DNA of 38,497 bases, from IMG/VR virus record IMGVR_UViG_3300008448_000247, positions 1 to 38,497 of that record; one strand, 5' to 3'. Below, one piece after another: positions 1 through 38,497 of the stretch. Position numbers and translations under genes: made by a program. This DNA comes from a virus. Within the stretch, counting starts at the first letter, position 1. Each line of letters begins with the position of its first letter. The notes beneath the pieces are model-generated. The model was not told the origin of the DNA. It worked only from the letters and a program-made list of their open reading frames with translations, and did not search any database.

Positions 1-537
1 GGAGATTGGGTAATTTGTTGGGGAGGTGATTACAAAAATATAGAAATTGTTAAACTCAACAAAGATAATTATACACATTGGATTATTGATGCAGAAAATT
101 ACAAAAAAATCATCCTAACAACAGACCCAGATTTAATTGCTGACGGTGTTCAAGCTATTGATGATGATTTCTTGGAGTGGTTTGTTAAGAACCCTACTTG
201 TCAGTATGTTGAAGTTAAACAGCCGTTTACACCAAGTTCTATGGTTTATGGAATAAATACAAATCCGTATGAAATCATCTTTCCACAAGAAGAACCTAAA
301 CAAGAAACACTTGAAGAATATATCAATGAAGTAACCAAAAACTTTAATGATGAAATGTCTGTAAAGTTTACAAGTGGTGGTATTAAATTAGGTGCTAAAT
401 GGCAAGCAGAAAGAATGTATACTGAAGAAGAGGTATTAGATATGCTACCTAAATTTGCAGCTTATACTTTAATTAATGCGGATGAAAGAAGTAGATTACC
501 ACTTGATAAATGGTTTGAACAATTTAAAAAGAAATAA
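1..537 (+). CDS. hypothetical phage protein, 5' end outside window
   Basis: The reading frame is open from the first base (GDWVICWGGDYKN...), so the gene starts upstream of the window; the TTG at 172 is an internal codon. Two parts are visible: a central stretch around AIDDDFLEWFVKNPTC, a segment I associate with phage proteins of Bacteroidetes, and a C-terminal module with GAKWQAERMY followed by an acidic helix and a W-F-x-x-F-KKK ending. The same C-terminal module recurs in the next gene. Function is unknown; no catalytic motif is visible. The stop codon lies one base before the ATG of the next gene, so the two are probably cotranscribed. Confidence 0.75.
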   Translation, partial: GDWVICWGGDYKNIEIVKLNKDNYTHWIIDAENYKKIILTTDPDLIADGVQAIDDDFLEWFVKNPTCQYVEVKQPFTPSSMVYGINTNPYEIIFPQEEPKQETLEEYINEVTKNFNDEMSVKFTSGGIKLGAKWQAERMYTEEEVLDMLPKFAAYTLINADERSRLPLDKWFEQFKKK

Positions 538-538
538 T

Positions 539-769
539 ATGGCACAAGATACACTTGAAGAAGCTATGAATGAGAATGGCTATCACGATCAAACAAGTGA
601 TACCCTATGGAGAGAGGGGGTTGTGTTTGGTGCTAAATGGCAAGCTGAAAGAATGTATTCTTATGATGAACTTAGACATATTGCTTATCTTGCTTATGTT
701 AAAGGTCAGTTAAATTTTCCTACAGAAAACAAATTTAATCTGTGGATACAAGAACATAAAAAGAAATAA
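539..769 (+). CDS. small protein with GAKWQAERMY module
   Basis: The gene encodes 76 aa. I place the start at the ATG at 539, one base after the previous stop; an in-frame ATG at 476 would overlap the upstream gene by over 60 bases and is less likely. Most of the protein is the GAKWQAERMY module (residues about 31-76), ending in W-I-x-E-H-KKK, like the end of the preceding protein. It looks like a free-standing copy of that C-terminal domain with a short acidic N-terminal tail (MAQDTLEEAMNENGY). No function is known. The next gene starts 2 bases after its stop. Confidence 0.72.
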   Translation: MAQDTLEEAMNENGYHDQTSDTLWREGVVFGAKWQAERMYSYDELRHIAYLAYVKGQLNFPTENKFNLWIQEHKKK

Positions 770-770
770 T

Positions 771-1154
771 ATGAATATATTTTTAGAACCAGGCCAATTC
801 CTTAGAGTAGTTGGTCATGATGAACCACTTAAATCTCACTTTTTAGTTAGGGAGAAATATGAACGTCCTATGTTATCACAAAGTGGAGGTTGGGATAATA
901 CTTTCAGAAGTGAGGAATGGCGTGGTACTGCTTGGCATACTGTTGAGGATGAATTACCTGCTTGGGTAGATAGTACATATAATGAATTCAATAAATTAGG
1001 TCATTTTCATTATGAAATAGTTGAGGTAATGGATATTAAACATTTAATCAATATCTACATGTGTGGGTACGGAGATCGTGACGATAAATTGTCTCCGTTT
1101 GTGGGAGGTGAACCAGAAAAGTATATTAAAATGATTTTAGAGGGTTTAGTGTAA
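771..1154 (+). CDS. hypothetical protein
   Basis: The 127-aa protein is soluble and not recognised. It is rich in aromatic and acidic residues (SQSGGWDN, EEWRGTAWHTVEDE, GYGDRDDKLSPFVGGEP), with no signal peptide, membrane segment or catalytic motif I can identify. Its ATG is 1 base after the upstream stop, so it closes the operon that enters from the left edge. A new promoter begins immediately after its stop codon at 1158. Confidence 0.7.
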   Translation: MNIFLEPGQFLRVVGHDEPLKSHFLVREKYERPMLSQSGGWDNTFRSEEWRGTAWHTVEDELPAWVDSTYNEFNKLGHFHYEIVEVMDIKHLINIYMCGYGDRDDKLSPFVGGEPEKYIKMILEGLV

Positions 1155-1157
1155 AGG

Positions 1158-1189
1158 TTTGGCCTCATAGAAAACAGATGTTATATTTA
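1158..1189 (+). promoter_or_regulatory. phage promoter (TTTG-N20-TATATTTA)
   Basis: TTTG at 1158-1161 is followed, after exactly 20 nt, by TATATTTA at 1182-1189. This matches the Bacteroidetes -33/-7 pattern, and the same TTTGGC...GATGTTATATT wording recurs at seven other places in the window with the same spacing. It should drive the small genes from 1205. Confidence 0.75.
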
Positions 1190-1204
1190 AATAAATAAAA
1201 GGTT

Positions 1205-1363
1205 ATGAAAAAATTAAGTTTAAAATTATTGGTAGCAGGATGGATTGTACTTGGTATTAGTTTCATCACACCAGGAACATGGCATTCTTATTTCGCAGGT
1301 ATCGCTTGTGGATTATTTATTAGTTCCTTTTTGATAGGTTTTAATGAATATAAAGATCAATAA
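1205..1363 (+). CDS. small membrane protein
   Basis: This 52-aa ORF begins with ATG 16 bases after the -7 element of the 1158 promoter, preceded by AAAAGGTT. The sequence (MKKLSLKLLVAGWIVLGIS... then YFAGIACGLFISSFLIGF) has two hydrophobic segments of about 17-20 residues, linked by a short loop with P and W, and a charged end (NEYKDQ). It is likely a two-pass inner-membrane protein of unknown role. The gene is short, but promoter position and codon use support it. The same AAAGGTT-ATG leader is found before the AT-hook gene at 4015. Confidence 0.6.
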   Translation: MKKLSLKLLVAGWIVLGISFITPGTWHSYFAGIACGLFISSFLIGFNEYKDQ

Positions 1364-1365
1364 AA

Positions 1366-1527
1366 ATGAAGACATACAACAAATCACAAGTTAACACTAT
1401 CGCTAGGATGGTGGTATTGGCTAAACCAACTAGCGCTGAGGAATTTCAAGAAGCATTTGAAAACGCTATCGCCACAGTAGATGAGGCAACAGAAAATTTT
1501 ACTGACTCTATTTACCCAGTGCGATGA
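1366..1527 (+). CDS. small hypothetical protein
   Basis: This 53-aa ORF starts 2 bases after the previous stop and ends in an ATGA overlap with the next gene, which suggests translational coupling. The product begins MKTYNKSQVNTIARMVVLAK and continues with an acidic helical region (SAEEFQEAFENAIATVDEA). It has no membrane segment. Function is unknown. Support comes from tight packing between two other genes behind the same promoter. Confidence 0.55.
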   Translation: MKTYNKSQVNTIARMVVLAKPTSAEEFQEAFENAIATVDEATENFTDSIYPVR

Positions 1528-1763
1528 TATTACTATATATTATTTCAGTATTAGTTGTATTCTTTGGTTTTGCCTTTTACAACTATCATCAAACTGATAG
1601 GAATAAAACAGTGTCAGTTGGTAGTGCATGGTTTGCAGCTATATTTTGGCCTATTATATTACCTTTACTCTTAATAGCTCTTATAATGTTTAAAGGTGGA
1701 GAAATATTTGATGACATTTCAGAAAACGGATTAAAAGATGATACAAAAAGAAAAAGCGATTAA
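1524..1763 (+). CDS. small membrane protein, two segments
   Basis: The 79-aa product has a hydrophobic segment at residues about 2-20 (ILLYIISVLVVFFGFAFY), a polar loop (NYHQTDRNKTVSVGS) and a second segment at about 35-57 with a proline (FWPIILPLLLIALIMF), then a charged tail (DDISENGLKDDTKRKSD). It overlaps the upstream gene by ATGA and the downstream gene by 26 bases. Function is unknown. A holin is possible on topology alone, but the position among early-type small genes gives no support for that. Confidence 0.65.
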   Translation: MILLYIISVLVVFFGFAFYNYHQTDRNKTVSVGSAWFAAIFWPIILPLLLIALIMFKGGEIFDDISENGLKDDTKRKSD

Positions 1764-2028
1764 CTGGGTTAACACTTATTTTATCCAAGAAGAAGAAAGT
1801 CTCTATCGTGACTTGGAAGTAGAAGTAAAGAATAAAAATATTGATTCTATTGTTAGTTTATCTGAGAAACTACATGATATAAAAGAGAGAAAAGCTGAAG
1901 TACTAGAGCATGTTGAGGATGCTGAAGATAATGTTGAATTAATTCAAGTACTTTTGGATTGGGAGGACGCAGATAGAGTAATGGAATTAGATTATATCTC
2001 TTACATATTTGATGTGAGATCTTTTTAA
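1738..2028 (+). CDS. small acidic helical protein
   Basis: The 96-aa product is highly charged and predicted to be mostly helical (ESLYRDLEVEVKNKN, SLSEKLHDIKERKAEVLEHV), consistent with a short coiled coil. The ATG at 1738 lies inside the end of the upstream gene, a 26-base overlap; no later ATG gives a better fit. Function is unknown. It is the last gene before a short gap leading to the nuclease-like gene at 2051. Confidence 0.6.
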   Translation: MIQKEKAINWVNTYFIQEEESLYRDLEVEVKNKNIDSIVSLSEKLHDIKERKAEVLEHVEDAEDNVELIQVLLDWEDADRVMELDYISYIFDVRSF

Positions 2029-2050
2029 CGTCATGATTGATATATAAAAT

Positions 2051-2665
2051 ATGTTTAGAAATAAAATTACATTAGAATATGCTCTAGAATTAGAAGAAAA
2101 AGGTGATATTATTATAGTATCATCTAATAATGATATTACATATCATCCTAAAGCACATGAATGGTTATCTAATTTTGATTTACTTAAATCTAAAGCCAGA
2201 CATATCCAAATAGATAAAATTTTAAAATATTTTTCTGCTTTATATGTAATTGAAATACCAAGATATAGTGATGACACTACAGAATGGTTTTACCTTTATG
2301 GAATAGAAAATAACAATATTAAATCTAAAATTAAAGATAACATAGAATATATATACATATTAATTAATCCTGGTTATCCTGACTTAGTTAAGATAGGAAT
2401 GACTGAGAAAACAGTTGAAGGTAGAGTCAAAAGTATTAATGCCACTTCCACAGTTAATGAATGGGTAGCTAAATTCGCGTTGCCTGTTAGTAAAGGATCA
2501 GCATATAAAATAGAACAACAAATGCATAAATATTTTGCTAGTGAACGAATAACATCAGACCATGGAAATGAAAGGGAATTTTTCAAAATATCATCTTTAA
2601 AAGCATTTGATAAATTAAGAGAAATAGGAGCCTTACATCAAGTTGGAGAACCTATCATATATTAA
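2051..2665 (+). CDS. T5orf172 / GIY-YIG-superfamily nuclease-like protein
   Basis: The 204-aa protein has an N-terminal region of unknown fold (residues 1-95) and a C-terminal domain (about 98-182) that reads like T5orf172/MUG113, a branch of the GIY-YIG superfamily: YIYIL at 100-104, K-I-G-M-T at 114-118, an R at 125, a conserved-type E at 155 in a helix (KIEQQMHKYF) and the NEREFF signature at 173-178. Such domains are common as free-standing nucleases or DNA-processing proteins in phages. Whether it is a homing endonuclease or part of DNA metabolism cannot be told. A clear terminator follows at 2679, so this ends its transcript. Confidence 0.75.
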   Translation: MFRNKITLEYALELEEKGDIIIVSSNNDITYHPKAHEWLSNFDLLKSKARHIQIDKILKYFSALYVIEIPRYSDDTTEWFYLYGIENNNIKSKIKDNIEYIYILINPGYPDLVKIGMTEKTVEGRVKSINATSTVNEWVAKFALPVSKGSAYKIEQQMHKYFASERITSDHGNEREFFKISSLKAFDKLREIGALHQVGEPIIY

Positions 2666-2678
2666 TATATTCAAAATG

Positions 2679-2703
2679 AGTGTCACATGTGTGGCACTTT
2701 TTT
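2679..2703 (+). terminator. Rho-independent terminator
   Basis: AGTGTCAC (2679-2686) pairs with GTGGCACT (2691-2698) as an 8-bp stem with one G-T pair and an ATGT loop, followed by a T run to 2703. It follows the nuclease gene and precedes the late-type motif of the next gene. Confidence 0.8.
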
Positions 2704-2714
2704 GTTTTAACTAA

Positions 2715-2722
2715 TATTTATA
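2715..2722 (+). promoter_or_regulatory. late-type motif TATTTATA, 3 nt before ATG
   Basis: TATTTATA is followed by TTC and the ATG at 2726. It sits just after a terminator, so the next gene needs its own promoter. Five genes in the window share TATTTAT(A/T)-N3-ATG. If this is a -7 element, transcription would start at or within about 2 nt of the ATG. Confidence 0.5.
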
Positions 2723-2725
2723 TTC

Positions 2726-3682
2726 ATGATAAAACTGATTGATTTAATAGACGAGATAGAATTAAGAACAGGTCCTTTAGATATACCTGAAGAGGATACT
2801 GCTAATTTCTTTTTAGATGAATTTGGATTCCCTGAAGATGTATTTGACACAGAGGAAGAATGGGAAAAACCAATTGAAGAAGTTGTTCCTAACTTTTTTA
2901 AACAAGTAAATAAAAAGAAAAGTGTAGTAGCTAAAGCTGGGACTTTTGAATTAATTGTACCTTCTTCTTATTATGGTCATCTTTTCTTAATTAATACTGA
3001 GGCTGAAACTAATAGCGCTATCAATAATTTAAACGGGTATTTAGCCGGATTTATTGATGTTGATATAATTAATACAAGCGCTACAAATGGTTTAAGTAAA
3101 CCGTTTAAAATGACTGGAGCCGAAATTCACTTAACCCATATTAATGAAGGTTATAGAGGAATGGGTTTAGGTACTATCATGTATCAAATGTTACTTCAAG
3201 CCTATAAAACAGTATTCTCAGATTCTATTCTATATGAAGCATCTAGAGCAGTTTGGATTAAAAAATTAGCTCCTATGGCTAATGGGAAAAATATTATTTT
3301 TGGAGGTCAAATAGGAAATACAATTGTTCCTTTATCTTTAGAGGATGCTTCAAATGATGATGTAATGGGTGAATGGGGATTTGATAGATATTTCCTTACT
3401 ACTAACCCACCTGCTGAATTAAGAAAAATTGCTGGTGCTGTACAAGGTTTATCTATCACTAATCAAGAATACGGAATATACCAACCAAAAGTTAAAATGA
3501 ATGCTCAACAGCTAATAGACATAGCTGATACTGTTGATTCAATTCCAGCATTAATTAAAGCAGCTAAATTAGATCAAACAGTAGGATACGCGGGTGTCGC
3601 AGATCAGTTCGAGAAAATATTAGTTGAAACGGATAATGCTATAGTAGTTGTGGATGATTTAGCTGAAGCGGAAGTTATCTAA
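2726..3682 (+). CDS. GNAT-like acetyltransferase with capsid-leader-like N-terminus
   Basis: The 318-aa protein begins MIKLIDLIDEIELRTG, close to the MIKLTDLLKEV leader of the kinase (30915) and phosphatase (33175). Residues 132-162 (EIHLTHINEGYRGMGLGTIM) match GNAT motif A, with the R-G-x-G-x-G acyl-CoA-binding loop at 144-149. Flanking regions are acidic and unfamiliar. The C-terminal third (ADTVDSIPALIKAAKL) is helical. Acetyltransferase activity is inferred from motif A only; the substrate is unknown. It is transcribed alone: a terminator and TATTTATA motif lie upstream and a promoter follows at 3725. The leader suggests possible packaging into the capsid. Confidence 0.62.
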   Translation: MIKLIDLIDEIELRTGPLDIPEEDTANFFLDEFGFPEDVFDTEEEWEKPIEEVVPNFFKQVNKKKSVVAKAGTFELIVPSSYYGHLFLINTEAETNSAINNLNGYLAGFIDVDIINTSATNGLSKPFKMTGAEIHLTHINEGYRGMGLGTIMYQMLLQAYKTVFSDSILYEASRAVWIKKLAPMANGKNIIFGGQIGNTIVPLSLEDASNDDVMGEWGFDRYFLTTNPPAELRKIAGAVQGLSITNQEYGIYQPKVKMNAQQLIDIADTVDSIPALIKAAKLDQTVGYAGVADQFEKILVETDNAIVVVDDLAEAEVI

Positions 3683-3724
3683 TTCGTTGATTTTTAACAT
3701 TCTAGTGTTTTTTCACACCCTTTG

Positions 3725-3756
3725 TTTGGCTTTTGGGAATTTTAATGTTATATTTA
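3725..3756 (+). promoter_or_regulatory. phage promoter (TTTG-N20-TATATTTA)
   Basis: TTTG at 3725-3728 and TATATTTA at 3749-3756 are separated by 20 nt. It serves the small membrane protein gene at 3786. Confidence 0.75.
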
Positions 3757-3785
3757 GATATAATAATTAATAAAAACACAAAGAT

Positions 3786-3953
3786 ATGGTAAACGCAATC
3801 GCAATTATGATTTTGATCGTAGCAGCAACACGAATCTACAAAATTCATCAAAATGGTGGTATTACTGATATCGCTACAGAAGTATATGAATTTGGTTCAC
3901 ATTTGATTGCTTCATGTATCATTTTTGGATTTTTTATGTTTATTATGTCCTAA
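3786..3953 (+). CDS. small membrane protein
   Basis: This 55-aa ORF starts 30 nt downstream of the 3725 promoter's -7 element, after an A-rich leader. The product (MVNAIAIMILIVAATRIYKI..., then HLIASCIIFGFFMFIMS) has one hydrophobic segment at each end and a polar centre (HQNGGITDIATEVYEFGS), so it is probably a two-pass membrane peptide. Function is unknown. A second promoter copy begins 3 bases after its stop, so it appears to be a single-gene unit. Confidence 0.6.
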   Translation: MVNAIAIMILIVAATRIYKIHQNGGITDIATEVYEFGSHLIASCIIFGFFMFIMS

Positions 3954-3955
3954 AG

Positions 3956-3987
3956 TTTGGCTTCCCAAAATAGGGATGTTATATTTA
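3956..3987 (+). promoter_or_regulatory. phage promoter (TTTG-N20-TATATTTA)
   Basis: TTTG at 3956-3959 and TATATTTA at 3980-3987 have the standard 20-nt spacing. It drives the AT-hook gene at 4015 and perhaps the tRNA-like RNA after it. Confidence 0.75.
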
Positions 3988-4014
3988 GATATAAATTAAA
4001 ACACAATAAAGGTT

Positions 4015-4347
4015 ATGGCAGAAGAAATTAAAAAAAGACGTGGTCGCCCACCTGGTACAGCCAAGAAAGATCCAAAAACTGATCTTAAAATCAACATGAC
4101 TGCTACCACATACGAACCTAAAAAACGAGGTCGTAAACCAAAACCACAAACTGAAACTGTAGCATTTGTAGCTGAGGTTCCTCTTGACGGAGAAATTGAA
4201 GGTACAACACCTGATAAGTTGAAAAACTTTGTTAAACAAGTAAAGTATATGGATTTTCTTTTAGACAAAGAACCATACCGAATGGACATTCGTATAAAAA
4301 AGAATGAAACAATTCAACGTATGTGTTTTTTGATTGAGGGACTTTAA
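4015..4347 (+). CDS. AT-hook DNA-binding protein
   Basis: The 110-aa protein carries two AT-hook-like motifs in a basic N-terminal half: RRGRPPG at residues 8-14 (a canonical RGRP core) and KRGRKPKP at 37-44 (RGRK variant). AT-hooks insert into the minor groove of AT-rich DNA, and this genome is AT-rich. The C-terminal half (residues 60-110) is a mixed, probably folded region (TPDKLKNFVKQVKYMDFLLD) of unknown role. It has its own strong-looking promoter at 3956 and an AAAGGTT-ATG leader shared with 1205. A regulatory or host-nucleoid-directed role is an inference. Confidence 0.7.
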   Translation: MAEEIKKRRGRPPGTAKKDPKTDLKINMTATTYEPKKRGRKPKPQTETVAFVAEVPLDGEIEGTTPDKLKNFVKQVKYMDFLLDKEPYRMDIRIKKNETIQRMCFLIEGL

Positions 4348-4353
4348 CCAGAT

Positions 4354-4475
4354 AGTCATGTGGCGGAATGATCGACGGATCAATGGATATAGACGCATCC
4401 CCGAAGCTGCTTGCATTAAGCGGGAGATCAGATAATCGTAAGCTGATCGTAGAGGTTCGAATCCTCTCATGGCTA
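4354..4475 (+). ncRNA. tRNA-like RNA, class II-like, with enlarged D-loop
   Basis: The ends form a proper tRNA acceptor and T arm: AGTCATG (4354-4360) pairs with CATGGCT (4468-4474, one T-G pair), AGAGG-TTCGAAT-CCTCT lies at 4451-4467, and discriminator A at 4475 is followed by C as in every tRNA here. A Leu/Ser-like variable arm is present: GATCAG pairs with CTGATC over 4426-4448. The middle is abnormal. The D-loop holds an extra GATC-GACG-GATC, and the expected anticodon arm (CTGCTTGCATTAAGCGG) has no loop with T33. At 122 nt it is far longer than a tRNA. It may be a tRNA relic, a tRNA mimic, or an unusual tRNA; the decoding identity is unknown. Confidence 0.5.
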
Positions 4476-4487
4476 CTAATTACTCTA

Positions 4488-4563
4488 AACGGTTTTAAAC
4501 CACTTTAGCGACTTTCTCAGGACTATATATATGTATATGAGAAACGCGGTTTAAAGCCGGGTT
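4488..4563 (+). repeat. imperfect inverted repeat / stem-loop
   Basis: A perfect 7-bp stem TTTCTCA (4513-4519) / TGAGAAA (4537-4543) is flanked by partly complementary arms: AACGGTTTTAAACC on the left and GGTTTAAAGCC-GGGTT on the right. It could be an RNA processing or termination structure between the tRNA-like RNA and the tRNA promoter. No protein gene is visible here. Only A-rich sequence (4564-4591) separates it from the 4592 promoter. Confidence 0.4.
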
Positions 4564-4591
4564 AAAAAAGGAAAAAAGAAATTAAAAATAG

Positions 4592-4623
4592 TTTGGCTTT
4601 TTAGATAAAGGATGTTATATTAA
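4592..4623 (+). promoter_or_regulatory. phage promoter of the tRNA island
   Basis: TTTG at 4592-4595 and TATATTAA at 4616-4623 are spaced by 20 nt. It directs transcription of the first tRNA of the array. Confidence 0.75.
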
Positions 4624-4665
4624 TATCATAAATAATTAGCACGAACAAAAAGAAAAGTTTAATAT

Positions 4666-4740
4666 TGTGGGGTAGTAGCAGAGGCCAGCTCGCCAGGCTC
4701 ATAACCTAGGAGGTCGTCGGTTCGAATCCGACCCCCGCTA
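4666..4740 (+). tRNA. tRNA-Met (CAT)
   Basis: Acceptor TGTGGGG pairs with CCCCGCT except for a T-T mismatch at position 1:72. The anticodon loop is CTCATAA and the T arm GTCGG-TTCGAAT-CCGAC. The unpaired 1:72 position is a property of bacterial initiator tRNAs, but the three G-C pairs expected in the initiator anticodon stem are absent, so elongator, initiator and lysidine-type Ile remain possible. Confidence 0.85.
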
Positions 4741-4761
4741 CAAATAAAATATAAAAACAAA

Positions 4762-4878
4762 ATGAAACAGACCTTAAGACATAACAATTATCGCCCGAGC
4801 ACGGCACAGTCGCTGATTATAGCGGATGTGAAGGGATTAGGCTTTAATTGGGATGAAACAAATATGAGGTTTAGTTGA
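4762..4878 (+). CDS. possible small ORF within tRNA island
   Basis: A 38-aa ORF (starting MKQTLRHNNYRPSTAQ, ending NWDETNMRFS) lies between the first tRNA and a strong terminator, after an A-rich leader typical of genes here. It has no recognisable motif and could be chance. Its codon use is more GC-rich (CGC CCG AGC ACG) than that of neighbouring genes. I list it because this 270-base gap otherwise holds only the terminator and a boxA-like site. Confidence 0.25.
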   Translation: MKQTLRHNNYRPSTAQSLIIADVKGLGFNWDETNMRFS

Positions 4879-4907
4879 ATGGAGTGATTATATTACAACA
4901 TCAAAAG

Positions 4908-4944
4908 AACCTCAAACGAATAAAAAAGTTTGAGGTTTTTTTTT
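4908..4944 (+). terminator. strong Rho-independent terminator inside tRNA island
   Basis: AACCTCAAAC (4908-4917) and GTTTGAGGTT (4928-4937) form a perfect 10-bp stem followed by a run of T to 4944. It lies between the first tRNA and the other 24 tRNAs of the main array. I see no copy of the phage promoter between it and the next tRNA. Confidence 0.85.
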
Positions 4945-4986
4945 CAAAAAGTTTTAAAGTAATTAACAACTACTAAGAAACAAAAT

Positions 4987-5001
4987 AGATCTTTGACGTA
5001 T
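4987..5001 (+). promoter_or_regulatory. boxA-like antitermination site
   Basis: AGATCTTTGACGTAT just ahead of tRNA-Asn resembles the boxA element (core CTTTGA/CTTTAA) that loads NusB/NusE antitermination complexes on rRNA leaders. A similar CGTTCTTTGAAAATA lies in the leader of the large RNA at 7974. Function is inferred from sequence and position. Confidence 0.45.
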
Positions 5002-5011
5002 GGAACTTTTT

Positions 5012-5083
5012 GGCGGTATAGCTCAATGGTGGAGCAATCGGCTGTTAACCGATCGGATATGAGTTCGAGTCTCATTGCCGCCT
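5012..5083 (+). tRNA. tRNA-Asn (GTT)
   Basis: Acceptor GGCGGTA/TGCCGCC, anticodon arm ATCGG-CTGTTAA-CCGAT, T arm ATGAG-TTCGAGT-CTCAT, discriminator T followed by C. It is the first tRNA after the internal terminator and boxA-like site. Confidence 0.93.
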
Positions 5084-5092
5084 CTTATTTAT

Positions 5093-5166
5093 GCTCGGTT
5101 CATCTAGTTGGTCCAGGATACAAGATTTTCATTCTTGGCACACGGGTTCGAATCCCGTACCGAGTA
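5093..5166 (+). tRNA. tRNA-Glu (TTC)
   Basis: Acceptor GCTCGGT/ACCGAGT (G-T at 1:72), anticodon arm CAAGA-TTTTCAT-TCTTG, T arm ACGGG-TTCGAAT-CCCGT, discriminator A followed by C. Confidence 0.92.
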
Positions 5167-5177
5167 CTATTTTATTT

Positions 5178-5263
5178 GGTGTCGTCACCATAGCGGCGAT
5201 TGGCCCTGACTGTAAATCAGGTCTCGGAGAGTAACATCGTAGGTTCGAGTCCTACCGGCACCA
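5178..5263 (+). tRNA. tRNA-Tyr (GTA)
   Basis: Acceptor GGTGTCG/CGGCACC, anticodon arm CCTGA-CTGTAAA-TCAGG, long class II variable arm, T arm GTAGG-TTCGAGT-CCTAC, discriminator A followed by C. Confidence 0.93.
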
Positions 5264-5335
5264 CAAAACAAAAACCGGGCCCAAGACAGATGGTGGTTTC
5301 TCTTAAATGAGAGTTTTTGACTTTGTCTTATTTAT

Positions 5336-5409
5336 GCTTTCGTAACTCAACTGGACAGAGTAACTGGCTTTTAACCAGTAAGTTGGGGGTTCGAGTCCCT
5401 CCGGGAGCA
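5336..5409 (+). tRNA. tRNA-Lys (TTT)
   Basis: Acceptor GCTTTCG/CGGGAGC, anticodon arm ACTGG-CTTTTAA-CCAGT, T arm GGGGG-TTCGAGT-CCCTC. It is the only tRNA in the island whose gene encodes a full CCA after the discriminator (A-CCA at 5409-5412). The 72-base spacer upstream (5264-5335) contains AAGACA...TGTCTT and TCTC...GAGA pairings but no gene. Confidence 0.93.
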
Positions 5410-5412
5410 CCA

Positions 5413-5511
5413 AATACTGGGAATGAAAATGATCTGACGGCAATTGGATCAGAAGTAATTTATGGTATCTGTAATGTATAAGTATTTTGCCGAAGAAAGT
5501 ACAAAACAGTT
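5413..5511 (+). other. spacer in tRNA array, possible hairpin, no gene
   Basis: This is one of the longest gaps inside the array. TGATC...GATCA (around 5430-5453) can pair. I see neither an ORF nor a tRNA. It may be a decayed tRNA gene or a processing spacer. Confidence 0.3.
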
Positions 5512-5584
5512 TTTTTATTAGTGTAGCGGCAGCACAGTGGGCTCAGAAAGCCCGCGGGGATTGGTTCGAATCCAATATAAAAAT
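5512..5584 (+). tRNA. tRNA-like gene, anticodon uncertain, atypical
   Basis: A 73-nt cloverleaf is recognisable: T arm ATTGG-TTCGAAT-CCAAT, acceptor TTTTTAT/ATAAAAA made only of A-T pairs, discriminator T followed by C. The best anticodon stem TGGGC/GCCCG leaves the loop TCAGAAA, which lacks the near-universal T33 and would read AGA. A one-base shift would place CAG or GAA, but then the stem fails. It is either a degenerate tRNA or one with an unusual identity. Confidence 0.55.
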
Positions 5585-5593
5585 CAATTTTAT

Positions 5594-5664
5594 ACGCCTA
5601 TGGTGAAATGGTATCATACCGGTCTCCAAAACCGTTGTTTCGAGTTCGAATCTTGGTAGGCGTG
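5594..5664 (+). tRNA. tRNA-Trp (CCA)
   Basis: Acceptor ACGCCTA/TAGGCGT, anticodon loop CTCCAAA on a CCGGT/ACCGT stem with one mismatch, T arm TCGAG-TTCGAAT-CTTGG with G-T pairs, discriminator G followed by C. Confidence 0.88.
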
Positions 5665-5672
5665 CTATTTAT

Positions 5673-5745
5673 GCTTCATTAGCTCAATGGTTAGAGCTCC
5701 TGTTTTGTAAACAGGGGGTTGTTGGTTCGAGTCCGACATGGAGCT
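5673..5745 (+). tRNA. tRNA-Thr (TGT)
   Basis: Acceptor GCTTCAT/ATGGAGC, anticodon arm CCTGT-TTTGTAA-ACAGG, T arm GTTGG-TTCGAGT-CCGAC, discriminator T followed by C. Confidence 0.93.
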
Positions 5746-5755
5746 CAATTTTTAT

Positions 5756-5829
5756 ATCCATATAGCTCAATTGGTTAGAGCATCACACTGATAATGTGAA
5801 GGTTACAGGTTCAAGTCCCGTTATGGATA
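5756..5829 (+). tRNA. tRNA-Ile (GAT)
   Basis: Acceptor ATCCATA/TATGGAT, anticodon arm TCACA-CTGATAA-TGTGA, T arm ACAGG-TTCAAGT-CCCGT with one mismatch, discriminator A followed by C. Confidence 0.92.
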
Positions 5830-5838
5830 CTTTTATAT

Positions 5839-5913
5839 CTAGGTGTCGGGCAGATGGTTATACCCGCCTGGTTTGGGACCAGGATGTCGCAGGTTCGAAT
5901 CCTGCCACTTAGA
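5839..5913 (+). tRNA. tRNA-Pro (TGG)
   Basis: Acceptor CTAGGTG/CACTTAG, anticodon arm CCTGG-TTTGGGA-CCAGG, T arm GCAGG-TTCGAAT-CCTGC, discriminator A followed by C. Confidence 0.92.
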
Positions 5914-5919
5914 CAACAT

Positions 5920-5992
5920 GGGCCGGTAGCTTAAATGGCTAAAGCGCTGCACTTGCAATGCGGAGGATTGGGTTCGAGTCCCACCGTGTCCA
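5920..5992 (+). tRNA. tRNA-Ala (TGC)
   Basis: Anticodon arm CTGCA-CTTGCAA-TGCGG, D arm GCTT/AAGC, T loop TTCGAGT. The acceptor GGGCCGG pairs imperfectly with CCGTGTCC and seems to need a bulged T, so the 3' side may carry a one-base insertion. Discriminator A is followed by C. Confidence 0.85.
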
Positions 5993-6001
5993 CTACAAAA
6001 T

Positions 6002-6074
6002 GCTTCTATAGCTCAATGGTGAGAGCAGGACGCTTATATCGTCAAGGTTACAAGTTCGAGTCTTGTTAGAAGTA
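6002..6074 (+). tRNA. tRNA-Ile (TAT)
   Basis: Acceptor GCTTCTA/TAGAAGT, anticodon loop CTTATAT on a GACG/CGTC stem, T arm ACAAG-TTCGAGT-CTTGT, discriminator A followed by C. A TAT anticodon reads ATA directly, a codon frequent in this AT-rich phage, and avoids the lysidine-modified CAT route of most bacteria. Confidence 0.88.
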
Positions 6075-6080
6075 CTATAT

Positions 6081-6154
6081 GCACTCTTAGCTCAGCTGGA
6101 AGTAGCGCTTGCCTTACATGCAAGAGGTCGTAGGTTCGATCCCTACAGGGTGTA
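6081..6154 (+). tRNA. tRNA-Val (TAC)
   Basis: Acceptor GCACTCT/AGGGTGT, anticodon arm CTTGC-CTTACAT-GCAAG, T arm GTAGG-TTCGATC-CCTAC, discriminator A followed by C. Confidence 0.93.
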
Positions 6155-6162
6155 CTAAAAAT

Positions 6163-6235
6163 GGAGTCGTAGCTCAATTGGTAGAGCGGTAGGTTGAAGG
6201 TCTACGCGTTGGCGGTTCGAGTCCGTCCGACTCCG
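6163..6235 (+). tRNA. tRNA-Phe (GAA)
   Basis: Acceptor GGAGTCG/CGACTCC, anticodon arm GTAGG-TTGAAGG-TCTAC, T arm GGCGG-TTCGAGT-CCGTC, discriminator G followed by C. The 86-base spacer after it (6236-6321) holds no gene I can see; GTGACCTTA and TAAGGTGAC there are near-complementary. Confidence 0.92.
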
Positions 6236-6321
6236 CAAGTATAATGTACGTCGGTGTGACCTTAAACGTCCGAAATTAAATAATACAGGATAAGGTGACA
6301 AATCTGGAGAGACAGGTATAT

Positions 6322-6393
6322 GCGGGTATAGTATAATGGTTATTATGATAGCCTTCCAAGCCTTAGATGTCAGTTCGATTCTGACTACCCGCT
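6322..6393 (+). tRNA. tRNA-Gly (TCC)
   Basis: Acceptor GCGGGTA/TACCCGC, anticodon loop CTTCCAA, T arm GTCAG-TTCGATT-CTGAC, discriminator T followed by C. The anticodon stem (ATAGC/GCCTT) is weak, with two mismatches, so function may be impaired or the stem may be rearranged. Confidence 0.85.
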
Positions 6394-6402
6394 CTTTTTT
6401 AT

Positions 6403-6477
6403 TGCCTTGTCATGTATAATGGCTTAATACGCTAGACTTTGACTCTAGAGATAGTGGTTCGATTCCATTCAGGGCAA
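6403..6477 (+). tRNA. tRNA-Gln (TTG)
   Basis: Acceptor TGCCTTG/CAGGGCA, anticodon arm CTAGA-CTTTGAC-TCTAG, T arm AGTGG-TTCGATT-CCATT, discriminator A followed by C. Confidence 0.92.
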
Positions 6478-6483
6478 CTTTAT

Positions 6484-6581
6484 AGAGGGGTTCTCAGAGA
6501 GAATACAGGGTACCTGACACGGTCTTGAAAACCGTTCGCTCGCCGAGAGGTGAGGTGTGAGTTCGAATCTCACTCCCTCTG
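6484..6581 (+). tRNA. tRNA-Ser (TGA)
   Basis: Class II tRNA with a long GC-rich variable arm. Acceptor AGAGGGG/TCCCTCT, anticodon arm ACGGT-CTTGAAA-ACCGT, T arm GTGAG-TTCGAAT-CTCAC, discriminator G (as expected for Ser) followed by C. Confidence 0.93.
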
Positions 6582-6599
6582 CTTATTGTTTTTAAAAAT

Positions 6600-6672
6600 C
6601 GAAGCCGTGGTGTAATGGCGTGCATATCACACTGTCACTGTGAAGGTTGGGGTTCGAACCCCCCGGTTTCGA
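6600..6672 (+). tRNA. tRNA-Asp (GTC)
   Basis: Acceptor CGAAGCC/GGTTTCG, anticodon arm TCACA-CTGTCAC-TGTGA, T arm TGGGG-TTCGAAC-CCCCC with one T-C mismatch, discriminator A followed by C. Confidence 0.9.
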
Positions 6673-6679
6673 CTTATTT

Positions 6680-6761
6680 GCCCTGGTGGTGGAAATGGTA
6701 GTCACGCTGGTCTTAGAAACCAGTGCCTACGGGCGTGAGGGTTCGACTCCCTCCTAGGGTA
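6680..6761 (+). tRNA. tRNA-Leu (TAG)
   Basis: Class II. Acceptor GCCCTGG/CTAGGGT, anticodon arm CTGGT-CTTAGAA-ACCAG, variable arm around TGCCTACGGGCG, T arm GAGGG-TTCGACT-CCCTC, discriminator A followed by C. Confidence 0.92.
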
Positions 6762-6767
6762 CTATTT

Positions 6768-6853
6768 GCCGGGATGATGGAATTGGTAGTCATGCTAGAC
6801 TTAAAATCTAGTGGGTCGTAAGACCCGTGCGGGTTCGACTCCCGCTCCCGGTA
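6768..6853 (+). tRNA. tRNA-Leu (TAA)
   Basis: Class II. Acceptor GCCGGGA/TCCCGGT, anticodon arm CTAGA-CTTAAAA-TCTAG, variable arm GGGTC/GACCC, T arm GCGGG-TTCGACT-CCCGC, discriminator A followed by C. Confidence 0.93.
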
Positions 6854-6863
6854 CTATTACATG

Positions 6864-6937
6864 GTGTCGTTTGACAAGCGGTCTAAGTCGCCTGTCTGTG
6901 AAACAGGCCATCACCAGTTCGAATCTGGTACGACACA
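6864..6937 (+). tRNA. tRNA-His (GTG)
   Basis: Acceptor GTGTCGT/ACGACAC, anticodon arm CCTGT-CTGTGAA-ACAGG, T arm ACCAG-TTCGAAT-CTGGT. A G at 6863 can serve as the G-1 typical of tRNA-His, but it faces discriminator A rather than C. Confidence 0.92.
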
Positions 6938-6944
6938 CTTATTT

Positions 6945-7032
6945 GGAGAGTAATCCTTGACGGTGATAGGGTCCGCCTGCTAAGCGAGATGTTCGGGTAA
7001 AACCGGATTTGGTTCGACTCCAATGCTCTCCG
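6945..7032 (+). tRNA. tRNA-Ser (GCT)
   Basis: Class II. Acceptor GGAGAGT/GCTCTCC, anticodon loop CTGCTAA, variable arm around TTCGGGTAAAACCGGA, T arm TTTGG-TTCGACT-CCAAT with a terminal mismatch, discriminator G followed by C. Confidence 0.9.
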
Positions 7033-7040
7033 CATTTTAT

Positions 7041-7112
7041 GCCTCTATCGTTCAACGGATAGGACAAGCGCCTTCTAAGCGTTTAATACAGGTTCGAGTC
7101 CTGTTAGGGGTA
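7041..7112 (+). tRNA. tRNA-Arg (TCT)
   Basis: Acceptor GCCTCTA/TAGGGGT, anticodon arm AGCGC-CTTCTAA-GCGTT, T arm ACAGG-TTCGAGT-CCTGT, discriminator A followed by C. The spacer after it contains TATTTATAATAA (from 7115), the late-type motif. Confidence 0.92.
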
Positions 7113-7127
7113 CTATTTATAATAAAC

Positions 7128-7200
7128 GCCCTGTTAGTTCAACTGGATAGAACACTTGACTACGGATCAAGAAATAGGAGTTCGAATCTCTTACGGGGTA
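7128..7200 (+). tRNA. tRNA-Arg (ACG)
   Basis: Acceptor GCCCTGT/ACGGGGT, anticodon arm CTTGA-CTACGGA-TCAAG, T arm AGGAG-TTCGAAT-CTCTT, discriminator A followed by C. The A34 requires host TadA deamination to inosine to read CGC and CGA. Confidence 0.92.
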
Positions 7201-7209
7201 CTAATAATT

Positions 7210-7282
7210 GGCTAGATGTCTGAGTGGTTTTAAGTACAGAGTTGCAACCTCTGTTACGTGGGTTCGAATCCTACTCTAGCCT
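7210..7282 (+). tRNA. tRNA-Cys (GCA)
   Basis: Acceptor GGCTAGA/TCTAGCC, anticodon arm CAGAG-TTGCAAC-CTCTG, T arm GTGGG-TTCGAAT-CCTAC, discriminator T followed by C. It ends only 10 bases before the Shine-Dalgarno of the YkuK-like gene. Confidence 0.92.
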
Positions 7283-7292
7283 CAAATTAAAA

Positions 7293-7298
7293 AGGAGG
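7293..7298 (+). promoter_or_regulatory. strong Shine-Dalgarno, unusual for this genome
   Basis: AGGAGG lies 5 bases before the ATG at 7304. Other genes in the window have A-rich leaders, overlapping starts or near-leaderless starts, so this is the one gene with a textbook ribosome binding site. Confidence 0.8.
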
Positions 7299-7303
7299 GT
7301 TCT

Positions 7304-7762
7304 ATGAACTTACAGTTTAAAAGTCTTTCAACAAGAAAAGACATTGATTTAGTTCCATACATTAAAGATTTCTTATCTAAAAATGAGAATACATCTATCC
7401 TTATAGGTAGTGATTCTCAAAACAGAAAAGATAAGACAACTTACGCTGTAGTAATTGTATTACATAACCCAGGAAAAGGAGGACACGTTCTTTATGCTAA
7501 AGACATTGTGTCTCGTATTTCTGATAGGTTCACACGTTTATGGAATGAAGTTGAATATTCAATTGTATTAGCTGAGTACTTAACTAGTAATGGTATTCGA
7601 AAACCTAATTTCATAGACATTGACTTAAACCCAGATCCAAAGTACAAATCAAATCAAGTACTTAGATCAGCATTAGGTTATATTGAAGCGATGGGATATA
7701 CGCCTCGTTGTAAACCGAACGCTATGGTTGCATCATATGTAGCAGATGCTCTTTGTAAATAA
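7304..7762 (+). CDS. YkuK-like (DUF458) RNase H-fold protein
   Basis: The 152-aa protein matches the YkuK/DUF458 pattern: I-G-S-D-S-Q at residues 34-39 on the first strand, followed by TTYAVVIVLHNPGKGGHVLY, a helix with NEVEYS (81-86), and DIDLNPDPKYKSN with acidic residues 105 and 107. The family has an RNase H-like fold whose clustered acids could bind metal, so a nuclease acting on RNA or DNA is plausible, but its role is not established. It sits inside the stable-RNA island, between tRNA-Cys and tRNA-Met, with no visible promoter of its own, so it is probably read from the tRNA transcript. This suggests a link to tRNA processing or turnover. Confidence 0.7.
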   Translation: MNLQFKSLSTRKDIDLVPYIKDFLSKNENTSILIGSDSQNRKDKTTYAVVIVLHNPGKGGHVLYAKDIVSRISDRFTRLWNEVEYSIVLAEYLTSNGIRKPNFIDIDLNPDPKYKSNQVLRSALGYIEAMGYTPRCKPNAMVASYVADALCK

Positions 7763-7764
7763 AG

Positions 7765-7796
7765 TTTGGCCTTCTGAGAAAAAGATGTTATATTAA
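7765..7796 (+). promoter_or_regulatory. phage promoter (TTTG-N20-TATATTAA)
   Basis: TTTG at 7765-7768 and TATATTAA at 7789-7796 are spaced by 20 nt. The tRNA-Met begins 13 bases later. Confidence 0.75.
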
Positions 7797-7808
7797 CAAT
7801 GTTAATAA

Positions 7809-7882
7809 GCGCCTGTAGCTCAATTGGTTAGAGCAGCTGACTCATAATCAGCAGGTCATAGGTTCGATTCCTATCAGGCGCA
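7809..7882 (+). tRNA. tRNA-Met (CAT)
   Basis: Acceptor GCGCCTG/CAGGCGC fully paired, anticodon arm GCTGA-CTCATAA-TCAGC, T arm ATAGG-TTCGATT-CCTAT, discriminator A followed by C. It has its own promoter and may be the elongator Met or a lysidine-type Ile tRNA. Confidence 0.93.
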
Positions 7883-7914
7883 CAAAAAAGAGGTTAAAGG
7901 AAAGTAAAAAATAA

Positions 7915-7946
7915 TTTGGCTCTTTAAAAATCTTATGTTATATTAA
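7915..7946 (+). promoter_or_regulatory. phage promoter of the large RNA
   Basis: TTTG at 7915-7918 and TATATTAA at 7939-7946 are spaced by 20 nt. Transcription should start near 7950 and run into the structured RNA. Confidence 0.75.
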
Positions 7947-7973
7947 TAATATAAGAAATTAAGAAAAACAAAA

Positions 7974-7988
7974 CGTTCTTTGAAAATA
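7974..7988 (+). promoter_or_regulatory. boxA-like site in the leader of the large RNA
   Basis: CGTTCTTTGAAAATA lies about 25 nt after the predicted transcription start. The GTTCTTTGA core resembles boxA of rRNA leaders and the 4987 site before the tRNA array. It could make the polymerase resistant to termination through this long untranslated RNA. Confidence 0.45.
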
Positions 7989-8365
7989 TTATTATCCATT
8001 CAATGAATAATTAGCCCCTCAAAGCTCTTCGGAGCCGCCAAGGTTAGTTTGAAGTTGATAAATGATAATCGGCCGCCTATGGTCGTTAAATAAACTGGGA
8101 AACCAGGATAAAGTGAGCTACTTGACTGAAGTAGTTTGCGGTTCGAAGCAATTTGAACTCGAGTAGGCAAGCGAGATATCATTTGACCTTTAGTATCGAG
8201 GGTAACACTGTAGAGAAAATGTGTTGGGTGACTAAGCGATGTGGGTCGTTTAGTTGAGTTCGGAAGAACAATAAGAATAACTCGTAGATATCAAGTAAGA
8301 AATGTCGCCATCCAGCTTCATAATTGCGGGTATCAATATAAGAGGGATCTTAAAACCGAAAGGTA

Positions 8366-8380
8366 TGTTAGAGTACAGGT
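8366..8380 (+). repeat. 15-nt repeat in large RNA, copy 1
   Basis: TGTTAGAGTACAGGT is identical to 8796-8810, 430 bases downstream. This copy directly follows the ACC-GAAA-GGT hairpin. Confidence 0.85.
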
Positions 8381-8795
8381 GGTGCTGTTACTAACCTTGA
8401 TTCAAGTCTACCAAGACTCGTTTCACGAAGGAATCTTAAAATATGGAGGTGGGGACACTTCAGAGAGTAGTTGAGTATTGACTCGTTCAAAAGATGAGTT
8501 AGCTTAGGGTAAGCCACTACTTTCACAATCCACAAGTCAAAACTTAAGGACTTCACTTTTAATGAACAATTCTAAGTAAAAAATTAAGCATAAGCGCTTA
8601 CCAGTCACGGACGAAAATTGCCTACATAGTATCCGGTTGTCGGGTGCCAGTTTAGACCGCAAGTTTAAATTGATATCTCCGAAAGGTCTATAACACCGCA
8701 AGTGTGAATCAGCTCGGCAGGGTTGAGTAGAATAAGTAAGAGGTGAGTAGTCCAAACAAGTGACTTTAAGAGTGGTTCACTTAAATAACCGGCAT

Positions 8796-8810
8796 TGTTA
8801 GAGTACAGGT
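8796..8810 (+). repeat. 15-nt repeat in large RNA, copy 2
   Basis: TGTTAGAGTACAGGT is repeated exactly here. In this copy GTTAGA can pair with TCTAAC at 8855-8860. Exact conservation of two copies suggests a structural motif used twice, such as a tertiary contact or an intermolecular interface. Confidence 0.85.
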
Positions 8811-8902
8811 CAAAAGCTTGTGGATATAAAGGGAAACAATAATCCGATTAAAGTTCTAACACCAAACGTGTAATCTCAGCGTTTTCTAAAAAACTAAGTT
8901 AA

Positions 8903-8925
8903 AGCGGCTTTAAGCCGCTATCTTT
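8903..8925 (+). terminator. terminator of the large RNA
   Basis: AGCGGC (8903-8908) pairs with GCCGCT (8914-8919) around TTTAA; one or two further A-T pairs extend the stem. The T-rich tail ATCTTTATTCT is imperfect. It lies at the 3' end of the structured region. Confidence 0.65.
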
Positions 8926-8994
8926 ATTCTATACAATATTGCTATATAAAATCACAATAAGTCGTTTAACCCCGTTATTTCCCCACTTTAAACA

Positions 8995-9002
8995 TATTTA
9001 TA
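8995..9002 (+). promoter_or_regulatory. late-type motif TATTTATA, 3 nt before ATG
   Basis: TATTTATA is followed by TAT and the ATG at 9006. It lies after the terminator of the large RNA, where a new promoter is needed. Confidence 0.5.
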
Positions 9003-9005
9003 TAT

Positions 9006-9413
9006 ATGGATATAAACAAAATTTTTGAGAATTTTAAACCTGAAGATGAGGTTAATGAAACAACACAAGTAGTTCTAGATGGTCCTATAATGTGGATAGG
9101 TATGTTTAAAAAACTTATAGTTAACTATGAGATTTTTACTAAACAGATAATTATGTTTTTTAGAATGTCTAATCAAGACCTGGATATGGATGATATAGAA
9201 CGAGCTAGTAGTTATATGGTTTATACTAGAGCGTATGATAATCTAACTAAGTTAGACCTTGAAGACTCAATACATTTAGAAGCATTAAAACTTTATTCAG
9301 ATGAATCTTTTAGAACTGCTTTAAGAAATGCTCTTAAGTATTTTGAAAGTATTGAAGAATATGAGAAATGTGCTTCCTTAAAGAAAGTTCAAACTGCTGT
9401 GAACTTTTCTTAA
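9006..9413 (+). CDS. hypothetical protein
   Basis: The 135-aa protein is predicted to be mostly helical, with a hydrophobic central part (GPIMWIGMFKKLIVNYEIFT) and a C-terminal helix pair ending FESIEEYEKCASLKKVQ, which loosely recalls the UvrB/UvrC interaction motif but is too weak a match to assign. The ATG is 3 bases after a TATTTATA motif, so the mRNA may be leaderless. A promoter-like sequence follows its stop, so it is probably monocistronic. Function is unknown. Confidence 0.7.
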   Translation: MDINKIFENFKPEDEVNETTQVVLDGPIMWIGMFKKLIVNYEIFTKQIIMFFRMSNQDLDMDDIERASSYMVYTRAYDNLTKLDLEDSIHLEALKLYSDESFRTALRNALKYFESIEEYEKCASLKKVQTAVNFS

Positions 9414-9419
9414 AAGTAA

Positions 9420-9451
9420 CTTGGCTCTAAAGTAACTTTATAGTATAGTAT
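9420..9451 (+). promoter_or_regulatory. weaker copy of the phage promoter
   Basis: CTTGGC (from 9420) replaces TTTGGC, and TATAGTAT begins at 9444 with the same 20-nt spacing. It could drive the operon that includes the HD phosphohydrolase and the late sigma factor. Confidence 0.5.
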
Positions 9452-9498
9452 AGATACGGGTTATGACAAAAACGTTATAACGTTAATAAATTATTACT

Positions 9499-9684
9499 AT
9501 GAAAAACAGAGACGGAGTACTTAGACAACTAAATAAGATTGAATCAAGTACTAACAAATTAAATTTTTTTGTCAAACAGGGGCAACCAATTGAAGAGTAT
9601 ATGAAGGTACTTGATGAAATGCGAGAAGCAGTAGATCAAGCTCGTTTATATATTGAAAGTGAACCAATGACTTATAATCAATAA
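9499..9684 (+). CDS. small helical protein
   Basis: The 61-aa product (starting MKNRDGVLRQLNKIESSTNK) is charged and helical with no membrane segment; heptad-like spacing in LRQLNKIESSTNKLNFF hints at a short coiled coil. It stands 48 bases after the 9420 promoter and 1 base before the HD-domain gene, so it is the first gene of that operon. Function is unknown. Confidence 0.62.
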   Translation: MKNRDGVLRQLNKIESSTNKLNFFVKQGQPIEEYMKVLDEMREAVDQARLYIESEPMTYNQ

Positions 9685-9685
9685 T

Positions 9686-10456
9686 ATGAAACTAACAGCA
9701 GAACAAATTTTAGAAAACTGGGAAGAGTTTTTAGGTAATATTGAAGTATATATTACTGGAGATAGAAAAGACCAACTATTAGCTTTCTATGAGAAATACG
9801 CTGAACGCATTATGATGATGCCTGCAGCTCATAAAAAAGAATACCACAACTCATTTCCAGGTGGTTACGTTGAACACGTTAACCGAGTAGTTCAAGGAGC
9901 ACTTAAATTACATTATGTATGGGAAGAAATGGGAGTAGATACTTCTACTTACACTCTTGAAGAATTAGTATTTTCAGCTTTAAACCATGACTTAGGAAAA
10001 ATGGGTGATGAAAATAATGACGCTTATATTCCTCAGGACGACCAATGGAGAAAAGATAAATTAGGTGAAGATTATAAATTCAATGATAAACTTGAGTATA
10101 TGTCTGTACCAGATAGAGGTATTCACCTCTTAATGACTCATGGTATTATGATGTCACGTAACGAGTGGTTAGCAATTAAACTACATGATGGTTTATATGA
10201 TGAAGCAAATAAATCATATTTAATGTCATTTAACCCAGAAACAAAACCTCGTACTTCACTAATTTACATTGTACACCAAGCTGACTTAATGGCAGCTCGA
10301 ATTGAATTTGAGCGTGAATGGAACCCTAAACTTAAAAAAGGGAATATTAAAGCTCCAATCAATACTAAAGTAAATGAGAAAAAAGCTCCAATTAAAACTA
10401 AAGCACTTAGTAATATTAAGAGTGATAGTTTAAAAAATATTTTTGACAAACTATGA
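9686..10456 (+). CDS. HD-domain phosphohydrolase
   Basis: The 256-aa protein has the HD-superfamily metal ligands in order: H64 in SFPGGYVEHVNRV, the H101-D102 doublet in ALNHDLGKMG, later histidines at 152 and 167, and D200 in VHQADLMAARIEFE. These proteins hydrolyse phosphoester bonds, often of nucleotides; phage versions may act on dNTPs or alarmones, but the substrate here cannot be read from sequence. The last 45 residues are a basic, K-rich tail. The stop overlaps the next start by 4 bases, coupling it to the membrane protein and sigma factor genes. Confidence 0.85.
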   Translation: MKLTAEQILENWEEFLGNIEVYITGDRKDQLLAFYEKYAERIMMMPAAHKKEYHNSFPGGYVEHVNRVVQGALKLHYVWEEMGVDTSTYTLEELVFSALNHDLGKMGDENNDAYIPQDDQWRKDKLGEDYKFNDKLEYMSVPDRGIHLLMTHGIMMSRNEWLAIKLHDGLYDEANKSYLMSFNPETKPRTSLIYIVHQADLMAARIEFEREWNPKLKKGNIKAPINTKVNEKKAPIKTKALSNIKSDSLKNIFDKL

Positions 10457-10728
10457 TAAGTTTAATAATTATATTAGGTTTAGCGGTCGTGATCTTAGGA
10501 TACACGACCTTTAACCTTCTTAAAAAGAATGAGCGTCAAGAAGATATTCTGACCAGTTATATGGTTTATTTAAATAAAATATCTGAGATAATTGAAATGT
10601 CTGATCAAAAACTTAAAGAAGTAGACGCTCGAGGACATTTCCAAGCAGATGATGAAGTTGGTTTTTTCTTTCAGTCTGTTAAACAAATCCAAGAAGTATT
10701 AAACAAATTTAAAGTAAAAGATTTATGA
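10453..10728 (+). CDS. membrane-anchored small protein upstream of sigma factor
   Basis: The 91-aa protein has one N-terminal hydrophobic segment (residues 2-22, ISLIIILGLAVVILGYTTF), a basic stop-transfer region (KKNERQ) and a cytoplasmic helical part with the signature QADDEVGFFFQSVKQI at about residues 58-73. I recognise this D-D-E-V-G-F-F-F pattern as recurring in T4-like phage proteins of unknown function. It overlaps both neighbours by ATGA-type junctions, so it is translated together with the sigma factor. Confidence 0.75.
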   Translation: MISLIIILGLAVVILGYTTFNLLKKNERQEDILTSYMVYLNKISEIIEMSDQKLKEVDARGHFQADDEVGFFFQSVKQIQEVLNKFKVKDL

Positions 10729-11429
10729 GTACACCTAAAAAAGGAACTCAATACTTCACTCAGGATACTGAAGATGCTATAGTTCTTTATAACAATACTG
10801 ATGATTCATCTATAAGAAGTAAAATTTATAGTGATAGAATACATTATGCTTTCTTTAAATTAACAGAAAACATAATTCACACTTTTAAATTTTATTATAC
10901 TGAAGTAGATAATATTGAGGATTTACAACATGAGATTATAACTTTTTTACTTACTAAAATACATTTATTTGATCCTAGTAAAGGAGCAAAAGCATATTCA
11001 TATTTTGGTACTATAGTAAAAAGATATTTAATCATTAATAATACTAAAAACTACAAAAAACGAGTTGATAAAGCCCCAGTGACTGAGATTGAAGCTGATG
11101 ATAAATTTAGTTATAGTATATCTGATGTTACTGAACCTACTCAAAATGATAAACTATATATGTTTATGGATGAGTATGTAGAGTATTGTACTAAAAACAT
11201 ATACGAATTATTTCCTAAAGAAAACGATGCTAAAATAGCAGATGCTATATTAGAATTATTCCGTAAAAGAGACAATATAGACATTTTCAATAAGAAAGCG
11301 CTATACATTTACATTAGGGAAATTATTGATGTTAAAACCCCTAAAATCACTAAAATAGCAGATAGACTTTATGATATATTTAAAGAACATTATCTTTTCT
11401 ATTTAGAAAACGGGTACACAAACTTCTAA
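10725..11429 (+). CDS. late-transcription sigma factor, T4 gp55-like
   Basis: The 234-aa protein resembles T4 gp55, a minimal sigma factor that directs host RNA polymerase to late promoters through a -10-like element. Residues about 62-106 contain the region 2-like part: DNIEDLQHEI (helix contacting polymerase), FDPSKGAKAYSYFGTIVKRY and the following basic NNTKNYKKR, expected to bind promoter DNA. It is somewhat longer than T4 gp55. No region 4 is apparent, as in gp55. It immediately precedes the tail gene block, whose upstream motifs (TATTTATA) may be its targets. Assignment is by motif reading and context, without alignment. Confidence 0.78.
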   Translation: MSTPKKGTQYFTQDTEDAIVLYNNTDDSSIRSKIYSDRIHYAFFKLTENIIHTFKFYYTEVDNIEDLQHEIITFLLTKIHLFDPSKGAKAYSYFGTIVKRYLIINNTKNYKKRVDKAPVTEIEADDKFSYSISDVTEPTQNDKLYMFMDEYVEYCTKNIYELFPKENDAKIADAILELFRKRDNIDIFNKKALYIYIREIIDVKTPKITKIADRLYDIFKEHYLFYLENGYTNF

Positions 11430-11437
11430 TATTTATA
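11430..11437 (+). promoter_or_regulatory. late-type motif TATTTATA
   Basis: TATTTATA lies just after the sigma factor stop codon and 21 nt before the ATG at 11459, at the head of the baseplate gene block. Confidence 0.45.
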
Positions 11438-11458
11438 TTTATTACTAAATAACATACT

Positions 11459-11797
11459 ATGAATGGATTAGACAATGTAGTATTTGGTGGTAAAAAATTT
11501 TCTGATATTTTAGAAGAGATATATAACAATCAAAAGAAAAAAGATAAACAAATCTCTGCTCTTATAGCTGAATTAAAACCACTAGTACAAGAAATAGGTG
11601 ACGCTACCTTAATTGTTCCTTTAATTAAAGAATACTTAGAGATAAGTGTTAAAAATGATGAGCAACTAATTAAGATGGCTACTATTATACAACGTATTAT
11701 GAATACAGGCGGTTCTGTAGAAAATGGATTTGGTATTTCTGAAGAAGAAAAAGCCCAACTGTTAGCTGAAATAGATAAGTTTAAAGAAGATAAATAA
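11459..11797 (+). CDS. small helical protein at head of baseplate operon
   Basis: The 112-aa protein is charged and helical (YNNQKKKDKQISALIAELKP), with a coiled-coil-like middle and a glycine-rich turn (NTGGSVENGFG) before a last acidic helix. It shares one base with the next gene (TAATG), which encodes the hub-like protein, so it may be a small baseplate component or assembly chaperone. No family assignment is possible by reading. Confidence 0.7.
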   Translation: MNGLDNVVFGGKKFSDILEEIYNNQKKKDKQISALIAELKPLVQEIGDATLIVPLIKEYLEISVKNDEQLIKMATIIQRIMNTGGSVENGFGISEEEKAQLLAEIDKFKEDK

Positions 11798-13062
11798 TGG
11801 CTACATCAAGGTATGGCTTTTCAGCAGCGGTAAATAATTCTGCTCCTAAATTAGACAGAAGAACATCCACTAATAGTACAGTAAGTATTATTTCTAGTAG
11901 GGTGAAGGATATTATCTTAGATAATACTCACCCTCGTTTTGCTGAATTTGGTGAATGGAATGGGATAGGTACTATCTTTATTGAGTCAACTAAAAACCCA
12001 TTATTTTCAGAGCAAATACCTTTAATACCTGCTTATCCTGCTTTTCCTAATATTAAACAATACCCACTAATAAATGAGTTAGTACCTATTGTTTATTTAA
12101 CTGACTCAGATGTTACTTCTGACACCACATCAGTATCAGCTTATTATTTACCTCCTATAAATGTTTGGAATAGCCAAGTACATAATGCTATTCCTTCTTC
12201 AAATATTTTACCTGATTCTCAACAAAAAGATTATCAACAAGTAGAAGCAGGATCAGTAAGACGAATAACAGATCAAAGCTCTGAAATTAATTTAGGGCAA
12301 ACATTTAATGAAAACAATGTAATTGATATTCATCCTTTATTACCTTATGAAGGTGATATAATTTATGAAGGTCGATTTGGTAACTCTATTAGATTAGGTT
12401 CTACTGTTAGTAATGCTAATATTCCTAATAATTGGTCTTCTGTAGGAGATAATGGTTCACCTATTTTTATTCTTAGAAATGGACAAGGTTCATATACTAC
12501 TGATTCATGGGAACCAGTAACTGAAAATATAAATAATGATAAATCATCTATTTATCTAACTTCAACTCAACAAATTCCTTTAACTCCTATCTCTAGTATA
12601 GAAGTATCATATGCTAAAAGTACTAGACCTGAAAATATAGGTAAATACTCAGAAGAACAAATAATATTAAACTCAGGTCGTTTAGTATTTAATGCTAAGA
12701 AAGATTCTATAATTTTAGGTTCAGCAAAATCTATACATTTAACAAGTAATACTTCTGTTAATGTAGATGCTGCTAAACAAATAGCTATAGTATCTCCTAA
12801 AGTATATTTAGGCTCAGCTGAAGGGACAGAAGGAACTCAACTTCAATCTTTAGTTTTAGGTGAAAACTTAAATACTTTATTAGGTGAATTATCTGTATTT
12901 TTAAATACTCTTAATGTAGCGTTCCAAACCGCAACTGATTCTACCTCAGCTCCTATAGTATCATTACAATCTATAGCTAATGATGCTGGACAACTAGGTA
13001 AATCTATTGATAACATAGTTAAAGGTAAAAATTTACTTTCTAAACAAGTAAAAACAATCTAA
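11797..13062 (+). CDS. baseplate hub/spike protein, gp5-like without lysozyme
   Basis: The 421-aa protein has an OB-fold-like segment at about residues 185-235 (YEGRFGNSIRLGSTV, SPIFILRNGQG) of the type found in T4 gp5 and related spike proteins, followed at about 275-360 by short repeated strands (RLVFNAKKDSIILGSAKSI, HLTSNTSVNVDAAKQIAI) that look like the start of a beta-helical spike. No lysozyme domain is visible, so cell-wall degradation must come from elsewhere. It would sit at the centre of the baseplate and contact the cell surface. Neighbouring genes form a continuous baseplate operon. Confidence 0.65.
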   Translation: MATSRYGFSAAVNNSAPKLDRRTSTNSTVSIISSRVKDIILDNTHPRFAEFGEWNGIGTIFIESTKNPLFSEQIPLIPAYPAFPNIKQYPLINELVPIVYLTDSDVTSDTTSVSAYYLPPINVWNSQVHNAIPSSNILPDSQQKDYQQVEAGSVRRITDQSSEINLGQTFNENNVIDIHPLLPYEGDIIYEGRFGNSIRLGSTVSNANIPNNWSSVGDNGSPIFILRNGQGSYTTDSWEPVTENINNDKSSIYLTSTQQIPLTPISSIEVSYAKSTRPENIGKYSEEQIILNSGRLVFNAKKDSIILGSAKSIHLTSNTSVNVDAAKQIAIVSPKVYLGSAEGTEGTQLQSLVLGENLNTLLGELSVFLNTLNVAFQTATDSTSAPIVSLQSIANDAGQLGKSIDNIVKGKNLLSKQVKTI

Positions 13063-13064
13063 CA

Positions 13065-14396
13065 ATGCAAAGATTCACAGGGCAAATAGTTGATGAAAAT
13101 GGTAAGAATTTAGAAGGAGCTACAGTTACTCTTAATGGGGGAGATATAACTAAAAAAACAACTACAAATAAAAATGGTTATTATACTATTATTGTACCTA
13201 ATAATGTAGATCCTACTAAAACTACATTAACATATTCTAAATCAGGATTAACTTTAAAAACAATAAAAAATCCTCAACCCACTAGTACTTTCACTCCATC
13301 ACAAGAAAGTCAAATAGATGACCTTTATGGTGGAAGATTAAATTTAAATAACAGTTTTACTAGTGGTAAATACTTGATTACTTCTTTAACTGACCAGGAT
13401 AGAAATAATTTAGATTTTGAATTATTTCACTTAAAAGAATTTATTAAATCAAATCCAGGCAATTATAGTATCACTATTAAAGCCTCAGAATCTAAAGTAC
13501 CTAACTATGATAGAGAAGAATTTTTAGAAGACGGTTCCCCTAACCCTAATTGGGCAGGACCTGAAGGTGAATTTAGACCTGAAGGCAGAATAGAAGCTAA
13601 AATATTATCCAATAAAAGATTTAATTCTTTAAAAAAATATATAGAAGATTCTTTCAAAGAAGAAGGATTAGATACCCCAATAGTTAAATCAGAAATTATT
13701 GTTAGTGGTCCAGATTATGATCCTACCATACCTAAAGAAAAATATAAACAATACCAATATGTTAATTTAAACGCCTCTTTAGTGCAAGCAAATTGTAAAA
13801 CTAGAACTATAGATGCCGGAGATAAAATATCAGGAGATAAACTATTATATAAACCACCAAAAGCAACCAAAATAACTTTAGATGCTTTTGAAGTACCTGA
13901 TAGATTTGGGATTAATAATAAATGGCAAGACTATTATACTCAAAGTATTTCTGCTACAGGTAACCTCTTAACATGGGAATTTATAGTTTATTTATCAATT
14001 TATGGTACATCTTTAATAAATGATGATACTATTAAAAAAACACCTGTTTTAAAAAGTGATGTAAGAAAATCATTACAAACAGATTTAGATAACAATATAC
14101 CTAGAGTAAAAGTAGAAATTGTACAATTTATTTATAATAGGATATCAAGTAGATTTGGTAAAAAAGGAGCTGATGAATGGCGTAATACAGTAAGTAGAAA
14201 ATCAAATGATGAATTAATTAATAATTTATTTGAATATGTTGATACTAATGTGATTGACTATACATTTAAATATCCTATAAAGAGAGAAAATACTGTTTTA
14301 TCATTAAATGAAGTAAGTGAATCTTTTATATTAAACCAACGTAAAGGAGCAATAATTTCTCCTTCTGTTTATTCTTTTAATATGTGTGATAGATGA
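13065..14396 (+). CDS. baseplate-region protein with CarboxypepD_reg and OmpA-like parts
   Basis: The 443-aa protein opens with a carboxypeptidase-regulatory-like Ig fold (residues about 1-75: GQIVDENGKNLEGATVTL, then TNKNGYYTIIVP). This is followed by a region at about 100-220 that resembles an OmpA/MotB peptidoglycan-binding fold (NYSITIKASESK, then a helix ILSNKRFNSLKKYIEDSF), and a helical C-terminal half of unknown role. Ig folds are common on tail proteins, and an OmpA-like fold could bind peptidoglycan during injection. It lies directly after the hub gene and overlaps the next gene (ATGA). The OmpA reading is tentative. Confidence 0.6.
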   Translation: MQRFTGQIVDENGKNLEGATVTLNGGDITKKTTTNKNGYYTIIVPNNVDPTKTTLTYSKSGLTLKTIKNPQPTSTFTPSQESQIDDLYGGRLNLNNSFTSGKYLITSLTDQDRNNLDFELFHLKEFIKSNPGNYSITIKASESKVPNYDREEFLEDGSPNPNWAGPEGEFRPEGRIEAKILSNKRFNSLKKYIEDSFKEEGLDTPIVKSEIIVSGPDYDPTIPKEKYKQYQYVNLNASLVQANCKTRTIDAGDKISGDKLLYKPPKATKITLDAFEVPDRFGINNKWQDYYTQSISATGNLLTWEFIVYLSIYGTSLINDDTIKKTPVLKSDVRKSLQTDLDNNIPRVKVEIVQFIYNRISSRFGKKGADEWRNTVSRKSNDELINNLFEYVDTNVIDYTFKYPIKRENTVLSLNEVSESFILNQRKGAIISPSVYSFNMCDR

Positions 14397-15451
14397 GTAT
14401 TGAAAACCAAAATATAATTCCTCCAACTAACTCAAATTATGAGATATCTAGAATAACTCTTAATACTGAGCCAGACATAACAAATGTTGCTACTTCTAAA
14501 ATTAATCAAAACATTAATACCCAGAAATTAGGAACAATAACTGGTGTATTAGGTTCTACTATACCTTTTGAAGTTAAAATAACAAATGTTATAAACAATA
14601 AAAAAGGAGAAATACAATCAAAATTAATACCTTTTGTTGTACAACAATTAACACCTTTTGGAAGTGAAGCAGTACAATTTATTCTTAACAATAAAGAATT
14701 ATTAGATCCTAAAACAGATCCTAGTACTTTAGCACCCTTATTAGTTCAACTTAAACAATATGTTAATTGTCCTAACCAAAATGCTTTATTACAATTGATT
14801 AGAAAACGTAACAATTTAGCTAATCAAATTAATAAAATGTATAATACAGTTAATACTTTAAATAAAACATTATCTACAACTAATACTATTATTACAGCAG
14901 CCCAAGTAGGGATAGCAGTTATTAAAGCAATTCCTTATCCTGCTACAGGTATTCCTCCAATAGGTTTACCTCCATTAACAACGGGTATTATTGAGATAAC
15001 AGGAGAAGTAGTTAGTAATTTATCTACATTATTAAAAAGAAGTGGTATGGTAGTTAATGCCTTAACATTAGCATCTGCTACTTTTGGAGTATTATTAGGA
15101 TCTGTTTTGAGTTTATTAAATATATTAGACACTTTAATACAACAATGTTCTCAAGATCAAAATGTGCCTTTTACAACTATAAACAATGAACTAAATTTAC
15201 TAGTTAACCAATCAACAGGTGTTAGTAATAGTACTGTGATAGCAGTTGATAAAACATATAAAGGATTTACTTTAGAAATTAAACTAGACGAAACAAATAC
15301 AACACAATACAAAAAACGATATGCTCAAGCTTTAAGTAAACAAGGAGTACCAGTACTTAGAACAGAATCTTCTTTTGCTTCTGATCCTCAAGTACTAATA
15401 GATCAACTAAAATTCATAATTGATTCAAATCCTAATTTAACAGCTGAGTAA
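14393..15451 (+). CDS. virion-associated protein with hydrophobic core
   Basis: The 352-aa protein has a polar N-terminus, a helical middle (LIRKRNNLANQINKMYNTVN), a long hydrophobic and glycine/proline-rich region at about 160-245 (AVIKAIPYPATGIPPIGLPP, then GMVVNALTLASATFGVLLGS) and a polar C-terminal domain. Such a hydrophobic stretch in a tail gene cluster could insert into a membrane during DNA entry or fill the tail tube, as tape-measure or pilot proteins do; this is inference. It is coupled to the upstream gene by ATGA. No family is recognised. Confidence 0.65.
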   Translation: MSIENQNIIPPTNSNYEISRITLNTEPDITNVATSKINQNINTQKLGTITGVLGSTIPFEVKITNVINNKKGEIQSKLIPFVVQQLTPFGSEAVQFILNNKELLDPKTDPSTLAPLLVQLKQYVNCPNQNALLQLIRKRNNLANQINKMYNTVNTLNKTLSTTNTIITAAQVGIAVIKAIPYPATGIPPIGLPPLTTGIIEITGEVVSNLSTLLKRSGMVVNALTLASATFGVLLGSVLSLLNILDTLIQQCSQDQNVPFTTINNELNLLVNQSTGVSNSTVIAVDKTYKGFTLEIKLDETNTTQYKKRYAQALSKQGVPVLRTESSFASDPQVLIDQLKFIIDSNPNLTAE

Positions 15452-15456
15452 TTAAA

Positions 15457-15464
15457 TATTTATT
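15457..15464 (+). promoter_or_regulatory. late-type motif TATTTATT, 3 nt before ATG
   Basis: TATTTATT-ATT-ATG matches the TATTTAT-N4-ATG layout of the other late-type starts, with T instead of A at the last position. Confidence 0.4.
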
Positions 15465-15467
15465 ATT

Positions 15468-15803
15468 ATGAAACAGAATGAATTTAAAAAAATGATCAAA
15501 GAAGCTGTTCGAGAAGTATTTCAAGAAGAAATGAAAGAATTACTTTTAGAAGCAGTTAGATCACCTAAAACTGTTGTTACAGAAAACATACAACAACCAA
15601 TCAAACCTAATATCCCAGTAGATATTAAACGTAACTTACGTAGTATGATAGGAGGAGAATTTGACACTACTATTAGTGCCAATTCATCAATGGCCCAACC
15701 AGCTTATACTCCACCTCCTGTTAGTACAACAGGTGATGGATCAAGTCTTCCTCCAGGTGAAGTTAGTTTAGATCAAATATTAGGTATAATGAATACTAAA
15801 TAA
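15468..15803 (+). CDS. small protein with amphipathic leader, baseplate region
   Basis: The 111-aa protein starts MKQNEFKKMIKEAVREVFQE, similar to the MKKxELKQIIREE leaders found at 28417 and 33681. The leader contains MIKEA, close to the (I/L)-x-E processing pattern. After a long acidic helix it becomes proline/serine-rich and probably disordered (SMAQPAYTPPPVSTTGDGSS). It shares one base with the gp25-like gene. It could be a baseplate accessory or assembly factor; function is unknown. Confidence 0.65.
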   Translation: MKQNEFKKMIKEAVREVFQEEMKELLLEAVRSPKTVVTENIQQPIKPNIPVDIKRNLRSMIGGEFDTTISANSSMAQPAYTPPPVSTTGDGSSLPPGEVSLDQILGIMNTK

Positions 15804-16204
15804 TGGCTGTAAGAATACCAAATCAACATCCTTTAGATATCAACCAACGAGTAGCGGTTGGGGTATCTATTCCTTTTAATGCTCCAGCAGTATTCAATTC
15901 TACTTATACTACTTTGGATCAGATTAAGTCAAATATGATTAACTATATATTGACTAACACAGGTGAAAGGGTGTTAAATCCTACTTTTGGGGCTAATTTA
16001 AGAGCACAATTATTTGAACAAATAACACCTAATACATTAAGTGCTTTAGAAATAAAACTAACAAATGATATAAGAAAATATTTTCCATCTGTTAGAATTG
16101 ACCAATTAACTTTATCTCCAATATATGAAGAAAATGCTATACAATTAGTTATAGTATATTCTGTTTTAAACAATGCAACTGAAACGATTACAATTACTTT
16201 ATAA
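15803..16204 (+). CDS. 25: baseplate wedge protein, gp25-like
   Basis: The 133-aa protein has the length and signature of the T4 gp25/GPW family, including the N-T-G-E-R motif at residues 52-56 followed by P60 and F62-G63 (LNPTFGANLRAQLFE). gp25 is part of the wedge core that joins the baseplate to the sheath and starts sheath assembly; related proteins occur in type VI secretion and R-type pyocins. The gp6-like gene follows with a one-base overlap, the usual pairing of these two wedge proteins. Confidence 0.9.
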   Translation: MAVRIPNQHPLDINQRVAVGVSIPFNAPAVFNSTYTTLDQIKSNMINYILTNTGERVLNPTFGANLRAQLFEQITPNTLSALEIKLTNDIRKYFPSVRIDQLTLSPIYEENAIQLVIVYSVLNNATETITITL

Positions 16205-18075
16205 TGGCAACTGAAAATAGAGATATAAAATATTTAAATAAAGATTTTGGTGAACTAAGAGCAGCACTTGTTGATTTCGCTAAAACTTATTTCCCAACAA
16301 CATATAATGACTTCACACCAGCATCACCTGGTATGATGTTTATGGAAATGTCAGCTTATGTTGGTGATGTGTTGTCTTTTTATCTTGATAATCAAATCCA
16401 AGAAAACTTTATTCAGTTTGCTAGACAACAAAATAACTTATATACTTTAGCTTATATGTTAGGGTATAGGCCTAAAGTAACAGGAGCTGCTACCACTACA
16501 ATAGATGTATACCAACAAGTTCCATCTTTACTTTCAGGTAGTACTTATGTTCCTGATTTTAGCTATGCTTTACAAATAAAAGAAAATACATCTATTGCTT
16601 CTAATTTAGTTGGTGCTACTAATTTCTTAGTTCAAGATCCAATTGATTTTGCTTTTTCTAGCTCATCTGACCCTACTCAAACTACTATTTACAGTTTAAA
16701 TGGAAATGTACCTGAGTTTTTCTTATTAAAGAAATCACGTCAAGCTATATCAGCAAATATACAAAGTAAACAATTTACTTTTGGAGCCCCAGAACGTTTT
16801 ACAACTATAGAAATTGATGATTCAAATATTATAGAAATATTAGACATAGTAGATAGTGATGGAAACGAATGGTATGAAGTTCCTTATTTAGCTCAAGAAA
16901 CAGTATTTGATACTATTAAAAATACAAATCCAAATGATCCTAATTTTAGTGGGAACAGTGGAGAAGTACCTTATTTATTACAATTAAAAAAAGTACCTCG
17001 TAGATTTACTTCTAGATTTACAACACCTACAAATTTACAAATACAATTTGGAGCTGGAACTAATACTCAAAATAATACTGAAGAAATTATCCCAAATCCA
17101 GATAATGTAGGTTTAGGTTTACCATATAAAAAATCTAAACTAACAACTGCTTTTTCTCCAGCAAACTTTTTATATACTAGTACTTATGGTATATCACCTT
17201 CAAATACTACATTAACTGTAAGATATTTAACTGGAGGAGGAGTAACATCTAATATTCCTGCTAATTCATTAACCTCTATAGCTAACTCAGGCACTCAAGT
17301 TAAATTCCAAAATTCTAACTTAGATCCAGTATTAGCTCAAACTGTATTTGATTCTGTGGCAGTTAATAACCCAACAGCGGCCGCTGGAGGTCAAGATGGA
17401 GATACTAATGATGAAATTAGATTTAACTCAATGGCCACTTTTGCTACACAATTAAGAAGTGTAACTCAAGATGACTATTTAGTTAGAGCTTTAAGTTTAC
17501 CTTCACAATACGGAACTATAGCTAAAGCTTATATTGAACCAGAAAAAATATCTAATTTACTTCCAGGTCAAACGCCTTCAGTTTTAGATCTATATGTTTT
17601 AGCATTTGATAACAATAAGCGCCTTAAAACCGCTTCTACCGCGTTAAAACAAAATTTATCTACATACTTATCACAATATAGAGTAATAAATGATGCTATT
17701 AAAATAAAAGACGCGTTTGTTATTAATATTGGAGTAGAATTTGATTTAATAGTGTTACCTAATTATAATAATAATGAAGTAATATTTAATTGTATTCAAG
17801 CTCTAAAAGATTACTTTGCTATTGATAAATGGTTAATTAATGAACCTATTATGTTAAGAGATTTATATATTCTTTTAGATAAAATAGATGGTGTTCAAAC
17901 AATTAAAAAAGTAAACATTACAAATAAAGTAGGAACTAATTTAGGTTATTCACAATATGCTTATGATATTAGTGGAGCAACTCAAAATAATGTTGTTTAT
18001 CCTAGTTTAGATCCAATGATTTTTGAGGTGAAATATCCTGATACTGATATAGTAGGTCGTATAGTACCTTTATAA
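16204..18075 (+). CDS. 6: baseplate wedge protein, gp6-like (gpJ family)
   Basis: The 623-aa protein carries the gp6 N-terminal signature at residues about 34-60 (YNDFTPASPGMMFMEM, AYVGDVLSFYLDNQ) and the C-terminal gpJ-type region (TQDDYLVRALSLPSQYG at about 418-435, then KDAFVINIGVEFDL and LRDLYILLDKIDGV). T4 gp6 is 660 aa, so length agrees. Two gp6 copies with gp7 form each wedge and connect neighbouring wedges into the iris ring. It overlaps the gp25-like gene by one base. Confidence 0.9.
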   Translation: MATENRDIKYLNKDFGELRAALVDFAKTYFPTTYNDFTPASPGMMFMEMSAYVGDVLSFYLDNQIQENFIQFARQQNNLYTLAYMLGYRPKVTGAATTTIDVYQQVPSLLSGSTYVPDFSYALQIKENTSIASNLVGATNFLVQDPIDFAFSSSSDPTQTTIYSLNGNVPEFFLLKKSRQAISANIQSKQFTFGAPERFTTIEIDDSNIIEILDIVDSDGNEWYEVPYLAQETVFDTIKNTNPNDPNFSGNSGEVPYLLQLKKVPRRFTSRFTTPTNLQIQFGAGTNTQNNTEEIIPNPDNVGLGLPYKKSKLTTAFSPANFLYTSTYGISPSNTTLTVRYLTGGGVTSNIPANSLTSIANSGTQVKFQNSNLDPVLAQTVFDSVAVNNPTAAAGGQDGDTNDEIRFNSMATFATQLRSVTQDDYLVRALSLPSQYGTIAKAYIEPEKISNLLPGQTPSVLDLYVLAFDNNKRLKTASTALKQNLSTYLSQYRVINDAIKIKDAFVINIGVEFDLIVLPNYNNNEVIFNCIQALKDYFAIDKWLINEPIMLRDLYILLDKIDGVQTIKKVNITNKVGTNLGYSQYAYDISGATQNNVVYPSLDPMIFEVKYPDTDIVGRIVPL

Positions 18076-18081
18076 TTTTTA

Positions 18082-18089
18082 TATTTATA
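18082..18089 (+). promoter_or_regulatory. late-type motif TATTTATA
   Basis: TATTTATA in the 22-base gap after the gp6-like gene is 8 nt from the next ATG. Confidence 0.4.
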
Positions 18090-18097
18090 AATAAAAG

Positions 18098-19216
18098 ATG
18101 GCAATTTACAAAATATTTCCTGTTAAAGATGCTTCTATATATTCATTATATCCAAGTAGAAATACAGGATTAGATGAAATATTAGAATCATCAACTGATC
18201 TTAATTCAGCTGGGACAGCTCAAACTAGTAGATTTTTAGTACAATTTGATGATACTGAAATTAATGATATTATCACTAATAAAATTAGTGGTTCTACTTG
18301 GCAAGCTAATTTTAGAGGATTTGTAGCTAATTTAGATGGTTTAAATCTAACTACAACTCTTGAATTCTACCCAGTTTATGGATCATGGAATATGGGTACA
18401 GGAAAGTATTTATATAGCCCAGAATACACAAATGGTGTAAGTTGGGCTTGGAGATCATACTCAGGTAGTAATGCTTGGACTACAAGTGGTTTTCCTGCTT
18501 ATGTGACTGCATCTTATAATACTGAAGTAGGTGGTGGTGCATGGTATACAAGCTCAGCTAATGCCTTAGTATTACCTATTTACTCTACTCAATCTTTTTC
18601 TTATATTGATTCAGGTGATATTGATGTTAATATCACTAACATGGTAAAAGCATGGTATAGTGGTTCTATTGTTAATAATGGATTTATAGCTAAACAGTCT
18701 GTTGAGTTTGTTGATAGTGAAGATTATCAAATAAACATGAAATTCTTTTCAAGAGATACTCATACTATTTACCCACCACAATTAGAGTTTAGATGGAGAG
18801 ATTATACCTTTAATACAGGTTCTTCTACTAATACTATCTTAAACACTCAAACAGCTACAGTTTCACTATCAGAAAATCCAGGTGTTTTCTATTCAGGAAG
18901 TATTAATAAATTTAGAGTAAATAGTAGACCAACATATCCTGCTAGAGTATTTCAAACTGCTTCTCTTTACACTACAAATTATTATTTACCTACGTCTTCA
19001 TATTATGCTATAAAAGACTTGGATACTAATGAATTTGTTATAGATTTCGATGATCAATATACTCAATTAAGTGCTGATGGAACTAGTAGTTACTTCACAC
19101 TTTATATGAATGGTTTAGAACCAGAAAGATATTATAAGATTTTAATTAAATCTGTTATAGATGGTTCAACAATAATTTTTGATGATAATTATTATTTTAA
19201 AATAGTTAATGGCTAA
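18098..19216 (+). CDS. tail/baseplate structural protein
   Basis: The 372-aa protein begins YKIFPVKDASIYSLYPSRN and continues with beta-rich, serine- and tyrosine-rich sequence. The start resembles DNRLRE-type beta-sandwich domains, which often begin with a 'D-x-x-I' strand and a 'N-x-G' turn; W-rich loops (NGVSWAWRSYSGSNAW) follow. A C-terminal Ig-like region (ARVFQTASLYTTNYYLPTSS) ends the protein. In T4 the gp6 gene is followed by gp7 and gp8, so a wedge or fibre role is likely from position, but I cannot assign an orthologue. Confidence 0.68.
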   Translation: MAIYKIFPVKDASIYSLYPSRNTGLDEILESSTDLNSAGTAQTSRFLVQFDDTEINDIITNKISGSTWQANFRGFVANLDGLNLTTTLEFYPVYGSWNMGTGKYLYSPEYTNGVSWAWRSYSGSNAWTTSGFPAYVTASYNTEVGGGAWYTSSANALVLPIYSTQSFSYIDSGDIDVNITNMVKAWYSGSIVNNGFIAKQSVEFVDSEDYQINMKFFSRDTHTIYPPQLEFRWRDYTFNTGSSTNTILNTQTATVSLSENPGVFYSGSINKFRVNSRPTYPARVFQTASLYTTNYYLPTSSYYAIKDLDTNEFVIDFDDQYTQLSADGTSSYFTLYMNGLEPERYYKILIKSVIDGSTIIFDDNYYFKIVNG

Positions 19217-19577
19217 TTACCCACTAAATAAAATTTCATTTAATAAAGACGCTTATGAGAGAACAATTGATACCTCATTTGCTCAACAACCTCTTCCTAC
19301 ACCTCCAGCTACTAAAACTACAAGTGTAGAAGAATTTTTTACTTTATATAATGCTTTATTCTATGATATTCCTGTAGATGGTGATACTAACTCACATACT
19401 TATCTTTATAGAACAAGTGGAGAATATGCTGGATTAGATAACCCAACAGGTCAAGATGTTCAAGTATTATTAGATGAAATAACAATATTAAGACAAGACT
19501 TACTAACAGCTAACCAAACTATTTTAACATTACAAACAAATATACCTATAAGTTCTTCAGTTTCTTCTTCAATGTAA
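19209..19577 (+). CDS. small structural-region protein
   Basis: The 122-aa protein overlaps the upstream gene by 8 bases and ends 1 base before the giant 1233-aa gene. It has a proline-rich start (FAQQPLPTPPATKTTSVEEF), a tyrosine-rich middle and a C-terminal coiled-coil-like helix (VLLDEITILRQDLLTANQTI) with a serine-rich end. It may be a trimerising or linking piece of the wedge, or a chaperone for the next protein. No family is recognised. Confidence 0.65.
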   Translation: MANYPLNKISFNKDAYERTIDTSFAQQPLPTPPATKTTSVEEFFTLYNALFYDIPVDGDTNSHTYLYRTSGEYAGLDNPTGQDVQVLLDEITILRQDLLTANQTILTLQTNIPISSSVSSSM

Positions 19578-19578
19578 T

Positions 19579-22500
19579 ATGGCTACAATTATAACAAATA
19601 TAGACCCTACAACTCTAGAGGTGCAAAATTATTCACCTCAGGATATAAATCTGATTCCAATTGAAGAAACACCATCTCAATTTAATCCTTTTGAAAACTA
19701 CATAGAGTATACTATTCAATCTATAGATCAGTCATTTCAAGTGACTGACCAGAATTTTATTGATTTTAAAGTAATAAATGATTACTCTCCTACTGATAGT
19801 TCTGTAATTTATAGTGTAGATTTAGATCCAGAAAAAAATCTACGTGACAGAGGATTTTCAAATGGTGAGTATAATACTATATATAACTTTCTAAATAATG
19901 AATTAGGTTCTACATCTGAAAATAGAGCATACTATATTAAAGATATTTCAGCGGATAGAACTGAAATTAGAATATCTTCAAATATTCTTTCTAATAGTGA
20001 TTTAGAATCATATGTTAATACTTTTAGAACTAAATTAGATAATGCTCCATACTTCCAAGATTTTTATTTAAATTTTGGTAGTAATCAATTAATCATAGCT
20101 AACAATATATTAGTAGATAATACTAAACCTAACTATGAAATATTAATTAATTTATATGAAGCTTTACCTAGTCAATTTAGACTAAAAGATACTCTATGGG
20201 TTGTTACTCAAGTAGCAGATCCATTAGCATTTAATATACAGTTTCAACCTGAAGTAATTATACCTCAGATCACTAATCCTACTATTAAAGGCCCAAATTT
20301 TGATTTACCTTTAAAAGATAGAATTAATAATAGTTCAAATTATATAAATTATGAACAACTATTAAACACAGGATTAGCAGCTTCATACCAACAAATAACT
20401 TCTTATTTAAATGATCCTAGTATAGCTATAGGAGTGGATTATTCTGATTTCTCAGAATTTATACATTTCTCATCTGCTGAGAGTAGAATTGAAAACTTTT
20501 ATTATAAAGTTAAATTAATTGAACAATATAATTCAGATATTACTACCTTAAGTACTTCTGATTCATCTTCAATTTCTTCTAGTATTTCTATTTTACAAGA
20601 AAAAGTAGACAATATTATTAAGAATTTTGATGGATATGAATATTGGTTATATTTTGAAACTGGTTCAACAACATATCCTAAAGGTACTACAACTCCACCA
20701 TATGCTCTTTTATATAGTGGTGACTCAACAGTAGTAACTTGGTATAATAATTTAATAGAAAGCGCATCTATATTTGATCAAAATAACCAAGATTATTTAG
20801 TAAATACTATACCTGATTATTTAAGAGATGATCCTCAAAATGATCCCTACAAAGTGTTTATTAATATGACAGGGCAACATTATGATAATATATGGTTGTA
20901 CTATAAAGATGTAACTAATAGATATAATGGTGATAACCGTTTAGAATTTGGTATTTCTAAAGATTTAGTGGCTGATGCTTTAAGATCATTTGGTCTAAAA
21001 ATATATCAAAATAACTTTAGTACTAATGACTTATACAACGCATTTACCGGATTTAATTACATCCCATCAGCTAGTTTTTCTTCAAGTATTAATGGAAATG
21101 TCTATGTGACTGGATCATATATTGTGGAATACCCTGAGGTAGGCTATTTCTTAGATGATATCACCTATTACCCAGGCGATCCAACAGAATATATAACTAA
21201 TTTTGTAACTGCTTCTCAAGCTGCTTTATTTACTCCACTAGATGATGTTAATAAGGAAATATATAAACGTTTATACCACAACTTACCTTTATTATTAAAA
21301 CAAAAAGGTACAATCGCTGGCCTACGTAACTTAATTAATGTTTATGGTATTCCAGATACTATTTTAAGAATTAGTGAGTTTGGAGGTAGAGATAAAGATA
21401 CTTCTACTTATGATTATTTCCAAAATCAATACAATTATAAAGTAGATATAGATCAAGGTGCTTATGTTGAAACTCCATGGATATTAAACACATCATGGCC
21501 TACTTCTTCATATAATGGATCTGGATCAACAGTTGTTCCTGAAACAGTACAATTTAGATTTAAAAACGTAGATTTAAGAGATTATATCCCATATTCTCAA
21601 AGTGTTTGGACAATTGATAATACTACAGTAGGAGATTCTATATCATTAATATTAACATACACTGGCTCAGCTTATACTAGTGCTTCATACTCAGGATCAA
21701 ATCTTAATCCTTATTACCAATATGCTAAATTAGATTTCATTCCTAGTACCAATTATCCTAATGAATCAGCTAGTTTATATTTGCCATTCTATGATAATAA
21801 CTGGTGGTCAGTGATGGTTACTTGGGATAATACTAATAATTTTACCTTATATGCTGGAAATAAATTACAATATGATGGATATGATGGAAATCAAATAGGT
21901 TTCTTAGCTTCATCTTCTGTAACTAGTTCAGGTAATAATTGGGGAAATAGTTCAACTGATGGTTCATATTTTGGATATAAAAATATTTTATTACCTGTTG
22001 ATTATGATTATTTCACAGGTTCATTTCAAGAAATAAGATATTACACTCGTCCTTTAGGAATGGATTCATTTAAAGATTTTGTAATGAATCCTAATTCTAT
22101 AGATACTGTAGGAGAAACTACATATGCTGATTATTTAGCTTTTAGAGGTTCATTAGGAGGAGAATTATATACAGGTTCAGTTTCTATTCATCCTAAAATA
22201 ACAGGATCTTGGATTACAACTCAATCATTTAGTACTAATGTTAGTGATTTCATAATACAAGGAGGTCATGGATTTAGTACTAATGTAGAAACTGTATTTT
22301 TAGATTCACCTATAGCAGGTTTAAGAAATAGAGTAACAGATAAAATACAAATTGTTTCTCAAAGTCTTCCTCAAATAAACTTGGCTTATACTCAATCTGG
22401 TGATACATTATCACAATATAGAAGTATCCAACAACAGTATGTGTCTGAGCAAAGTGAAACACCTGATGTTAATGCTTTAGAAGTAGCTTTCTCACCCACA

Positions 22501-23280
22501 AACGAAATTGATGATGATATTATTGATTCATTAGGATACTTTAATATAGGTGAATATATAGGTGACCCAAGACAAGTACTTACTTCAGATACATCATATC
22601 CTGATTTAGATGCTTTAAGATGGGATTACTTCCAAAAATACACTAGCCAGTATGATTTATTTGATTATATTAGACTAATTAAGTTCTTTGACAATTCTCT
22701 ATTTAAAATGATTAAGGATTTTGTTCCTGCAAGAACAAATCTAAGATCAGGTGTAGTTGTTAAGCAACACTTATTAGAAAGAAATAAGTATCCTCAACCT
22801 CAAGCGAGCTGGGAATATGTCACTTATAGTGGTTCTATATATTCTCAACAAGTTTGGAATCCAATAATTGAAGATACATACGTTTCTTCTTCATTAATAG
22901 AAAATATATTTGGTAGTACAGGTGGAACATTTAATGAATTTAATACTTTAATAAACCCATATAACACTCAATCTTGGTTAGAATTTACAGTTGGTCCTAC
23001 TGGTTCAACTTACTTATCTCAATCATCTCAATATGAGTTTTACAATGGAGAATTACCAGGAACAATAATTGAAGCATCAAATGGAGAATTAAATGAAGCA
23101 AACATATTTAAATATCCATCAACATTAGAAATAGATTATGATATTGTACTTTATAGAAGTAATATAACTTCTTTAGATAATTTTTTAAATTTAAATACTT
23201 CTCCAAATCAAGGAGAAATATATTTATGGTATGATACAGGAAGTACAACCCAAACATCCCAATATATACCAGAAAGATAA
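19579..23280 (+). CDS. very large baseplate/fibre protein with LamG-like domain
   Basis: At 1233 aa this is the longest gene of the window. A mid-protein signature at about residues 573-595 (LLKQKGTIAGLRNLINVYG, followed by RISEFGGRD) is one I associate with large baseplate proteins of T4-like phages. Residues about 700-830 resemble a laminin G/concanavalin-like lectin fold (NNWWSVMVTWDNTNNFTLYA, FQEIRYYTRPLG), which could bind surface sugars. The rest is beta-rich and high in S, T, Y and N. Its position suggests a gp7-like wedge role fused to receptor-binding parts, but this is inference. Confidence 0.7.
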   Translation: MATIITNIDPTTLEVQNYSPQDINLIPIEETPSQFNPFENYIEYTIQSIDQSFQVTDQNFIDFKVINDYSPTDSSVIYSVDLDPEKNLRDRGFSNGEYNTIYNFLNNELGSTSENRAYYIKDISADRTEIRISSNILSNSDLESYVNTFRTKLDNAPYFQDFYLNFGSNQLIIANNILVDNTKPNYEILINLYEALPSQFRLKDTLWVVTQVADPLAFNIQFQPEVIIPQITNPTIKGPNFDLPLKDRINNSSNYINYEQLLNTGLAASYQQITSYLNDPSIAIGVDYSDFSEFIHFSSAESRIENFYYKVKLIEQYNSDITTLSTSDSSSISSSISILQEKVDNIIKNFDGYEYWLYFETGSTTYPKGTTTPPYALLYSGDSTVVTWYNNLIESASIFDQNNQDYLVNTIPDYLRDDPQNDPYKVFINMTGQHYDNIWLYYKDVTNRYNGDNRLEFGISKDLVADALRSFGLKIYQNNFSTNDLYNAFTGFNYIPSASFSSSINGNVYVTGSYIVEYPEVGYFLDDITYYPGDPTEYITNFVTASQAALFTPLDDVNKEIYKRLYHNLPLLLKQKGTIAGLRNLINVYGIPDTILRISEFGGRDKDTSTYDYFQNQYNYKVDIDQGAYVETPWILNTSWPTSSYNGSGSTVVPETVQFRFKNVDLRDYIPYSQSVWTIDNTTVGDSISLILTYTGSAYTSASYSGSNLNPYYQYAKLDFIPSTNYPNESASLYLPFYDNNWWSVMVTWDNTNNFTLYAGNKLQYDGYDGNQIGFLASSSVTSSGNNWGNSSTDGSYFGYKNILLPVDYDYFTGSFQEIRYYTRPLGMDSFKDFVMNPNSIDTVGETTYADYLAFRGSLGGELYTGSVSIHPKITGSWITTQSFSTNVSDFIIQGGHGFSTNVETVFLDSPIAGLRNRVTDKIQIVSQSLPQINLAYTQSGDTLSQYRSIQQQYVSEQSETPDVNALEVAFSPTNEIDDDIIDSLGYFNIGEYIGDPRQVLTSDTSYPDLDALRWDYFQKYTSQYDLFDYIRLIKFFDNSLFKMIKDFVPARTNLRSGVVVKQHLLERNKYPQPQASWEYVTYSGSIYSQQVWNPIIEDTYVSSSLIENIFGSTGGTFNEFNTLINPYNTQSWLEFTVGPTGSTYLSQSSQYEFYNGELPGTIIEASNGELNEANIFKYPSTLEIDYDIVLYRSNITSLDNFLNLNTSPNQGEIYLWYDTGSTTQTSQYIPER

Positions 23281-23289
23281 TAATTAAGT

Positions 23290-25653
23290 ATGCCAACAGG
23301 ACAATACGGACAAATTTACGGACAAGGAGTTAAATATCTTAAAGTTAATAGATATGACTCAGGAGGGCTAGATAGATCAAGTTATTTAGGTCAATTAACT
23401 AATTTAACTATTAACTATAATGATTTAGGTCCTATCCAATATAATATAGTTACTACACAAGAACAAGATACTTATTTTGTTTATGGGATACAGACTAGGA
23501 ATCAATCTACTTCTTCTGTAAATTATGAGGTATTAGATTATAATTTTTTAGCTACTTCCGCTAGTAGTTGGACTTGCGGTTTTTCACCTACTTCTATACC
23601 TAATGAGTATTTTACTAATAGAGTAGCATCTTACGGAAATATTAATGGAAATACATTAGGATATTTAACCGGATCATCAGGTATATATACAGCAGGAAAT
23701 ACCCCTAATATATTTTTAAAAGTCCAAATAAGTGGAAGTGGTACTATATCAGCGGGATCTACTAATTTATATGCATATGTAGCTAAAAATGGAGGATCAG
23801 GAGCTGATGGAGTCCAATCTATTTTAATTAATAATAGTTACACAGGCGGAAATTTTAATACAACTTTATATCTTACTTCATCTTTTTCTATTATAGAAAA
23901 TGATCAAATAGGATTTGGATTATATAGAACAGTAGAACTTAGTTTATTAACTATTAGTAACTTTCATGTTAGTTTATCTTTACATTCAGCATCTATTAAT
24001 CCTGCAACTTCATCTCTTATAATCTTTAATCCTGAATTTATAGATTGGGATTATAATGATTATAATGCTTTATTAGGTAATGCGGAGACATCTCAATTCT
24101 CAAATACATTTATGGATGTAGATTATACTTCTACATTCACTACACCTGTAAATTTTGATTTAATAATCTCAGGTACTGCTAATCGAGCTTCAGTTCAAGA
24201 CTCAAACTATAATTCTCAAGCATGGTCTAATATTAGATATAACGGAGTAGAAAGTAATTCCCCAGACTTTAACCAATTAACAACAAATGGCGGATATGGA
24301 GCTTTACCTAATGTTGAACAAAATAAAACATATATAGCTTATTTTGATGGTGTTGGGGGTACAGGTCCTGAAGTTATAAATCAAACAGCCTATTTTATTA
24401 GGTACATAATCGATGAACAAGGAAATGTTGTTAATCCTGAGCCTGATACTACAGCGTTATATAATTTATTAGATTCATATGAGTCAGGGAAAAATGCTTT
24501 AGTACGATTAATATCTGGAGATCCTACCCAAAATGCTAATCCAAATGATGATACATTAACTGGGTTGCATCCTATAACTTATGTGGGAAGAATTGCTCCT
24601 TTACTTATAAGTGAAACAGGTTCTGGTCTTCAAGATTATAATAGTGTTTTATACTTTAGAGATCTTGATGCATTTAGTACAATAAATACAACTAATTATG
24701 CTTTTAATGGATCAACACAAACTGACACTAATATAGCAACAGCTGATGCTGCCACTACTATAGTACCAACTAATATAAATTTACCTAACTCTAATTATAA
24801 CTCTGGTACAGGAAGATATACATTTGCTGACAATCCATCATTTTTTAGTAATCGTGTTAATTTTAGAGCTGTAGGAACAATCTTAGGTAGATTTTCTCCT
24901 AGCGCTCCAGCAGGTAGTACATTTGACGCTCCTATTCGTATAATGAAAAACGGTTCTGAATTAGTATCTGACATTTTAACTTTTACTAAAGCAGATCAAT
25001 ATGTTTTAGAAGATCTTCAATATGTTAATTTACAAACTGGTTTACAAACTTTTACATCAGGTGATTATGTCACTGTAGAAATAGATTTTATAAATCAACC
25101 TTATATAGCTACAACAGGTCATAAAGTACTAGCAGGATTTCAATTTATAGCTACTCCTGAATATCCAGCTAACTCAGCTACAGCTTCAGGAAATCATTGG
25201 ACAGTAGGTGAATATCTAACAGGTAATAATGTTAGTGTTTTAACTTCTTCATTAGATATATATAACTGGGCTTATAACAATATGATACAATCTCAATCTC
25301 AAGCTATGGTAGATTTTAATTTTAGCCCATGTATTGAATTTAATCCTGAAGTTGGAGATTGGATACGATTTGAATATAACCCTAATAAAGTATTTAATGT
25401 CACTAAAGTTGAAGTAGGAACTACAAATTTATTTTTAACAGTAGTGCCTCCTGTTCCTTCAGGCTCAATATTAAATCACTTTGTTTTATATAGATGTATT
25501 AATGACGGAACATATGTAGTGTTAGATGTTAAAAAACAACAACCTGGTAATTCATTTACAGGTATAATTCAACCACAATATATTTCTCAAACATTAAAAA
25601 ACAACTATAACAATATAATTCAAGATCTTACTCAAAAAGGACTAATATCATAA
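23290..25653 (+). CDS. large fibre-like structural protein
   Basis: The 787-aa protein starts MPTGQYGQIYGQGVKYLKVN and is beta-rich, with many short G/S/T/N segments typical of tail fibres (SGSGTISAGSTNLYAYVAKN). No enzymatic motif is visible. It ends with a compact region (GDWIRFEYNPNKVFNVTKVE, then a helical tail with LKNNYNNIIQDLTQKGL). It lies 9 bases after the 1233-aa gene and is probably a partner in the same fibre or wedge arm. A TATTTATA motif starts 1 base after its stop. Confidence 0.68.
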   Translation: MPTGQYGQIYGQGVKYLKVNRYDSGGLDRSSYLGQLTNLTINYNDLGPIQYNIVTTQEQDTYFVYGIQTRNQSTSSVNYEVLDYNFLATSASSWTCGFSPTSIPNEYFTNRVASYGNINGNTLGYLTGSSGIYTAGNTPNIFLKVQISGSGTISAGSTNLYAYVAKNGGSGADGVQSILINNSYTGGNFNTTLYLTSSFSIIENDQIGFGLYRTVELSLLTISNFHVSLSLHSASINPATSSLIIFNPEFIDWDYNDYNALLGNAETSQFSNTFMDVDYTSTFTTPVNFDLIISGTANRASVQDSNYNSQAWSNIRYNGVESNSPDFNQLTTNGGYGALPNVEQNKTYIAYFDGVGGTGPEVINQTAYFIRYIIDEQGNVVNPEPDTTALYNLLDSYESGKNALVRLISGDPTQNANPNDDTLTGLHPITYVGRIAPLLISETGSGLQDYNSVLYFRDLDAFSTINTTNYAFNGSTQTDTNIATADAATTIVPTNINLPNSNYNSGTGRYTFADNPSFFSNRVNFRAVGTILGRFSPSAPAGSTFDAPIRIMKNGSELVSDILTFTKADQYVLEDLQYVNLQTGLQTFTSGDYVTVEIDFINQPYIATTGHKVLAGFQFIATPEYPANSATASGNHWTVGEYLTGNNVSVLTSSLDIYNWAYNNMIQSQSQAMVDFNFSPCIEFNPEVGDWIRFEYNPNKVFNVTKVEVGTTNLFLTVVPPVPSGSILNHFVLYRCINDGTYVVLDVKKQQPGNSFTGIIQPQYISQTLKNNYNNIIQDLTQKGLIS

Positions 25654-25661
25654 TATTTATA
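25654..25661 (+). promoter_or_regulatory. late-type motif TATTTATAATAA
   Basis: TATTTATAATAA begins at 25654, 19 nt (from the end of TATTTATA) before the ATG at 25681. The same 12-mer occurs at 30862 and 36392 and in a tRNA spacer at 7115. Confidence 0.45.
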
Positions 25662-25680
25662 ATAAAATTAATAAAAGAAA

Positions 25681-26346
25681 ATGGGATTTCTTAATAACTC
25701 AATAGTAACCGTAGATGCTATCTTAACAAGAAAAGGTAGAGAATTACTAGCTAAAAATGACGGTTCATTCAGAATTACACAATTCGCTTTATCTGATGAT
25801 GAAATTGATTATACAATGTATAATCCAAATCACCCATCTGGATCAGCTTATTATGGTCAAGCAATTGATGGTATGCCTCTATTAGAAGCATTTCCTGATG
25901 AAACTCAAATAATGAAGTATTTACTAACTACTTTACCTCGTGGTACTTCAAAATTACCTATTCTAGATCTAGGTTACACTGTAATAACTTTAACCCAAGG
26001 AGCTTCTTTAGCTATAACACCTCAAACATTAAATTATTTAGGTGGAACTCAAACATTTGAATCCTCAGGTTACACAGCTACTATTTCTGATGTTCGTTTA
26101 ATGAATACATTTAATGGTGTAGGTATTAATACAACACAAGCTACAGCTTTAAATTCAACAACTACTCTTGGAACTAATGTGTCTAAAACTGTAATTGGTA
26201 CTACTATTAACTTAACAGCTACAACACTTAACTTATTATTCCCTAGTGGTGTTGACCAAATATCAACAACATTAACTGTAGTAGGTAGAGATAGTGGAGC
26301 TAGAATAACAGTTCCTGTTCAAATAAACAAAAGTACTAATTGCTAA
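25681..26346 (+). CDS. conserved phage structural protein
   Basis: The 221-aa protein starts with a segment I recognise as recurrent in T4-like phages of this group (VDAILTRKGRELLAKNDGSF, then ITQFALSDDEIDYTMYNP); no function is attached to it. The C-terminal half is threonine-rich and looks like an Ig-like beta sandwich (STTLTVVGRDSGARITVPVQ). It opens a run of three genes (25681, 26363, 27428) that probably build one virion substructure such as a fibre or neck component. Confidence 0.7.
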   Translation: MGFLNNSIVTVDAILTRKGRELLAKNDGSFRITQFALSDDEIDYTMYNPNHPSGSAYYGQAIDGMPLLEAFPDETQIMKYLLTTLPRGTSKLPILDLGYTVITLTQGASLAITPQTLNYLGGTQTFESSGYTATISDVRLMNTFNGVGINTTQATALNSTTTLGTNVSKTVIGTTINLTATTLNLLFPSGVDQISTTLTVVGRDSGARITVPVQINKSTNC

Positions 26347-26362
26347 TTAATAAAATAAAAAT

Positions 26363-27424
26363 ATGTCTTTTAAAAGATTAGATCCTGAAGATTTTATAGT
26401 AAGTGCAGATTCAATAACTGCACCTGCTTGGTCTGCATACACACCAACATTATCTCAGATGTATACTTCATCTGTTCAAGCCGCAGGTACTAGTGGTAAT
26501 TATTACTTAACTATATATAACACTGCTTCAACAGATGTATCTGCTGAGATTCAATTTAATATAGCTTATGGTAATCAATATGGTTCAGGCTCATTATTAT
26601 ATAACGCGGGTATAGATGGTTTATCACCAACAAGAACAATTTACGGACAATTCCGTAACTTAATATATGGTGATGAAAATGCTACATTTACATTTAATGG
26701 AGTAACACAACCTGATTTTTACGCTTTAACAATTGAAAGATCAAGATACAAACAATCTTTATTCCCAGGTAGCCTAAATTTAACTTTATACTCAGGTTCA
26801 TCAGCTATTACTCTTACTGATAATAGTAATGATGTTACTACAATTTCATACTTAGACTGCGGACGAGTATTCCAAATTGTATCAGGAAGTAATGGTTCAG
26901 CTATATCTTTAACAAACAGTCCAGCAAATGCTATCGCGGCCGGTATGACTATCTCTGGTTCATATGGTTTATTCTTACCAGATATTGGAACTATAATTTT
27001 AAACGCTGCTGCTTTAGATTTAACAAATGCTAATGGTGGTATTAATTTAGAAACCCAAAGAACCTCAAATTCTAATGCAGCTAATACTATTAGATTATAT
27101 CAAACCTCTTCAAACAGAGGATTAGTATCAGGTTCAACAGCTGCTAGTTCATTTGCTTTAAACAGTCAAGAAACTATAACTTCAGATTTTGTGTTTGTAA
27201 GAGCAAGAAATGGTGAATTTAACTACTCAGAAAACCCAAGCTTTATTTCAGGTTCTACTGGTACAATTTTATATGATGCTTTTATTCAGAACCCACAAAC
27301 ATATATCACTACAGTGGGAATGTATAATGATAATAATGAATTACTAGCTGTGGCTAAATTATCAAAACCACTTAAGAAAGATTTTACTAAAGAAGCATTA
27401 GTACGTGTTAAATTAGATTTTTAA
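26363..27424 (+). CDS. structural protein with conserved C-terminal module (paralogue 1)
   Basis: The 353-aa protein has a beta-rich, serine/threonine-rich body and a C-terminal module with NGEFNYSENPSFISGSTG, YITTVGMYNDNNELLAVAKL and a basic end. The same module ends the next protein. The N-terminus FKRLDPEDFIVSADSITAPA resembles that of its neighbour in layout (FKSLTSQDVIVVPF). Tandem paralogy suggests duplication and divergence of exposed virion proteins. The start follows an A-rich leader without Shine-Dalgarno. Confidence 0.7.
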   Translation: MSFKRLDPEDFIVSADSITAPAWSAYTPTLSQMYTSSVQAAGTSGNYYLTIYNTASTDVSAEIQFNIAYGNQYGSGSLLYNAGIDGLSPTRTIYGQFRNLIYGDENATFTFNGVTQPDFYALTIERSRYKQSLFPGSLNLTLYSGSSAITLTDNSNDVTTISYLDCGRVFQIVSGSNGSAISLTNSPANAIAAGMTISGSYGLFLPDIGTIILNAAALDLTNANGGINLETQRTSNSNAANTIRLYQTSSNRGLVSGSTAASSFALNSQETITSDFVFVRARNGEFNYSENPSFISGSTGTILYDAFIQNPQTYITTVGMYNDNNELLAVAKLSKPLKKDFTKEALVRVKLDF

Positions 27425-27427
27425 TGA

Positions 27428-28417
27428 ATGAGTGCATTCAAATCCCTTACATCACAAGATGTTATAGTAGTCCCATTTGTTGTAAACAAAAGTTTTACTT
27501 TTGAGGGGAGTGCATCACTTGTAGAGCCTGATGTTTTTATTGAGAGATTACAAGGTACCAATATTACTAGTACCTTTATCCCTTCAACAGAACCAATAAC
27601 TGGTACTACAGGCTCAAATGGTTACTCATCTTCATATTATCAAAGAGACATTTACAATAGTGTTAAACAACTTTACTATAGTAATGGATTACCTAATCCT
27701 GAAGGTATTAGAATAACTTATGACTATCAAGGTAATGTAGTCGAAAATAACACTAATACAAATGTCCATAGTAGATTTGATAATTATTTAAATACTACAT
27801 TATCAGGTTCAAGACTTTTCCAAACCCAATCTAATGTTCAAATAGCTGTCATTTCTATTCCTTCACAACTTTACGGAGATTATATAAACCCAGGCAGTTT
27901 TTACTTTAAATGGGCTAAAACTACCCCTACAGGTTCATATTATTATTTAACCGATAATGGAGAAGGATATTTAATAGCCTCTGGTAATTTAGGAGGTAGC
28001 CCACAAGGTATAATATCATATCAACATGGAATAGCTGTAGTGATGGATATGGGATTCTTAGGGGGATTAAATAATTTTACTAGACAACCTAATGTTACTT
28101 GTAGTTTCCAAAGTTCAAGATTAATTTATGAAACACAATACAAGTGTACTATACGTGAAAATGAGTTCAATTATTCTCTAAACCCAAGTCTTATTTCAAG
28201 TAGTGGTTTATGGACTAATCCTTTAAATTCAACTTGTTCTTTAGATTTAAGAGGCCAAGTGTATGACTTTGTGACAGGATCAAATTGGGCACCTTATGTT
28301 ACTACAGTTGGATTATATAATGAAAATCAAGAATTATTAGCAGTAGCTAAATTGTCACAACCTCTACCTACAAGTAGAACTACTGATACATCAATATTAA
28401 TAAATTTAGATAGATAA
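27428..28417 (+). CDS. structural protein with conserved C-terminal module (paralogue 2)
   Basis: The 329-aa protein ends like its upstream neighbour: ENEFNYSLNPSLISSSG, VTTVGLYNENQELLAVAKLS, then a short tail. The body is unrelated in detail but similarly beta-rich (TGSYYYLTDNGEGYLIASGN). I chose the ATG at 27428; another ATG at 27424 is in a different frame. The role is unknown; exposed decoration, fibre or adhesin-like functions are possible. Confidence 0.7.
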   Translation: MSAFKSLTSQDVIVVPFVVNKSFTFEGSASLVEPDVFIERLQGTNITSTFIPSTEPITGTTGSNGYSSSYYQRDIYNSVKQLYYSNGLPNPEGIRITYDYQGNVVENNTNTNVHSRFDNYLNTTLSGSRLFQTQSNVQIAVISIPSQLYGDYINPGSFYFKWAKTTPTGSYYYLTDNGEGYLIASGNLGGSPQGIISYQHGIAVVMDMGFLGGLNNFTRQPNVTCSFQSSRLIYETQYKCTIRENEFNYSLNPSLISSSGLWTNPLNSTCSLDLRGQVYDFVTGSNWAPYVTTVGLYNENQELLAVAKLSQPLPTSRTTDTSILINLDR

Positions 28418-28677
28418 TGAAAAAATTAGAACTAAAACAAATTATACGTGAAGAGTTAACTAAGATATTAGAGGGTAGAAAGCCTGGACCTAAAGAACAA
28501 AAAAGACGAGAGGTATATAGCTTAGCAGGAAAATACATATATAACAATCAAAAATATAAATCGTTTTCTTTTAATGACGATACTAACGAATTTCATTTTT
28601 ATACTTCTGATTGGTCGGTTAGTAATTCTCTACCAGCGTTAACAATAACATATGATGAATTAAAAAGTCTTATATAA
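28417..28677 (+). CDS. small protein with MKKxELKQIIREE leader
   Basis: The 86-aa protein begins MKKLELKQIIREELTKILEG, nearly the same as the start of the protein at 33681 (MKKSELKQIIKEEISRVLKE), although the rest differs. The leader is an amphipathic basic/acidic helix with an I-x-E site, like T4 capsid-targeting sequences. The body is short, with a basic stretch (KPGPKEQKRREVY) and a beta-rich end. It overlaps the preceding structural gene by one base. A role as a packaged internal protein is a hypothesis. Confidence 0.65.
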   Translation: MKKLELKQIIREELTKILEGRKPGPKEQKRREVYSLAGKYIYNNQKYKSFSFNDDTNEFHFYTSDWSVSNSLPALTITYDELKSLI

Positions 28678-28697
28678 ACTTTTTCTCTTTTTAATAT

Positions 28698-29144
28698 ATG
28701 TGGAAATATAAAGATAAAACAATTAATAGTCTAGAAGATTTACCTAAAGAAAATATATTTGGGTTCGTCTATATTATAACAAATAAAGAAACAAACCAAT
28801 TCTATATTGGTAAAAAGTTTTTATTACATAAGAAAACTAAAAAACTAGGTAAAAAAGCGTTAGCCGCTCAAACAGGTCCAGGTCGTAAGAAACTTAAAGA
28901 AGTAACTTATGCTGAGTCAGATTGGAAAACATATTGGGGTAGTTGTAAACCTTTACTAGAAGATGTTAAAGTATTAGGTGAAGATAAATTTACTAAAGAA
29001 ATACTTGAATTTGCTCATAATTCAAAACACTTATCATACTTGGAAGCAAAATATCAATTTGTAACTAATTGCTTAGAAGTAGATAGCTATAACGATAATA
29101 TACAAGGTAGATATTTTAAAAAAGATTTGGCCCCTCAGTCTTAA
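28698..29144 (+). CDS. GIY-YIG-like nuclease
   Basis: The 148-aa protein shows the two-part GIY-YIG signature: F-V-Y-I at residues 23-26 and Y-I-G-K-K at 36-40, spaced by a short turn (ITNKETNQF). A long basic insert (LHKKTKKLGKKALAAQTGPG) and SDWKTYWGSCKPL follow, then a helix with LSYLEAKYQF containing the expected glutamate. In T4-like phages this family includes Seg-type homing endonucleases and related enzymes. It lies directly upstream of the primase, where a free-standing homing nuclease or a replication-linked nuclease would both be plausible. Confidence 0.75.
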   Translation: MWKYKDKTINSLEDLPKENIFGFVYIITNKETNQFYIGKKFLLHKKTKKLGKKALAAQTGPGRKKLKEVTYAESDWKTYWGSCKPLLEDVKVLGEDKFTKEILEFAHNSKHLSYLEAKYQFVTNCLEVDSYNDNIQGRYFKKDLAPQS

Positions 29145-29161
29145 TTTATTATACTGGGAAT

Positions 29162-30094
29162 ATGGTAAATCAAGCTTTAGTTTCAACATTAAACTCTGTT
29201 TTAGGTGTAGGTAAATCAACTTCTAAAGGTAACTACGCCTACCATTGTCCTTTCTGTAATCACCATAAACCAAAATTAGAAATCAATCTAAACGAGACTG
29301 ATAACGGTGAAAATAAATGGCATTGTTGGGTTTGCGATAAACGAGGTAAAAGTATTGTTAAATTATTTCAACTAATCAGTGCCCCTAAAGAAAAGATACT
29401 TGAAGTCAAAACTGTAACTAAGTACACATCAGGCAAAATTGAAATTAAGGAAATAGATAAAAAAGTAGAACTACCAGAAGAATTTGTCTCACTATCAATC
29501 CCAGATAGTAACATTGAGTATAAACACGCTATCAGTTATTTAAAACGCAGACAAATTACCTTAGACGACATTCTAAAGTATAATATAGGTTATTGTATTA
29601 ATGGGAAGTACTCCAACTGTATTGTTATTCCTTCTTATGATAAAGATGGAAATTTAAATTATTTTACAGCTAGGAATTTTGATAAAAACTCATCTGTGAA
29701 ATATAAAAATCCAGATGTGTCTAGAGACATAATTCCATTTGAATTATTTATTAATTGGAATTTACCTATTATTTTATGTGAAGGTCCATTTGATGCTCTG
29801 GCTATTAAACGTAACGTGATTCCATTACTAGGTAAAAATATACAAAAAAGTCTAAAGAAAAAATTAGCTAAATCTGAGGTTCAAAAAATATATATAGCGT
29901 TAGATAAAGACGCTATAAAACAAGCTCTCACATTCTGTGAGGAACTAATCAATGAGGGTAAAGAGGTCTACCTCGTAGAAATGAATGGTAAAGATCCTAG
30001 CGAAATGGGATTTGAAAACTTTACTAACCTAATTCAGACCGTTCAGCCATTAACCTTCTCAAATTTATTTGAGAAAAAATTAGAATTAATATGA
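29162..30094 (+). CDS. DNA primase (DnaG type, zinc finger plus TOPRIM)
   Basis: The 310-aa protein has an N-terminal zinc-binding domain with C29-x2-C32 (HCPFCNHHKP) and C55-x2-C58 (WHCWVCDKRGK), a central RNA polymerase-like region, and a TOPRIM core with E207 in LCEGPFDALAI and the D248-x-D250 pair in IALDKDA. These bind template DNA and catalytic metal ions for primer synthesis. The size is like T4 gp61 and lacks a helicase domain, so a separate helicase should be encoded elsewhere. It overlaps the PD-(D/E)XK nuclease gene by ATGA. Confidence 0.88.
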   Translation: MVNQALVSTLNSVLGVGKSTSKGNYAYHCPFCNHHKPKLEINLNETDNGENKWHCWVCDKRGKSIVKLFQLISAPKEKILEVKTVTKYTSGKIEIKEIDKKVELPEEFVSLSIPDSNIEYKHAISYLKRRQITLDDILKYNIGYCINGKYSNCIVIPSYDKDGNLNYFTARNFDKNSSVKYKNPDVSRDIIPFELFINWNLPIILCEGPFDALAIKRNVIPLLGKNIQKSLKKKLAKSEVQKIYIALDKDAIKQALTFCEELINEGKEVYLVEMNGKDPSEMGFENFTNLIQTVQPLTFSNLFEKKLELI

Positions 30095-30861
30095 GTAACA
30101 TCAAACAATCATATGATCGAATTTTAGAAATATCAAACGATCATAAACAAATAACATTACCTGATTCAAGGTACTATAGACGAAACGGTAAATTTTACCC
30201 ATCAGTAACATTTGTACTACAAATATATCCTAAAGGTAAACAATTTGAAAACTGGTTAAAACAAGTAGGATTTGCCTCTGATTATATTGTTAAAAAAGCA
30301 TCTGAAGAAGGAACTCAAGTTCACACTTTAATTGAAAAATATTTAAATGGAGAAGAATTATCATTTTTAAATAAACATGGTAACCCTCAATTTGATTCTG
30401 ATGTATGGCAAATGTTCTTAAAATTTGTAGAGTTTTGGGAATTATACAACCCTAAACTAATAGAAACAGAAGTTCATTTATTTTCAGATGAATTAGAAGT
30501 AGCGGGTACATGCGATTTAATTTGCGAAATAGATGGAGAACTTTGGCTTATAGACTTTAAAACATCAAACCAAGTACATTCTACATATGAATTACAAACA
30601 GCGGTTTATTCTCAATGTTATAAGGAATGTTATGGTAAAGAAATTCAACGTCAAGGAATATTATGGTTGAAATCAACTAAACGTGGTCCTAAAAAGGATA
30701 AAATGCAAGGTAGAGGATGGGAAATAGTTGAATCAGATCGCACACAAGAAGAAAATTTAGATATTTTTAAAATTGTGAAGCGTTTATTTGACATAGAAAA
30801 TCCAGATGCTGCTCCTGTTTACGAAACGTTTAGAACATCTGCAAAACGAAAAGATATCTAA
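30091..30861 (+). CDS. PD-(D/E)XK nuclease (RecB/Cas4-like)
   Basis: The 256-aa protein has the motif order of RecB-type nucleases: G-T-Q-V-H at residues 74-78, E125/E127 (IETEVHLFS), G-T-C-D at 139-142, the catalytic I-D-F-K at 154-157 (LWLIDFKTS), and Q169-x3-Y173. It should cut or trim DNA with Mg2+. Cas4 cysteines are not evident. Coupling to the primase by a 4-base overlap suggests a role in replication or recombination, for example as an exonuclease processing DNA ends. Confidence 0.85.
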   Translation: MSNIKQSYDRILEISNDHKQITLPDSRYYRRNGKFYPSVTFVLQIYPKGKQFENWLKQVGFASDYIVKKASEEGTQVHTLIEKYLNGEELSFLNKHGNPQFDSDVWQMFLKFVEFWELYNPKLIETEVHLFSDELEVAGTCDLICEIDGELWLIDFKTSNQVHSTYELQTAVYSQCYKECYGKEIQRQGILWLKSTKRGPKKDKMQGRGWEIVESDRTQEENLDIFKIVKRLFDIENPDAAPVYETFRTSAKRKDI

Positions 30862-30869
30862 TATTTATA
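30862..30869 (+). promoter_or_regulatory. late-type motif TATTTATAATAA
   Basis: TATTTATAATAA starts 1 base after the nuclease stop codon and lies upstream of a full -33/-7 promoter at 30878. The kinase-like gene may therefore have two promoters. Confidence 0.4.
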
Positions 30870-30877
30870 ATAAGAGA

Positions 30878-30909
30878 TTTGGCTTCCCCGGATCTCTTTA
30901 TTATATTTA
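30878..30909 (+). promoter_or_regulatory. phage promoter with leaderless geometry
   Basis: TTTG at 30878-30881 and TATATTTA at 30902-30909 have the standard 20-nt spacing. The ATG at 30915 is only 5 nt after the -7 element, so the mRNA would start at or just before the start codon. TATTTATA (30904-30911) is embedded, with 3 nt to the ATG. Confidence 0.7.
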
Positions 30910-30914
30910 TAAAG

Positions 30915-31715
30915 ATGATAAAACTAACAGATTTATTAAAAGAGGTACAAAATAGACCTAAAGCCATCATTATGGCTGGTGGTGCGTCTGTAGGTAAATC
31001 AACAGTACTAAACACTCTAAAACCAGTACTTAAAGATTTCGTTAACTTAAACGCTGACAAATATGTTGAAGATAAAGATTCATCAATGTATGGTAATTTA
31101 TCAGCAGCGTCATCTCAAATAAGAAAAGTTGATTTACCTAATGCTATTAATAATAAACAGAATCTTGTTTACGATACTACTGCCTCTAATTTATCCACTT
31201 TAACTCCAACTTTAGACGAACTTAATAAAGGGGGTTATGATATAGCAATGGTAATGGTTTACGCTCATCCTATTGTTTCATTTTTAAGAAACTTTAAACG
31301 TGAACGTAAAGTACCAGCAGTAGGTGTTTTAGGTACTTGGGGAAATGTTTATAACTTATTAAATGATTATAAACAATTATTTGGAGATAACTTTATTTTA
31401 GTCTCAACTCCAGCATCTACTCCTGAAGAAAAAGCAGAAATAGATAAATTCAATTCAGCTCTTAAACAAGGAAAATTAAGAGACTATTTTGATAATTTAT
31501 TATCATCAGGTGAATTTACTTCTACATTTAGAAAAGATGATTCAAATTTATCACCTGAAGAATTAGCTAAAAAAGAAAAAGAAAGAGCGAAAACAAAAGA
31601 ATTATTAGGTAAAAATATAGACAAAATAGCTGATACTTACGAAGAGATCCAGTCTAATTTAAATCCTATTGATATAAAAGAACTACCTAATAAGTTAAAA
31701 GCATTTATAGGATGA
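30915..31715 (+). CDS. P-loop kinase, zeta-toxin-like, with capsid-type leader
   Basis: The 266-aa protein starts at ATG 30915; an upstream in-frame ATG at 30879 lies within the promoter and is rejected. It begins MIKLTDLLKEVQNRP, the same leader as the HAD protein at 33175. A Walker A motif follows at 22-30 (GGASVGKST), then N-A-D at 46-48 and Y-D-T-T at 86-89, as in zeta-toxin and polynucleotide-kinase-like enzymes that phosphorylate small molecules or nucleic acid ends. The C-terminal third is a charged helix. It overlaps the next gene by ATGA. Toxin, repair or nucleotide roles cannot be separated by sequence. Confidence 0.75.
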   Translation: MIKLTDLLKEVQNRPKAIIMAGGASVGKSTVLNTLKPVLKDFVNLNADKYVEDKDSSMYGNLSAASSQIRKVDLPNAINNKQNLVYDTTASNLSTLTPTLDELNKGGYDIAMVMVYAHPIVSFLRNFKRERKVPAVGVLGTWGNVYNLLNDYKQLFGDNFILVSTPASTPEEKAEIDKFNSALKQGKLRDYFDNLLSSGEFTSTFRKDDSNLSPEELAKKEKERAKTKELLGKNIDKIADTYEEIQSNLNPIDIKELPNKLKAFIG

Positions 31716-33178
31716 ACCCAATATCTAAAGAATTATTAAGATCATTCCTAACTGAAGAAGACTTACAAACTACTGTAGGTGTTTTTGGAGGTGGTTTTCA
31801 GCCTCCTACAAAAGGACATTTAGCGGTTGTTAAACAAGCATTAGAACGTTATCCTTTATTAGATAAATTTATTATTTTTGTAGGTACAGGTGGTGGTCGC
31901 TCTAATATTACTCAAGAACAATCAGTTAAAATTTGGGAAATTTATAAAAAATTACTACCAAATAAAGTAGAAATAGTACCTAGTTCTAACCCAATATCTT
32001 CAATTTATTCATATACTAAAGGAAATCCAGAAATTAAAGTAAAATGGTTTTTAGGTTCACGTGAAGGTAGAGAAGAAGATTTTACTGAGTTTATTAAACG
32101 TACTAAATCAGCTGACAAACCTAACTTAGAAGTGATAAATATTATCACCAAAAATGGAGTAAGTGGGACTGCAGCTAGAAAAACATTAGGTGATAAAGAA
32201 TTATTTTTTACATTCTTACCTACAGAATTACCAATAGAAGATAAAGAAACAGTTTATAGTATTTTACAAGGAACTATAAAAGAATGGGTTCCTGAACCTG
32301 AAATTGATGATATTGATGATTATGCTGACAACGCTTTAAGTCCATTGGATTTAAAAATTCCACCTCATTTTGTTGATAGAGTAAATGATAAGCGTAACCG
32401 TCCTGAAATTGAAGCAGATGAGTTATATGACTTTTTTGATAAACTTTCAGATGAAAAAGATGAGTTAGAAGATATGTTAGATACTGGAGAAGAAGTAGTA
32501 GCAGTTGACTCAGATACTGATATTAATATTCCTTTAGCAAAAGATCGTCGTGATCCAAAAGCAGTAGTAGCTAAAACAATAATGCGTAAAAAGAATTTCG
32601 CCACATCTAATCCAAAACTAGTGTTTGAAGATAATTTCTTTGAACCATTAGATAATGAAGAAATAGACTTTACAGCCCCAGATGAGGATAGAGTAAAATT
32701 TTATGAAAAATATTATAAAAATTTATCTCCTTCTGATTTTAAAGTTGAAAAACAAAAAGATAAAGTTGTTATATCTAACATAACTAAAAAGAAATTAGAA
32801 AACAATCCTGAATTTACTCAATTATTGGCTTTATTAACAATATCAATGATAGATAATGGTTTAAATATTGAGCCACTTCCAAATATTGAATTTATAAATG
32901 ATGACAATGAAAACGCAGGTAAATTGTTAGGTAAAACAGCTTATTACGATCCAAACAATCAAACTATAGTTTTATATACTTGTAACAGACACCCTAAAGA
33001 TATATTACGTTCTTATGCTCATGAAATGATTCATCATATGCAAAATCTTGAAGGTAGAATAAATAATATTCAAGGTGATAATGTAAATGAGGATGAATAC
33101 TTAGCTGAGTTAGAGTTAGAAGCATATAGTAAAGGAAATATGTTATTTAGAAGTTGGGAAAATAGTTTAAAAAAATGA
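31712..33178 (+). CDS. nucleotidyltransferase fused to HExxH metalloprotease-like domain
   Basis: The 488-aa protein combines two catalytic signatures. Residues about 20-195 look like an NMNAT/cytidylyltransferase-type Rossmann fold: GVFGGGFQPPTKGH (23-36, with the T-x-G-H form of the nucleotide-binding motif), FLGSREGREEDF and S-G-T-A-A-R at 151-156. The C-terminal region has H437-E-M-I-H441 (RSYAHEMIHHMQNLEG) with downstream glutamates (LAELELEAYSKG), the pattern of a gluzincin-type zinc site. The middle is acidic. The N-terminus (MNPISKELLRSFLTEE) also ends in an L-x-E motif. Both activities are inferred; the pairing is unusual. It overlaps both neighbours by ATGA. Confidence 0.75.
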   Translation: MNPISKELLRSFLTEEDLQTTVGVFGGGFQPPTKGHLAVVKQALERYPLLDKFIIFVGTGGGRSNITQEQSVKIWEIYKKLLPNKVEIVPSSNPISSIYSYTKGNPEIKVKWFLGSREGREEDFTEFIKRTKSADKPNLEVINIITKNGVSGTAARKTLGDKELFFTFLPTELPIEDKETVYSILQGTIKEWVPEPEIDDIDDYADNALSPLDLKIPPHFVDRVNDKRNRPEIEADELYDFFDKLSDEKDELEDMLDTGEEVVAVDSDTDINIPLAKDRRDPKAVVAKTIMRKKNFATSNPKLVFEDNFFEPLDNEEIDFTAPDEDRVKFYEKYYKNLSPSDFKVEKQKDKVVISNITKKKLENNPEFTQLLALLTISMIDNGLNIEPLPNIEFINDDNENAGKLLGKTAYYDPNNQTIVLYTCNRHPKDILRSYAHEMIHHMQNLEGRINNIQGDNVNEDEYLAELELEAYSKGNMLFRSWENSLKK

Positions 33179-33681
33179 TTAAATTAACAGATTTATTAAA
33201 AGAAGTAGAAGAGCAAAAATATACTGTCTATTGTGATTTAGATGGTGTATTAGCTGACTTTGATAGAGGATATGAAGAGCTTACAGGTATGACTACTAAA
33301 GAAGCAGACGCTAAAGGCCCTGAGTTCTTTTGGAAACCAATATCTGATGCTGGAGCAAGTTTCTGGATTCGTTTAAAATGGATGCCAGATGGTAAAGAAC
33401 TTTGGAACTATATTAAACATTTCCAACCATCATTACTTTCAGCTCCATCAAGAGAAGAATCATCTAGAATAGGTAAACGCATTTGGGTTAAACGTAATCT
33501 ACCAGGTGTTAAACTTATTTTAGCAAATGCTTATGATAAACAGAATTATTCTGGAGAAAATCAGATACTTATTGACGATAGAGAGAAGAATATAGAACAA
33601 TGGAGAAGCAAAGGTGGTATAGGTATATTCCACACTTCAGCTGCGGATACTATTAAACAATTAAAAGAATTAGGACTGTAA
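33175..33681 (+). CDS. HAD-family phosphatase (5'-nucleotidase-like) with capsid-type leader
   Basis: The 168-aa protein begins MIKLTDLLKEVEEQKYT, then enters a HAD fold at once: D21-x-D23 in YCDLDGVLADFD (nucleophile and acid), S89 in LLSAPS, K122 in NAYDKQ, and D134-D135 in LIDDREKNI. This is the layout of 5'(3')-deoxyribonucleotidases. It would dephosphorylate a small phosphate ester, perhaps a nucleotide. The leader is not part of the usual HAD domain and is shared with the kinase at 30915. It overlaps the upstream gene by ATGA and the downstream gene by one base. Confidence 0.82.
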   Translation: MIKLTDLLKEVEEQKYTVYCDLDGVLADFDRGYEELTGMTTKEADAKGPEFFWKPISDAGASFWIRLKWMPDGKELWNYIKHFQPSLLSAPSREESSRIGKRIWVKRNLPGVKLILANAYDKQNYSGENQILIDDREKNIEQWRSKGGIGIFHTSAADTIKQLKELGL

Positions 33682-33953
33682 TGAAAAAGTCAGAGTTAAA
33701 GCAAATCATTAAAGAAGAAATTTCTAGAGTATTAAAAGAATCTATTATAAATGATTTTAAAAAAGATGTTGAAGAAGCAGGTGCAAAATATGCTTCTATT
33801 AGTAGTGATGGGGACAACAGAATTAAAATTTATTTAGATAATGAACCTAATAAAGAAAAAAATATAATTAATAAAGTAGTTAGAAATAAATATATCGATA
33901 AGCTAACTAAAATACGCTCCGAAGAAGATATAATGATATTTAAAATAAAATAA
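33681..33953 (+). CDS. small protein with MKKxELKQIIKEE leader
   Basis: The 90-aa protein starts MKKSELKQIIKEEISRVLKE, matching the leader of the 28417 protein with several synonymous codon differences, so the amino acid sequence rather than DNA is conserved. The remaining 70 residues are a small alpha/beta domain (GAKYASISSDGDNRIKIYLD) with no known family. It lies between the HAD gene and another small gene, in one operon. Confidence 0.65.
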   Translation: MKKSELKQIIKEEISRVLKESIINDFKKDVEEAGAKYASISSDGDNRIKIYLDNEPNKEKNIINKVVRNKYIDKLTKIRSEEDIMIFKIK

Positions 33954-33954
33954 T

Positions 33955-34440
33955 ATGAGTAAATACAGTTTAGTAAAACTGATGGAAAATGATGGTGAGG
34001 AAGATGGTAACTTTTCTTTAGGTAAAGTATCATATGACTTAGTATTAACACCTGAAGGTTCAGTAGATGATACTATAAAAGCATTAGAAGATATATCTAA
34101 TTATGGTATGTATGCTTCTAATATTCGTAACACAGCTACCAATAAAGCCACTATTAATAAAGCAGTAGAAGATCATTTTGGTCCTAACATCCCAGCTAAA
34201 AAGAAAGCTTTAGAAAAACAAAGAGGTGTTCCATTTCCACCTAAAACTAAACAAGCTATAGATGATTTTATTAAACAATTTTCATCTAAACCACAGTTAT
34301 TATCATATATCGCTAAAGGTAATTCACTTGTTTTTCCACAAAAAGACAACCCAACAAAAGATTTAACTAAAAAGATTATTAAAACTGTACTAGATAACGC
34401 TGGTATAGGATTTAAGTTATCAGAAAAAGAAGCAATGTAA
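33955..34440 (+). CDS. hypothetical protein
   Basis: The 161-aa protein starts MSKYSLVKLMENDGEEDGNF, possibly another short leader with an L-M-E site. Its body is helical and basic (KKKALEKQRGVPFPPKTKQA), with a C-terminal helix. No family is recognised. The start is 1 base after the upstream stop and the next gene begins 3 bases after its own stop, so it is part of the same operon. Confidence 0.68.
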   Translation: MSKYSLVKLMENDGEEDGNFSLGKVSYDLVLTPEGSVDDTIKALEDISNYGMYASNIRNTATNKATINKAVEDHFGPNIPAKKKALEKQRGVPFPPKTKQAIDDFIKQFSSKPQLLSYIAKGNSLVFPQKDNPTKDLTKKIIKTVLDNAGIGFKLSEKEAM

Positions 34441-34443
34441 GTT

Positions 34444-35013
34444 ATGGCAGATAATGTTTTAAAAAAAGATTTTAAGGAAAAAGATGTTCAACGTTTACGT
34501 AACTTAGTACAAGGTAAGTACGGTGAAAAAACAACTGTAGGTACAGGTTACACCAAACAAAAAGAATTTCATGAAGAAGGAGATGTTTGGGAAGAAGATG
34601 GTCGACAATGGACAATAAAAAATGGTATTAAACAGAATATAACAAGATTAGACTCCGCTAAGGAGTCTATTCACTTGCCTTTATTCTGCCCTTGTTGTAG
34701 TGGATTAATGAAAAATCAAAATGATAAGTTATTTTATTTACAATATAAAAGATGTTTTAATTGTCAAGTAGATTTTGAAGTTGATCTTAGAAAGAAAGGA
34801 TTATTAGAAGAATACGAAAAATTTGTCACTAATTCTGATATTGATGGAATAATACATGAATTTAATATTTGGATTGATGAAGAAATAAATACATCTAATG
34901 AGTCTTTTATCACTGAAGCTGGTGATGTAGAGCGTTGGGTAGGTTCCTCAAAGAAAAAGTTATTGGAAAGTAAAGAAGAAACTATTAAATACTTACAAAG
35001 CTTAAAAAAATGA
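34444..35013 (+). CDS. conserved T4-like phage protein with zinc ribbon
   Basis: The 189-aa protein has a basic N-terminal half with KDVQRLRNLVQGKYG, then EEGDVWEEDGRQWTIKNGIK, a wording I recognise from T4-like phages including cyanophages, without known function. A probable zinc ribbon follows: C82-x2-C85 (FCPCCSGLM) and C104-x2-C107 (RCFNCQ). The C-terminal third is helical and acidic. DNA or protein binding is likely but unproven. It overlaps the next gene by ATGA. Confidence 0.75.
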   Translation: MADNVLKKDFKEKDVQRLRNLVQGKYGEKTTVGTGYTKQKEFHEEGDVWEEDGRQWTIKNGIKQNITRLDSAKESIHLPLFCPCCSGLMKNQNDKLFYLQYKRCFNCQVDFEVDLRKKGLLEEYEKFVTNSDIDGIIHEFNIWIDEEINTSNESFITEAGDVERWVGSSKKKLLESKEETIKYLQSLKK

Positions 35014-35627
35014 TTATGGAATTATTAGTACCTATTGTGATAGCTATTATTACATCTGTAGTTGGTCCCGCTATAGTTGAATGGGTTAAAAAAAGAAGAG
35101 AAAATAAACCTAAGGACCCATTAGGAGATGCTATACAACATAACGAAGTTATTGAACAACAACTTGATGCTATGTTAAATGAGCTAGATTGTAATCAAAT
35201 CTATATAGCTCAATTCCACAATGGTGGACATTTTTACCCTACAGGTAAATCTATTCAAAAATTTTCTATATTCTATGAGGTAACTACTCCAGATGCCCCA
35301 TCAATAAAAGGTATTTTTCAAAATATTCCAGCGTCCTTATTTAGCAAACCTTTAGCTTTATTATATGAGAAAGGAGAGATAGCTGTTGAAGATACAATAA
35401 CTATGAGTGCTGATTTAGGGTTAGAATCATTTTGTCCTAATCATACTTATAAATCTGTTTATCTATTAACACTAACTGATTTAGATGGTAGAATTATAGG
35501 TGTAATGGGAATATATTACACTGAGCGTAAACATAAAATAACTAAAGATGAATGGATATTTATACGCCAGAAAATAGGTGCTATAGGTAATCTATTAAGT
35601 AATTATTTAAATAATAAAAAGAATTAA
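35010..35627 (+). CDS. membrane-anchored GAF-like protein
   Basis: The 205-aa protein has an N-terminal membrane segment (residues about 3-24, ELLVPIVIAIITSVVGPAIV), a basic juxtamembrane part (WVKKRRENKPK) and a cytoplasmic domain with IYIAQFHNGGHFYPTGKSIQ and LTDLDGRIIGVMGIYYT that reads like a GAF/PAS-type sensor fold. It could sense a ligand at the membrane or act in host takeover or superinfection control; no catalytic residues are visible. ATG at 35016 is an alternative start. It lies in the mixed operon after the zinc-ribbon gene. Confidence 0.68.
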   Translation: MIMELLVPIVIAIITSVVGPAIVEWVKKRRENKPKDPLGDAIQHNEVIEQQLDAMLNELDCNQIYIAQFHNGGHFYPTGKSIQKFSIFYEVTTPDAPSIKGIFQNIPASLFSKPLALLYEKGEIAVEDTITMSADLGLESFCPNHTYKSVYLLTLTDLDGRIIGVMGIYYTERKHKITKDEWIFIRQKIGAIGNLLSNYLNNKKN

Positions 35628-35628
35628 A

Positions 35629-35991
35629 ATGGAATTTGCTACATTAATATCATATTTACTTCACTCAAGAACTCAAACTCATATCTTTCACTGGCAAACA
35701 ACATCGTTTGCTGAACATACTGCTTTACAATTATATTATGAAGGTATTGTACCTTTAATTGACGGACTAGTAGAATCATATCAAGGTAAAAATGGTATAG
35801 TGACAGGTTATTCTAATTATAAATTAGTTGAATATAAAGGCAATGGTCAAACAATAGCTTATCTAGAACAGTTATGTAGTGCGGTAGATCAAACATTTAA
35901 TTCAATTGAAGACACTTATATACAAAATCAATTGGATACTATAACTGAATTGATTAAATCAACTATTTACAAACTAAAAAACTTAAACTAA
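35629..35991 (+). CDS. ferritin/Dps-like helical protein
   Basis: The 120-aa protein is all-helical and has a Dps-like arrangement in its first half: RTQTHIFHWQTTSFAEH then LYYEGIVPLIDGLVES, with H18, H21, H30 and D45 placed as in the ferroxidase-type helices of Dps. Phage relatives of this type have been grouped as a family of unknown function. It may bind metal, but it is shorter than Dps and the second half lacks clear ligands. It begins 1 base after the upstream stop. Confidence 0.6.
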   Translation: MEFATLISYLLHSRTQTHIFHWQTTSFAEHTALQLYYEGIVPLIDGLVESYQGKNGIVTGYSNYKLVEYKGNGQTIAYLEQLCSAVDQTFNSIEDTYIQNQLDTITELIKSTIYKLKNLN

Positions 35992-35992
35992 C

Positions 35993-36379
35993 ATGGCGTT
36001 TAAATACAAACTTAAAGAGGTAACCCCTGCGGACATTGAAAAAGCAGCTGATACTGTCGGTCCAGATGTAATGAAAAGAGTAGCCTCTAAACAACTAAAT
36101 TATAAAACTTTCAAAGACTTAGAACAAATTTTAGGTCAAGCAGGTATTGAACAAGGTAAAATAGATAAAATTCTTGATATGTGGGCTGAACGACCATTAT
36201 TTGTTAACCCAAATGAAGGTAAAGAAGAGCCAATTCAAACATTTTTAGATAAAAAATTAGCTCAGTGGAATGCTGAAAACCCAGATTATGATCCTAATGC
36301 TAAAAATACTTTTAAAGATAAAATAAAAGAAGTTATTGCTAAACGTATTAAAAAAGAGCGTGGTACTTCACATTCTTGA
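35993..36379 (+). CDS. hypothetical helical protein
   Basis: The 128-aa protein begins MAFKYKLKEVTPADIEKAAD, so its start also has an L-x-E (LKEV) motif like the other leaders. It is basic and helical, with MKRVASKQLNYKTFKDLEQI and a final basic helix (KDKIKEVIAKRIKKERG). It could bind nucleic acid or be an internal head protein. It is the last gene before a TATTTATA motif. Confidence 0.65.
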   Translation: MAFKYKLKEVTPADIEKAADTVGPDVMKRVASKQLNYKTFKDLEQILGQAGIEQGKIDKILDMWAERPLFVNPNEGKEEPIQTFLDKKLAQWNAENPDYDPNAKNTFKDKIKEVIAKRIKKERGTSHS

Positions 36380-36391
36380 TCAAAAATCATA

Positions 36392-36399
36392 TATTTATA
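36392..36399 (+). promoter_or_regulatory. late-type motif TATTTATAATAA
   Basis: TATTTATAATAA begins at 36392; TATTTATA ends 12 nt before the ATG at 36412. Confidence 0.45.
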
Positions 36400-36411
36400 A
36401 TAAACATTTAA

Positions 36412-36762
36412 ATGAAAACTACTAAACTAAAATCACTAATAGAAACTATAATCAGAGAAGAGTTTGTTTCTGAAAAGAAAAAAGCTAAAAAATCTGAAGA
36501 TATTGATATTGACATTGATATGCCTGCTGATGAACCTGCCGCTGAAGAAGCACCAGTAGAAGAACCAGCAATGGATATTGAACCAGATATGGCTGGTAGT
36601 GATTCAATAGAAAAACAAGTAGGTAAAGGCCTGCAAATGGCTTTAGACGCTGCTAAACAATTACCAGACAACGAAAATAAAAGTAAACTAATAAGACAAA
36701 TCGGAAACACTGCTTTATTCTTCTTGAAGACTCAAATCCCAGGAACCGGAGAGCAGATGTAA
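36412..36762 (+). CDS. acidic low-complexity protein with leader
   Basis: The 116-aa protein starts MKTTKLKSLIETIIREEFVS, a relative of the MKKxELKQIIREE leader with two I/L-x-E sites (LIE, IIRE). It is followed by a basic KKKAKK patch, a strongly acidic, repetitive stretch (DIDIDIDMPADEPAAEEAP, VEEPAMDIEPDM) and a helical end (GLQMALDAAKQLPDNENKSK). It could be a scaffold-like or internal head protein. Function is unknown. Confidence 0.66.
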   Translation: MKTTKLKSLIETIIREEFVSEKKKAKKSEDIDIDIDMPADEPAAEEAPVEEPAMDIEPDMAGSDSIEKQVGKGLQMALDAAKQLPDNENKSKLIRQIGNTALFFLKTQIPGTGEQM

Positions 36763-36794
36763 TTTTATATTAACTAAATAAATAAATAAAATCT

Positions 36795-36971
36795 ATGAAC
36801 ACTCAAGAGTTATTTGAAAATTTGAACGGTTTATGGGAAACTTTTACAGTTAACCATTCTAAGAAAAGCAAAGCCGCTCATGGTCGTGCACGTAAAGCAC
36901 TTAGCGAAATTAAGAAAGCTGTAAGCGACTACCGTAAAGCTTCTATCGCTGAGGACAGAGCAGAGAAGTAA
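36795..36971 (+). CDS. histone H1-like (Hc1-type) DNA-binding protein
   Basis: This 58-aa ORF (MNTQELFENLNGLWETFTVN, then KKSKAAHGRARKALSEIKKA) resembles the short Hc1-type histone H1-like proteins of Bacteroidetes: an N-terminal helix with aromatic residues, a K/S/A-rich turn, then a basic helix with R-A-R-K and S-E-I-K-K. It should bind DNA without sequence preference. It is flanked by an AT-rich leader (TTTTATATTAACTAAATAAA) and followed by a strong terminator, so it is expressed as a unit of its own or as the end of the preceding operon. It may compact phage DNA in the head or interfere with the host nucleoid. Confidence 0.72.
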   Translation: MNTQELFENLNGLWETFTVNHSKKSKAAHGRARKALSEIKKAVSDYRKASIAEDRAEK

Positions 36972-36992
36972 TTTACAAAATTATTGATAAGT

Positions 36993-37018
36993 TAAGGGGC
37001 GGAAGCCCCTTACTTTTT
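36993..37018 (+). terminator. Rho-independent terminator
   Basis: TAAGGGGC (36993-37000) pairs with GCCCCTTA (37005-37012) around a GGAA tetraloop, followed by CTTTTT. It ends the Hc1-like transcript; the late-type motif of the next gene begins at its T run. Confidence 0.9.
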
Positions 37019-37019
37019 A

Positions 37020-37027
37020 TATTTATA
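37020..37027 (+). promoter_or_regulatory. late-type motif TATTTATA, 3 nt before ATG
   Basis: The sequence reads TATATTTATA-GTC-ATG directly after a terminator, so the next gene must have its own start signal here. This is the best isolated example of the late-type, probably leaderless, arrangement. Confidence 0.6.
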
Positions 37028-37030
37028 GTC

Positions 37031-37696
37031 ATGCCATACGAAAGAAAAGGAAAATGTATCTATAATAAAGAAACAGGCGAGAAAAAAGGCTGTTCTAGTT
37101 CAATAGGTAAAGCTAAAGCCTATATGAGAGCATTATATGCTTCTGAAAAAGGTAATATGACTGAGGAAGCATCTAAAGCAACTCAAGCTATTTTAGATCG
37201 AGCAGAAGATATTTATCAAGCGATGAAAAAGTCAGCTGGTAAGAAAGCTGTTTCAAGATACGGAGCAGACGCTGAAGATGTTTTACGTGGCAGAGCAATG
37301 AATATAGCTAAAAAACAAGTCAAAATGAGCAACGAAGAAAAATTAAAAGAAATCATTAAGAAAAAATTAGCCACACCTCCAGTTGATGAGAAAAAAAGCT
37401 TTCCTGATTTAACAGGTGATGGTAAAGTAACTAAAGCTGATATTTTAAAAGGACGTGGAGTTGAATTAAAAGAAGAAGCTGATTACGAAGGTGAAATGGC
37501 TAAATCTGAATTATATCGTATCATTGAAAATGCTGAGGAGTTATTCCAGATGTTAGATGATGATACTCAACTAGAAGGATGGGTTCAAAGTAAAATAACT
37601 AAAGCCGCTGACTACTTAAACTCAGTTACTCAATACTTAAAATATCAATCTGTTAAATCAGGTGTTGATGAAGATTTATATAGCTTAGACAAATAA
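37031..37696 (+). CDS. phage structural/head-region protein with EF-hand-like loop
   Basis: The 221-aa protein is modular. Residues 1-38 (KGKCIYNKETGEKKGCS, then KAYMRALYASE) form a small cysteine-containing unit seen in phage proteins. Residues 124-143 contain a dockerin/EF-hand-like calcium loop (FPDLTGDGKVTKADILKGRG). Residues 152-200 (YEGEMAKSELYRIIENAEEL, then LEGWVQSKITKAADYLNSV) are a helical domain I associate with virion proteins of T4-like marine phages. An internal MSNEEKLKEIIKKKL recalls the leader sequences. A head or scaffold-related role is likely but unproven. Confidence 0.72.
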   Translation: MPYERKGKCIYNKETGEKKGCSSSIGKAKAYMRALYASEKGNMTEEASKATQAILDRAEDIYQAMKKSAGKKAVSRYGADAEDVLRGRAMNIAKKQVKMSNEEKLKEIIKKKLATPPVDEKKSFPDLTGDGKVTKADILKGRGVELKEEADYEGEMAKSELYRIIENAEELFQMLDDDTQLEGWVQSKITKAADYLNSVTQYLKYQSVKSGVDEDLYSLDK

Positions 37697-37698
37697 TT

Positions 37699-38271
37699 AT
37701 GGCAACAAAAGAGGAACTTAAAAATAAAATTGAAACTATAGCTAAACGTGTCTATGCATCTAAAATTAAAAATGATACATTAGACACAGAGGAAGATACT
37801 TTAGGTGTTTCACCTGACGATGTTCAGTTAGATAAAGAATTATTTCCTATTTTAACTAAGTTTCCTACATTAAAACATGTAGTTATTAATCTTCTGACAA
37901 AACAATATGAAGATTTTATTTCAGATATATATTGGGTAGCTCCTCGCCCTACAACATTTAAAATATTATTAGCTAACGGACAATATTTTTATTTAATATA
38001 TACTGAACGTTCTTGGATAGCTCAAGTAGAAGGTAAAAAATATTATTTACTAAATATAGCTGAAGAAGAACGTGCTGCTGAATCTATATCTCGTATATTA
38101 ATGTATGGTGGAGGTTCAGAACCAGATAAAGAAGCCCCAACTAATACAGTACCAATAGGAGGCGAAACACCAGCAGATGAAACTGTACCTGAAACACCAG
38201 TAGGTGGAGAAGAAACACCACCAGCAGAAGCAACTCCAACAGAAGAAGTACCAGAAGAATTACCAGCTTAA
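37699..38271 (+). CDS. protein with acidic P/E/T-rich tail
   Basis: The 190-aa protein has a folded N-terminal part (residues 1-145: KKFPTL-like segment TKFPTLKHVVINLLTKQYED, then DIYWVAPRPTTFKILLANGQ and LIYTERSWIAQVEGKKYYLL) and a disordered tail rich in P, E and T (GGETPADETVPETPVGG and repeats). The tail resembles flexible linkers of virion or scaffold proteins. It begins 2 bases after the previous stop and ends 1 base before the next ATG. No family is recognised. Confidence 0.68.
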   Translation: MATKEELKNKIETIAKRVYASKIKNDTLDTEEDTLGVSPDDVQLDKELFPILTKFPTLKHVVINLLTKQYEDFISDIYWVAPRPTTFKILLANGQYFYLIYTERSWIAQVEGKKYYLLNIAEEERAAESISRILMYGGGSEPDKEAPTNTVPIGGETPADETVPETPVGGEETPPAEATPTEEVPEELPA

Positions 38272-38272
38272 T

Positions 38273-38497
38273 ATGAATATATTTGAAAAATTTTTAAATG
38301 ATATTTCCTATAAGTTTCCTAAGGGATATCCTGACATGAATAATGAACATGATATTTCTTTGCTTGAATCATTAGTAAGTGAGGTGTTAGATGAGGCTTT
38401 TACTATTTTTCCTAAATCTGAAGATGAAATAGAAAATCCAAAAATACAACAATTATTTTCTATTATAAAATCATACTCTGGATTATCTTTAGAAGAT
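38273..38497 (+). CDS. hypothetical protein, 3' end outside window
   Basis: The frame opens with ATG 1 base after the upstream stop and stays open for 75 codons to the window end. The start MNIFEKFLNDISYKFPKGYP, then EHDISLLESLVSEVLDEAF, suggests a soluble helical protein; I do not recognise a family. It belongs to the same operon as 37031 and 37699. Confidence 0.7.
   Translation, partial: MNIFEKFLNDISYKFPKGYPDMNNEHDISLLESLVSEVLDEAFTIFPKSEDEIENPKIQQLFSIIKSYSGLSLED

Follow-up and report, generated by a model that had tools for sequence, protein, structure and literature searches.

What is the long, hairpin-rich RNA that a tailed phage encodes at the end of its tRNA island, and how would it be made? 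The window analysed here is a whole virus record of 38,497 bases (class 'linear') and therefore probably represents part of a longer genome. It holds 26 tRNA genes at 4666–7883 (ARAGORN), and next to them a preliminary description had placed a non-coding RNA at 7950–8925, assigned either to the class of GOLLD and ROOL or to a new class and regarded as the strongest candidate for an undescribed system. The baseplate and phosphohydrolase-like proteins of the window are 47% and 52% identical to those of Flavobacterium phage immuto, the nearest cultured relative, so the host is probably a member of the Bacteroidota.

A known RNA family in its own transcription unit

A scan of the whole window with Rfam 15 returned a single large-RNA match, GOLLD (RF02032), at 8463–8882(+), which covers model positions 1–416 of 416 with 266.5 bits (E 4.8e-75; gathering score 150 bits). 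ROOL (RF03087) had no match at its gathering score in the window, which excludes ROOL identity, and the complete GOLLD match likewise excludes a new class. The search with both covariance models, which the preliminary description had proposed, thus decided among its options for GOLLD, and the supposed undescribed system is a known RNA. Because the full-length model match is accompanied by end-to-end homology to other GOLLDs and by strong covariation, we conclude that the region is a bona fide GOLLD RNA and a further example of this family. Phage origin and nearby tRNA genes are both found here, in the form of a baseplate gene and the 26 tRNAs.

Several properties of the locus fit the initial view of an untranslated RNA. 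Sixteen stems of 5 bp or more, none overlapping another, were counted, compared with 7.9 ± 2.1 in dinucleotide shuffles (at least a dozen hairpins had been noticed before), and the folding energy z was −3.79 for the sense and −0.97 for the antisense strand. Each of the three ORFs tested inside the conserved body is open in just 6–9 of the 87 homologues, and length changes break its frame in about half of these homologues or more. It is therefore certain that a structured non-coding RNA is encoded here, and a hidden protein gene, judged implausible from the outset, is excluded. Stems closed by UUCG or GNRA loops are enriched (2 versus 0.1 expected in a strict count), for which 'several' had been a slightly generous word. 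Promoter, boxA-like leader and terminator are all present where they had been described (Table 1). The unit as such was recognised correctly and its borders were not: the conserved body spans about 8062–8882, and 7945–8060 is a variable leader except for boxA. Six further copies of the promoter-like sequence TTTGGC-N18-TATATT[TA] occur in the window, and the −7 element of the GOLLD unit, TATATT, stands 36 nt ahead of boxA. The terminator was found by a weak consensus scan (one found versus one expected by chance), yet it is correctly placed just past the RNA body.

Table 1. Features of the GOLLD transcription unit and its upstream neighbour in the window.
Feature	Position	Strand	Evidence or remark
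tRNA-Met (CAT), last gene of the island of 26 tRNAs, immediately before the GOLLD unit	7809..7883	+	ARAGORN; Rfam tRNA 78.8 bits
Promoter-like site TTTGGC-N18-TATATT	7915..7944	+	TTTGGC 7915–7920, TATATT 7939–7944
boxA GTTCTTTGAAAA, predicted rRNA-type NusB/NusE(S10) recognition element	7975..7986	+	motif in 82/86 relatives
Variable leader with small hairpins	7987..8061	+	conservation profile: identity 0.26–0.35, about half gaps at 8000–8055
GOLLD 5′ domain	8062..8462	+	nhmmer homology; 20 covarying base pairs; blastn
GOLLD 3′ domain, RF02032 1–416	8463..8882	+	266.5 bits; 24 covarying base pairs
Variable linker	8540..8580	+	conservation dip; corresponds to the linker inside the solved cage (PMC12286853)
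J13/15 side of the predicted kissing contact with L20 (8659–8660), by position bridge B7 of the solved GOLLD	8588..8589	+	covariation
Two P21-type hairpin loops with self-complementary dinucleotides, candidate symmetric half-shell contacts B8/B9	8697..8720	+	
Intrinsic-terminator-like hairpin AGCGGCTTTAAGCCGCT, then T-rich tail	8903..8925	+	hairpin 8903–8919

Conserved domains and predicted cage contacts

The upstream half of the RNA (about 8062–8462) lies outside the Rfam model and is homologous end to end to more than 100 viral GOLLDs. Pattern scans of viral contigs with the 3′ domain and with the 5′ domain returned at least 119 stretches each, and with nhmmer nearly all listed matches align end to end with window positions 7968–8893, save where a contig ends. 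Near-identical copies are present in other contigs, and in blastn the 5′ domain matches LR745206 and LR756502, two huge uncultured phages of 634–642 kb that likewise carry the RNA. The conservation profile delimits a body at about 8062–8890 with a dip at 8540–8580 and a diverged leader; the GOLLD body is thus longer than 800 nt, and a variable linker separates its structured parts. Domain order and linker position match the layout of GOLLD env-38, whose 5′ region (1–420), 3′ region (421–833) and disordered linker (497–538) follow each other in the same order and with similar lengths (PMC12286853). In the solved GOLLD, the 5′ domain is the cap domain and the linker lies disordered inside the cage (PMC12286853). 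Like env-38, the window RNA is located downstream of a tRNA-Met near a tRNA island. Its linker measures 28–60 nt between fixed flanks in 87 copies among the matches listed. Some GOLLDs hold a tRNA in the linker; this type is excluded here, as the window linker has none and neither does any of these 87 copies (0/87). At locus L127 (about 3158–3336, minus strand), about 140 extra bases are inserted in the 5′ domain.

For the covariation analysis among homologues, which had been suggested along with the model search, we used 87 non-redundant sequences from the matches listed (median identity to the window 0.67) and scored all column pairs by an APC-corrected G statistic against 20 null alignments, made by scattering the inferred substitutions of each column randomly over the tree. 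Above every null maximum were 54 column pairs; 44 of them are nested (20 in the 5′ and 24 in the 3′ domain), nine are other long-range pairs and one is non-canonical. The long-range pairs are 98–100% canonical and include a kissing contact: 8589–8659 (CG in 47, GC in 36 and AT in 3 of 87) links the stretch after the linker with the loop that by position is L20, and 8588–8660 is GC in 81 and TA in 6 of 87. In the cryo-EM structure of env-38, a 14-subunit RNA cage, the J13/15–L20 contact forms the intermolecular bridge B7 (PMC12286853). Furthermore, the loop dinucleotide 8717–8718 is GC in 84 and CG in 3 of 87 copies, as expected for a self-complementary kissing loop. The window RNA shares with env-38 a predicted J13/15–L20 contact, which covaries here, and self-complementary P21-type loops, the names of loops and bridges being given by position. 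Since covariation extends over both domains and includes the J13/15–L20 contact, assembly of the window GOLLD into a cage is likely: the RNA would self-assemble into a 14-subunit cage as known for env-38, with the variable linker inside. A cage of this kind would also be a likeness to ROOL (RF03087), a phage-linked large cage RNA of similar scale.

A conserved boxA leader

The boxA-like leader had been recognised correctly, and its boxA is kept in nearly all relatives. Of 86 non-redundant phage copies among the matches listed, 82 have GTTCTTT[GA]A 35–137 nt ahead of the GOLLD body (counted within 160 nt of the body, in copies with enough upstream sequence), where the background in the same loci, 7.4e-5 per base, predicts about one in total; the copies are related, so that these counts are not independent events. 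The four exceptions are L104 (GTTCTTAAA), L206 (GTTCTTTTA), L127 (GTTCTTTGTA) and L125, which has none. When the leaders are aligned on boxA, GTTCTTT carries 1.9–2.0 bits per position versus about 0.1–0.5 at most flanking positions, and many nhmmer alignments start right at the boxA-like element, a conservation island in an otherwise diverged leader. Upstream of it, 59 of 84 copies have TAnnTTTG within 90 nt (expected: 0.1 per copy), mostly at 34–36 nt from boxA; the presumed hosts of the relatives are deduced from promoter type. A hairpin of at least 5 bp lies in the 40 nt ahead of boxA in 64 of 84 copies versus 17 in shuffles, and the elements therefore follow the hairpin-then-boxA order described for rRNA leaders (PMC6614801). 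In the window itself, the hairpin ahead of boxA shares bases with the −7 element, so that part of it is probably left out of the RNA, and the predicted transcript lacks the typical hairpin. The same motif also precedes tRNA genes (20 versus 4.6 expected) and tmRNA genes (4 versus 0.1 expected) in these phages.

Other elements were seen in the leaders of relatives. A hairpin of about 45 nt, which is absent from the window, follows the TAnnTTTG promoter directly, in one or two copies, upstream of GOLLD at L046, L058, L136, L148, L161, L183, L186, L195, L196 and L201. It occurs in the types '..AGGTGATGAAAGATACTCGG..' and 'GAGA..AACGATTNAGATACAA.TCTC' with the common core GAU-NN-AGAUAC, and an Rfam search of three of the loci gave no match for it. 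Between promoter and boxA, L007, L011 and L205 carry another structured insert, AAGGAGGTCTGGTGTGAACCCGACT...CGAGTCGGTAGCATG.

As a universal feature of GOLLD or ROOL, boxA is excluded. The GOLLDs of Acinetobacter phages and of a Mycobacterium lie inside tRNA arrays and lack boxA, and the one ROOL examined, from Ligilactobacillus salivarius, had no boxA in the 600-nt stretch upstream. Since the GOLLDs of tRNA arrays do without it, boxA belongs to the stand-alone transcription unit of this lineage rather than to GOLLD as such. Among openly accessible full texts that treat at least two of GOLLD, ROOL and boxA, none mentions boxA, and we found no paper describing a boxA leader for GOLLD; in this the window copy differs from the GOLLDs of the literature searched. 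The conserved boxA leader is the part that specialists may not know.

The Acinetobacter-phage GOLLDs are unannotated and belong to the cultured phages YMC13/03/R2096, AM24, Herod, Bestia and Ab15 (KM672662, KY000079, MW316732, MW316733, PP763259; L234–L238). Where tRNAs are annotated, the RNA lies between tRNA-Asn and tRNA-Asp; in Ab15, short antisense ORFs are annotated in its place. A wide genome scan for GOLLD and ROOL found none.

Parallels with host rRNA operons

In a phylum-wide sample, 9 of 11 Bacteroidota 16S rRNA leaders carry GTTCTTT[GA] 75–168 nt before 16S. One of these nine, L262, combines TTGACA, TAACTTTG and a hairpin, arranged as in the GOLLD leaders. In two further 16S leaders, taken from relatives of a Melioribacteraceae genome, GTTCTTTGAAAGA lies 90–100 nt before 16S. 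The window element GTTCTTTGAAAA at 7975 has the boxA form of the rRNA operons of this host group and lies on the sense strand upstream of a structured RNA. With its promoter and then GTTCTTTGA ahead of a long structured untranslated RNA, the GOLLD unit resembles a bacterial rRNA operon leader, and the distance to that RNA, about 75–170 nt in the rRNA leaders, is similar; the hairpin of this arrangement is seen in most relatives. The GOLLD unit differs in driving a phage RNA rather than 16S rRNA and, compared with the boxB-boxA-boxC arrangement, in that no boxC or leader-trailer helix was identified in the GOLLD unit. In Escherichia coli, the rRNA boxA binds NusB-NusE, and the complex opposes Rho; according to a proposal, it also holds the leader close to RNA polymerase, which lets remote segments of the RNA come together and fold (PMC6614801, PMC5725501).

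Our best reading, drawn from these sequence parallels, is that the GOLLD cage RNA would be transcribed by the host's rRNA-type Nus/boxA machinery. The RNA's own promoter would start a transcript with the boxA leader first and the intrinsic terminator last. Host NusB-NusE(S10) and partner Nus factors would bind boxA on the nascent RNA. They would protect the polymerase against arrest by Rho and by the numerous hairpins, and would anchor the 5′ end during folding of the GOLLD body, as in 16S rRNA synthesis. For the overall picture, a GOLLD of a Bacteroidota tailed phage with its own promoter, rRNA-type boxA leader and intrinsic terminator, synthesised with Nus factors and assembling into a cage, we estimate a probability of roughly 0.85. 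A broader version, in which a copied host rRNA leader heads the stable RNAs of Bacteroidota phages (GOLLD, tmRNA and tRNA arrays), the cage forms by way of NusB-S10-boxA and its function is tied to the production of ribosomes or to their parts, seems to us about evenly balanced.

Alternative explanations

S10 is NusE as well as a ribosomal protein, and an abundant GOLLD might use its boxA to titrate NusB and S10 off the host rRNA operons and so halt ribosome synthesis, the cage being secondary. No stretch of the leader varies less than boxA, which would agree with this, as would the binding of GOLLD by ribosomes in pull-downs cited in PMC12286853; however, GOLLDs without boxA exist and titration leaves the conserved cage contacts unexplained, which makes it improbable. 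A little less credible still is that the conserved GTTCTTTGA is a structural part of GOLLD, pairing for instance with the invariant 3′-domain loop CAAAAG at 8488–8493, and no Nus-factor site. The boxA and this loop share a six-base complementarity (UUUGAA / UUCAAA) and both are highly conserved, but in 13 copies the boxA G is replaced by A or U and the loop stays CAAAAG without compensation. Moreover, the motif also stands before tRNA, tmRNA and host 16S rRNA, all without a CAAAAG-type loop, and a GOLLD in an Acinetobacter-phage tRNA array retains the loop (TTCAAAAGA) without boxA. That GOLLD is a functionless relic carried along with the tRNA island is the least credible of all: immuto has no GOLLD (only about 1 kb separates its T5orf172 and phosphohydrolase genes), which shows that members of this phage group can do without the RNA, and a Lactobacillus brevis prophage GOLLD was dispensable for phage production (quoted in PMC7567579). 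Against this, the model match is intact and full-length, the conserved pairs, promoter, boxA and terminator are all there, and other contigs hold near-identical copies.

Genomic setting and possible role

The reading of Nus-aided synthesis leaves the role of the RNA to be considered. Its setting beside tRNA and tmRNA genes together with the rRNA-type signals would favour a function in or near the translation apparatus in late infection, a tentative and rather doubtful suggestion. An RNase H-like protein (PF04308, E 8e-26) is encoded at 7304–7762, after the tRNA array and ahead of the tRNA-Met/GOLLD unit; of the other 87 loci, only 9 have a relative of it close to GOLLD, in positions that vary, which excludes it as a fixed partner of GOLLD in general. 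At 4985–5011, AGATCTTTGACGTATGG lies just ahead of the tRNA-Asn at 5012 and may be a diverged boxA that serves the tRNA array. Phage tmRNA genes were seen near GOLLD on the opposite strand at L002, L016, L017, L028, L030, L031 and L038.

To our knowledge, only two natural RNAs are known to form protein-free cages, and GOLLD is one of them. The near-universal boxA leader of the GOLLDs in the Bacteroidota-phage branch shows a way in which an untranslated RNA of such length and with so many hairpins could be fully transcribed and folded; it is a clue to GOLLD production that makes specific tests possible, and the cultured Acinetobacter phages with GOLLD offer laboratory systems for the question of function. 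If the host-rRNA-leader reading is true, a phage RNA cage would be synthesised and folded by the ribosome-assembly machinery of its host.
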